This document shows positions 1 through 64,000 of a stretch of 64,000 nucleotides of DNA, one piece after another. The notes under the pieces were generated by a model. It was not told the origin of the DNA, did not search any database, and saw only the letters and a list, made by a program, of their open reading frames with translations. Location of the stretch: positions 682,001 through 746,000 of the forward strand of contig JAGFMI010000016.1 in assembly GCA_021030905.1 (NCBI GenBank), read 5' to 3'. This DNA comes from Pyrenula massariospora (lineage: Eukaryota; Ascomycota; Eurotiomycetes; Pyrenulales; Pyrenulaceae). The position numbers were made by a program, and so were the translations under genes. Position 1 is the stretch's first letter. Each line of letters begins with the position of its first letter.

Positions 1-1252
1 GTGCCGTCTCATATGTAGCGGAGAATTCCACAAAGTCTTGTGGATGGCAATGATCCCTTCTGCCACCGGCTGCTCGTGGAATTTAAGATCGGTCGTCTCA
101 TTGTCGAATTCTTCTGATGATTGTCGTTTGAGCCGAAAAGGAACTTTAGGTGTTCGGTACCTCGGCGGTAAGACAACACACCGTATCTGCTTCCCCGGCC
201 AAGGCGTATGGAATCCAGTGTATCTTTTCTGGAAATGTCGTGACTCCTGGTATAGATCACTGGATTCATTGTCACCACTGGTGCGGCATACTGATAACTT
301 TGCGAGATGAAAATACGCCACGCTACCCGATAAAGGGCCTTCATCGCCTGTCTCAATCTACTTAAAAGACCCGTGCTATTCATAAAGGCAGTAGCACTTT
401 TAGATCTTCGTTTCACCGACGACCGTCGCACTCGGATCCTTGCAGCTATTTGAGGTAATCTAGAGCATAAAAATGCATTTCGGGTAACTTCTCACGTTCA
501 TAGGATGTAATTTCTTCAATCAATAGATACTAAAAGATTCCAATCGTCGCACTACATTCGGCCGATGAACACGGTCCTAGAAAGGAGAGCAAAGTGGACG
601 AACATTCAAGAGAATCAATTTTATATTCTATTGTTCCAGACATTTTCAAGGACAGTTCCTAGTGTGGGGATTTGTTCGTGACTACTGGTTCCGTACATTA
701 TTCTGCTTCGTATTCTATCACCATCACATTGCCTTCTTTTGCATGACATACAGGGACTTCCACACATTTACCAAGAGAGGGAATCTTCAGCGGTATTCAG
801 AACCGCGGTTTAGCAGTCCTAGATTGACAGACAGTTCCTTTTCATATTTCCCGTAAAGTTGCCGCTTGTCATATTCCAAACGTTCTTGGCTTCAAGGACT
901 CCACGGCAGCGAACTATGATGATCGCTGCACGGTAGGTTAAGAAGGCGAAGCCACTCAGCCCGGGTAGATGGTTGCTGATCGGGTCGGACACAAAACGCT
1001 GTAGAAGCCGAGGGCGAGCGAATAGAGAACGAGCGTAGACCTTTGCTTTTACGGGCAGCAGCAGGTAGACGGTAGTGCTGGACCGTAGAAAGTTGCGTCA
1101 TGCTTCTCAGGAATATTTGGCTTTGTATCACCAAAGAAGAGCCCACATGCAATGACTTATCAAGTCAGGGCTGTATTTGTTGTCAACATCGCCGAAGTAA
1201 AGGACAAACTGCCTTAATTGAAAACTTAATCTTGCAATTGGATGCGAAACCT
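1..1252. other. Left edge, no gene recognised
   Basis: Short open frames on both strands (the longest about 140 codons) resemble no family I know and lack intron-linked extensions. I see no repeat or RNA gene. The right part is the 3' flank of the DUF7708-type gene. Confidence 0.4.
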
Positions 1253-3127
1253 TCATCGTCCCGTAGGAACTATCTCTGTTTCCATTTTACTCTCCTCCTC
1301 TGGCCGATCTGACGTATACTCTTGATCCTCGTATTCGTCATCGTCATATTCATTGTACGCCAATCGTGGCACGCTCTTCTCGGCGCTGTTACGTGGGCTC
1401 AATCGCTGCGCTCTTCTTGTCTCCATCAATAACCCTCTCTCGTTGACAACCGTCTCCCCACCCACCACCTCGGTCGGTAACACTAGCCGATCCTCTTCTC
1501 TGACTTGCATCTGCAAGACCCTCCCAATACTTGGCGCGGTGAGAATTACTTTAACCACCGAAGCTACATCTTCCTCCTCCGTCAGCTCCAAGATCTTCCG
1601 CAGCGTAAATTGAGTGTACGGTAGAAGATCGTGGCGCTCGTAAAAGGAGATCCCATCAATAATGACGAATAAGAAAGTACCGTAGGGGAGTTGGCGGACG
1701 AGATCGGAGAAGGTAGCGCAGAGGTGATCTAGCTCAAAGTGCTCGAGCCGGTCAAGAGTAGTGCGATTCTTGGCTATGCGGCTAAGGTCCCAGGCTATGT
1801 CTGGTACACGGTCCAGCAGCTGGGCAATTAGTGTGCGAATAAGGCCTTGTGGGCCGCGTAGAGAGTCGTTGGAGCGCGTGTGCAGACCGCAGAAAAATTC
1901 AAGATGCACAGCAGAGCTAGATTTGTTGAGTGCTTCCGTCAGGGTAGCGCAGAAGGATGAAAGGGAGTTCGTGCGAGAGGTGACTGAGGAAGAGTCGTTG
2001 CCGTCAACGAGCAGCGCGGAGGGACAGCGGGAAGTGAGCCAGGATTGGAATTGTGGATTTGTCATGAGGGAATCGGCACGGGCACGGGTGGCCGGGGGAA
2101 GGGTGTAGGCGTGGCGAATGGTTGTGACGAGGTCTGAGGCGAGGATGGAAAGGTCAACTTGCAGGAGTGACTGGAGTTGAGTAGGATCAATGATGCCATT
2201 AGCGCTCGAGTTGCTAAGTGTCTTTAGCAGGTCGTCTCTCGTAAGCCATTCGGCATTTTGGACGAGGCTGACGAGTGTTTCAAGGAGACTTTGCTGGACT
2301 TCGATGGCTTTCCGGTCCCGAGAACGTTCCTCACGGCGTGTTTCGCGATGTTGTCGGGTACTTTCTCGCTCAAGACGGTTCGCTTCATACTCGGCTTGTG
2401 TAATCTGCCATTGATAGCTGTTTGCGGCACGTTGGTCCTCCGAGTCTGCTCGCAAGGCAGCGAGGTTCGACGTCAAATGGCGCGTTTGCTGGTGGATATC
2501 GTTCACCTTTGGCTCTATGCGGCTTGCTCGCTGAGTAACATCTGCCACGGCATCCGCTTGAAGTTCGTTGGCTCGATATTGCAGGAGAGAAAGACTGTTC
2601 TGCATAGTATTGATCTTTATGTTAAGATCTCTCTCGTACATAGGCCCTTTGAATAGTGCCTTGATCTGCTTCCAACCTCCTTTCTTTACTAGCCAGATAG
2701 TCATACCCTCAATGGCTGTTAGAATGGAAAGGTAGAGCTCCGTGCCGAGTTCCTTTAGTTCTGCGTCGTTAGGATTTCTCTCCATGCAGCGCTCAGCTTT
2801 GATAATAACATGTGGTACATCTCGAAGCGTTTCCCAGATGTTTCTTCTAAGCTCGCTCATCCGAGCTGCGGCGCTGAACATCAATTTTAAGCCCCCTGAC
2901 AAAATAGAAGTGTATTCTCCGTCGGGGAAAAGTAACAGGTATTGATTAAACGTCGAAGCGTTGTCTCCAATGCTCCGGCCCAGCCTTCTTACAACATTCC
3001 CACCAGATTTGATGTAAGCTGCTTCAGCCAACTTGGCTTCGGTCAGGACCTGGTCCCACGAATAGGTTTCACGGATATCGAATTCAACTCCTTCAGGCAC
3101 GACCGATTCTGCTCGAAAGATAGCCAT
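1253..3127 (-). CDS. DUF7708/STAND-like protein with degenerate P-loop
   Basis: Single-exon gene of 624 residues starting at ATG 3127. Residues ~60-210 resemble the DUF7708 region found at the N terminus of many fungal NLR/STAND-like proteins, an alpha-helical block containing IWLVKKGGW. Residues ~190-290 are charged and coiled-coil-like. Residues ~360-560 look like a P-loop NTPase fold: a strand LLVDGND stands where the Walker A loop should be but has no GKT/GKS, and a Walker-B-like strand FLFVIIDG follows. The C terminus (~575-624) is acidic. Such proteins are usually annotated as hypothetical; a role in NLR-type signalling is inference. The AAA+ ATPase gene lies 1.8 kb away on the other strand. 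Family assignment is from recognition, without a search. Confidence 0.7.
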   Translation of the reverse strand: MAIFRAESVVPEGVEFDIRETYSWDQVLTEAKLAEAAYIKSGGNVVRRLGRSIGDNASTFNQYLLLFPDGEYTSILSGGLKLMFSAAARMSELRRNIWETLRDVPHVIIKAERCMERNPNDAELKELGTELYLSILTAIEGMTIWLVKKGGWKQIKALFKGPMYERDLNIKINTMQNSLSLLQYRANELQADAVADVTQRASRIEPKVNDIHQQTRHLTSNLAALRADSEDQRAANSYQWQITQAEYEANRLERESTRQHRETRREERSRDRKAIEVQQSLLETLVSLVQNAEWLTRDDLLKTLSNSSANGIIDPTQLQSLLQVDLSILASDLVTTIRHAYTLPPATRARADSLMTNPQFQSWLTSRCPSALLVDGNDSSSVTSRTNSLSSFCATLTEALNKSSSAVHLEFFCGLHTRSNDSLRGPQGLIRTLIAQLLDRVPDIAWDLSRIAKNRTTLDRLEHFELDHLCATFSDLVRQLPYGTFLFVIIDGISFYERHDLLPYTQFTLRKILELTEEEDVASVVKVILTAPSIGRVLQMQVREEDRLVLPTEVVGGETVVNERGLLMETRRAQRLSPRNSAEKSVPRLAYNEYDDDEYEDQEYTSDRPEEESKMETEIVPTGR

Positions 3128-4949
3128 GACCTCCTTAAAATGCCCCGTATGGGCGTCAAGGTTGCCTTCTCTGCTGCACAGTTAGCATGAAGGGTCTATT
3201 GCAATAGCAAGTGAAAACTCAGGTACATGTGATGTGGCGACGAAAACAGGGTTTTAAAACTGCATATGAAGTTGAATACGCTGAAAAGCTCTAACAAGCA
3301 AGTATGAAGCATGAGCAAGGATACAAATCAGGAAACTGGAGGACATTGTCCCCAAAGCAAAAGCGTAGGGAAAGGGGAAAGGGGAAAAGGGTGAAATACT
3401 CGAATGAAGATTTTGGCGTCAGTTGAGCCCTTTGGCTGTCGTATGAAGAAGACACATCAAAGGCCGGATGGAGATGACCAGCCTTCTTCCTTGTAATCCA
3501 GTGAGAAGCTGGCCTTAGTCCCGAGTCGCTGTGGACCATCGCAATGTCAGTACCGGGCGAGGATTTCATTTTCACGCAGGCAGAAAGAAGAGGAAGCATC
3601 AAAAAACTTCTCGAGGCGTATAGAGAAGTTCGTTACGCTCCACCTATCCCTAGAGCATATCTCGGGGTTTTATCGTCAATGTGGAAAACTCGGGGCTTTC
3701 GAGTGCTGATGAATAATTTCGGATCCGAGCTTTGCTCGCGGAGCCATCGCAGAGGTTGGATGCAGTAATCATTCTATCGAAAACGGACAGGAGAACTCAA
3801 AGAAGACAGCCATCGAAGAGGTTTTTGAATCGTCGACAAGCCTCCAAACCTCGAAGGAATGCTGCGCCGCGAGAAGCTCAAGTCGTTCGCTGATCAAAAG
3901 GTCGTGGAGCATTACACAGCCCACGGCCATGACAGCGCCGCTCGTGAGGTTAAGTTTCATTGGTCATTGCTGGGTAGCCAGGCTCGCAATGCAGATACCC
4001 AGCAGATGGAAATAGGGCCAAAGCTGGTGCATGTCAGAACGCCGAGGATACGATTGTATGTGCTAGCCACGCGCTAGATAAGAGGCTGGATTGGAGGATC
4101 CTGCATCGCTCAACATTTTCTCTTTCTCCGTTCAGCTAAAGCTACATTATGTGGAAGCGAAAGGCTTCTTCGACCGCCTATGCGAGTTTTCTCTTTGTCC
4201 GCATCGTGCATGCTGGAGCCATGGTAAATGGGCGGCTTGAGCAAGGACTGATTCCTAGACCCTACCACCGATCCTCTTGCCCCGGACTGGACCCTGTCGG
4301 CCATGGCCACTAGCATCGCGAGCCTGTCTCACCATGTGCAGCATCGTCTCCCATCGTTTCCCTGTGGCGCCCATCCGCTGGAACTGTGCGGTGAACGGAG
4401 ACACTACTGACGCCGTCGTGCCCCAATGAAGCGACAGCCATGCCGATTTAGGGTCCTTTCTAGCACATCCTCACCGTAGCATTTCCTTTCAGCAGCACCA
4501 AAAGAGCCTCACCTCTCGATCCAGGTCGGGGACGAGTGGAGCATTGGCAGGAATAGCTTGCAGCGCCTCTTTCCCCGAAAGGCTGGACCCCAGCTCTTTC
4601 TTGTAGCGACGCTCGAGATCTAACTGATCATTTGCGCTCTATGCCATCGTCAATTTTTTGCCCCGTTTTGCAAAGCCAAGTCGTCTCCTTTCAAACACTC
4701 CTAGCTCGACGCCAATCATGTCGTGGGCAAGCCTATGCGTTTATGTCAACTATCAAGCCAAATAGGTAGCTTGCTACGAGACCTGTCCCATTCAATCTTT
4801 CACAGGACAATCCAGTCCAAAAAAACTCTTAGTAGTCTCTGAGAACATAAACGAGCCCATCGAGGACGCCCACTCGAGTCTTTGCAGCTGGATCTTCCCG
4901 CCAAAGACTTACTAGCTTATAGCAACGTCGCTGGTTGTTCCGCAGTTCA
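3128..4949. other. Divergent intergenic region between DUF7708-type and AAA+ genes
   Basis: This 1.8-kb stretch separates two divergently transcribed genes and should hold both promoters and 5' leaders. Short open frames near 3544-3768 and 3859-4077 have no recognisable domain and no splice-linked continuation. No repeat was noted. Confidence 0.4.
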
Positions 4950-7900
4950 ATGGATTTCGAAGAGGTGAATTGTTTCTTTCATTTTATATCCATCTAGCTT
5001 TAATGATTTTGCTAGACTACCTCAAATCGAGCCGCGCCTACGGGCCTCGCAACTCCTCCGGCGACATCAAACGCCCAAACACCAGAGCCGTCAGGTAACG
5101 AAGCTCAGCCAGATCCCCCTGACCCTCCACCAGACTTCTTTCCCGGTACGCCTGTGAATGGAAATGTTGGTGCAGACAGAATGTTCGAGCCGCCACCACC
5201 TATGCTGCCTATCGACCCCGCCCTTCCGCCTGGGGTGATAGAAGTAGGGCCAACCCGTTCTCGATCCCAATCTTCCTCTGAAGATTATCGACGATACCGC
5301 CGTCGAAGGCGGAATTATTCCCCGGCCGATGGGCATTCACCTCCCGGTCCACCGCCTCCCAGGCCGTATTATCCAGAGGAGGACCCTACGAAACGCATAG
5401 CAGCTATCCCGGAATTGGGCCGCGTCCAATGGTTTGATTTCAAAAACAAATATGTTGACGAAAAACAGCAATATGCGATCGAAGTTCTCGTTGGTGATCC
5501 GAAATACTATTATCAAAGACAGTCCGAAAAAGACAGAGGGGGCCTACAAGGTTCAGATGCCGGTCCCGAATTGATATTGCAAAGAGATGTCCGAGCTTCG
5601 CCGAACCTACCTGAGCGCATTCGTATCAACTCCTGGCCGCTTCTCGCCATTCTCGCAAATTTCGTTTCCGAAGATTGGACTTTGCGGCCCCGGGTGATGT
5701 TACGGCCTTTCAAATTAGTTGACTACTATGAGAAGGAAATCCGCGAAAAGCTGAGTGACCTTGAGGCAGATTGGGGCGACGAGGCGTGTAAGCCTGATGT
5801 CGCAGCCGAGGGTAGCACCGCGGCAGACGATAGCAATTTCTTTGGGCCTCCCCGAAAGTATGGGCAGGATAGCGATCCCCGGAAAGTTCTAGGCAAGAAA
5901 CTCACGGACAGCGTTGAAGCATTGAGGGACATGCGATGCCTCGTCCAGTTTATTGATCAATACATCAAGCCAACAAAGGAGCGCTTGCAGGATCCTGCTA
6001 CCCAGAAGGTGAAATATACCGATTTATGGTATCTGTACCGTTTGGGCGACGAAGTTTTTGAGACTGGCAGACGAGGCGAGTCTAAAAACGAAGGTGACAA
6101 TGACAAATTGAAACGCCGTCATAAGACAAATCAGACGATGTGGAAGGTCTGCTCTACCGGCGGTGGTCGACGCAATCTGTCTGCGCCTGCTTTTGGTGAC
6201 GAGAGTTCTCCGTTGGGAAACAAGCCTCATTTGTTCCGCGTTGACTGCTATTATATTGACTATAATGGTATCGAATACGTGGCATGTTCAAAAGCCTTCA
6301 TTATTCACCCCTTCGAAGGGGAGAAGGACATCTTATCTCTCGACATCTTCCCGTTAAGGTTTTCGAAGGACGCTCAGAGGGAGAAACAAATTGCAATAGA
6401 GAGAGGTAAATTATTCCTCGAATACAAACAGTGGAAGCAGAGGCACTACCGTGGCCCTACTTTGACCCGACACCCATCGGGTGAATCTATCCTTGGGGAC
6501 AGCCCACCAAAAAATTCCGAAGAAGTCGATAGTCAAGTTATCGTCGATTTCAACGAAGCTTTAGAACAAAACCCTTCATGGTTCCCTGAAATAGGATTAT
6601 ACGGAAATCAGCCAACCAAATTCCGTCAGTTCGAGGAGACGTATCCAACGATCACCTGGAAAAGCCGTGAGAGAAGACAGATCCACGATGAACAGAATGA
6701 TCATGTTTACAATGACGAAGTCATCGACAACAAATGGATGATATCATGTATCATCAGTGACCCATTCCTAGAACGGTTTCAATCAGCTAGCAAGGTCACG
6801 GAGATGCGGCCAGAAAATCTATTTCTCTTACCCGCCAGAGTATTCGCCTATGTTTTGCAGAAAAGAAAATTCGCGCAGCTCAAATTAGAGCTTCTAAAAG
6901 AGGTGAAACCACAGACGGAGGCATTCAATAGCCTCAAGCTTCCAAAGAGAACTAAAGACACCATCCAAGCTCTTGTACGCAGCCATTTTGAGAAGAAACA
7001 TCCCCTTGATGAAGAATTTGACGACGAAGGGGATGAAGGAGAGATTGATCTTGTACGCGGAAAGGGCAAGGGATTGATCAGTAAGCTTCATATTCACCGA
7101 CCGGCATCATAGGCACTGACGAAACAAGTTCTGTTGCATGGCGCCCCTGGCGTGGGCAAAACATCGACAGCGGAGTGCATGGCTGCATATTCTGGAAAGC
7201 CTCTTCTTCCAATCACCTGTAGTGATCTAGGCCTAACTGCGGAAAACGTCGAGAGCAAGCTGGAGAGAATCTTCCGTCTGGCGTCAAAATGGGCCTGCGT
7301 GTTGCTGCTTGATGAAGCTGATGTTTTTCTTGCTAGACGAGAGGTTCATGATCTGGAGAGAAACTCTTTAGTATCCGGTATGACCATAGTTACAGCAGCT
7401 TTCGAGGGACTAACACGTCACTTCTAGAATTTCTACGTGCGCTTGAGTATTACGCAGGTCTCCTTTTTCTCACGACGAATCGTGTAGGTGCCTTCGACGA
7501 AGCTTTCAAATCAAGGATACACATCAAGCTCTACTGTACGCAAATCTTCCCCTGTCATCTTCTTATTCTTATGATCACGATTTTGCAGATCCTCCCCTCG
7601 ACTATCCGCAAACCAAAGCTATATGGCGCGAGTACCTACGGCGCACTATCAAAAATAAAAACGGGACCGTTTCGGCTGACGAAAATGAGATACTCAATTG
7701 GGCAATGAAGCACTTCACAGACACTGCAGGAATGCGCGTAAATTGGAATGGCCGACAAATCCGCAATTCCTTCCAGACAGCCACAGCCCTCGCAGAGTAT
7801 CAAGCGCGCTATGCATCTGAGCCACGTGGTCATGTTCAGAGTTCTGCGCGATCCACCGTTCCAAATGCGCCACCTACGATACCGGATTCTCCTGCAACCA

Positions 7901-8505
7901 ACCGTCCCATCGCTATTCTTAAACCGTCTCACTTCGATATTGTTGCCCAAGCCTCCCTTGAATTCGATCAGTATTTCGAAGAAACCTTGGGCATGGATCC
8001 CCGTGAGCATGCCCATCGCCGAGCGGAGCGAGCTGATCATTGGGCCGCCGATCCTACTCTTGCCTACCCTGCTGCTCCTCCTCAACCATACCCTCACCCC
8101 ATGGCTGCGTATCCACCTCCCCAACCAGCGGCACGCCGCTCCTCAGTTCAAGGCGGCAGTCGCAACTATGGCTACGCTCAACAGTCAGGCTACTCTTCAT
8201 CAGCGATGCCACCTCCATCGCGGCCATCGCAGGGGCAGCCTCCGCAACAAGGGAGGCGGGATCCAAGTCGTAGCCGGAGGGCAGGCGGTCCACCACAGCA
8301 CGGTGGTGACACTGGTAGAGGGGAAGCGGGACCGCCAACTCCAAGAGGGCTGCCCCCACAAGGTGGATACGGAGCGTGGCCAACGGCGCATCCAGGGCAG
8401 GGAAGGGATGATTACTATGAGGATGAAGAAGATGTCGCAGAGGCCGTGAACGAGGGGTGGGAAAGAAAAGGAGCGGGATATGAAGAGGACGAGTATGATG
8501 ATTGA
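4950..8505 (+). CDS. AAA+ ATPase, fungal DUF7025-AAA type, five exons
   Basis: Model: 4950-4964, 5016-7080, 7129-7377, 7428-7535, 7589-8505, giving 3354 nt and 1117 residues. All four introns (48-53 nt) are GT-AG; CTGAC lies in intron 7081-7128 and CTAAC in 7378-7427. Across the second junction the sequence reads GLI-ILLHGAPGVGKT, as expected for the family. The first ~100 residues are Pro-rich and disordered. Residues ~100-640 form the fungal N-terminal region (DUF7025-like, mostly uncharacterised). The AAA core has Walker A GAPGVGKT (~698-705), Walker B VLLLDEAD (Asp ~755) and a sensor-like LTTNR. The last ~170 residues are Pro/Gln/Arg-rich with an acidic end. Exon 1 encodes only five residues. 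Cellular role unknown; probably a protein-remodelling ATPase. Confidence 0.88.
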
Positions 8506-8734
8506 TGATGGCGGGTCGGGAGGTTTGGATTGTGCGGCCCCGGCGAGCGGATCCAAGCTCTGAAAAGTGTCGTGGTATCTCGCTTTATGTCACACCGCGC
8601 TTCTGATGTTTTGATAAGTGTGTCTGGTTTTTCGCCTAGCGAAGGACGGAGAAAATAGTTCTTATACCCGTCTCGAATGCTTTGAACGATTTCAGGTCAC
8701 AGCACAATATAAGGTTGGTTAAATTTATGATACT

Positions 8735-9337
8735 ATGGCACGAAAACTTCTTGGCGATTTTTTATCTGTAGGCGTGGACAGATTAGCGCATCTCTTCATT
8801 GACCAGCCACACACCAAAGAGGTTGTAACGAGGTTCAGAGAGACAGGAGCGTTTGTTACGCCGCTTTTGGTGCTGAATGCAAGTATCATGGGGCTCAGGC
8901 CGAAAGAATTCGCAAAAGATGAGAGGGTCAAAGTGGAAGCTCGATAAGCCATGGGTAAAGACGTTGGGTTCGTGCTTCGATCTATAACCTCAGGGAATCC
9001 TTGAGGAAAATTTGAAGACGGTGAAGGCACTTCACGACGCTGGAGTTGACATCTTTGTGGGGACAGATGTCAGCGTTCCAGCCCCAGAGCTGGGAGGCTT
9101 GGTACACGGTGCGAGTGTCCATCATGAGATGCAGATGCTTGTCAAGGCGGGCTTGACAACCACGGCGGTTTTGAGGGCCGCGACAAGTACAACTATGACA
9201 AGGTTTAGGCTAGATGATAGAGGTAAAATAGAGATTGGAATGAATGTAGACTTATCGCTTGTCGGGGGGGCCCAACAACAAATATTGGCGACTCATTGAA
9301 CATAAAGGGAGTTTGGAGACAAGGGATTAGGCTTTGA
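8735..9337 (+). pseudogene. Amidohydrolase relic, 5'-truncated and frameshifted
   Basis: Pieces of the C-terminal half of an imidazolonepropionase-like amidohydrolase can be followed through shifting frames: GVDRLAHLF (from ~8774), then LDKPWVKTLGSCFDL up to an in-frame TAA at 8985-8987, then ENLKTVKALHDAGVDIFVGTD (9003 on; catalytic Asp in the last motif), and after a G-run near 9266-9272 another shift to NIGDSLNIKGVWRQGIRL ending at TGA 9335. The N-terminal half with the HxH metal site is absent. At least two frameshifts plus one stop make it a decayed remnant. It could have been captured or lost by rearrangement; nothing around it shows a mobile element. Confidence 0.75.
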
Positions 9338-10044
9338 AGTGCGTGAAGAGGAGAGAGCTCAAGGTCTAATAAGAATTCCAGGACCCAGTCGTCAAAAATC
9401 AACAATGGAGGTAAATACTGAAGAACCAGATCAAAATATCAGAGCCTATCATACCATGATCGAGGACCGTCATCGCGGGGGATGGCAAGGAACGAGAGAG
9501 AAAGGCGGGACGGGGCAATGTGATGACTCGTGCGACTGCGAGTAGAGATAGGACGTAGGAGAATGGTGGATTTCATTGCCCATGCGGATCCCTATGAGCT
9601 CTCATCGTATGGCCTCGAAGTGCGAGTCTGGAGACGGAGCGTTTGCGTGCGCACTCTCAACCCAATGCAGGCTAGCCTGACACCCTCTCCCCGGCGGAAG
9701 GATTTTGCCCCGAGCACGTGACGGGCCGAAATTGATCCTCTTGCCGAGTCCCAGGATCAAGCCTCCCTTAAAATCACTTCAACGCATTAATTCAGCCCTG
9801 CCCGACGGGTCGATCAGCTTCAAGATGAGTTCCAGGTCAATAGCTAGAGACCGTCTGATTGTCCCGACCCAGGCATACAAAAGGAGGCTGTAGGTAACGA
9901 CCCAGGACGGTAAGTCAAGCGCCTTCTGGTCCCATCACTTAATTCCGCATCGTATCTATCCACGCAAAGCTTCGCAACCACAAACACACTACATTCTATA
10001 CCGTTGAGTCTCTTACTCTTTCTCTCTTGCCCTTCGACCCAACA
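9338..10044. other. Intergenic, promoter of the NAD(P)-binding gene
   Basis: No gene recognised. The 3' part is pyrimidine-rich just before the ATG at 10045, as is common upstream of fungal start codons. Confidence 0.4.
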
Positions 10045-10878
10045 ATGTCCTCCCCGTCTGCAGCCCCGACATTCGCCCTCTTTGGCGCCACTGGCGGCTG
10101 CTGCCTCTGCCTCCTCGTTCATGCCCTCCGCGCCTCCCACACTGTCTCCGCCCTTGTGCGTACTCCTAGCAAACTCACCAATCAGCTCCTGTCCCAAGGC
10201 ATCTCCCAATCCACTCTCGATAACAGCCTCCTCATCACTCCTGGCTCGGCTACCTCTGTCCAGGATGTCAAGAAGTGCCTCACCGCCGGGCAGCGTGGTG
10301 GTGGTACCGTAGCTCCTATCGTGGTGACCGGACTGGGTGGTGCTTTAACGTTCAAGGGGGGTGTCAAAGAGCCTTTTACTCTGGATAACCCAACAATTTG
10401 TCAAGATGGGGCAAGAACGCTTGTACAGGCCTTGAGAGAGCTGAAAGACGAGCATAGCACCAGAAGAGACGGAAACGGAACAAACCAGAAACCGCTCCTT
10501 GGGTTTATGTCTACAACCGGCGTCTCCCAGTCAAGTGGCCCTGAAGACGTCCCGCTACTCTTTCGACCGCTTTACCACTGGATGTTGGCGGTGCCGCACA
10601 AAGACAAGCTTTTGATGGAGGAAATTTTTCTCAAAGAGGCAATGCCGGGTGGTGATGGAGTGTTTTCTGGGACTGTGGGCGTGCGGCCGAGTTTCCTGGT
10701 TGGGGGTGCCGACACAGGCGATAGAAAAGGGCTAGAGAAAGTGAGGACGGGTACGGTGGAACAGCCCGCAATTGGTTACACTATCAAGAGAGCAGACGTT
10801 GGGGAGTGGATGTTTAAGGAGATTGTGGAGAGACAGGGCGAAGGTTGGCTGGGGGAACTAGTGACTTTGACGTCTTGA
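10045..10878 (+). CDS. NAD(P)-binding Rossmann-fold protein (SDR/NmrA-like)
   Basis: Intronless gene of 277 residues. I chose ATG 10045 (context AACAATGTC); the open frame begins a little upstream only with a TTG. The N terminus FALFGATGG (residues ~10-18) is a dinucleotide-binding glycine motif after a beta strand, and SALVRTPSKL follows as the second strand and loop that contact the cofactor. Residues ~85-95 (VVTGLGGALTF) and ~150-160 (GFMSTTGVS) match the later strands of atypical, NmrA-type SDRs. No YxxxK catalytic pair is clear, so it may be a binding or regulatory member. The neighbours give no pathway hint. Confidence 0.72.
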   Translation: MSSPSAAPTFALFGATGGCCLCLLVHALRASHTVSALVRTPSKLTNQLLSQGISQSTLDNSLLITPGSATSVQDVKKCLTAGQRGGGTVAPIVVTGLGGALTFKGGVKEPFTLDNPTICQDGARTLVQALRELKDEHSTRRDGNGTNQKPLLGFMSTTGVSQSSGPEDVPLLFRPLYHWMLAVPHKDKLLMEEIFLKEAMPGGDGVFSGTVGVRPSFLVGGADTGDRKGLEKVRTGTVEQPAIGYTIKRADVGEWMFKEIVERQGEGWLGELVTLTS

Positions 10879-11389
10879 AGGAGTAAAGAGAGGTGGCAAC
10901 TTGGACAAAAGCTCGCGTTAAGACTAGGCAGGATAGATTTCATACTCTTTTATGGTCATGCACAGTATGGATGAGGATTCATGTGTAACGTAGCCTCAAA
11001 CGTACTCAATTCATTCGACGAGCTTTAATTCAAGGGACATTATCCACTCGCCCTTCATGCTCAGGACAATCCTCATGTGACTCTGTTATTCTAGCCTTAG
11101 TCGATTCACCTCGTCGGCCTTAAAAAGCCACTTCCCGTTACCGCGCCTCTCGCAACCTCCTTTGTCACTTCCTCCGTCGCCATTGCGTCGTGTGACTCTG
11201 GATGCTGCGTGTAGGTTGCAGAGTGAGAACCCGAAGTACAAGAGCAGAGGAAAAGCTCTGTTCGCTCACACATATCAGTGTATAGTATCCACCAACCGGA
11301 AACATTGTTGAGAAAGTGACTCGGATGCAGCTTAATTAAGATCCCATAGCAGCCAAGATTTAGGACCAAGAAAAGCAAAGAGATACCTT
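10879..11389. other. Convergent intergenic region
   Basis: Lies between the 3' ends of the NAD(P)-binding gene and the peroxin gene. Nothing recognised. Confidence 0.4.
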
Positions 11390-13172
11390 TCACTTGCCTC
11401 TGGCGCTTGAGTAGGACCTCTCTGCGTGTCCATCTTCAGTACCTGTCCTCTGAACGATTCTCACCCACCTCCTTCTTCTCCATTCTCCCGTCCTACCGTA
11501 TCCCCTCGTCTCCTCCCAGTCCCTTTGTACCGTCTTCGCCTTCCCCTTTTCCCTTCCCTTCTCTTTATTTAACTTTTTCTGGTCGATTGTTGGGCTTAGA
11601 ACTAGACCAGCATCGTCCCCGTTATAATCCTCCTTACTCTGAGGCGGAAGATCCCACACCCACCCCCCAAATTGCTCGCTCACGCCCTCATCCTCGGGGG
11701 CAACCTCAAGCTCAACGCCAGTGACCAGACGCTCGGCGACCCATTCCCGAGCTTCTAGATCCAACTCCCACTTTTTGCCTTTCCAGGACCATCCGCTTGG
11801 AGGTTGGACATCTTCGAAAAAGCGGCAGCCTCGAGGGCGGTCACCCGATATTCGAGACGGAGAGAGAGGATCATAAGGTGTTGGCGTGAAGACGTAGGAT
11901 TCCCATTCATCTTGGTGGGATGTAGACATACCTAATGGCTGAAGGGGGCGGTATTGCAGTTCAAAGATTTCCACCTCACGGGTTTCGGGGTTGCTGGAGA
12001 GGGTTATGGAGGAAATATCGTATAACAGATTAGAGAAGGCGGAATAGGATGTTGGAATGGGGAGAGGCCCCATCCGGATCCAACCAGCATCTGGGTCAGA
12101 GTTGGCTTCCGACAGTCGCTGGTGTCTCTGCTTAGCCTTAAGTAGGTTCGCCTGGACAGAGGGGTGGCCAGCACAAATGAGTATATAGCCTAAGAAAAGA
12201 AAAATAAGGCGCCAAGGGAGTAGATGAGCTACAATGAAGAGGGTCGCTGTTAATACCGTCAGGAAAAGGAACACAGTGGAAGATAGAACCTCGTTGCTAA
12301 AGTTGGTCAAAGGTGCGATCGCCTTGACTGACATATCATGAATATTGGAGAAGTCCGCCATGCTGTTTTGAAGGTCTCTCATGTTGCGAAAGAAGTCCTT
12401 AGAGGTTTCCGAAGCCGGTTTAATGGTTTTTGCAGGGGCCAATGCAGGACCGTAATACGAATATGGTGTTGTAGAAGAGGTGGAGACTGATGCGGGTGGA
12501 GGAGGATGCCGTGCAAGAAACGCTGGAACCATAATGAAGAGGAGAACCGTAGCTAAAGGGACCACAACCAACAGATCAGGATTAATGCAGATAAATGTGT
12601 AGACGCTTAGAAATGAAAGAGTATGCGTCGGTGTTTTCCAGCTAAACAAACGAATAAGGCGGTTCTGGAACACGAAGGCTATGCCAATCCTGTGAGGTGG
12701 ATAAGTTAGTCACAACGACTGTGGCCATCGATGCGATATTCACCGAGCGTTGAAGCGCCGAAAATTATTCGTCATCAGAGGAAGACTGAACGCTGGACGC
12801 TGGACGTATTTGGAAGATCTTCGGTCGATGGGCTTCTCCGAGTCGCTATCAAGGTCTTCGTCTGGTATGACCTGTGCCAGTAGTCTGCAACATATCAGCC
12901 CTGATCAGCTGCATCACGCGCCGATAGCAATACCGGTTGAAGAGACGATCCTGCAATGACGGACTTCCGTGGGACTTGTCCAGATGGCTGTCTCCATGTT
13001 GTTGGAGCTTCTCTTTCATGTGGGTTGCAGACAGTTTCTTGCGTATTCTCTTTCGCTTGCCATCCTCCTCCTGATCGGACGTAGAGAGGTGATCTTCGTC
13101 CGGAGGGACAGCAAGGAGAGGAACGGGCTCGTCGCGGTTTGCAAATGCTTCTGCAGTGTACTCGTCCATCAT
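11390..13172 (-). CDS. Peroxisomal membrane peroxin, PEX28/29 (Pex24/dysferlin) type
   Basis: Model on the minus strand: 13172-12934, 12884-12744, 12689-11390, giving 559 residues. Introns of 49 and 54 nt are GT-AG; the second has GACTAAC. Splicing yields the family-like run SLQDRLFNR-LLAQVIPDEDL followed by NARIGIAFVFQNRLIRLFSW. Residues ~1-75 are charged and disordered. Membrane segments are at ~145-190 and ~260-305. The C-terminal half carries dysferlin/TECPR-type blocks (FELQYRPL, WESYVFTPTPYDPLS, GWSWKGKKWELDLEAREWV, GGWVWDLP). Family members sit in the peroxisomal or ER membrane and control peroxisome number and size. It is divergent from the DYRK kinase gene. Which paralogue (Pex23, 28, 29 or 30 group) cannot be settled by eye. 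Confidence 0.87.
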
Positions 13173-14392
13173 TCAAAACCGCGATAGAAGTAGGCGAGCG
13201 TCGAAGGACCCATAGGTCAAACAATACTTGTGGTTGGAGAGACTGGTTCGACTAGTCGAGACATTTTTTGGTCAGTGCAGACATGGTGCGGGAGAGGATG
13301 TGCGTGAATCGAGAAACACAAGGTATTTTGGCTCTTCCGCCGCCAGTGCAGATACACAACAGCTCGCTGGCCGAGGTCTAAGGAGTGTACAGAATCACGA
13401 TGCCGCGGCGCTGGTGACTGGATGAGATGAGGGGCGCGCCTACGGAGGTTCCAGCACGGGTAGCAAGGCTGAGCAGCCTTGAGGCAGCCACACACCACCT
13501 GCAGTTCGCATCGGAGATCAGGAGCAGTATTAGGTAGATAGCTCCTACATGGACCGGCACCCCGTAAAGGAGGATCTGGTCAATCGCAGTCGGTGGTTGG
13601 GGTGCCGTTTCTACACCAGTCTATTATTGCTTATTGTTCATCTCAACCCTCCCTTTCGGGCGTGCTAGCCCGGTTCCGTGCATCGCCTATCCCTCACGCT
13701 GCAGCTCCGTCAGGGGCAAAGGGGCACTCCCGCATCGTCGCGTCTCTGGACGAGGGATGGGTGTGGGTGCGTGGAAAAGGACAGAGACACTACGTCTAGA
13801 CGGCCAGTCGTCTTGCCAACACGTCCTGGCAATGGAATGGCCGTGAGAGATCTCGCGCTCAGAGGCGTGTCTCGGGTTGTTGTTATAGCACCAGGGGCAT
13901 AATTGATAAGCCGTAGCTTGATTGAGTGGCCGTCGTCAATGCATGAACATGGCCGCACACGCGGTGGTGCTTGGATCTTCCACTTGCCGGCTAGTCGATT
14001 AAGGTTTCCCTAACGACAAAAGCTCCCGGTGCGTCGGTGATCAGCGTTGTGCTCCTGATCCGACCCTACGTTGGGACTTCTTTTTACCTCCACGTCGAAC
14101 GCATCGATGAACAGCATCCCTTCGGCGCCATCGACTACCTCGACGTGCGGCATGTGTGGACGCGGGTGTCAAGGATGACATAGCAATGGTCGCGCCTGCA
14201 CCGACCACCGCCCCTCAAAAGTTCAACGGCACGAATTCACCGGGTCGCTGCATCCTGCACGCTGACGAGCAATTAGCACGCCCATCGCTTAACGGCGCTC
14301 CCACTGATGGCTCTCGCGGCATCCTCATGAGTCTGTCGTCTGCCTCTTCGTGAAGTCGCCTAGCCTGCACCCTCGACCCTCCATCGTCGGCC
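13173..14392. promoter_or_regulatory. Divergent promoter region of peroxin and DYRK kinase genes
   Basis: A 1.2-kb region between two divergent starts. It contains only short open frames without recognisable content. I saw no repeat and could not pick out a specific operator. It presumably holds both promoters and the kinase 5' leader. Confidence 0.45.
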
Positions 14393-17300
14393 ATGCCAAC
14401 ACGAGCTGCTCCGCAGCAAACGCCTGCGAGCACCAAAAATCGAGTCCGGAGCGCAAATCCGTCCAGGGCGTCTAACCCCTCCCGCTCTGATGATTGGGAC
14501 TCGGGTGGTACGTACCAAATCCCCATCCCTGCAGAGCAGGGTGGCTGCATCTCTGTACAAGCTAACGGAAATTGATGATACAGTGGAGGGGCCTGGGAAG
14601 AAAAGAGTGCAGAAAAGGTCGTCGAACAGCTCCATGAATACCGAACGCAAATTCACCCCTGCTACAAACACTCGCTACAACAACAATGTGGAAATCAAGT
14701 CTACCATTGCGAGCCGGAGAAGGCAATCATCAATTGCAAATCAGAAGGCACCGTTGGGTCCCCGTCCCCTGGACCTGCCTTACGGCAAAAGGTCAGACTT
14801 TCCTTCAAAGTCGGGGTGTTTTCGCACGTGGGGCATTGGTAGAGTCAAGCTGACCCCATCTCATTTAGATCTATCAGCAACAATTCTACCGCAGCAAATC
14901 CCGCTACTACAAACGTCTCGTCAAACACCCGGACGTCTACTGATCGGCCACGTCCGTCCATTAACAGCATTTCGCGCTTCAGCTTCGCATCCATAGCGCC
15001 TGCAACAATTGATTCAGCCTCAAACTCGCTCTCCGATGCTAATGAGGACATCTCGCGTCAGTCTGAAGACGGGTTCGACCAGACGATCAACTTTGATGAT
15101 TTTCACGAGAGCATTACCAATACAGAACCGAGCCTGAGCAGCTTTCCTATGCCCAATTCTGGGGGAGGTAGTATACCCGTCAGATCTTTACAAAACAAGC
15201 CATTAGGTGAAGAAGCTACAGTGTCTGTGGGCAACCCGAACAGAGGTTTCTCGGGAACAAACTCTGTTGGACGAGCGGGCTCACTTGCGAGGCGATTAAG
15301 CAACAGCTCGAATACTCTGAGCAGAAGCTCCTCTAAAACAGAGCCTATGCAGTCGACGGCGTCTGGAGTTCCCAAATTCAGGAGCAGGAGACAGAACAAT
15401 TTTCCTCCAAATTCTTTCAACAATACCTCTACCAGGGCTCCAAGAAAATCCGTGGGACCTGGGACTTTTGCTCCCGAGACGGCAGAAAACGAGCCGCCTA
15501 GGCGACGTCCAAGTGTCGGGGCACGAGCGCTGAGCGACGACAATCAAAAGGACATCACAGGCCTCTCTGAGCGCCAGAATAATCCAACTTCAGACGCCAA
15601 GCTACAAAAGGCTCTGAGAGTCACCACAAATCCTCGGATTATGAAAACAAAATCCCTTCAGCCTCCTCCGAGGGGCTTAGCAGACAGCGGAAATGAGATC
15701 CCTAGAGGACCTGACAGCGCTGTCGTGTCGCCGCGCTCCCCGGGGCGTTCCACGCACGCTGGAAATGCTACCCCATCATCAGCAAAAAGGATGTCAGTAA
15801 TGCCCCATCATGCAACTGGTCTGGGGGCAAGGACGATCAGTCCAACAGATGCACGGCGCATGAAGCGCATGTCGACTATGCCTCAGGCTCCTCCAATCCC
15901 ACAGAGTTTCAACCCAAAAAGTCCACCTACACCACATTTTGATCTCTCCAGTATACAAACGAACAATGTCCCGCCATCACCGGCACCTCCTGCTCGCAAA
16001 AGCGTTACCCCATCTTCCTCAAGAACTACCCCAGACCCAAATCGCAAGTCATACAGTTCAGGCCAATCTCTATCATCCAGCACAAGCTATGGCTCTGTAC
16101 GGAATTCTGCAGTCGGTGCAGGGCAGAGAATGTCCCAAAATCTGTCTTCCTCTCGGTTGCCAACACCAAAGCCGCGCCAAGATGGCTTTAGTGCTACAGC
16201 AGAAGAAGACGTACCACCAGTGCCAGCTATTCCAAAAGCCTATGAGTCGCCCCACAGTGAGCTGGAGCAGCCCTTCTTTTCAGCCAGGTCCTCTAGTCTC
16301 CCTCACGTTGACAGTCCCTATGCGAGCCCTGTTACCGATTCATACGTAGGTCTTCCCGCCTCACAGACGCCGATTGAAAGTCTACCTTCATCCAGAAAAT
16401 CTTCGCTCAACCCGGAAACGGACCCGCAACCTTCTCGAAATAAGGTCCAGAACGTTAGCAAGAAAAACTTACAGCCAATGAGACTACCACCGCTGAACCT
16501 GTTACCGCTCAGCACCCCGACTACGGCAAAAATCAGAGCTCTGGAAGCGCCACTAAGCGATGATAAAGAAAGGCCGTTAACACCTCCGAAACGAGTGACT
16601 GCCAGAACCCCAAGTACGCCCATGACTGCGTCCAAATCTACATTCTTTGGTCGATTTCACAAGGATAGTGACACTGTGCCTAGTAATACACTGAGAAGCA
16701 GTAGCTCACACTTTGTCCTTCGGCCTGGTTCTACGTCATATAGACCGCCAAGTAGCTCAAGCTCACACTTGCAATTTGGGTTCGATGGTCATGGTCAGGG
16801 TCTCCGAACGATATCTCCATTTGTGTCGTCATCAGTCCCAAAATCCAGCGGTGAATTCTCGAATTATATGCGGGCCAAACATGCAAATAGCTCCAATACT
16901 AAGGTTAATGGACCGAGGGCTCAGACGAATGCCAGTGTTGGTAAAGAAGAGAGTCTCAGTCCATCCGAGAATGATGGCGCATTGTCTGGCTTACGCAGAA
17001 AGCTGAGTCTAACGAGGAAGCGTAGCACATCAAAGGCTAGGGAAACAAATGCCAACGAGACAGATACCACAGCCTATGATAACATGCCTCCCCCGAAGCT
17101 ACCTGCGTCTGCGACCTGGGGAAATCTGGCGCAAAAGAGTTCGAGCCCAACATCCAAACCATCATATCTCCGCTCCCGACGGAAGGCCTCTGGCTCCAGC
17201 ATTGCAAGCAATTCTGCAAGAGAAAATCAGCAGAGCATTAGCAGTGAACAAAGCTTCAAAATCGATGGACGACCTTCTTTGGAATCCATTCGGTCGTACG

Positions 17301-18991
17301 ACTTCCATCCAAGCCGAACTTCTTCCTTGTTACCGCCGGCCCAGATAGCCATCAAAACCAAATCTGGATCAATAAAAGGCACCCGTCAGCAAATTTCGGA
17401 TTTGGACAAGGATGATATAGCTGCAGAAGACGAAATGAAGAAGCTAGGCTCTAAGCGAAAGGACTTCGAAGCCGCTGCAAAAGAGCTCGATTCTCTCTAC
17501 AAAAGGGCTTGTCCGAGGGAGTGTGTCACACCCGCACAAGCGCTTATGATTGCCAATCTTAACATCTTCGAGCGAGGTGAGATCGTGGACTATTCCGAGG
17601 TATACTTCACTGGAACTCGCTCTGCGCAGAAAGTTGTCGGCGATCTCAATGCCGCCTCAGCAAACTTTGGTTATGACGACGAGCGTGGAGATTACAATAT
17701 TATTGAGGGAGACCATCTAGCTTATCGCTATGAGGTGGTGGACCTACTTGGCAAGGGTAGTTTCGGCCAGGTAGTACGATGTATCGATCACAAGACCGGC
17801 GTCTTAGTCGCAGTAAAGATTATTCGGAACAAGAAGAGGTTTCATCAACAAGCACTAGTTGAGGTCAACATCCTTCAAAGACTGAAGGAATGGGACCCTC
17901 AGCGGAAACACAGTGTTGTCAATTTTGATCAGGAATTCTACTTTCGCGGACACCTCTGCATCTCTACCGATCTCCTTGGCATGAATCTGTACGAATTCAT
18001 CAAAGCACATGATTTCCGCGGCTTTTCTCTTAAGCTCATTCGACGATTTACGAAGCAATTGCTCGGCACATTGACCCTTCTGCATAGCCACAAGGTCATT
18101 CATTGTGACTTGAAACCAGAGAACGTCCTTCTGGCTCATCCAATGCATTCCGAAATCAAGGTAATTGACTTTGGTTCGAGCTGTTTTGAAAACGAGAAAG
18201 TGTACACCTATATCCAATCCCGATTCTATCGGTCTCCTGAGGTAATACTTGGAATGTCTTATGGAATGCCAATTGACATGTGGAGCGTTGGCTGCATCCT
18301 GGCCGAGCTGTTTACCGGATATCCTATTTTCCCTGGCGAGAACGAACAAGAGCAGCTGGCTTGTATCATGGAGGTCTTTGGACCACCGGAAAAACATTTG
18401 ATCGAGAAGAGCAGCCGTAAAAAGTTATTTTTTGATTCAATGGGCAAGCCAAGGCTGACAGTCTCGTCGAAAGGAAGAAGACGCAGACCGTCTTCCAAAG
18501 ACCTTCGCCAGGCTCTTAAGTGCGACGATGAGGCGTTTCTCGATTTCATTGCTCGGTGTCTGCGCTGGGATCCTGCTAGACGCATGAATCCCCACGATGC
18601 TATGTGCCATGAATTCATCACCGGCTCCAAAGTCAATCCGGCCAGACGCCCGATAACTTTATCTTCGACCAATTCGCCTGTGAAACGCGTCGGATCAGTC
18701 AATGCACCGGCAGGTGCACGTCCTCTACCACAGCCTCCTGCAGCAAACTTAAAGAATGGCATATCCGGCAAGATACCAGACTCGACTGTTAATTCCCCCG
18801 TCAAAACAGCTGTTCCAAAGCGACATTCGACTGTAAATGGATTACAGACACCGTTCGCAGCCAAGCGTGCTTCCAATACCACTGCCCTAAACTCAACCTC
18901 ATCGTTGCCCCGTGTGGCGCATGGTCAGAGAAGTGTGAGCGGCAAACCTGACCTCGCGACTGCCGCTGCAGCAACTAGCTTGGTGAGGTAG
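14393..18991 (+). CDS. pom1: DYRK-family protein kinase, Pom1 type
   Basis: Model: 14393-14507, 14584-14791, 14869-18991, giving 1481 residues. Intron 1 (76 nt) has a GTACGT donor, GCTAAC branch and ACAG end; intron 2 (77 nt) ends CATTTAG with CTGAC upstream. Residues ~1-960 are Ser/Pro/Arg-rich and disordered, with many basic-Ser phosphosite-like stretches. Residues ~975-1060 form the DYRK homology/NAPA region (ALMIANLNIFERGEIVDYSE, GYDDERGDYN). Kinase domain ~1063-1358: glycine loop GKGSFGQV (~1069), HCDLKPEN (~1186), DFG (~1208), activation loop YTY (1220-1222) and SRFYRSPEVILG. DYRKs autophosphorylate the second Tyr of YxY and phosphorylate Ser/Thr. In fission yeast Pom1 forms polar gradients controlling mitotic entry and polarity; the same role here is inferred. 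Confidence 0.9.
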
Positions 18992-20760
18992 ATTATCAAA
19001 ATTAGGCAGCAGAGGTACTGACCATATACAGAGGTCACGCTAGCACTCTCACCCAATCGGTGGTTTCAACCATCAGTTGCCTGGCATCTTCAGCGAGCAA
19101 AGTTTGGAGCTGCACTGGCATAACATACTTTTAGCAGGCGGAGGATAATGTTCGTCGCTTTCTCAGCGTGTAAATTTGGAGAAGACCATTTTGAATGGTT
19201 TGTTGCAAGATATCTACTTCTATACCCCCATTCATCGCGCGTTATCATTATGATACCCTACGTTTTCTGTACTCACTCGCGGGTTGTTTATGGCTGCTCT
19301 GCTCCAAAAGCGAGATTTGCTTCTACGTTTGAGAGCTGTCCTGGCTTAAGCAGCTGCGACAACTTTAAATTTCAAGTTTCCACAACATTATCTAAGACTT
19401 TCAATGATAAAATTCCCCTCGTGGTAATCTTACAAGGACAAGAATTTGCTTTTTGGTCTTAAGGTTGCGGCCTGGGACAGCAGAGTCGCTCTTTTAGCTG
19501 GTGCAGATGGAACTGACAATGGCGCTATGGAAAAGATATAAGAATAGCTTGGCTGTGTTATGTTCGTTCTTCTACTCAAAAACATCGTCGCTTCTGATAC
19601 TTGCCATCTGTATTCGGCATTCGTTTCTCAAAGTGCGTTCGTGTCCGCTCGCCTCCCAAACGTAGTTTACTTTCCCCTAGTGTTGCATGACTATCCTTAC
19701 CGTAGGTACGACATGGTTGTCCTTGTTCCTTTCCCGCGAGTCTGCTTTGTATGACATGATTCCTCGGCCTTTGCCAAGTCGCTGGGGTTGCAGCAAGATC
19801 TGAGTTGGGACAAGCTGATTCATTAAATGATTCGTAATTTTTCAGGCTGATAGACTTGCAAGATTGTTAATGATTTAGGGTTGCGGGGGTTACAAAGGAC
19901 CGTAAGCCAGATAGCGTCGGGTAAGGGCAATGTCACAACCAATCGATATTCGGTAGGATATCTTGCATAGGTCGATGGATTTAATGAAGGATATATGTTC
20001 ATTGTTGAGCCAATCTAGAATATGTAGGACACGCTTGTCTTTATTGACTTTTCTAAACAACGTCCCGTTTGTACCAAACATTGCATATCTTCTTCCCGAT
20101 GTCACAACCGATTTACTGAATGTGGTTTTGAGATTTGCCGCTTCTCATGCCGTGACGTAGGAGTAATATCTCGCACGATGAAAACGTCTCCATTGGTATC
20201 TTCTTACGCTCAAATGTTAGGGTTGGCTATTTTTGCTGGTCCTTTCCCTATTTTTTCCCCTTGTCCTAGCTACTGCTTCTTGTAAGGATAGGACGGTGTA
20301 GAAAGTTAAGGGAATATTTTCGCTTTAGACTAGATACCTTTAGTTGCACATGCTCGCTGGTGAATCATATGCATATTTAAGATCTTGAATTTAAGTCTCG
20401 GTGCCTGCACATAGACTGAGCATGTACCTGATTTTAGTCTAAACTTAAATCTCAACACCTCATCTTCCCATTCGTATCCAGTCCCATAATGGCTCGCCCT
20501 CATAGCGGCAATTTTAGGAGCACCTGATAGACATTCCAAGGGAACCTTTTCGACAATAACATGTCGTGCAAGCCTTACCGCAGGATGTCGTGAATGTTGG
20601 CTGCTTCGAATCTTCAATCCAAGTGTTGTTATGTTGCGTACCTATCGCTAGCTATTGCGCTGGCATTTCGATGTTAAGAGTCCGGTAAGAAGCGTACCAG
20701 GTGTCCTAATCGTCCTAAAAAGCGGGTCAAGGGCCGGAACAATTTTTAAACCTAATCTTG
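18992..20760. other. Long intergenic region between convergent genes
   Basis: 1.8 kb downstream of both the kinase (+) and the Zn2Cys6 factor (-). Only short open frames of at most ~105 codons without recognisable domains. No repeats or RNA genes seen. Confidence 0.4.
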
Positions 20761-23421
20761 TTATTCCAAGTCAAGTCCTCTAAAAATATCACCCTCACTA
20801 CCAAATCTTTCGCTAAGATTTTCACCAAGACCAAGTTCCTCGTCAGGAGCCATGTAGAACGTGTCATCCACAGGCTGTAAGTGAGAAGCACGGTGTATGA
20901 TGGAAGGCGTCTGAATGTGTACACCCATGGCTTGGTCTCCTACCTCTGCTCCTCCTTCCTCGTCATCAGCGTCAGAGCCTAAGGAGGCGTCAGTATAAGT
21001 ATGGAATCTGAACGATATTCGATGTGATGCATCTTACCGTCGCTGGAGCTTGTGTCATCAGCCTCGTGATCGTGTTTTCGCGCACCTAGAGAACAAATTA
21101 GGACAGTACCCAGAGTTTATCGGATTGGGAAAAAGCTCACATGTCCACAAAATCGAGGGGTCCACCCCCATACTTCTCCAAGCCCGGCGGCGGAGCTGCC
21201 AAAGCATTTTCCATGCTTCTTTTCCAGATTGAGGTAGACTCCGCTGTTGCAAGCGTCCGTTTTGCTCCGCAACGACGCCACCTTCCTGGCCAAGTAGAGA
21301 GAAAATACTGTCGATCAAATAGCGTGATGCCGATGCTTCACTTGACGAAGGGTTCTCCATAACGTCAGTGAGCAAAGCAGACATTGCTTGGAGCGGCTGA
21401 TAATTTCCCGGGTAGATCCAATGGAAGTGAGCGTACGACGGCTCGGTACAGAGATCGACGTACTGGCCGATATAAGAGTGAAAGTGAGATATCGCGCTGA
21501 TTGAATTAGCACAGTAGTCAACGTCGTGCCGGTTTCAGATTTTTTACATTTCGCGCAACTCCCGCCATAACATCTTATCCGAGTACTTCTGGAGTGGTTG
21601 ATACAGCGTACAATATGCCTTTTCGATCATGAGACTCAGCAACTTGCTTGACCACGCCAGGAACACACAGTTATGTGAGGTCGACGTAAGGGTCCAGGAC
21701 TGGATGCTTGCCTGTCGCATGGACTCAATTGTTTCATCCTTATTGAGTTCTAAGGCCACTGTATTACTCAGAATCTCTGCGCTTTCCAACACCTGCAGTC
21801 TGCCTACACGCCCTCTAACTTGAATTGATGTGTGTTCAATCAAGGTTTGGAAATGCTGCACATCCTGGATCGACCAGGGATCGAAATCGGTCTGCCGTCC
21901 AAGGATGTCCCTGATTACATTGGATATCAAGAATCGACTCACGGAGACTACTTGCCGACAATCCGCCTCTACCACACCTAAGCTTCTGAAATCGACGCAT
22001 CCGAGCTTTTTCGTCGTTGCAGACGGCTGGGTATACAGAGGCACTGCTCTCCCAGCTACAGCTGAATCTGACGACTGCAAGTCAGAGTTTCGACGGGTGT
22101 ATGAGTCCGCATCGTCTCGAAGTTCTGAAATCATCATAGTGTCATGTTGCCTCTGATTCCACATCATCTGTGGTAAGCCGGACGCGGTCGAGCCCACTTT
22201 GAAAACGTTAGTCATTCTTTTATTCAAGACCCTAATTTCATTTAGAGAAGTACGCTTACTTGCGTCCTTGTGTAATATATGCCACCAAATTCTGCGTCTC
22301 ATCTCCGCTTCTGCATCTCCTATGCCAAAATACTGAGGATCTCGGTGAAGACCAAGAGCTTGTCCCACCCGGAAAGCCGTACTAGTGAAGGAAGTCGAAC
22401 ATTCCGATTCCTCCCTGATCAGTGGCACATGCCAGATAACGAATGCGGCCAGTGAGAAAATTGTTGGGTCACGGGGAAAGCCTAAAATTGTGAGAGTCTG
22501 CATTGTAGCCTTGTAAAGTTGTTTTGACAGACGTGCTTCGCTTGATGTTGCTCGAATCACTTGGCCAGCGGGTTGTGGTCGAGTCACGTAGCCATGGAGA
22601 GAACCGCAAAAAAGCGTCGACAGTATCAGCGCCAAGAATGATGGACATTCCGCCAGAAAACCTTCTGGTGCTTTTTTCTGGTGATAATTTTCTACCGATT
22701 TCCAGAACTCGTCATATTGGTGATAGAATGAAGGGAGATGCAATATTGGGATCAACGGATACACGGTGACCATAAAAACCGCCCACAATTGGTCACAAGT
22801 CTCCTTTGGAGGCAGCCGCTCGATTATCTGTCCCAGCGTGTGTCTGGTCTCGTGTGCGAGAAGTTCCTTTTGCAAGAGTCTCAGAACAGAAACGTCGGGT
22901 TTTGCCCAGTTGCGAAGGTCATGGCACCCTTGACAAAGAGTGGTAGAGTCTGGACCGTCGTCGGCCTCATCTTCTAGGAATCGGGCAAGCTCTGGTCCCT
23001 AAGCAATGATGAGACTCGCTTCGGCGTGCAGTTCGGAATTTTCGACCAACATCTTTGCTTGATATACCCCAGAATGATGGACCGACATACTTTGTTCTCC
23101 CTCCCAACGAACGGTGCAGATGCCCCATGCCCGTGCCTCCGCCTCTGGCATCGCTTGGCAATCTTGTTCTTTCAGTCGATGAAGAAGTGGTGCCGTCTTC
23201 AGGGAGACTTGACTGTGCCGCATCGTCCCCGCTCAAGTACTGACATGAGCGGCCTGCTCTTACACAGTGAGCACAGATAGGGTGGATCTGGGCCGTCAAA
23301 AAGTGTTCCGCACGGGGTATACGTTCCATTGGGAGAATACCTGGTCACATTTCACTCGCCTTGCCCGACACTGCAAGCAGCTTCGAATCGGTCTCGGCTT
23401 CTTACGCTGCTGCGGCAACAT
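20761..23421 (-). CDS. Zn2Cys6 transcription factor with fungal-specific TF domain
   Basis: Model: 23421-23341, 23287-23051, 22998-22260, 22196-21548, 21496-21141, 21085-21038, 20978-20761, giving 775 residues. The first intron (53 nt) splits the zinc cluster; splicing restores C15-x2-C18-x6-C25-x6-C32-x2-C35-x6-C42, the complete six-cysteine pattern that binds two zinc ions and DNA. The middle holds the fungal-specific TF domain (YPLIPILHLPSFYHQYDEFW, RRRIWWHILHKD). Intron 22197-22259 is 63 nt, so it stays in frame if retained; it has GTAAGC and GACTAAC. The C terminus is acidic. The intron at 22999-23050 has a poor donor (GTTGGT) and was chosen because it bypasses an in-frame stop; this junction is the weak point. 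Probably a nuclear regulator; target genes unknown. Confidence 0.85.
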
Positions 23422-23805
23422 CCTGGTAATAAAAGTGCTCACAGTACGTCTTTATTTCTGGATCTTAGATTGACAGAAGGACAGAGGGAACTTGAATGAG
23501 GACTTGAAGACTTTTTCCACCAGATTACTGCTGACTAAATTTGGAGTAAGTGCTGGTAGTGCGCCGTATGCAGATAGATCGACATTGCGTCGCATGTCTG
23601 ATACTCCGACTACACCAAAAGGGTCGAACCCCCGGTCCGTACGAAATCTTGTCCAGTCTCGTACGAAGCGAGAGCGTGCATCGAGTCGTCTTTCCCGCAA
23701 TATTCCGGCCGATCTACTGCCTTCTAAGAAAGAAAGGTTGCGTCAATGATAGACTAGCTCCTGTTAGGCAGCAATACATGTGTTGTCCCACGTTCTTCTT
23801 CTTTC
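23422..23805. other. Intergenic, 5' of Zn2Cys6 factor and 3' of aldolase gene
   Basis: Likely the promoter of the transcription factor. Short open frames are present but none is recognisable. Confidence 0.4.
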
Positions 23806-24744
23806 CTAGGTCCGATACGAGTCATCATTGGAATCCAGCCATCTCATGTAAGCAGACAACTCTTTCACCCCGTACAACGCTCCAGAGAAACGTTTCTCCC
23901 TTGTCACCTCGAATGTCTTGTTAACAGTCTTGGCTGATGGCATATTCAAATTTCCTGCGTTTCCCAGGGAGCAAGCCGACGCATGAGACTGCAAGTCCGT
24001 CGCACACAGCAGCTGGTACATCAGATACCAAGCAGCGCCAACCGATTCACCCGCTGTGATCACCCCATGGTTCCGAAGGAACAAGATATTCTTCTTGCCC
24101 AAGTCCTCGGCTAGGCTTTTCTGCTCTCCTCGATCGACCACGATGCCGTGGTAGTCATGATACGCGACTGGGCCGACCTGGTGGCTTGTTTGGGCCAGTT
24201 CGAGGAAACCTTGTTTGACCGACGACACGCCGGCAGCCGAAGGGTAATGACAGTGCATGATGCTTTGCAGATCTGGACGCGCACGATGAATGGCACTATG
24301 AATCACGAAGCCAGCATCGTTAATGCCGAATAGATCCTCTGTGACGCCAGCATTCTTGATCGAGCCATCGGCCCCGACTTTGATCAAGCTGCTTGCCGTT
24401 ATTTCGCCATATTTTAGTCCGAACGGGTTGATCAGAAAGGACTCGGTGCCATCTTCCTCATGCACTTTGGCCGTTAGATGATTGTAGATATTCTCGTTCC
24501 ATCCTTTCAGCTCGAAGAGTCGGTAGCAAGCTGCCAGCTCGATCCGAGTTTTCCCCTCATGCTCGCTGACCTGGTCTAGGATCGAGCGACTGAGCAGGCT
24601 GGAAACATTTTGGGTGTTGTAACGTTCATCGGGAGCATATGTCTTTGGCGAGAAAGAATGGGTTGATGCATAACGCCGCGAAGGCGACACTATCAATGAT
24701 GGTAAGACTTTTTCAACAGCTCGATTAAACAGTTCGCCATACAT
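23806..24744 (-). CDS. Class II aldolase/adducin-domain protein
   Basis: Intronless gene of 312 residues from ATG 24744. The N-terminal ~45 residues are rich in Arg/Ser/Thr with few acids and could be a mitochondrial targeting sequence. Residues ~63-265 are a class II aldolase/adducin head: the zinc ligands are plausibly H164 and H166 (SIMHCHYPS) and H226 (LFLRNHGVITAG), and NHLTAK with FLINPFGLKYGEI fit the phosphate-binding and strand elements. Bacterial relatives cleave sugar phosphates (fuculose- or ribulose-phosphate type). Fungal members of this length are mostly uncharacterised, so the substrate is unknown. It lies beside a Zn2Cys6 factor on the same strand. Its start is about 0.5 kb from the AT-rich block. 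Confidence 0.85.
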   Translation of the reverse strand: MYGELFNRAVEKVLPSLIVSPSRRYASTHSFSPKTYAPDERYNTQNVSSLLSRSILDQVSEHEGKTRIELAACYRLFELKGWNENIYNHLTAKVHEEDGTESFLINPFGLKYGEITASSLIKVGADGSIKNAGVTEDLFGINDAGFVIHSAIHRARPDLQSIMHCHYPSAAGVSSVKQGFLELAQTSHQVGPVAYHDYHGIVVDRGEQKSLAEDLGKKNILFLRNHGVITAGESVGAAWYLMYQLLCATDLQSHASACSLGNAGNLNMPSAKTVNKTFEVTREKRFSGALYGVKELSAYMRWLDSNDDSYRT

Positions 24745-25246
24745 AAACGGAGAGAAGATACCGCACTTCGGCGGAAAACGGTGAGAGCCGGCATAGAGTG
24801 CTATAAGTATTGACCAAAAATACTAATAGTGAGAATCAGACAGTACTAGCACGATTAATAAATTTTGTAGTAGGAAGCTTTTGCAATGGAGCCTTCGAGA
24901 AAGGCATAAGATCCGACATACTACTAATACTTATAAATTTTGTAGATACACGGTCAAACGGGTTCGTACGGATGCTTCGCACGAGATCTTCATTCATCCG
25001 GGAAATTGCCATTTGACACTGCGAACTATTGCTAGTACTAGTACGGTCTTCAAGTTGACAGGGCGAGCCTGCAGCAACCTAGGTGTATCCTAGGTCATCG
25101 CTCCGTGAATGTCTCGCACCACCAATATTCCCCTAGGACACGGGTTAGATCCTAGCAGCTGTGGATTTCGCTTCCAGGATGAGGGCAGACCCTCCTTTTG
25201 TATATAAAATCTATAATAGAGTATTAAAATAACACTTCTGTGCTCC
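24745..25246. other. Transition from gene-rich DNA to AT-rich repeat block
   Basis: Holds the 5' flank of the aldolase gene. A short motif with AATTTTGTAG occurs twice (near 24860 and 24937), set in low-GC sequence. No gene is recognised. Confidence 0.35.
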
Positions 25247-25970
25247 AAATAAAACATTCGGCAGCAGTTTGACATCTTGTCGACATCAAATCAAGAATTT
25301 AAGGACTTGACATTGTATCAGCCAGCTGCTGACTAATTGTAAGCAAAATGCTTAGTTAAGGTAATAATTAGTCAACAGCTAGTCCGTACAATTTCAGGCC
25401 CTTACGACAACAAAACCGTAGCTCGTAGGGCACAACTCTACTTGCACCGGGCGCTTAAAGTGCCTTTGATTTTTCAGTATTAATCCTGGATATGTAAAGT
25501 AGAAAAAATTAGTATATATCTATATATAGTAATTAATTATTAAACGCAGTAGTTTTTTAGAAATTAGTCAATTATCAGATTATATTTAAAGAGATTTTAA
25601 TTACTAAAGAAATATCTATACTAAAAACTTTATTTTTATAAAAATTACAAATTTCATATACAGATAAGTATTATTAATATATTTATATATTATCCATGAT
25701 CAATTGTAGGATTAAAAGCTTTATAAAAAATTATAACATTAATTACTTGATTTATTAGTTAGTTTTATAAATATGTATAGTAATTTTTTACTATATATAA
25801 AATTGTTTAGGGTTAATACTGAAAAAAACTTTAAAATTAAAACCTAAATTTGCCTCGCGCCACTCTGCGCCATCCTAGCTTAGAAATACACTGAAAAGGG
25901 TCTGCCTTTTTGCTGGCGTACTCTCTTAAGTTGGTGCCGACGAGGGATCAATCTCTTATCGACAATTTTG
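25247..25970. mobile_element. Foldback (palindromic) element FB1, split by a TIR1 insertion
   Basis: 25301-25342 and 25361-25402 are imperfect inverted arms around a short loop. The pairing resumes outward: 25247-25300 pairs with 25921-25970, after the TIR1 element is removed. The uninterrupted element would be ~208 bp and nearly all hairpin. Related, more AT-mutated copies lie near 27335-27513 and 30485-30660. Outer limits are approximate. Confidence 0.65.
25403..25920 (+). mobile_element. TIR1 non-autonomous DNA element, copy 1
   Basis: 518 bp bounded by TA on both sides. The left end TACGACAACAAAACCG and the reversed right end TACGCCAGCAAAAAGG are related inverted repeats. The element sits inside FB1; deleting it and one TA restores the FB1 palindrome, which fixes the boundaries and shows a TA target duplication as in Tc1/mariner-type elements. 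The interior is extremely AT-rich with no coding capacity, so this is a MITE-like element. Confidence 0.75.
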
Positions 25971-26117
25971 CCTAAATCCTTGAAGTTGTCTCAGGGCGCG
26001 CTAGGACCATCAAGAGAATGACTCTAGGCCAATCCTGCCAGTCAAGCCCTGGGGGTGTTTGAGCCGATTTGGGCGCTTAGGGCAGAAACAGGAGTTTTCC
26101 TGGCGGGAAAAGGATGG

Positions 26118-26644
26118 TACGTCAACAAAAAGGTAGACCCTTCCCAGCGCGCACAGGGCTGCACGGGGTAGCGCGGGGCGAGTTGAGCTTATAATCCTAG
26201 AGTCCTTCCCAGCGCTCGCCCTGAGCGCGCACAACAAAAAAAGTTGTTGAACACGCGCGGGGTTAATTAGCGAGTTCAACAACTAATGTCATAATTTTAA
26301 ATTTTTTATCATAAGGCCGTTTTTAGCTTATAGAAGTATAACTAATTATAGTTAACGAAATAACGCGCTAACAACGCCTACATATAAAATTTGCGGTTTA
26401 GAGCTATTTTTTAAAAAATAAAATTTTCAACATTACTAATATCCAGCGAATTAGAGCACATCCGAAGAGAATCCGATAATTATTTGATAGTTATCTGAAC
26501 GATAAAAGTTGCTGAACTCGCTAACTAGCTCTGCGCGCGTCCAGCAATGTTTTTTACTGTGCGCGCGCGCGGTGCTTCTCTGAGCGCGTTAGGCGTTCTA
26601 CATAAGTAGAGTTACGCCGCGCGGGCTGCGGATTTACTAACGTA
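26118..26644 (-). mobile_element. TIR2 non-autonomous DNA element, copy 1
   Basis: 527 bp, TA at both ends. Its left end TACGTCAACAAAAAGG matches the right end of TIR1, and its reversed right end matches the left end of TIR1 over ~45 ungapped bases. The interior is different from TIR1, with GC-rich GCGCGC-containing segments near both ends. A partial copy lies at ~27823-28147 and an end fragment at ~30786-30925. Confidence 0.65.
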
Positions 26645-27334
26645 GTTTATATATGTCAAGATCAGAAAAACTGTTGTTTTCATTCTGAAGATACTACAGG
26701 TCAGTATTGGCATCCTCAGGGCTTAATTGATGGAATTGGATCAAAATAAGACTCTGGCATATTCTAGCATATTTCGAAAAAGTTTACATCATATCCGAAA
26801 TGAAATGATAGTTGTATAGAACTAATTTTATAAATTTTCAGTAACTTATATACCAATCAAAGTTTTATTGATATGGATAGTGTTATTATATATTTATAAA
26901 TTAAGAATAGAATTTTACAAAATTATGATATTTTTAGGATCTAAGTAATTTTATTGATAAAAAATTGATCTGTTATCAAAATTGAGTTAAAAATTTAAAA
27001 TTTTAAAATTTTAAAATTATATAGACAAATTATTAATCAACTGTAGATTTAAAATATAATTTTTTGGTCTATAAGTTTGAATTTGGGGTTTATTAATGTA
27101 ATGTTAAGTTCTTCAACTATTGACTCAATATTGATAAAATATTTTAAATAGCTTTATATATAAAAAATTTTTATTAATAAACTAAACAGTGAATATTGTA
27201 ATTTTTAAATTTTTTCTATAATCTATTTTTAATTCATAATTATAATAACCTCTATATATAAAATTGATAATTTTTATAAAAATAAATTTTTTAATATAGA
27301 TACTTCTAAGATTAAGGTATTTTTGTTAACAGAT

Positions 27335-27513
27335 AGTTAACCTTTTATTAGTATTAGATTAAGAATTTAAAATTTTAATATTATACAGATAAGTTGTTGA
27401 CTAACTATAGATTTAAAATATATATTTTTATCTGTAAATAGTCTGTAGCCTATTTATATAATATTAAAATTTTAAACTTTTAATTTAATATTGATAAGAG
27501 GTTAAATTGCTAT
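27335..27513. mobile_element. Foldback element FB2
   Basis: AT-saturated palindrome related to FB1: the left part (AATTTTAATATTATACAGAT) and the reversed right part are near-identical. Limits are approximate. Confidence 0.5.
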
Positions 27514-27723
27514 CGAAAATCTTATTTAAAGTATGGAAATATTTAGCCAATTAGAATCTATCTAAATAATATTTAATAGCTTTCAAATTTATTAATTAGT
27601 TCTATATATATATAGCAATTTTTTTATTTAATATATTTAAAAACAATATTAAGAAGTTCAAGATACTTCAAATATTCTATATAAATAAAATTGCGTTGGA
27701 CAGGCTGCGGTTTTATTGACGTA
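27514..27723 (-). mobile_element. TIR1 partial copy, reversed
   Basis: The reversed end TACGTCAATAAAACCGCAGC is at 27723, and about 200 bp of interior resembles the left half of TIR1. The other half is not found; FB2 abuts it. Confidence 0.5.
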
Positions 27724-27822
27724 TTAAAATTATTCATTAATTTTTTTATACCGGTATATAGTAATTTTCTTATCCTGTATATCTAGAATCAATTTTAGAA
27801 AAGATTCTAAAATTAATTTTGT

Positions 27823-28147
27823 ACAGCCTTACATTAATAAAACTGTACAATATCTACGCTAACAATATTATTCTTTTAAAAATTGTAAATTTTATGTATA
27901 GGTTGTTGGCGTGTTTATACTTCAATCACAATCAGTTATTATAGCTATAAGCTAAAATGGCCTTTAAATAAAATTTTGAAAAACGTTGCTAAACTTGCTA
28001 AATAGCCCCGCGCGCGCACAGCCAAAAAGTTGCCGTGCATGCCTAGGGCTGCTCAGGGCTAGCGCTGGGGAGAGCCTTAGGATTAAATGCTAACTAACCT
28101 CGCGCTACCTCGCGCGCTCTGGGAAGGATTTGCTTCTTTTATGTACG
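27823..28147 (+). mobile_element. TIR2 partial copy
   Basis: Aligns with the reversed interior of the 26118-26644 copy (the shared block around TTATAGCTATAAGCTAAAA, then GCGCGC-rich sequence, then CTGGGAAGGA near the end). The left end is degraded. Confidence 0.5.
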
Positions 28148-28157
28148 CGATTATAGA

Positions 28158-28677
28158 TATGTCAATAAAACCGTCGCCCGCATAGTATAACTCTGCTTAT
28201 ACAGAGTGCCCAAAGCGCCCCTAATTTCTCAATACTAATCTTGATCATATGAAGTATAAAAATTTGCTGTATATACACAAACTTAATTAATAAATTTAAT
28301 AAATCAGATAATTATCGACTAATTATTAAATTATATTTATATAAATTCTAATTAGTTGAATATCTACATCAAAACTTTTATTTTTATAAAAGTAGCTTTA
28401 AATCATAAATTTCTATACAGATAATATCAATATATTTATATAGCTATAAACTAGAAATAGCTTTATAAAAAATTTTTAAAAATTAGTATAATATTAATTA
28501 TTTAACTTGTTAATTAATAGTAGTTCTACATTTCTAGTATCTTTTTCACTGTATATATATCAACATATTTAGAATTAACATTAAAAAAGATTTTAAAAAT
28601 TAAATTAAATTTACTCTATACTACCCGGCCCTATTTTATATATATTGAGAAAAATTTGTCTTTTTACTGATACTAGT
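28158..28677 (+). mobile_element. TIR1 non-autonomous DNA element, copy 2
   Basis: About 519 bp, collinear with copy 1. The left end TATGTCAATAAAACCG is clear. The right end (near TTTGTCTTTTTACTGATACT) has lost most of its C and G, consistent with RIP-type change. No coding capacity. Confidence 0.65.
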
Positions 28678-28775
28678 ATATATATTGAAATAAGTTTATA
28701 TTTTTACAAATATATATATTGGAATGAGTCTATGTTTTTATAGATATAATATTAATAATTTTTATATAAGGAAAA

Positions 28776-28909
28776 GCGGTATTCAAGTCTGATTTTATTA
28801 ATTTTAAACATTTTTGCAGCTTAAAATAGATTTTAAATTAAATTAATCGAATTGGATTAGTCTTAAAGTACTTTTTAGTATATATAAAAACGGTTATATC
28901 GGTTTTTAG
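28776..28909 (+). repeat. 134-bp repeat, AT-mutated copy A
   Basis: Ungapped match to 29358-29491. By eye all ~30 differences are transitions; in ~27 of them this copy carries A or T. Starts GCGGTATTCAAGTCTGA in both copies. Confidence 0.85.
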
Positions 28910-29357
28910 TAGATTACCATTTTTAAAAAAATTTATTATTTTTAACGGAACTAGAACAAGTAAAAATTAAAATTTATAAAATTAAAAATTTCGGAACGCG
29001 TTTTTAAACCAATAAATTATAATTAATTTTAAAAAAAATTAAAAGTTATAACCTGCCAAATAACAAATAAAATAATATAAAATAAAAATTATAAACACGA
29101 AGTAGTAGCAGGTCCGAATATAATTAAGTAAATTAATTTTTATTTTTAGTAGACATTTAGAAGTATAAAAGTATATAAAATTACGTAGTAATTAATACTG
29201 AATATTGAAATATAATATTAAAATATATTAATAAAATAAAAATGGGTTAGAATTCTTAATCGATTTAATCAATAATTTTATTTTTAATAAAGATAAATCG
29301 AAAAATTTATAGATTAATTTTAGCAGATTAAATAATAAAATAAAATCGCAATTTATA

Positions 29358-29491
29358 GCGGTATTCAAGTCTGATTTCATTGATTTTAAGTGCTTTCACA
29401 GCTTGAAATAGATTCTAAACTAAACTAACCGAATTGGGTTAGTCCCAAAGCGCTTCTTGGCACATACAGAAACGGTTGCATCGATTCCCAG
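29358..29491 (+). repeat. 134-bp repeat, less mutated copy B
   Basis: Partner of 28776-28909, retaining C and G at most of the sites where copy A has T or A. Parent element unknown. Confidence 0.85.
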
Positions 29492-29973
29492 CATTTTAAG
29501 GCGAGTTTCGCATTTCTATTAACAAAATATAAAATCCAATATTATTTATATAAACTATAAAATATTTATAATATTATCAATATAATATTAGTAAAATTTA
29601 TAAATTTTAATAATATATCAATTAAAACTTTTATAATAAAAATAGTTTTAAAGATATAGTTTAAATAAATAATACTATAATCTCTAAAAGAGTTTCTTTA
29701 AAATTCTATTAAGGACATTTTATATATGTTAACTAATATTCCTGGGCGCAATATATGCTTTCTCAGAACTAATCAAACTCTCTTAGAATTTTCTAAAAAA
29801 TGTGTTGAAAGAATGTTTCTATAGCTATTGATTGAGATATAATATTTTACTAGCTTGTGTATATAACATATTTATTTATAGAAAATTTTAAGAAACCTCT
29901 ATAAACTAATAATTTATTTTATAATAAATACTATTTAATGATTCGCCCTTTGTATATATTGATTTTTAAAAAT

Positions 29974-30483
29974 TATATTGGTAAACCCACAGCCTGTCCA
30001 ATATAACTCTATTTATATAAAATATCAAAATTTTTCATAGCTTTTTAAAGCTAATTTTAGATACACAGAGTAGAAATTTACTTTATATACAAAGATAATT
30101 AATAAATTCAATAATTTTTTTAAAAAAAGTAGCTAATTATTGAATTAAATTTTACTTAATTGTCAGGCCTGCCGAGGCCTGCCAAGCCTTGCCAAGACTT
30201 CCTGTAAAATCTTCATCCTCATGGCGTATATGAACATAGCTCTTCAAACTTTAAATCTTGAACCTATAAAATATAGAAATTAGCTCTAATCCTTTAGCTC
30301 TCTGTCTGTTGTCACCCACCTAGATCTCACATTAATTAAATAATTATACTAAAAACTTTATACTCTTTAAAAGTAACTTTAAATTATAAATTTCTTTTTA
30401 TATAAACTAAAAATAGTTTCAAATAATTTAAATAAAATTATTGATAAAAAACTTTTAGAACCAAGACGTTTTTGTTGACAGAC
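29974..30483 (+). mobile_element. TIR1 degraded copy carrying a solo LTR
   Basis: The left end near 29974 retains CAGCCTGTCCAA, shared with the 27514-27723 copy, and the interior follows TIR1. It is interrupted at 30161 by a 171-bp insertion and resumes with ATTATACTAAAAACTTTAT. The right end near 30483 is poorly preserved and internally shortened. Confidence 0.5.
30161..30331. mobile_element. Solo LTR with 5-bp target duplication
   Basis: 171 bp starting TGTCAGGCCTGCC and ending CTCACA (TGT...ACA termini), flanked by TTAAT at 30156-30160 and 30332-30336. It lies inside an AT-mutated TIR1 copy but keeps normal C/G content, so it arrived after most of the mutation. It contains a TATAAAATATAG promoter-like box near 30267. 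No internal retrotransposon region is present. Confidence 0.75.
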
Positions 30484-30484
30484 A

Positions 30485-30660
30485 CTTAATCTTTTATCGG
30501 TATTAAATTGAAAATTTAAGGTTTTAATATTATATAGATAAGTTGCTGATTAACTGTAAATTTAAAATATATATTTTTATCTATAAATAGTTTATAATCT
30601 ATCTATATAATATTAAATTCTTAAATTCTTAATTTAATATTAAGCTTCTCAACTCTTAAC
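30485..30660. mobile_element. Foldback element FB3
   Basis: AT-rich palindrome; arms share AATTTAAG(G/A)..TTAATATTATATAGATA, related to FB1 and FB2. Limits are approximate. Confidence 0.5.
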
Positions 30661-30785
30661 TCAATTTAAAATCAGTTTGATAGATAATAGAATACAATAT
30701 ATAGAAATACTTTTAGGGCTCAGACAAGATCTTCGGCAAGAGGTTGACACTTTATCGATATCAAGTTAAAAATTTAAAGCCTTAA

Positions 30786-30925
30786 TACGTCAATAAAAAG
30801 GCAGACCCTTCTTAGTGCGCGCGGGGTGGCGCGGGGCGAGTTGAGTTTGTAATCTTAAAATCTTTTTCAACGTTCGCTCTGGGTGTGCAGAGTAAAAAAA
30901 ATTGCTAAATACGCGCAGGGCTAGT
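30786..30925 (-). mobile_element. TIR2 end fragment
   Basis: Begins TACGTCAATAAAAAGG and follows the GC-rich end of the 26118-26644 copy for about 140 bp, then stops at another TACGTCA at 30926. Confidence 0.55.
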
Positions 30926-31063
30926 TACGTCAGGAAAACTGCAACGCCCCCTGGGCTTGAGCTCTTGCTGACAGCTATACGAGCACCCCGAGCAGTGCTG
31001 GGCATGTATAACAGAGGCTCTGGTCACCCTTGGGGGTAGCTATGTGACGCCCTGGGGTGCCAG

Positions 31064-31117
31064 TTGACACGATTAGCATAATTGACAAGATTAATACAAT
31101 TGACAGGATTAGCATAT
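31064..31117 (+). repeat. Minisatellite, three 18-bp units
   Basis: Three tandem units at 31064-31081, 31082-31099 and 31100-31117 of the form TTGACANGATTARYAYAW, with a few substitutions between units. It marks the right edge of the repeat block. Confidence 0.85.
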
Positions 31118-31701
31118 ACGGACCATCTTCAATAAAAATTAGTATGTTTATAGGAATTAGCTAAACTTTAAATTTAGAGATCGTTGCATTTTTTCTGACA
31201 TACTGCCCTAAAATTGGTTTTAGCTAGTACTACAGATCACCAGTCCAGTCCAGCAAGCACAACCGAGCCTAGCGCTCTGCATGCAAACGAGAGTAATGGC
31301 ACCTTCAGTATTGTTCACTCCTATTGGTTCGACAGCTATGGTAGACTCTATTGCGGGTTTCCGAGACAAGGATGGCTCTTGCACTATCTGGTGTATACTT
31401 CTGTAGCCATATCATGTCTCACTTCATAAAGAAAGTCAGTCTGACCTGGTCTCTTGTGTGTAACAGCTCCATGCAATCTCACCCGCAGAAAAGAAGACGC
31501 CGTGCTCGGACATGACCTGACGTAGGGGATAAGTGACGAGCAAATCGGATTAGGGAATGTGATTCTGGAATATACTGCTACCAAATGCAACGACCCCTTT
31601 CTGAAGACACTAGCCTTGCTTTTAGCAGATACTACTCACCTACCTAAGCTACGTAGAACCACGCACGTCAGCTGCAGTCTCTCGGTGATCTCACCTGTTG
31701 G
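31118..31701. other. Region upstream of the UbiA-like frame
   Basis: An open frame at 31214-31429 begins with a non-ATG codon and has no recognisable domain. I looked here for the missing N-terminal exon of the UbiA-like gene and found no convincing match. Confidence 0.35.
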
Positions 31702-32367
31702 ATGATGGAACCGAGATCGGTGGCATTCAGCGAACCTTCTGTACCGACATTGTCCCCTAAAGGTCGTCCATGGGCGCTGTTATTCGGCATTCCTTTTGCT
31801 GTAGCCACTTCGTATTGCATTTTCGGCCCATGGATTGAAACGCTTGTCATCATTAGCCTAACTTGGATGTACAACGACCTACGCGGTGGTGACGACGAAT
31901 TCGTTCTCCGGAATGCTATCATCAGCATAGCATACGGTGCATATAACCATGGATCGGTAAGGGTTGCTGGTGGTCGGCACGCCACATTGGCCATCAGCAC
32001 TATGGGGCAAATGTGGATTTGTATGATCAGTTTGGTAATCTTCTCCACAATGCACATCCAAGATCTCAAGGACACCGCTGGAGATAGGTGTCGTGGTCGA
32101 AGGAGCGCCATGCTGGTCCTGGGTGACAAATTAGCTCGACGGACACTTGCGATACCAATTGCCTTCTGGTCCTTCATGTGTCCATGGTTCATCGGCCTGT
32201 ATCCGGGAATTGCAAGTCCTGTATACTTATTTTCTGTGGGTCTAGGACTCTATATCTCTTATAGAGTTTTGTGGCTCAAGGGAGAAGAGAAAGACGCAAC
32301 GAGCTGGAAGATGTGGGCAGCGTGGCTTGTCATACTCTATGCATCACCACTGGAGCCTCAGATATAA
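31702..32367 (+). CDS. UbiA-type prenyltransferase, N-terminally truncated
   Basis: 221 codons from ATG 31702. It aligns by eye with the middle and C-terminal two thirds of fungal UbiA-like integral membrane prenyltransferases. WMYNDLRGGD (residues ~56-65) lies in the central region and QDLKDTAGDRCRGR (~120-133) is the second Asp-rich, diphosphate/Mg-binding motif; hydrophobic segments alternate with both. The first Asp-rich motif (normally NxxxDxxxD, about 60 residues upstream) is not seen in any upstream frame, and family members usually exceed 280 residues. It sits 0.6 kb from the repeat block. It may be a pseudogene cut by the repeats, or a gene whose upstream exons I could not find. Substrate unknown. 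Confidence 0.65.
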   Translation: MMEPRSVAFSEPSVPTLSPKGRPWALLFGIPFAVATSYCIFGPWIETLVIISLTWMYNDLRGGDDEFVLRNAIISIAYGAYNHGSVRVAGGRHATLAISTMGQMWICMISLVIFSTMHIQDLKDTAGDRCRGRRSAMLVLGDKLARRTLAIPIAFWSFMCPWFIGLYPGIASPVYLFSVGLGLYISYRVLWLKGEEKDATSWKMWAAWLVILYASPLEPQI

Positions 32368-33425
32368 ATCAATCCGTTCTGCACAGGATATGTACGAGCG
32401 AACAATTTTTTACCGATGGTCTCTGTCGTCCCGACTTCCCTCTCCTTCATGCTCACGGTCTTTAATTGAGCAGAATCCGGCTTCAATCTCTCGGAAGAAT
32501 AATGTGTAACAACGGACGTCGACTTTAATACTAAGGAGACTCTTTCAAGGATGCGGGACAAAGCCTCTAGAATTTGGTGTGTCGAGGATAACTGAGTCGA
32601 ATTGAAAAATCAGGACGCCCAGACAAAGTGTCATCATAGCCTCTAAGATCAAGCAGGCAAGAGCGAGATAGCTTCCGGGCTTTCCTTCGAAGTATTGTAC
32701 CACTCGTTAGTATCCGATTCCGGGCAGGTACCGGCGTAAGGAACTTGCGATTGTTCGGCGATCTAAGGACAGCTCGTCTTAGGAATGAAATTTGCAAAAT
32801 GGAACGACTACTTAGTATTCCAATCCCTAAATTTTTTGTGTGTAGGCATGTCACAGAATACCTAGCGCACGGTTCACTGACTTAGCGTCATCCCGCATGG
32901 GTCCAAGCCAAAGACCAAGTTGACAGGCCTTGACAGCTCACCGGGACTCTCACCTAGACACATTGTGTACGTGCCATTACAGAACAGTGGAGCTAGAGGC
33001 TATCTCAGATTATAATTAGCGGATAGTAGTTATTATCATAATCAGTATCACTCAACAGCTCTAGCGGTACAAGCACTAGCCTAGGAAACACAGATCCAGC
33101 CCCAGGAATTTGGACGCAACCAACCCGTCCCCAATAACTTAGTAACCACCCGCTGCTCGGCGCACTCTAAATACTTTACGCCTAGTAAGCAACCAAACCT
33201 AGCGGTATACTGACGATTGTGCCAATGAATAAGTTATAGCGGCCTCAACTCGGCCTACGATTTTGAATGGACAAGATGGAAGTTTTCTCGTTAATATTAG
33301 TAGCAGAACTATTCGGACAAACGCTTGTGAAAGTATCTATTCGTATAAATGCAACTAAATCCCGAACCTCCTAGTCCAACGCCTTTTACCTGGCAATTTA
33401 ATACATCCAATGTTCACTCCAGCAT
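32368..33425. other. Intergenic region, nothing recognised
   Basis: About 1 kb between the UbiA-like frame and the SRPBCC gene. Short frames only. Confidence 0.4.
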
Positions 33426-34128
33426 TCATCTTCCCTCCACCCACGCCTTAAAGTCCCGATTATATCCCTCAAAGCCCTTCTTCGTGCCTTCCCTCTGCCC
33501 AAGCCATGCCGCCAGCCAGCTCTCCCCCATTACCCACCCAAAGAGGCCCGAGAATTTCTCTTCCTGCACGAACAAGGTGGCCCTCCCATCCGTCCCCACC
33601 TGCTCAAATCTGAATCCGTGGTCGCCGGTAAAGATATACGGGAGACTTCCTCGCCAGCGGAATTCCTGCTGTGAGTTTTCCTTGTTGAGGGGACAGAATT
33701 AGTTACGGCTTCGAGTGTTGCGAATGGTGGCATGATTTGGGATTCGAGAGATCAGCAGAGATGTGCTTGAGCTTACCAGGACGACAGGGGTGAACTTCAT
33801 ACTGCCTCCGCCGACCACTACATTAAGCACGTCTCCTTGGGTTAGCTCGGCAGGGGCTTTGTTGGTCGAGGAAGAGATGGAGTGGATGAAGCCACCCGGC
33901 GTGTATGTGGGAATTTGCGAGAAGTCAAGGAACTAGCAAGATGTTAATTGAGATGTTCTAAGTTCATTGATTGAAGTAGAGAGTAAGGAGAGGCAAATAA
34001 GTAATACGGGAACTCCTGAAGAGGGTAGTAAGGGGAGACAAGTATAAGTGCAAAATAAGAACCCCTACCTTCTCTCTCACTGCGGCTGGAGAAGCTGCAA
34101 TCTCAATTTGCGTAGTCAAAGTAGGCAT
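33426..34128 (-). CDS. SRPBCC (START-like) domain protein
   Basis: Model: 34128-34069, 33932-33777, 33680-33426, 156 residues. Both introns (136 and 96 nt) are GT-AG and in phase 0. The product begins MPTLTTQIEIAASPAAVREK, the typical first strand and helix of SRPBCC (polyketide-cyclase/Bet v1-like) proteins. It continues VLNVVVGGGSMKFTPVVL and EFRWRGSLPYIFTGDHGFRFE, then FSGLFGWVMGESW and a final helix ending FKAWVEGR, as in small fungal members that form a hydrophobic ligand cavity. Ligand and pathway are unknown. An in-frame upstream extension exists, but the chosen ATG fits the family. Confidence 0.82.
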
Positions 34129-35167
34129 ATCTACTAATTCTGTGTTTAGCTGTTGTAGTGGTAGAGTATAAGCCAAAGGGATGTCACGTGACAATGAAGA
34201 TATCAGTCTGATGGGATAGAATCGATGGGTCGTGTCTAAACTCACCTCAATACGGAAGTATTATCAAGTGTCTGATGAAAACTTGGAAGTCTGTGAACAA
34301 ACCTTCCCCCTCTGTTGGTTTTTATCCCTACGAGAATGTATCCTGATGATAGCATGTTCGGGTTCTCGAATAGTGCCGGTCGGCAGTTTTATTCCTCCGG
34401 CGGCCTCTAGCCTTAAGCCGGAGTCAGCCCCCAATCCTCGAATCTCAGCCAATCTCAGCCTTCCTCAGGAACGTATACTCGAGGCTGGATGTCAGAAGTC
34501 ATGGCACATCTGATTCTTAGCATTGGCGTCCGCCCGGCGTATACTAGACACGCCACGGCTTGTCTTCCGGGGAATGGGTACGTGTACGCGCCTTGGCACA
34601 ACAGGAATCGCTGGGAACAGAATGATAGGTGTGATAGGTAAGGCGTTTCATGGCAAGAAGGTCTCGATGAAGCCGTTATCGGTTGTATGTCTTACGTGCT
34701 TACCAACGCAGATGTTCCGGTTCGTACATGACATGAACCAGCAGGATTATCACGTCCACGCTATCCCACGCAATTTACCCTGCTCCAGGCGCCCAATGCT
34801 TGGAGTAGGCGAAGGACAGTGGGATGTCTTACCTATCAGAAACGGGACCTCAGCATCACAAAGCTTGAGCATCTTAAATTCTGTTGATCTGTTCTCCGGC
34901 AATCATAAACCATTATCTGTCGTCTTGCTACGAATGTCTTTATCTTTTTGATCAGTTTTGGAGCAACCGCGTCTATCTAAAAAGTTCAAATGAGATTTGT
35001 ACTGATGTTCCCAGACCATCAAAAACAAATAAAAAAGGAAAATTGTAACAATTCAACCAATAGATGCCCAATTTTCAATATTTAAGTAGTCAGCCGCCTC
35101 AACGTGATGAATCGCGGAACTCCTGACGCCGGGTCGGCAATGCAGCGCTGATGTATGGAATCCTCAT
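34129..35167. other. Intergenic region, nothing recognised
   Basis: Contains the SRPBCC promoter and the 3' flank of the sulfatase. A 142-codon frame at 34523-34951 starts at TTG and has no recognisable domain. Confidence 0.4.
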
Positions 35168-37332
35168 TCAAGCCATGCCCGGAAAACGATTTGCCTTGAG
35201 TGGTTTTTCATTATCCAACTCAAAGGCTGCAATGCATTCGTCAAACTTGACTTTTGGCTGACCGCTGTAGAAATCGTCGTACTGACTTTCAAGAGCATCA
35301 CTTAACGTCTTAACGTCTCCGCGAGGATGTAGAAAGGTCCATGGATTGCGGCAGGTGTCTTCTTTGCATGATTTGAGGACTAACACAAGAGCATTGAGCC
35401 GTGGCAGAAGCTTTCCGAGCGGTACATCGATGCCAGTCACGGTGGCTGCTTCGTTGGAGGATGCGAGATTTTTCATTTGGTAGCGATCAGTAGTCATATC
35501 CTAAAAGATCAATTAGCATAACATGAAGAAAAAAGGCCCTGGAATATCGGGGGCTGACATAAAGCTCGTGCTCGCCTGTACACCACACAGAGTAGAACAA
35601 GTTGTAGCCGGACCCAAGAACACGGAGAGCCTTGTACGTATGCTTCGTTTTCCCTTTAGTATCATTACCTGGATATTTCCCAGAAAGCTCCCCATACGTC
35701 CCAGTGCCCCAAAACTCCACGTTAACATGCTCAAATGGATGTGCCGCGTTCAGCGCCGTGTCGCTATAAGGCATAGGAGTGCCGTCGAGACCATGTCCTC
35801 GAGGGAGATTAAACATATTGAGAAACGTCGGAGCCAAGTCAGTGTGGGTGGTTACGTGATCGGTAGCCCTGCCCTTTGGAACACCAGGCCCTCGGAGGTA
35901 CATTGGGATGTTGATGTCCTCTTCAATGCCGCATTTTTTGCCTGTTCCGAGACGGTGCTGCCCAATGTGGTAGCCATTGTCGGTAGTGTAGAAGATGTAG
36001 GTATTGTCGAGGATACCGAGTTGATTAAGCTTGTCAACTAGCACTTTGACCATGTCATCAAGGCCTGCAACGACACGAAGACGGGCACGGTAGAATTCGT
36101 CGTGATCATCGATTTCTGGTTGGACCTGTTGGGGAAGGTCATGAATCCACGACACAAGGCTGTTCACAAGTTTGAGCCTGAGAAAATCTAATGCAAGAGC
36201 AAAATTACCTGGGCTCAAGGAAAGATTAGCAAATGGAAAGGACTACGTAGAGTGTGCTTACAGTGTCTGGATTCCAATTTTCAGCGTCTCTCGGAACCTT
36301 CTTGTCGGAAAAAGCGCCCTTCCACTTATCTTGAGGAATTGGAAAAAATGAGTCTCCTCGCTTGGTTGCGTTCGTTCCAACATGGGGAACTGCGGGTGCG
36401 ACGCCGAGAAAGAAGGGCTTTCCGGCTTGATGCGCTTCATCCAGCGCATCTAAAGATCGGGTAGTGATCTCGTCGATCGCATGTTTCCCAGGTTGCGGAT
36501 CAAGTTTTCCTCCATTACGAGACCAAATGGTGTTCGTATAGTCGTAGACCCCGGGTTCTATGAGAAAGCTTCAAAGGTCAGCATGCGAGTAAGACGAGAC
36601 TCGGTTGCCTACTCTGTCCCTGTCCAGCCTTTGGGAAAGTCGCTGTCGAGAAGCTCTTTGTTCAGCCCGTTCAGCAGCTTCCCGACATAGTAGGTATTAA
36701 TGTTGCCGTTTTGAAGCCATTTAGGAAGATAATCATTGTTTAAGCCTTCGTGAACAAACTTTTGGTAACCACCTACAAGGAGGATTAATTAGTTTCGAGA
36801 ACGTACCCTGATTGCGGGACGTGATGCTCATTTACCTAGCGGTGCCCTCACATCTGTAACGTTGATGTTGCTATTGGGATAAGCATCATTCACCTGGCGT
36901 TTTTGTAGAGCACTTACTGGACGCATTTTCCAGTTAAGATACTAGCCCTGGAGGGACAACATTGCGCGTTTGTGCAATAGTGCCGATTATAAGTGATTCC
37001 ATTCTCGGCCAAGAGATTTTTCACATTTGGCATGACATCCATCGAGTTCATGAGCAGATCTGTGATGCAAGCGGACGTGAGTCTTAGAGAATTCAAGGTC
37101 CACCGTCTCACAAACCTTGATCGTCAGACATTATGAAAAGGATGTTCGGTGTGGTCGCCCTGTTCAGCCGAGGGTCTGAGGATGCTGATGGTGAGGTTTG
37201 GCTGCTGAAGACAGACTGTTCAAACTCTCCATCATCAGAGAAAGTGTCTCGTATTTCATTTTCAGAAGCGACAAGTCTTAGAAGACAGAAACAGAAAATA
37301 AAGGTAGAATATTCAGGGCATAAAAGCTTCAT
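35168..37332 (-). CDS. Secreted sulfatase (arylsulfatase / GlcNAc-6-sulfatase-like)
   Basis: Exons: 37332-37116, 37059-36918, 36870-36836, 36772-36613, 36568-36262, 36125-35559, 35500-35168, ~586 residues. An N-terminal hydrophobic segment (~8-22) suggests a signal peptide. Metal-ligand pair D70-D71 (MSDDQD) and the formylglycine site C106-C-P-S-R110 are present, later joined by TTDNGYHIGQH and the end pattern ELY-DMTTDRYQMKNL. Sulfatases hydrolyse sulfate esters after oxidation of this Cys. Problem: the conserved stretch LVSWIHDLPQQ just upstream of 36125 is open in the same frame as exon 6, but no AG acceptor before it gives the right phase, so the in-frame model drops it. Either a one-base frameshift or an unusual splice is present. 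Confidence 0.8.
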
Positions 37333-38731
37333 GGCGTCGTTGCAGAGGTTTCAGAGATTATCTCTGATGCTGCAATTTAGGATAAAGCGAAATAAGGGTC
37401 GTCAGGGGGAAATTTTGAACCAAGGGAATGCTGGATCTAATATACGGATCTTTGTAGTAACAATAACCTTAAGATGGCAGACGCAGCCACGTGATCATCA
37501 GGTTTTCGGGTGTTTCACAAGCCAATGAGAATGAGAAGGTAACTAAAAATTCCCTCAAGGGGCCCTCAGCCCCAGAAAGCGGATTAGGTCAAATAATCCC
37601 TTACGATACTATTTCCTTGCACAGTGGGGGATAATTACCGGACTCGTGTTTGACAAGAGCGGTGAGATCGCGCTCTACATCCTCTCTATGTTCAGAGCCT
37701 CAAGCCTCCAAACCCGCATGGCATACAAGCTTTGGAATAGATAAATAACAGTCACAGACGTCGGTAAGCCTGGCACGTGATGAGCATTGTAACGCGATTT
37801 CCCATCGATAATTTTAAAAAATGTCATGGGCTTCCTGCGCTCGTATAGGATCACACTTTACGATGAGGCCCAGGCCGTATCGCGGAATCCCAGATAATTG
37901 CAGCTATGTGATCTCGTGAAATCAGAGACCGAAGCTGTTGAGTAAAGAAAGCCTTTTCTGGAAAATTTTGACAAGATAAATACAGAGGCTTAAAAAGGAA
38001 CTTGTCGGCGGAAAAAAGTAATAACCGGATCTGCATATCATTCTCGCAAAGCGTCTGCCGTCGTGTACGCCATAATGAAGATCTCTGGGACTCGCGAAGA
38101 AAAGTAGAATGACACCACACAGTTCTCCGAATATTTGCGGTGGGAGTAATTGATGGATCTGAAGGCTGAGATCAAACAAAATGGTTGACTTTTGGCAAGG
38201 ATGGAGGGCGGTTTCTTTGGCGGGGTAAAGGCCTCGCCTCCATTCTCGACCGGTTCCGGGTAAGATGCCCACATTAGAGTGGGTAAGCTTCGCTGCGACA
38301 ATAGATATTCGTTAACACCTGGCTTGTCCATAGTGTTGTCGATCCCAGTAAGCGACAAAATATCATTGATGATCCTAGGAGTGGTACAACGACGAGAAAA
38401 CCAGGAAATCTGAAGGTCTACCAACGTGTTTCGCCTTTTGGTAGTACTACAGAACTTCCGTAATGTCGCAAGCGAAAGACCGGCGACGTATTTACCGTCT
38501 CTACTTGGTCCGAGGAGATTATTTAGTATGAATGAAGATTACTCCCGCTCAAAAATTGCCCACACGTTGGATACACTCATGGACGCCTTCATCGGATTTT
38601 AAGGTGTCAACCAACACCGATAGTCTAGACAGCGTCCAACGCGATACCACCCCTGGGCTGGACTAATAACGGACAGACTGGCACTTGCTGACGCAAGACT
38701 GACGTGCAGACAATTTCTACGTCGTGTTCTT
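37333..38731. other. Intergenic region, no gene supported
   Basis: 1.4 kb with a minus-strand frame of 128 codons at 38038-38424 that resembles nothing I know. No repeat seen. Confidence 0.4.
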
Positions 38732-39239
38732 TCATAAGGTACTTGTTCCCAGAATCATCATCTCGACAACGGCAAGAAACAACCAGAAAAGGCGGTCTGC
38801 ACATCGGGATTCTAATGCCATCACTGCCCCCCCTGTGAATACAGCCGTCGGTGAGCTTCCTGACACAGCGCCACTCTCATTGTCTACGCCATAGCTCGTT
38901 GTCCATGTCGCGACCCCAACGCTGTATGTGAGAACACCCCCAGTGAGCGGAATTGGTTGTGGAGTGATGATCGCTGTGATAGTCGTGTTTGGATAAACCA
39001 ATGGGGCTACAAAGGTCTCCGTTGCGGATCCATTGGACGGACCAGTTTCAGTAACTGCGAGCAATATTAGGAATGGATCTTTAAGAAAAAGCTACCAGCT
39101 TTGATAGAACAAGAAGGAGTAGTAGGAATATAAACAGACATGTAGGAGCGATTGATGAGCCCGATACTGACGTGGCACTGGCGGATTGAGAGAACGCTGT
39201 GGGCACAATGGCAATAAGGAAAACAAGCAGCGTAAACAT
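38732..39239 (-). CDS. Small GPI-anchored-like surface protein
   Basis: Model: 39239-39140 and 39054-38732, 140 residues; the 85-nt intron has CTAAT before CTCGCAG, and splicing keeps the frame. Residues 1-18 (MFTLLVFLIAIVPTAFSQ) are a clear signal peptide. The mature region is Ser/Thr-rich with several N-x-S/T sites (NGS, NTT, NES). The C-terminal ~20 residues are hydrophobic (LFWLFLAVVEMMILG), as in a GPI attachment signal. No enzymatic domain is visible. The likely place is the cell wall or plasma membrane outer face. No family name can be given. Confidence 0.65.
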
Positions 39240-40585
39240 TGAAAGTTGCTTGTGGTTTGGACACATCTCTAAAGTGAGCTTGAGCAAGAGGTTCGGCTAC
39301 CGAAAATTTGATTGGAAGGAATCTATGACAGATCGATGTAGTGTCCAGGGAAGGGCGAAAAATCAAGAGCGCCGTTAAGGTGTAAGATACTAGAAGGAGA
39401 TTGAAGTAGTTTGCCGTATCGCACAATCTCATAGAATTACCCGTGGAGCGGCAGCTCTGTGTCTTTCAATCAGGATTTCTTCACGATGTAAACTTGGCCA
39501 GGAAGATAAATCTAGGATGTTCGCTCTCTGCATGAGTTTTGCCGATGAGGTAGCTCGAATTGATTCAAACCTGGTTACGCTGCACCTTAGGCCTAACGGA
39601 GCAAGCTCAAGCATCGGGACAAGCTGTGTGAAGGCGAATAGCCTACCTTAATTGGTTGCATACTTCAAGATTATGAAGACATGGGAGATGGACGGTGAGT
39701 CTTTGGCCGCAAGCGGATGCCTGGCGTGACGGGGCTGACGGTAAATCCTGGCAGAACCCTTGTTCAGCCTGCATTGAACCTGCTAGCCAGCAAATGCACT
39801 AGAAATATCGATCAAGACTTGTAGCTCCTGCAAATTTTTTGCGCCTCATTTTGGGTATAGAACATTTCCTAGGACGAAGAGTCACACTTTCGACGCCATC
39901 GGCCCTCGCTGCGAAATTCAAAAATAGCGCAATAATGGACGCTCTACGGCTAATTGAAGCACTGAGTGGTAGCTAACTCTTCTAGGCATTGAATTCGACC
40001 TGAATGGAAGGATGCGTGCTGAGCATAAGACTTGCGCGCTATATGATCCACTGGAGTAGAGCCAGTATCAAATGTCCTAAGGTGTGATAGAACGTGCGTA
40101 AATGAGGCGAGATGGCTGCATGCCCGAAGCATGAATCGCAAAGCAAAAATCCAGAAAGTATAACATAATGGTGAATATTACAACCGTTTATAGGACAGAA
40201 TTTGCTATGCACCGCTAATATGTTTACAATTTCCGTATCAAGTATGCTCATTCTAAAACTTAGAGCAATTACGCGTGCGGATGGTCTGCGCCGAGTCAAA
40301 ATTAGCTGCGGCAGTAACTTTAAAAGGAGGAAATTATTTTCGTAAAAGTGCATCAATCAGACAGCAGTTGGTAATTCGATTCCACAAGGAGGTTCAGAAC
40401 AGGTCTGTGGATGTGAAGAATTGTTTCATCTTACTTAATCAGAGCGAGGGGAGTCAACAATGTCACGTACCTCAAAATCTGGTGATGGACCGGAAACCAC
40501 GGGCTTTGAAAGGGCCGATGATGCTACAACAGCCATTAATAATGTAATGCTAGGTCTCGACGGCAGTCATGAGCTTGTATGAAAG
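39240..40585. other. Intergenic region, nothing recognised
   Basis: 1.3 kb with only short frames; no repeat or RNA gene seen. Confidence 0.4.
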
Positions 40586-41455
40586 CTATTCAGCGATTTT
40601 CTGCTTCTTCGAAAAGAAGACATCAAGCTTCTGCTGGCGCGAGTCATACGTGGAGCTGCCAACGCCACCCCTTGTTCTCTTCAGCGTCCTGAGATGATCC
40701 GTAGAATTGACCCTTCGAATCAACCCTGTCCAAAAATTGGTCTCCGGAGCACTGTGACGATTGACATAGGAGGAAGAAGGAATAATTTTCTTGGTCATAG
40801 AAACCTCTGTCATGATCTCTAGCTCAAGATATCCTGTATTCGACCAAGCCGGTAGTTGTTCCAATGATCGCGCGGTCACCGTTGTAGTGGCTTCAGCGGA
40901 AATATTGATTGACGAGGGCCGAAAGCGGAAGAGCAATTGCCTCCACAATACAGAAAGGAATAAGCCGTGGGAAACGATAGCAATATCTTGGTGGTCTGGG
41001 ACGCATTTTTCAACCGAAGGGATTAGATGTGTATTGAGGAACGAGTCAGCCCTAATTGCCATCGACCTGTGACTTTCTTTTTCGCGAACGTCGGGCTTTG
41101 TGGGAATGGAGAGGCTTCCGTCGCTTTCTCGATTTTTGGAATTCCAGGTAAGCAGCTCGTTGGATCCAAAGTCTTGCTCTCTAAGCAAAAACAACTCAGT
41201 ATACTCTACTTCTTGCCTTTGGTTCTCCAGATCTTGGAGCTTCCGCGAATCTCTAATAGCCTTAGCCGTCATCCTAGCCCTTTGCAAATCCGAAGTATAA
41301 ATTTTGGTAATATTGTAACCATTGTCCGCGAGATATCGCCCAAGCTTCTGAGTTTGGAGAAAGCCATGGTTGGTCAACTTTGAGTCAGTAGACCCAGCAA
41401 GGAGACCTTGGATATTGTGCTCGGTCTCAGCGTGGCGTACAAGCAAGAGCTTCAT
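40586..41455 (-). CDS. Histidine phosphatase (phosphoglycerate mutase family) with C-terminal PIP-box-like motif
   Basis: 289 residues, ATG 41455; the open frame extends upstream only through a TTG. The N terminus MKLLLVRHAETEHN carries the phospho-accepting His8 in RHGE/RHAE context. YTSDLQRARMTAKAI and the second-His motif IAIVSHGLFLSVLWR complete a histidine-phosphatase core (residues ~1-180). The ~100-residue C-terminal extension is basic and ends with QQKLDVFF (residues 274-281), which fits the PCNA-interacting consensus QxxLxxFF, followed by KKQK. Activity on a small phosphorylated metabolite or a protein is not predictable. It lies next to MCM3 on the same strand. Confidence 0.85.
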   Translation of the reverse strand: MKLLLVRHAETEHNIQGLLAGSTDSKLTNHGFLQTQKLGRYLADNGYNITKIYTSDLQRARMTAKAIRDSRKLQDLENQRQEVEYTELFLLREQDFGSNELLTWNSKNRESDGSLSIPTKPDVREKESHRSMAIRADSFLNTHLIPSVEKCVPDHQDIAIVSHGLFLSVLWRQLLFRFRPSSINISAEATTTVTARSLEQLPAWSNTGYLELEIMTEVSMTKKIIPSSSYVNRHSAPETNFWTGLIRRVNSTDHLRTLKRTRGGVGSSTYDSRQQKLDVFFSKKQKIAE

Positions 41456-42034
41456 GGGCAACCAGGAAGGTTAGGATTCGACGCATAGGAGTGGTCGTCG
41501 CGGTTAGCATGCTAAGTTGGGAGGCGATGGGAATAACAGCTAGCTGCCTGATCGGAGGTGGATCCTGTCCGGCGTGGAAAACGATTTGCAAACGCTTCCA
41601 ATGCGAAGATGCATTTGGAGTGGTGGCTGGAGCTGAAGGAGAGAAATAGCCTTGCACTTGCTGAGCGCGGGCTGTGAGGGCTTCATGGTCACGTGCAAAG
41701 CGGCATTATCAACGGCTTCCTCTGCGGCAATACCTGCCCTGATTCAGCACCGCATACGCTGCGTCCTTACATACACTAATTTAGCCCACTGAGCTCTACG
41801 AAGCTGTCTGATTCAGTTTTGTCCGGCAGATTATGTCGTCTGACCCTTGGTATGACAATCATATCAAATGCTTTCAACTCTATCCTCAATTCCTTCGGCT
41901 CCGTGAAAAGGTACGAGATGGACCACTTTCCCACGGCTCGTGTCACCTGCTGACTCAATAGCACGACTTTGAACCAGCAGACAAGAGCACCCTGCCAACT
42001 TTGCTTCGCTCGTTATTGACCTTTGATATTCCTG
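41456..42034. other. Intergenic region between MCM3 and histidine phosphatase
   Basis: Tandem spacing of ~0.58 kb; contains the phosphatase promoter. Nothing else recognised. Confidence 0.4.
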
Positions 42035-44841
<2,807 letters not shown>

Positions 44842-46007
44842 CGGAATACTACGGGGGCTCAATAGATTTGGTAAATTGAGTGGGAAAGAAATTGACAAAG
44901 TTGAGAGATTTGCAACGGCTCGTTCTGGTGGGAAGTAGATACGTTATGGGTAGCTACCTAGGTGGTGTCAAGATGTTCCGTAGGGTCAATTGCGAATTGG
45001 AGGGCCCGTGTATGTCGAAGGGGACGCGTTTCGCGTTCCGCGTTTCTTCGACGCGTTGAGAGGCTGCATTAGCCGGGAAAATCGGACCATTCACAATTTG
45101 GCTCTCAGAGCCCCCCTGGTGAATTCGTTTTCCCCAGACTTCCGCCCGCGCCTCCATGCTTTGACCATAAGAAAAATGCTGCATGTTTCTCTTCGACGAC
45201 TTCCTCTCCACCTGATGCATTACCACGTTGTGCACTCCTAGGCTACGGCAAGACGCCCAGCTCTGTGCGTGCCTAACGCCCAGTGTCTTTTTTTTGGAAG
45301 CTTTGAACGTGATACCTTCCCGGCAACAACACTTGTTCTCGGCTCCCTTGGTCAAGTACTACTTTCTATCTTATTGAAGGCGAGATTGGTATGAAATCAA
45401 CATTGGATAGGTCGGGAGCGTGCTTCCACCCACGACAGCCCAACAGCTCTTCCACCCTGCCAGGCCATGGGACGCCAAAACCAACATAGCGGCTTCTCAG
45501 AAGAATTGCCCCGTCAGACCAATGACACCCGTACTCCCATCGTGTCCTTACGAAGACCTCTGTCCGAGGCGATTACTCTTTGGCGATTGTTAATTGCCTG
45601 CCGATATTGGCTGGAGTGGCTTTATCGCACACCCCTGCAGCTACCCGCTAAGCGTCGATGCAGCCCCGGCGAGATAAGGGTGCCTCGACCACTCATGGCA
45701 ATCGATCCTTCGCCTTCACTCGTCGCAGACTCGACGCTTCATAGCCGCGCCATGATGCCATTTCCGCGGATCCTCCAGAATTGCATGACGCTTTTCCATG
45801 CATCTAGAAGTTTTCCCCAGTTCTCCACACCCATGTATGTATTACGGAAATATTTCGACTTGTGCAATACCCTCATCCCTGTTCTCAATCTCAGCTGCGA
45901 TTCAATGCCGTCTCTCATTGTGAGCTACCTCCATTCATTCCTGTACAATTACCTTCTCGTCGGAGGCCTTTATATGTCTCCAAGGGTTGCTTTGCCTTCA
46001 TCAAGCC
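44842..46007. promoter_or_regulatory. Divergent promoter region of MCM3 and niaD with GATA motifs
   Basis: 1.17 kb between divergent starts. HGATAR-type sites for AreA-like GATA factors occur at 45366-45371 (reverse), 45622-45627 (reverse) and 45672-45677 (AGATAA). At 45562-45569, GTCCGAGG differs by one base from the NirA consensus CTCCGHGG. A short upstream ORF starting ATG 45974 overlaps the niaD start. Function is inferred from fungal nitrate regulation. Confidence 0.5.
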
Positions 46008-48688
46008 ATGGAAGATGCCCTTAACAAGGGAGGCAGTCTTCCAAAAGTAGCACAGAAACATGAGACCTTACCACCAACACCGCCTCCTTCAGATGACAGC
46101 ACCTCGGACACGATCTCAAGTGAGGATCACCAATCAATCCCCCTACCACCAGTCATACGAATACCCGAATTAGTCTTAGATGTCGATAAAGCGACCCCCG
46201 ACAAACACGTGCCGCGAGACCCCAGGCTAATCCGATTGACTGGTGTACATCCTTTCAATGTCGAAGCCCCATTGTCGGCTCTGTACAATGAAGGATTTTT
46301 GACAAGTCCGGAGCTCTTTTATGTACGGAACCATGGTGCGGTGCCCGAAATTGATGATAAGAGTGTTCTCAATTGGGAGTTTTGCATTGAGGGGCTTGTC
46401 GAAGAACCCATGACCATCAGCCTCTCCCAATTGATATCTGGGTATGAACAAGTCACCTGCCCGATCACTTTGGTCTGCGCTGGCAATCGGAGGAAAGAAC
46501 AAAACGTAGTGCGTAAGAGCAAGGGATTCTCCTGGGGAGCTGCCGGTGTTTCGACCGCCCTCTTTACGGGTGTGATCATGGCCGAGGTTATTAAAAGGGC
46601 TAGGCCTAAGAAAAAAGCCAAGTTCGTCTGCATGGAAGGGGCGGATAAGCTTCCAAACGGCTATTATGGAACTTCAGTGAAACTCAATTGGGTGCTCGAT
46701 CCGAACAAAGGTTTCATGTTGGCTTACAAAATGAATGGAGAAATGTTACGGCCCGATCATGGCAAGCCCTTGAGAGCTGTCATTCCTGGACAGATTGGTG
46801 GCCGCAGCGTGAAATGGTTGAAGAAAATTATTTTGACCGACGCGCCAAGTGACAATTGGTACCATATCTATGATAATCGAGTCCTGCCAACGATGGTATC
46901 TCCTGAGGAAGCTGCTAATAACCCTAATTGGTGGATGGACGACCGATACGCCATCTATGACCTGAGTACGAATTCTGTGACCGTGTATCCAGCTCACGAG
47001 GAGCAATTGTGCCTTGTCGACAGCCTCCCAACGTATACAGCTCGGGGCTACGCGTATGCAGGCGGTGGTCGTAGAGTCACGAGAGTCGAGGTATCATTGG
47101 ACAAAGGACAAAGCTGGAGTCTCGCTAATATCGACTACGCCGAAGACCGATATCGCGAAATCGAACATGATCTTTATGGGGGCAAACTTGATATGTCATG
47201 GAGAGAGACATGCTTCTGCTGGTGTTTCTGGTCGCTTCCACTGGCAATGGGGGAGCTTCGTGTTGCCACAGACATTCTAGTCCGTGCAATGGATGAAAGC
47301 ATGAATATACAGCCTCGAGATATGTATTGGAGCGTGCTCGGTATGATGAACAATCCTTGGTTCCGCGTTACCATCAGTCATGAAGGCGACTATCTCCGCT
47401 TTGAGCACCCGACTCAGCCTGCATTACTACCTGGTGGCTGGATGGAACGGGTGAAGAAGGCAGGAGGCAACCTCGCTAACGGCTACTGGGGTGAGAAGAT
47501 CACCGGGGATGAAGCCCTTCAACCCGCTGCCCAAATAGCAAATGAGGTGCCTATGGTAAAGGAACATTTAAATAATCCCATCAGTATTGATGAGCTGCGT
47601 AAGCACGATGGCAAGGAGGAGCCGTGGTTTGTTGTTAATGGCGAGGTCTATGATGGTACCGCATTCCTCAAGGAGCATCCAGGTGGGGCGCAAAGCATCA
47701 TTTCTGCAGCGGGACTTGATAGTTCTGATGAATTCATGGCAATACGTAAGTTCTCCAATGCCGCCGCGCAGCAGCTAATTGATTTGCAACAGACAGCGAG
47801 ACAGCAAAAGCGATGATGCCAGGCTATCATATTGGTTCTCTTACGGATGCGGCAAGGACGGCGCTCAGCCAAGGCGAACCTGAAGACAGCTTACCCGCAG
47901 AAGAGAGACCGACATTCTTACAGCCGAAATCATGGTGCAAGGCGACCCTTACGGGCAAGGAAAGCGTATCTTGGGACACTCGAATCTTCACATTCCAATT
48001 AGATCATAGCTCACAGGAGCTTGGTCTACCAGTCGGTCAACATCTGATGGTCCGACTGCGAGATCCCGTGACCCGAGAGGCCATTATACGGAGCTATACC
48101 CCTATTTCGGAAATCAGTGATAAGGGAATCATGCGCATGCTTGTTAAAATTTACTTTGACCGCGACAGTCAGAAAGGAGGTAGGATGTCGCAGGCAATGG
48201 ACGCTCTGCCACTCGGACACTTTGTCGATTTCAAGGGACCGATTGGCAAATTCACTTATCAAGGACATGGAAGATGTTGCATCAACGAGCGGACAAAGAC
48301 AGTCAAGTCGTTCACGATGATCTGCGGAGGGAGCGGAATTACGCCGATCTATCAGGTGTTCAGAGCCATTATACGCGATGCGGCCGATGGCACAAGGTGT
48401 GTCATCCTGAATGGAAACCGACTGTTCGAGGATATACTTTGTAAGAAGGATTTGGATGCGTTGGCTCACGGTAATGAGCATCGATGCAAGCTTCTCTACA
48501 CCCTGACTCAAGCGGGGGACGAGTGGCAGGGCCTCCGAGGACGAATTGGCAGCAGGCTTGTCCAAGAGCACTGCAAGCCGGATCCTGAGTCGCTCGTTCT
48601 GATCTGTGGCCCTGAGGCTCTGGAGAAGAGTATGCATGGGATTTTGCTGGAGCAGGGATGGAGTGATGAGCAGTTGATATTCTTTTGA
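46008..48688 (+). CDS. niaD: Nitrate reductase [NAD(P)H]
   Basis: Model: 46008-47745 and 47793-48688, 877 residues. ATG 46008 has a good context (AAGCCATGG). The intron is 47 nt (GTAAGT, GCTAATT, ACAG) and joins two frames. Order: disordered acidic N terminus; sulfite-oxidase-type molybdopterin domain with Mo-ligand Cys157 (TLVCAGNRR) and dimerisation domain (~60-470); cytochrome b5 domain with HPGG (His557) and second heme ligand His580; FAD domain with RSYTPIS; NAD(P)H domain with GGSGITPIYQ and CGPEALE, ending at aromatic LIFF. It reduces nitrate to nitrite in the cytosol and is followed in tandem by niiA. Expression is expected to need nitrate induction and release from ammonium repression; GATA motifs lie upstream. 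Confidence 0.96.
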
Positions 48689-49443
48689 AGCGGCATTGAA
48701 TGATTGCATGGCGTGGTTAGCATGTTTCACGGCGCGGCGTTTTGGCTGCGGTCGGATGGAGGATCTGGGTCCATTGAGAGGCAAGAGTCTTGCATCCGTT
48801 ATAGGGGAAAATGTCTGTTGAGAGGCAAAAGATTCTTTGCATCCGTTTAAGGGGAGGCAGCATGTCTGTAACTGTATCACGTTGACATCGGCAGTACCGG
48901 AATCCAAGCCCGCCAACTCCGGGTCTTGGCGCGTCTTATCGGCTTCTCTCGCCGACCAGTCAGAAAAGTCGCTGGCATTTCAAAGATTACCAAAATTACC
49001 TTACTCCCATCCTTATCAATTCGCTCTCGACCGTGGAGAAAGCCTGTCCGCGTTCCTGACTGTGAACTCCTCGGGGTACACGCTCCCCTGTCCCGCTGTC
49101 GTTCCCGGCTTGAGCCATTGGCCTCACTCCACAATGACACCCTTCCGGGGAGCCAGGTGCTCAACCTTGTGAGAGAGAGTCTGGCCGCTTTTGATAAGCT
49201 TGACGTGCTTTGCATGCCCACCATTGTCGTACCCTTCACTTGCCTGACCGCGGAATTACCAGCTGATTTGCCAGACATGGTCAATGATCTTGTGGACCTG
49301 ATTGCTCTATTTTGTTTTCCTCTGCGCAGTTTCCCATATCTTTCTGTGGTTCTTTAACTTGGAGCCGCAATGTGCGCGTCTTGCATAAGCTCTCGTTTCC
49401 CACTGTAGCGTTCCATATGTCTTGGGCTAACTCATCACCGGGG
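48689..49443 (+). promoter_or_regulatory. niaD-niiA intergenic region with GATA motifs
   Basis: 755 bp holding the niaD 3' end and niiA promoter. HGATAR-type sites: 48936-48941 (reverse), 49013-49018 (reverse) and 49193-49198 (TGATAA). No perfect NirA consensus (CTCCGHGG) was found by eye. Open frames here are without recognisable content. Confidence 0.55.
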
Positions 49444-52400
49444 ATGGCCATCTCCCGCACCCCTCCCAATACAAGTCAGGAAACCAAGGTCGTGGATAAT
49501 GAAACTCAAAGTGGGAGAAAAAGGGTGGTGGTCGTGGGATTGGGTATGGTCGGAATCGCCTTCATGTGAGTACTGACTGCTCGAAGCTAGGTTGATATGG
49601 CGGATCTTGACGGGTTGTACTACACAGCGAGAAGCTACTGAAATTAGATATAAATCGCCGGGAATACGACGTGACGGTGATTGGAGAGGAGGCGCACGTT
49701 GCTTATAACCGGGTTGGATTGACCAGCTTTTTCCAGCACCGGAACGTGGAAAATCTATATCTAAACCCGAAGGAATGGGTCTGTACTTTGTTGATTTGCC
49801 GGAACTTTCCAAATGACTGACGGCTGACTCTGTGTGCTAGTATTCGAGCGCGCCGGAAGGCTCCTTGAGCTACCATTTGAACACTAAGGTCTCAGAGATT
49901 GACCCCGACGGGAAGCTCGTTAAGACATCAAGCGGTGATACTGTTCACTACGATACTCTCGTGCTTGCCACAGGTTCTGATGCCGTTCTCCCACGACACA
50001 CGCCAGGTCATGACGCTCAAGGTGTTTTCGTCTACCGCACGATAGAAGACCTACAGAAATTAATTGAATTCGCGTCGACAGTCAAAGGTACCGAGGGCTG
50101 CGTCGTTGGTGGAGGATTGCTTGGTCTTGAGGCTGCAAAAGCGATGATGGATCTTGAAGATTTCGCAAAAGTTCATCTGATAGAGCGCAATCGGTGGGTC
50201 TTGTCCAGGCAACTTGATGGAGATGCTGGGGGCATGGTTGTGGACTTAGTTCGGAATCTTGGCCTTGATGTTATGCTCAGCAAAAGAGTTGGGAAGATCG
50301 AGGTTGACGATTCTAACAGCGTGAAGGGTGTAGTCTTCGAAGACGGCGAACACATGGACTGCTCGTGTCTAATGTTCGCCATTGGCATCAAAGCACGTGA
50401 CGAGCTTGCCCGACAAGCTGGAATAAAATGTGCAGATCGAGGGGGAGGAATTGTGGTACACCCCGACCTACAAACGAGCCATCCAGATATTTATGCAATT
50501 GGCGAATGTGCAAGTTGGGAAAACCAAACGTTTGGATTGATTGCTCCTGGAATTGAGATGGCTGACGTACTCGCTTTCAATCTAACGCAGGCTAAAGTAC
50601 ACTCTATGCGCACATTTAAAAGACCTGATCTGAGCACTAAATTGAAACTGCTTGGGGTGGAGGTTGCTAGCTTTGGTGATTTCTTCGCGGACCGGGATGG
50701 CCCAAAGGAACTTCCTACTAGGCGTCATGGAGGCAAGAAAGAAGGGACTCTCAAGAGTAAGGATCGCATGCAATCTATCACCAACGGGCCTCCACCTCCA
50801 CCTGTGAAAGCTCTGAGTTACAAAGATCCCTTTGAAGCAGTCTACAAAAAATACTTGTTCACTCTGGACGGCAAGTACCTTCTAGGGGGGATGATGATCG
50901 GGGACACTAAAGACTATGTCAAGCTTGTCCCAATAGTCAAGAATCAGAAGCCACTTGAAGTCCCTCCATCACAATTCATCCTAGGAACCAGTAAAGAGGG
51001 CGAAGACGACGCGGACGATCTCACAGATGACACTCAGATTTGTTCATGTCACAATGTAACCAAAGGAGACCTTGTCAAAGTCGTGAAGGATGGCACTGCA
51101 AAATCAATTGGGGATGCCAAATCCTGCACAAAGGCTGGAACTGGCTGCGGCGGTTGCATGCCGCTTGTGCAAAGCATTTTCAACAAGACCATGAAAGAAA
51201 TGGGCAATGAAGTCCTCAACCACCTCTGCCCACACTTCGAATACTCCAGGGCGGATCTATATCACATTATCCATGTCAAAAAATTGAAGGAATTTAGTGA
51301 AGTCATGGCCGAAGCAGGCAAAAACAAACAATTTCTCGGTTGCGAGGTCTGCAAACCAGCAATTGCTTCAATTCTTGCTGGCCTATATAATCGCCATGTC
51401 ATGTCTTCACAGCTCCATGGCCTACAGGATACAAATGACAAATACCTTGCCAACATTCAGAGGAATGGAACCTTCAGTGTTATTCCTCGAGTTGCAGGCG
51501 GTGAAATCACTGCAGAAAAGCTCATCGCAATTGGGACGGTCGCTAAAAGGTATGGCCTCTACTGCAAGATAACAGGCGGTCAAAGGATCGACATGTTTGG
51601 AGCCAAAAAGCAGGATCTTGTCTCAATATGGACTGAACTTGTCAATGCAGGCATGGAATCTGGTCACGCGTACGCCAAGTCCCTTCGCACGGTGAAATCC
51701 TGCGTCGGAACCACATGGTGTCGGTTTGGGATTGGCGATAGTGTCGGTCTTGCAATCCGACTCGAGGAGCGTTACAAGTCGATCCGAGCTCCGCACAAAA
51801 TCAAAGGCGGAGTTAGTGGCTGCGTCCGCGAGTGTGCTGAAGCTCAGAACAAGGATTTTGGATGCATTGCGACTGAAAAGGGGTTCAACATATTTGTTGG
51901 TGGTAACGGCGGTGCAAAGCCGCGACACTCGGAACTCCTCGCCAGAGATGTACCACCAGACGACGTCATCCCGATTCTTGATCGTTATCTGATGTTTTAT
52001 ATCCGGACTGCAGACAGGCTTCAACGGACGGCACGGTGGGTTGAGCAATTGCCGGGCGGGATCAAATACCTCCAAGAAGTTGTCTTGCAAGATCGAATCG
52101 GGATCTGCGCTGAGCTTGAAAAGCAAATGCAGGAGCTTGTGGGGACGTACTACTGCGAGTGGACTGAAGTGATCAATTCACCCGAGAAGAGGAAAGCCTT
52201 CCAGCAATTTGGAAACACGGCAGACACTATCGAACCGGCCATCGAGAAGGTGACTGAGAGAGGTCAGTCTCGCCCAACCTACTGGGCCAAAGAATCCGCA
52301 ACCAATGACTTCAAGGGCACCAAGTGGTCCAACCTCACATGGCAGCCAGTGATCGAAGGTAGTAAATTCCCCGACCTACCGTCCGGCTCTTCGTATGTTA

Positions 52401-52927
52401 TAAAGAGAGGCGACACGCAGCTAGCAATCTTCAAGATCCGCGGCAGATTCTACGCCAGCCAGCAGATGTGCCCCCACAAGCGCGCCTTTGCGTTGAGCGA
52501 CGGCCTGATCGGCGAAGACGCTTCGCCCCCGACGGCGGAGAAGGACTGCGAGGACAGCAAACTTTGGGTCTCTTGTCCGTTCCACAAGCGGAACTTCCAG
52601 CTCAATGGTGGCGCGGCTGGCGAAGGGAGCGCAGGGTCGTGCACCAACGATGCGAGCGTCAGTGTGGCGACTTTTCCGGCGGAAGAGAGGGATGACGGGT
52701 GGGTGTATCTGAAGCTTCCGCCGGTGGAGGAGCTCGACGCTGCGCTAGGGACATCGAAATGGGTGGTGAAGAAGGCGGAGAGTCAGGATCCGTTTGCTAC
52801 TCTTGATAAGCAATTAGGTCTCAAGAAGGGATTGAGGAGTACGAAAATAGGGGCGGTTCCTGGGACGGGGGCGGAGATGGCAGGGAGACCTGTCTCGGTC
52901 ACCGCGGAGAAGAGAATTGACTGGTAG
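49444..52927 (+). CDS. niiA: Nitrite reductase [NAD(P)H], siroheme type
   Basis: Model: 49444-49565, 49628-49778, 49841-52927, 1119 residues. Both introns are 62 nt; splicing gives [31 protein letters not shown] 49444 (GGGGATGGC) is preferred over ATG 49417, which adds nine residues. Order: FAD/NAD(P)H pyridine-nucleotide reductase domain (GLGMVG; second [10 protein letters not shown]); BFD-like [2Fe-2S] motif with C492, C494, C527 and C530; ferredoxin-like halves; siroheme/[4Fe-4S] signature C712-x5-C718 and C752-x3-C756; C-terminal Rieske-type domain with CPH and CPFH. It reduces nitrite to ammonium with six electrons. It follows niaD on the same strand. Confidence 0.96.
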
Positions 52928-53986
52928 AAGGTGGTCTGATGGTGCATGTACATATAGTATGTTTTTAGCCATTTTGTAGGATTACCGACAGGAATCCCGA
53001 AGGCATTGATAGGCGTTGACTTGATGTAATGCTGAGCCATTACCCCTGTACATGCCTACTACTACATTACTCTCGTGGCTAGTCTATGAAGAAGCCTCTC
53101 TGCCAGAGTATGTTTGAAGGACTGATTGAGGCACTTGTCAAACCGAACATATTCACGTGAGATTTGTCCTTTGAATGTGCATATTGCTTTTTTCCATCAA
53201 AGCTGGGGAAGAGAGCTTCATTGTCGCTGCTAGGCCACGCCAGCGTTTCATCCTCCTGCTGTCAGCATGCACGCCCATATGCAACAAGTCCCCAGCACAC
53301 TGTGAAAGTCGTGATGCAACATCATCTTATGTGACGCCAGAAAATTGGAGCATGCTAAAGTGGCCTTGCTAGAATTATTACCAATTATCATCGAGCGGAA
53401 CACTTTAGAGTCGTTGCCGAACGCGAAGGGTGGACCATAGAAGAATCTCGTGGCGTCGACATACGAGTGGACCAATTGTTCTAATCGTACATGCTGGATA
53501 TTGGTTACCTACCTTTCGCAAAAGCGTCGCAAGAGACGCGGGTGTTGTCGGGAAATGCCCTGCCATTGTGGAAAATTGAGATCGTAATCCGGAATTGATG
53601 TCGGTTTAAGTCCCTAACAAGCGGTAGGGGGTCGAGGTGAGATGGGGAGATCATAGGTAGCCTAGGGAGAGAGAAAGGGGTGCGGTCAATAGGTATATAC
53701 GCATTGTAGATAGCTCGCAAAGCCAGCATGGTGGGAAGAAATTTGAGAAGACGATGGTATGCAGTAGATCGGAGAGCACCGACGGTTGAACGATTGTGAG
53801 CGACCACTCAGCGGCACCCATGTGGCGCGGTAGGGTGGTGGTGGTATAGCAAAAGCGGGGTCGGATAAGAAATCGTGTGCGTTGGCGCAAGAAACGGCGG
53901 ATCAGCGTAGCGGGTCTCGGGGGGGGTGCGGCTCTGCAGAGGCCCTCTGGTTGATCTCCCGCTGAAGTCGGACGCGGAATCCTCTC
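52928..53986. other. Intergenic region, nothing recognised
   Basis: About 1 kb from the niiA stop to the next start. Short frames on both strands without recognisable domains. Confidence 0.4.
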
Positions 53987-55425
53987 ATGGACACAGGCAG
54001 GACATTGGAAGAGTCGGCGGAATCATCTGTCGTCGACATATCTAGCAGAGCGATCCTGGAGGAAAAGGTTGGGCGAGCGGAAGCGACCGTACCCCGCCTC
54101 TTGGGCGTTATCGAGAATCGGCAGAACGAGCGCTACAAATCCTCGAGCAACAGCATGATCAACCCACCGTCGGGCAACCAAGACACCGTAAGCACAATGT
54201 CGACGGGCACTGGTAAGTGTTCACAGGGCGCGATTCTCCCGTACTGGGAGACTATGATCAGGAAGCATCGAGACTGACCTACCTCCCTATACCAGTCCCT
54301 CGACTACCCTTACCCTTACCTTCTCAGTCTATCTCTCGAGCCAGTTCTTCTGCTCCAATCCTCCGCTGGTCTCGAGACAGTAATCGCGACTTTCCTTCTC
54401 GAATGGCCGCCGCTCACTACCAGCTACCCGACCCCGCGACTGGCAAGTTCTGTGACGAGTCGTTCACCTCGTTTACTCCCAGTATCGGCCAAGGAACGTC
54501 CATTGCCGTCCAACCACCCAGCAGCGTAGCGGCCAGCAGTCTTGCGGCCAGCAGTTCCGGTATGCCTTCATCCCAGTCTCCCTGGAGTCAAACCACTTCA
54601 ACGGCAACGGAATCATGCGTCAGTGATGACAACAGTGATACCTCCTCTTCTCGGCGGTCATCAACGTCCCAATCGGACACACTTCCTCCATTGACCAGCG
54701 GCCCATCGGTCGCTTCATATGACTCTCGTGCCTCTTCAGTCAGTGGGCCGCCTCTTTCTGCCGTCACAGATATGGCCTCTTTCTTCTCCACACATCCCCT
54801 CCTAGAAGAATCAGAATCGAGTCCTGGCGTCCTTTTGCTACCTGCATTACTGCGACCTCCGGCGGACTATGTGTGTACTTTTCATTTCCTTGACTGTATG
54901 GAAACCTTTGAAGCGCCAGGAGTGGAGCTGTATAAATGCCACGTTCTGAGCCACTTCCGGGGTCACTCACCACCACCTACTGCAAAGTGCCCTCTCTGTG
55001 ATGTGGTGTTCCGTAATCCTGGGTTGCAAGGGAAAGGTGAATCCGGAGGACCTAGCCGCGCGGTAGCTGAAGTACAAGGCAAAGCCTGGGATGAGATGCT
55101 AACACACCTTGCAAACTCACATTTCGGTCAAGGCGAAAGGCTGAAGACGGCGAGGCCAGACTTTGACTTGTACACCTGGATGTGGAAGAGAAGACTTATC
55201 AGCGATGCGACATACAAGTCTTTGCAGATGGAACCTGTCATCAGAATTGGTCGGAATAATGAGCGGAGAGATGGTCGTGCTGTGATCCAAAATGGCCGCA
55301 TGATCGTCCCACCAAGCGCACCTAGTCCACCACCTAGGCAGAGCGTTGGAACAAGAGATGAACCATTCACTTCCCACATGAGTACAAGGACCGAGAGAAG
55401 AGCAAGGGCAAGAGGTCGTCCCTAG
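53987..55425 (+). CDS. C2H2-like zinc-finger domain protein, Ser-rich
   Basis: Model: 53987-54212 and 54296-55425, 451 residues; the 83-nt intron has GTAAGT and CTGAC and the join is in frame. ATG 53987 has an in-frame continuation; an internal ATG at 54403 is an alternative start. Residues ~1-260 are Ser/Thr/Pro-rich and disordered. Around residues ~270-350 are Cys/His sets: VCTFHFLDC with KCHVLSHFRGH, then AKCPLCDVVF with MLTHLANSHF, which read as one degenerate and one clear C2H2-like finger. The C terminus is Arg/Pro-rich. Such fungal proteins are uncharacterised; nuclear DNA or RNA binding is a guess. Confidence 0.75.
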
Positions 55426-56450
55426 TACCGAGGGCAAAGACCGACGAAGATTGATGCGATGCTCAAAACACTGGGATTCGCATTTCCCAAGGGGTGACCG
55501 CTACCAGATTGGGGTTTCATTTCTCCAACTCTTTGTCTTCTCGTTCCGTCCCCATCGGTCAATTGCTGTGTCTGACGACCAGATGTGAGCGAGACTGAGA
55601 TATGAACGGTTGGGAGCATTGCAGGTCGATGCGATATCTGGGATTTGATGGCTTTGAGAAGGAATTGCGGTGTTTGATTCGAGCGATTGGCGAAGAAGGG
55701 GAAAAGCAACCATCTTCAATAGCTTTTTTAACAGGCCTGGGTCCACGGAATTAAGGAAAAGGGGGAGCTTTTCCCTCGTCCCCTATACCGGATGGAACAA
55801 CCTTCTACTCTCTGACGTTCCTCAAGCCTGTATTAGTAACGGCAGTGAGACATTGCATTGAACATTGACGAGTTTAATGAATTGAGAATGAGAAATTTTG
55901 TACGCATAGAAATAAGATCTTGCAAAGTGTGGCGATGCGTCAGACGCAATAGCCTTGGCCCCGGTGGCGGCCTTGTGAGTCTTCAGACTACAGACACCGG
56001 AACTTTGTCGACGTAGAAAGCAGAGCTATTGCCACAACATTCCTCGATTGTCGGGAGCGGAGTCTTATACGTCTCAGGAGACATCCACAACTTCTTTTTG
56101 TGTGAGAAAGAGCAGAATACGAGTGGGCGCCGTCGCCACTTTGTACCCAAATTTTAGGGCAAGGCGATTTTCCCAGCCCTCAGGCAACACGGCAGGCAAG
56201 GCAACTGGGGTGGCAAATCGACTTCATCTTTGTCCAGCCTTTCTAACAGGTATGCCGTGTCGCAATGGCTGCCTTTTGATCCTCGGATTGATGTTTCCAT
56301 GGCTAAATGCGTGCCTTTCAAAGAGTTCCCGGCTGACGAAAATCTAGCCACGCTGGGGGATGTGGTTCGCCCCATCATACGAAACAAGGCCCCATAACCT
56401 TTTTAGGTGGAGATTTTCATGCTTTGACTTAGTCGTGGCTTTGACTTATT
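55426..56450. other. Convergent intergenic region
   Basis: 1 kb between the 3' ends of the C2H2-like and Spo7-like genes. No gene or repeat recognised. Confidence 0.4.
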
Positions 56451-57794
56451 CTATGACATTACATGGCTTTGGACATTTCCACTGTAGATGCCCGCGCCAT
56501 GTCCTACAATAGGCGGCTCTGCTGGCGTGCCTGGTCTCGAGCCGGTTCCCTTCTCACTACCTCTATCACTGCCTGCAGCCGTCTCTGCCCTTGTGAGTGG
56601 CGAAACCTTCGCTCTCTCGCTCTTTTCCTTTGTCTTCCTTCTTGTGCTGGCGCTGCTACTCCCTCTCCTTACTTTCGCCCCGCCCGGCCTCTCACTAGGC
56701 TCTATCTCGAATCCTTGAGGAGTAGAACTCCGTGAGGAAGTTCGCGAATGAGATGATTCGGAGCGTAAAAGTGACCTTCGCTGGAGCGCTCGAGCTTCCT
56801 TTTCTTTTTCGGAAAACTGTGGGCGTTCGCGGTAAGGCCTTTCTGGCGGTCGCTCATTCGCTGCTTGTGCTCGCCACAGGCCTGTCCACCACCTCCAACC
56901 GCCTCGTTGCTTGGCCAGAGCGCGTCGACGTTGTCGAACTTTGGCGCGAAGTAGCGCGCGGCGCTCATTTTCTCGTTCCCAGTATTCAGATCTGTACTCA
57001 TCCCAATTTTCCCGAAACTCGGGAGAAAAGGACTTAGGGAGAAGGAGAAGCTTAATGTGATCACCGCCCGGAGCCAGATCTTCCTCAATGACACCAGGTC
57101 CTCCTGGTGCCGACTCTTCGTCATTGTGATGATGTTTTGCGTGTCCAGATCTTTCATGCTCCACATAATGCCACTCTGAGCCCGGGCTAGGGAAGAAGGA
57201 CGAATATGGAAACAAAAATGATAAATGTCCAATCCATTCCTTCCACCACGAGCCTTTCACAATGACAATCTTGGTATTCATACCTCTTAGACCTCGGTTG
57301 GCAACATAGAGCCACCTCCTGGGCCATCGCATACCCCGATCCCACTGCCCGGTGCCCCAAACCAGTATGCCGGTAAGCACACCACCCATCAGAAAGACCT
57401 TTTCCATCATTTCGACAAACCAGTACACCGAGCCACCGAGGCCAACGCCATCCTCTCGCGGATGTAGAAAGAGGAAATAGGTCCAAACAGTGTTCCAGGA
57501 TAGGAGTAGGAGGCCAAAGAAGGTGTGCAGACGGCGACGAGCTCGGAGGTCGAGATACTGGGATCGAAGCGAGGATTCAAGGATCAGGAGGTTTAGGTAG
57601 ATCTGAGGAGGAGAGGATGGAAGCGTCGAGAGAGGGTCGGCAGTATTCGCGGACGGAACTGGCTTTTCTGTTGTCGTCGCTGATGAAGAGGACAGATTTG
57701 GTAGAGGAGGAGGAGGGTTAGAAGCAATGGCGGGTAGTTTGGACGAGGGAGACGGTGCACCTTTGACAATCTGGTCAAGACGCAATTCGGACAT
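56451..57794 (-). CDS. spo7: Spo7-like regulatory subunit of the Nem1-Spo7 phosphatase
   Basis: Intronless, 447 residues from ATG 57794. Residues ~1-62 are Pro/Ser-rich. The core (~63-290) matches Spo7: YLNLLILESSLRSQYLDLRARRR, two membrane segments (~88-112 and ~130-150), then WRRWLY-like RWPRRWLYVANRGLRGMNTKIV and the C-terminal LLLLPKSFSPEFRENWDEYR. The tail (~290-447) is basic and Ser-rich. In yeast, Nem1-Spo7 sits in the nuclear/ER membrane and dephosphorylates the phosphatidate phosphatase Pah1, controlling lipid synthesis and nuclear shape. This role is transferred from the family. The long basic tail exceeds yeast Spo7. Confidence 0.88.
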   Translation of the reverse strand: MSELRLDQIVKGAPSPSSKLPAIASNPPPPLPNLSSSSATTTEKPVPSANTADPLSTLPSSPPQIYLNLLILESSLRSQYLDLRARRRLHTFFGLLLLSWNTVWTYFLFLHPREDGVGLGGSVYWFVEMMEKVFLMGGVLTGILVWGTGQWDRGMRWPRRWLYVANRGLRGMNTKIVIVKGSWWKEWIGHLSFLFPYSSFFPSPGSEWHYVEHERSGHAKHHHNDEESAPGGPGVIEEDLAPGGDHIKLLLLPKSFSPEFRENWDEYRSEYWERENERRALLRAKVRQRRRALAKQRGGWRWWTGLWRAQAANERPPERPYRERPQFSEKEKEARALQRRSLLRSESSHSRTSSRSSTPQGFEIEPSERPGGAKVRRGSSSASTRRKTKEKSERAKVSPLTRAETAAGSDRGSEKGTGSRPGTPAEPPIVGHGAGIYSGNVQSHVMS

Positions 57795-58486
57795 GGTGGA
57801 TTCGTGGCCGGGCGGATCTCGTCAGCTTGTGTAAAGAGGGTAGAAATAAGAGGAGCATGTTGTGCTCAGTCGCCCTTGAAAAGATGATGCATAGTCACAT
57901 CTAGATCAAGAAGATATACAGAACAGAAGTGTCCTGCTCATCGCGCCCTCGATCAATCGAAATCGTGTGCACGCCATCAATCCAAAACGATGTACGGCGG
58001 TAGGTTGGCTGACCGCGTAAATCCGAATCCTGCAGGCACGGATGCGGAATGATTCTCAATCCCGGGGCGGTGGCGGCGTCATTCGACATAACAATCGTGT
58101 TGCTTTTAATACCTTTCTGATAACACTACGACATCTTTCTCCCTTGACCGATTCTCTTTGGAATCGTCTGGCAATGTCCCTGTACTGTGTCACTCCATTT
58201 ATGGCTGCGAGCGATCATCTACAGCCCAAGCCGGTGCTCTGTTGAGGGTTTTCAAAGCAAGAGCTATTATACAAATGCATCGCCATCTCCGGATCGTGCC
58301 GTATCTTGTGAAGACTGAGTCGACCTGTTGCCCATCCTGTTTGTCCAAAGGATTTCAAACCCTATTACCGTCTCCTCCGGCTGTTCTAATCTGCTAGCGA
58401 CGGCCTGGGCAGTCCCTCACCGACCAGCCTCGTCCGCCCTGCAAGTGTCTCATCACCTCCCTCCCTCTGCCGACCAGCCTCCAGTC
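57795..58486. promoter_or_regulatory. Divergent promoter region of Spo7-like and hydrolase genes
   Basis: 0.69 kb between divergent starts. The open frame of the hydrolase extends upstream to 58328, but only through a TTG codon. No operator recognised. Confidence 0.4.
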
Positions 58487-60097
58487 ATGTCTACCACCAC
58501 AAAATCTTCGTCCAGTGACACTGAAATCAGTGGAAGACCTCAGCAATCTCCCCTCGCTTCCCGGCGTGCAAAGGCAGCAGCCTCGGCCGCTCCTGAAGGA
58601 ACTAAGCAAAGCAGATTCGCAGGTGCATTCCCTCTTGGGTATAAAGAAGGCTTCAGTCAATGGTGGGCTTCATTGCCTGCCGCTCAGGCTGAGCATAAGG
58701 TTCTATCGTTCATTCCTTACCTCCAAAAGCCGCCCACACAAACGACATCATCATCCGCGCCGCCGTCTGCGACCCCTTCCCATATTGAGCTAGCAAGGCA
58801 GGAGACGGAGGCCCTGTCAGACCAGCAAGTCACAACAGCATCGCATATAGATCCATACGGCCCACGGAGATGGCACTCTCAGCTGATCAAGCTACCTGGA
58901 AAAAATCGAGCCCTTAATGAATTTTCTGTGGAGCGTCTACAAGAGAACACAGACAACAACCTGGTCATTCTCCACGGCTACGGCGCTGGCTTAGGTTTCT
59001 TTTACAAGAATTTCGAGGCATTGAGTCGACCGAAAGGTTGGCGGCTTTATGCATTAGATCTTCTTGGCATGGGCCGTAGCAGCCGCCCACCTTTTCGCAT
59101 CCACTCGAAACAGCGCTCAGAGCAGATAACAGAGGCGGAAAATTGGTTCGTAGACGCTCTAGAGGAATGGCGCATACAACGCAAAATCGACAGATTTACT
59201 TTACTCGGTCACAGCTTAGGTGGTTATATGGCAGTATGTTACGCACTTAAATATCCCGGTCATTTGAATAAACTCATACTGGCTTCTCCTGTGGGGGTTC
59301 CTGAAGACCCGTATGCTGTGAAAGCTGAGATGCCAGAGCCAGGAGATTCGACTATCGCCAATGAGTTCACGCAAGATCAGGATGTGGACATCGCAAAGAC
59401 AGGTTCTACACATTCAAATAACAATACTCATTCCACGAATTCAGAACCTCCACGAAAGCCTCTTCCGAAATGGCTGACATATCTCTGGGACGCCAATATA
59501 TCACCATTCTCCTTCGTGCGTTGGGCAGGTCCTCTCGGGCCGCGCTTGGTCTCTGGCTGGACGAGCCGACGATTTTCTCACTTGCCACCGAACGAAGCTA
59601 GTGCTTTACACGATTATAGCTATAGTCTTTTCAGGCTTAGAGGTAGCGGCGAATATGCCTTGGCTTACGTCCTGGCCCCTGGCGCATTCGCCAGAAGCCC
59701 GCTCATTAGACGAGTTGCCGGCGTTGGTAGACAAATGATTGGGTTGAATACCTCCTTACCTGGTTCTGAGGGCATCTCGACTGCGGCTAACGAAACAGCA
59801 TCGCCAAGAGCCCGGGAAAATGGGATTCCGATTGTTTTCATGTATGGGGAACATGATTGGATGGATGTTAAAGGAGGTTATGCCGCAAAGGAGAAGATTG
59901 ATGCAGAAAACCAGAAGGTACTGTCGGGGAAGAGCAAAGATGAGATGAAACAAGATGGCGGCAGTGCGAAAGTGATAATTGTCCCCAAGGCAGGACACCA
60001 TCTTTATCTTGATAATTCTGAAGATTTCAACGAACATATGAGGAAGGAAATGAGGGACGTCGAAAAGGGAGAGCAGAAAAGGAAGGCCCAAAGCTAG
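58487..60097 (+). CDS. Alpha/beta hydrolase, CLD1/ABHD5-like phospholipid hydrolase
   Basis: Intronless, 536 residues from ATG 58487; a longer frame upstream lacks ATG. After ~45 disordered residues an alpha/beta hydrolase core runs from ~160: strand and oxyanion region LVILHGYGAGLGFF, LYALDLLGMGRSS, nucleophile elbow GHSLGG with Ser243, and FMYGEHDWMDVKGG near the acid. His504 in GHHLYLDN begins an HxxxxD motif (His504-Asp509), typical of the ABHD4/5 and yeast Cld1 group. Cld1 deacylates cardiolipin in mitochondria; ABHD5-type proteins act in lipid metabolism. The exact substrate is inferred. A low-complexity insert (~305-330) lies in the cap region. Confidence 0.85.
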   Translation: MSTTTKSSSSDTEISGRPQQSPLASRRAKAAASAAPEGTKQSRFAGAFPLGYKEGFSQWWASLPAAQAEHKVLSFIPYLQKPPTQTTSSSAPPSATPSHIELARQETEALSDQQVTTASHIDPYGPRRWHSQLIKLPGKNRALNEFSVERLQENTDNNLVILHGYGAGLGFFYKNFEALSRPKGWRLYALDLLGMGRSSRPPFRIHSKQRSEQITEAENWFVDALEEWRIQRKIDRFTLLGHSLGGYMAVCYALKYPGHLNKLILASPVGVPEDPYAVKAEMPEPGDSTIANEFTQDQDVDIAKTGSTHSNNNTHSTNSEPPRKPLPKWLTYLWDANISPFSFVRWAGPLGPRLVSGWTSRRFSHLPPNEASALHDYSYSLFRLRGSGEYALAYVLAPGAFARSPLIRRVAGVGRQMIGLNTSLPGSEGISTAANETASPRARENGIPIVFMYGEHDWMDVKGGYAAKEKIDAENQKVLSGKSKDEMKQDGGSAKVIIVPKAGHHLYLDNSEDFNEHMRKEMRDVEKGEQKRKAQS

Positions 60098-60875
60098 AAC
60101 GTTCGAAGGACCCAATACTGTTACATCTGAAGAAACGATCCTAGGCCGGCAATCGAAGCATTTATAGGTCACTCGTTCTCGATTTGCTCGTTCGCATGAG
60201 TCAGGACGGAACGAATGTGGAGATTGCCGCCATCCCATTCACCGTGTCGATCTTGAGAAATTTATAAGGCCCGTTGGCTCCTACTCCAAGAAGATTTTCT
60301 CATAGCCTTTGACCATGAATGTCGTTGAAGAGTTCATACCTTATCACGTTCTTAGGTCCGTGCATCTCACCTCACCACATTCTCTACCCCACATCTTCGC
60401 ACTGTTATGCCTACAGAGGCGATACAGTGATGTTGTATCGTGGTTGATCCGCCTCTGATCGAATTTAGGCGTCAACGTCTTAGATTTTGAGGTCGCTCTT
60501 CTTAAAGGCACAAAAGACCTCAGGGTCTTAGAATTGGCACTGTTGGTGCTGCTGATTAGCTAGGAAACGCTGTGCACTTTCAATCTTGGAACAAATCATG
60601 TGGTAGATTATAACTTTGGTTCTGATTGCTGCTACACCATTCTTCTGTTGTGGCAAGATAGAATTTTGGAACGAGGATCCACCTGGGTGCTTCACCGTGC
60701 AAACCAAAATATTCCTTTCAGCAGGGTAGCGAATCTAGTACATGTTCAAGGATGCAGATCAGGAAAAGAGCGCACATTTGTCTTGTGTCAGGTTTAACGT
60801 CAATCACCACTATGACGAAACGATTACCACGCCGTTACTTCAATCCGTTTCTTCGAATCTAGCTCGGTTGCAATC
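60098..60875. other. Convergent intergenic region, nothing recognised
   Basis: 0.78 kb between the hydrolase 3' end and the stop of the last gene. Short frames only. Confidence 0.4.
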
Positions 60876-63830
60876 TCACGAGCTTGCCATCTCGGCCTCG
60901 ATCAGTTCAGCCATCTTCTCCATATCCTCTTCAATATAGCCATCTGAATCATCCACCTCACAACCCATGTCTAATGAGGGACGATTCGCTGGACTATCCT
61001 CCCCCTTAGATCCATTGCATTGATTTTCTCCTTCAGCCTTCTCGAAGTTAGAGTGAAGTCGATTCTCTGTAGGGAGCTCGCTGCCGTCAACAATTTCCGG
61101 AGCCTCCTGTTGCACGGTGCGTGTACTGTTGGATTCTCGAATCTGCTTCTCAGGTTTATTGGTGGATGGCCGCATGCTCTGGCCTGAGCCATTCGTAGCA
61201 ACAACCTTTCGAGAGGCAAGGGAAGGTTTCCTGCCTCTGAGCTGACCTCGTGATTTTGGTCGTGACAGAGGCTTTTCACTTGTATTGCGAGGCCGTGGCG
61301 CTTTCGCTACTTTTGAAACTGGAACCTCCTCAAAGGTAGCGTTCTCATCGTTCGTGTCGCCATTTACCTCGTCCCCTAAGCCTGAGGCAAATGATTCAGA
61401 GCCATCGTCGTCTGCTGGGTTGTAAAGCCCAGGACGCCGTGCATGACCGTTCTTGTCAATGATTTCAAGGACATATTCTTGCGGGGCTACCTTTTCTCCC
61501 TCATTGGTCTGCCGTCGTTGCTTCGCTCTTCTATATCGGAGCTTTCCTTTGGAATATTTCCCAGGCTTACTCAATTCAATATTAGGGTCTTGGTCAATTC
61601 TACCATACCACCAGTCGAAAAACGCATCCCACTCGGTGCAGACGTCTGGTTGGTCTTTATTTTCGGCAAGCCAGTCGTGTTGGGTTACCGCAAAATATTG
61701 ATCATGAAGCATTTGACGATGAATGTCAAGGACATTGCTAGAGCTTTCATGGACTGGAGAATTTTCGGTCCTTGGCTTCTTTGCAGCGCGATGAGAAGCT
61801 TCGGCTTTGCGCTTCCGTGACGATGACGTCTCATCATCGTGAGCAGTATTATCTGCCCCCTGTTGCACACTCCCAGCGAGCTTAGGACTCGGTGGAACTG
61901 ACCTAGTTTCCTTCTGGGACGTATGTGATATAGGAGCCTGAGCGTTTTCGTTGCTGTGAAGATTCTCAGTCGTGGAAGTATCCTCCGTAGCGGATACTTC
62001 TTGAGGAATTTCGTCTTCTTCAGTAAGATCGACGACGACAGATGGGCTCTTTCCTGCCAATGACTGTGCTCGATTGAAGAGCTCCGGCGCTTCGTGATCG
62101 ATCTGATCTTCTAGAACCTGTTGCTTGCTTGGATCTTCAGAAGGCGATTCTGGATCCAAATTGTTGAAGAATGAAGGCTGATTACTATTTATGATATCCC
62201 CACCTCCAATTGTTTGGTCAAACCAGTTGAAGTCGATGCTACCATTAGTAGGTGTCTCTTTTCGAAACAATTGATCTAGCGCTGAATTCGCAGGAGTTGT
62301 GGGCTCTGATGTGTCAATGTTCGGTGTCACAATTTCGAGACTGGGATCTGAAAATCCAGGGGTGCCTTCTCTAGGATCTGAAACCAGGACCTGTGGAACT
62401 TGATCTTCGGCGACCCAAGATGAGGGCGTTTTGCGTCGTTTCCCAGCTCTATTCTGCATGTCAACAGAATTGCTCTCGTCTTCGTCCTGGAGGAACGCTC
62501 GATCTCTTTTTTTTCCAGGATGTTGGAGCCGTGTAATATCGCGTGCTTCTGATATCTGTCGCACCTGACGTGGCTCTTGACGAGGAATAAAAGCCGACAG
62601 AGGCTCAGTCATCTGTAACCCGTGTTTATCATCGTTCGATATCACTAAATCATCTTGTTAGCTCGCATGAAGCTCTGGGTGCGGTAGAATGTGAGCCTAT
62701 TTACCTTTGGGTTCCTTATTGGTCCGCTTTTCAGTCTCCAATTTCTTCTGGACTTTTATCAGTCGCTGCTGATACTTGGAGTGAGGCTGAAAGTCTGTCT
62801 TCCGTGATTTGTTTTTCCTGTCGTTCTTGACATTCTTAGACTGCCATTCCTTCTGGTCAAAATAGGTTCTGTCAAAGTCCTGACATTGTTGAGGGAGCAT
62901 CTGGTACAAAGCCCTAGCGCTGATCCTGTTATGCACGAATACCTCGAGAACATCGTCCGTGATATGGTTTGGATAGTCTTTCACAATAAATTTGGCACTC
63001 AGTCCAGAAGGTAATCGCATGCTCTCATGCAGGTACCCAGGATACTGCAGTTTTCGCGTACGGCTGCGATGTCTCCCCGGCAAAACGATGCCGTTCTGGT
63101 CGACTCTCCGGGACATTTCAAGACTAAGGTCTGGCTGCAGAGGCTGGTACGTCTCATTTTCTGGCTCTGGGGTCGAATCTATATCTGAAGTTGGGCAGCT
63201 AACATCGCCCGAATGCTCAAATGCTTGAAACGTTGCCCTATTGCGGTTTGTTTCGGTCGGTGAGGGCGGTATGGAGAGTGTCTCGCTAGAAGACGTGGCT
63301 GGCGCGGTGGATGATGACAATTTTGGAGCGGCAAAATGTTGCTCAATTTCCATAGAAGGAACACCATCCACAGTTGAAAGGGTTTGTTGAGTATCGTCTC
63401 GAAAAGCATTCATTTCATTGTGTTGAGGCTCTTGAGCTTGTTGCTCTAGATGATAGCCCAGCCACACTTGGGAGATTTGATCGGACGACAAAGGGTGCGT
63501 CGGGCTACCGACTTGCATTTCAGGCAACGTGAATGAGTCCTCCAGCTCGTTGTGGCCGTGTTCCAATCCTCCGTCGGAGAACGACTGAGCAGTCTGAGAA
63601 TGCTGTGGGTCAGTCTGAATATTGCTTTGTTGTTGAGCCACACAAATTTCTTGATATTGACTGAAACAAGAACCGTGTCTTGGGTCATCTTGTTCCCTTG
63701 AGCTAATGCTCAAGCTATCTTGACCAGCCATCTCTTGACCATCCTCGTCAACAGTTGTTTGCGGGAAATGACACACTGTCTCAGGATATCTCAAATATCG
63801 TAGGATTGATTCTGGAGGGTGGCCATTCAT
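60876..63830 (-). CDS. Disordered nuclear-type protein of unknown function with SUMO-interaction motif
   Basis: Two long frames join through a ~57-nt GT-AG intron just upstream of 62645 (donor GTAAAT at ~62703, GCTAAC branch, GATTTAG end), phase 1 on both sides, giving ~965 residues from ATG 63830. An upstream start is possible: ATG 63937 with MSAK and an intron joining in frame at GLDVAFAMNG. A folded block precedes the junction (KFIVKDYPNHITDDVLEVF, ALYQMLPQQC), and another lies near MLHDQYFAVTQHDWLAENK with FFDWWYGRID. The rest is charged and disordered with nuclear-localisation-like runs (GKRRKT, SSRKRKAEAS). VVVDLTEEDE (about 62011-62039) is a textbook SUMO-interaction motif. I do not recognise the family. 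Confidence 0.75.
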
Positions 63831-64000
63831 TGCGAATGCAACGTCAAGACCCTTCGACAAAATATACAGTATTGAAGACGATAATTTGCAATCAATTCAT
63901 CGACATGAACGGGAGCATGGACTACCTTTGCACTCATCCCTGTAGAGAACAATTGAAAATCCTGGTTGCTTTGAGAATATTCTATTATTGCAAAGATTGC

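Follow-up and report, generated by a model that had tools for sequence, protein, structure and literature searches.

A 514-bp element, here called A, splits the right arm of an imperfect palindromic foldback in the repeat-rich, 64,000-nucleotide stretch of Pyrenula massariospora DNA that we analyzed (the window; C7:682001-746000). The nesting is real: the edges of A, the TA on either side of it, dispersed relatives of both families and foldback copies that carry no insert are all observed, and the copies lacking A at this site confirm the first-pass annotation, which had placed an element named TIR1 (our A) inside a foldback. The genome comprises 37.8 Mb in 33 contigs. We are highly confident in a reading in which a foldback of ~235 bp was present first, the 514-bp A then entered a TA in its right arm, presumably with the help of a transposase supplied in trans, and C-to-T decay would have followed. 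Nested MITEs are a well-known phenomenon, and A in its foldback is a textbook nesting of one short transposon in another, well supported and ordinary in kind. The arrangement provides a clean marker of relative age and establishes termini and target duplication for two short families too decayed to be defined from single copies; its use lies chiefly in annotating them.

Table 1. Features of the nested insertion and its relatives, in positions of the window
Feature	Positions	Strand	Basis
Element A, inserted; non-autonomous, MITE-like, short inverted ends, 514 bp	25405..25918	+	end comparison, family alignment, cut scan
Left TA of the target duplication	25403..25404	.	sequence, cut scan
Right TA of the target duplication	25919..25920	.	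sequence, TA count at family ends
Foldback left arm, loop and first portion of right arm; left end inferred from other copies	25235..25404	.	inverted repeat, foldback alignments
Rest of foldback right arm; its right end placed by comparison with other copies	25921..25985	.	foldback alignments, cut scan, control pieces
Element B, related to A and bounded by TA on both sides, outside foldbacks	26118..26644	-	search, alignment
Decayed foldback copy, no insert at the site of A	27302..27543	.	alignment, cut scan
Element C, closer to A (67% over 468 columns) than any other relative in the window; eroded right end	28158..28676	+	search, alignment
Element D, single family end beside a foldback arm (~30700-30785); other end not located	30786..30927	+	flank test, end search

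Foldback copies without element A

The foldback family consists of dispersed copies of ~235-255 bp that are a long inverted repeat over most of their length and end in CTTCT...AGAAG. Searching with the left part of the window foldback returned copies on C33 and C29 in addition to the window, and further queries added C32 and C1, then C30, C19, C27, C9 and C22, bringing full or partial copies to ten contigs. The palindrome was first placed at 25247-25970, but the other copies indicate a slightly longer element, ~25235-25985. Judged by eye, TA stands at both ends of four of six foldbacks (C30, C9, C33 and window 27302), and the window copy and C32 lack such a pair. At C1:888199-888679, one foldback copy sits within the loop of another with TA on each side, which fits TA as the target of the foldback itself.

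The search for unoccupied copies that the first-pass annotation had proposed succeeded at C33, C32, C30, C9 and window 27302. Once A and one TA are taken out, the joined window foldback aligns without a break through the junction with the copies on C32 (68% over 261 columns), C30 (71% over 215) and C9 (60% over 263), as well as with window 27302-27543 (62% over 243); against C33 it aligns in reverse orientation, placing the equivalent site on the opposite arm. The edges claimed for the insertion were then recovered by a free scan in which any cut was allowed between 25225-25480 and 25840-26000, with ~41,000 cuts tried. The best cut fell at the edges of A in six of eight comparisons (five of six loci), with the last kept base at 25404-25408 and the first at 25919-25924. 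One exception was C33 in the forward orientation (25399 to 25948), a copy that lacks ~25-30 bases of the right arm; the other was C1 (25403 or 25404 to 25840 or 25841), where inspection traced the deviation to a foldback nested in a foldback. When exactly 516 bases are removed, the score falls 1-5 points short of the best cut, owing to two bases next to the right TA at which the window departs from the unoccupied copies. As a control, the true right half was compared with 1671 other pieces and outscored every one of them at C33, C32, C30 and C9, whereas at window 27302 60 of the 1671 did equally well or better.

Taken together, foldbacks without A at the site and dispersed relatives of A with TA-flanked ends support the age order originally proposed, in which the foldback is the older element and A the younger.

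The palindrome itself is a less decisive witness. Self-complementarity had been expected to improve on removal of A, and by arm alignment it does, with a score of +22 when A and one TA are removed and 0 when A is left in place; 9 of 1671 70-nt pieces taken elsewhere in the window also gained 22 or more. By minimum-energy folding the improvement disappears, as the true join reached -32.0, while the 308 other pieces averaged -31.1 and 113 were as low or lower, and folding with and without A therefore does not discriminate and fails as proof of the join. Relative to shuffles, the joined foldback has a z of -3.3, as does its left part alone; an inverted repeat pairs 25300-25338 with 25366-25404 in this copy, and its outer arms have diverged. 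With folding non-discriminating and nine pieces giving an equal or greater arm gain, the palindrome argument by itself is moderate. The same two results would suit a palindrome that arose by chance in decayed AT-rich DNA, with A merely adjoining it, yet this account is contradicted by the foldback's relatives. C32 and C30 fold far better than their shuffles (z of -11.6 and -12.7; only -1.4 for C33) and align with the joined window sequence over 206-261 columns at 68-71%. We give the chance account almost no credence.

Relatives, ends and further junctions of element A

A genome search with A returned A itself and three relatives (C7:710163, C30:595145 and C9:12849), while searches with B and with the C1 copy returned at least 36 and at least 38 matching pieces, respectively. 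We aligned seven copies cut at the end motifs, namely A, B and C from the window, C1:886286, C30:590896, C30:595842 and C33:1403390. These copies, of 444-527 bp with the TAs included, align along their length at pairwise identities of 54-82%, and A is 56-69% identical to the other six. BLAST at E 1e-4 gives no match between A and B, which are linked through C, C30:590896 and their common ends. Other boundaries in further copies would have spoken against the limits set for TIR1; none of the seven has them, two (C and the C33 copy) having eroded ends. A literature search by the A-family end strings found no name for this family, and none was found for the foldback family.

The two termini of the family diverge past the first dozen bases, one reading approximately CGTCAGTAAATCCGCAGCCCGC and the other CGTCAGCAAAAAGGCAGACCCTT. 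Its inverted repeats are short in A, where 11 of 16 terminal bases agree (2 of 2000 shuffles were as good), and CGTCAG stands at both ends of C1:886286, C30:590896 and C30:595842. A genome-wide pattern search for family ends gave 35 matches, compared with 3 for the reversed pattern. The TA target duplication claimed for A, with TA on both sides, recurs in other family members: when ends were collected from the window and ten fetched loci with the TA left out of the pattern and at most 4 mismatches, TA preceded 16 of the 23 ends, against a TA background of 8.1% in the same DNA, and was absent from the remaining 7. The left end of A was too mismatched for inclusion in this count.

Foldbacks adjoin other members of A's family too. 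We scored the flanks of 37 candidate ends, admitted with up to 7 mismatches and many of them weak, against 60 shuffles each. Three had a foldback flank above all 60 shuffles: the right end of A, C33:1403892 (122 versus a best shuffle of 38) and window 30786 (56 versus 36); we claim no enrichment from this proportion. A second case of nesting is seen at C33:1403389-1404099, where a member of the family occupies a foldback's left tip. Adjoining at three loci is what a single composite element made of foldback and A would also produce, with uninterrupted foldbacks arising by loss of A, but the three junctions lie at differing foldback positions and so look like separate events. Moreover, the other 34 of the 37 ends, weak matches included, have no foldback flank above shuffles, and five loci carry foldbacks without A at the same site, which makes a composite origin very improbable. 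Under the nested-insertion reading, three family members that each adjoin a foldback at another position raise the idea that A's family prefers TA sites in cruciform-extruding palindromes, with foldbacks serving as landing pads, a preference that we consider doubtful.

Several further observations concern these sequences and their surroundings. A 1012-bp stretch at C6:740279-741290 has the same (right) A-family end on both sides and is flanked by an imperfect direct repeat of ~36 bases, judged by eye. A G+C-rich sequence at window 30926-31070 begins like a family end (TACGTCAGGAAAACTGCAACGCCC) and continues differently; a similar start occurs at C30:593446, and the sequence possibly represents another short element family. 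Several relics of the foldbacks and of A's family lie in an AT-rich island at 26751-30780; its G+C is 14-28% in 12 of the 13 250-base steps counted from 26751 and 21% over 28681-30780. The island lies between an aldolase-II-like ORF (23806-24744) and a UbiA-like ORF (31702-32367). An ORF neighbouring the locus carries Fungal_trans, a fungus-specific transcription factor domain, and farther along, at 45987-52927, ORFs whose domains are nitrate-reductase-like (Mo-co, cytochrome b5) or nitrite-reductase-like lie close together, as in a nitrate assimilation cluster.

Decay of element A

The core of A has 15% G+C. Relative to the majority of four less decayed copies, which are themselves decayed, 99 of A's 150 differences are C-to-T or G-to-A changes, and 18 run the opposite way. 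Sorted by context, the changed C positions in A amount to 10 of 20 in CA, 13 of 25 in CC, 41 of 66 in CG and 16 of 39 in CT, and these counts against the four reference copies reveal no CpA preference. Such a preference is typical of RIP in Neurospora. CpG was the most affected context in A (25405-25918) and in element C (28158-28676) and the least affected in C30:590896.

The RIP indices of A are 1.22 for TpA/ApT and 0.83 for (CpA+TpG)/(ApC+GpT), both beyond the reference values of 0.89 and 1.03 given in PMC4188875, and A combines a C-to-T bias with RIP-range indices. For the foldback without A, G+C is 39% and the indices are 0.94 and 1.26, of which only the first passes. PMC4188875 and PMC3441728 both give 400 bp as the repeat length above which RIP acts; A exceeds that length and the foldback falls below it, and the length rule would fit the difference in G+C and indices between them. 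We call the decay of A RIP-like, a description that stops short of proof of RIP. Once inserted, A would have undergone C-to-T mutation of a RIP or methylation-decay type and would now be a fossil.

Class of element A and comparison with known systems

The reading that suits A best is that of a non-autonomous, MITE-like element: it is short, carries no transposase (no ORF of at least 150 aa is listed in it), and has dispersed copies with common ends, a TA duplication and inverted ends. The TA duplication and the dispersed non-coding copies suggest that A moved by cut-and-paste through a transposase provided in trans, which would have inserted it at the right-arm TA of a pre-existing foldback and duplicated that TA. 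The mobilizing enzyme was probably of the Tc1/mariner (Fot1-like) type, as the family's use of TA (16 of 23 ends) is that expected of this class; membership of A in the class is likely, though not proved. In genome searches for transposase domains, DDE_1 gave three matches, each of them with stops. DDE_3 likewise gave three, of which one was over the cut-off and had a stop, so that all four matches over the cut-off contain stops. The DDE_1 and DDE_3 matches lie far from the family ends listed by the genome pattern search. At the four of six DDE places that were fetched we found no convincing A-family ends, which decay could hide; the only end-like sites there were weak (6 and 7 mismatches), both at one of the four.

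That no transposase with A-family ends was found at those places, together with short inverted ends and termini that are unlike past their first dozen bases, would also accord with a nested insertion made by an enzyme outside Tc1/mariner, for which TA is merely the core of its target. We judge this unlikely, since the repeated target is TA only, and since TA followed by the terminal CGT yields ACGT, with which most fungal Tc1/mariner elements begin (PMC4188875), as do DAHLIAE1/2 of Verticillium (PMC3441728); in A's family the motif is complete only with the target's own A included. PMC4188875 gives the ACGT start for nearly all Sclerotinia Tc1/mariner families, pogo excepted.

Among known systems, the foldback here shares with foldbacks and palindromic MITEs in general a near-total inverted repeat, dispersal and, in several copies, TA at both ends; it differs in measuring only ~235-255 bp and in having no parent transposon identified. 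Vader, Tan1, Fot1, Guest and mimp are candidate leads among named elements. DAHLIAE1 and DAHLIAE2 of Verticillium dahliae resemble A's family in their 2-bp target duplication and ACGT start, but as described in PMC3441728 they are ~1.9 kb long, with a DDE_1 transposase and TIRs of 41-62 bp that contain internal direct repeats, none of which is seen in A. The Tc1/mariner MITEs of Sclerotinia sclerotiorum have inverted ends of 44-70 bp in some table rows of PMC4188875, and those of A are far shorter and less symmetric; no autonomous parent was found for A's family, which also shows strong C-to-T decay, a feature not reported there for the Sclerotinia elements. In size (481-813 nt), non-coding character, TA target and ACGT start, the six Sclerotinia MITEs described there and A are alike.
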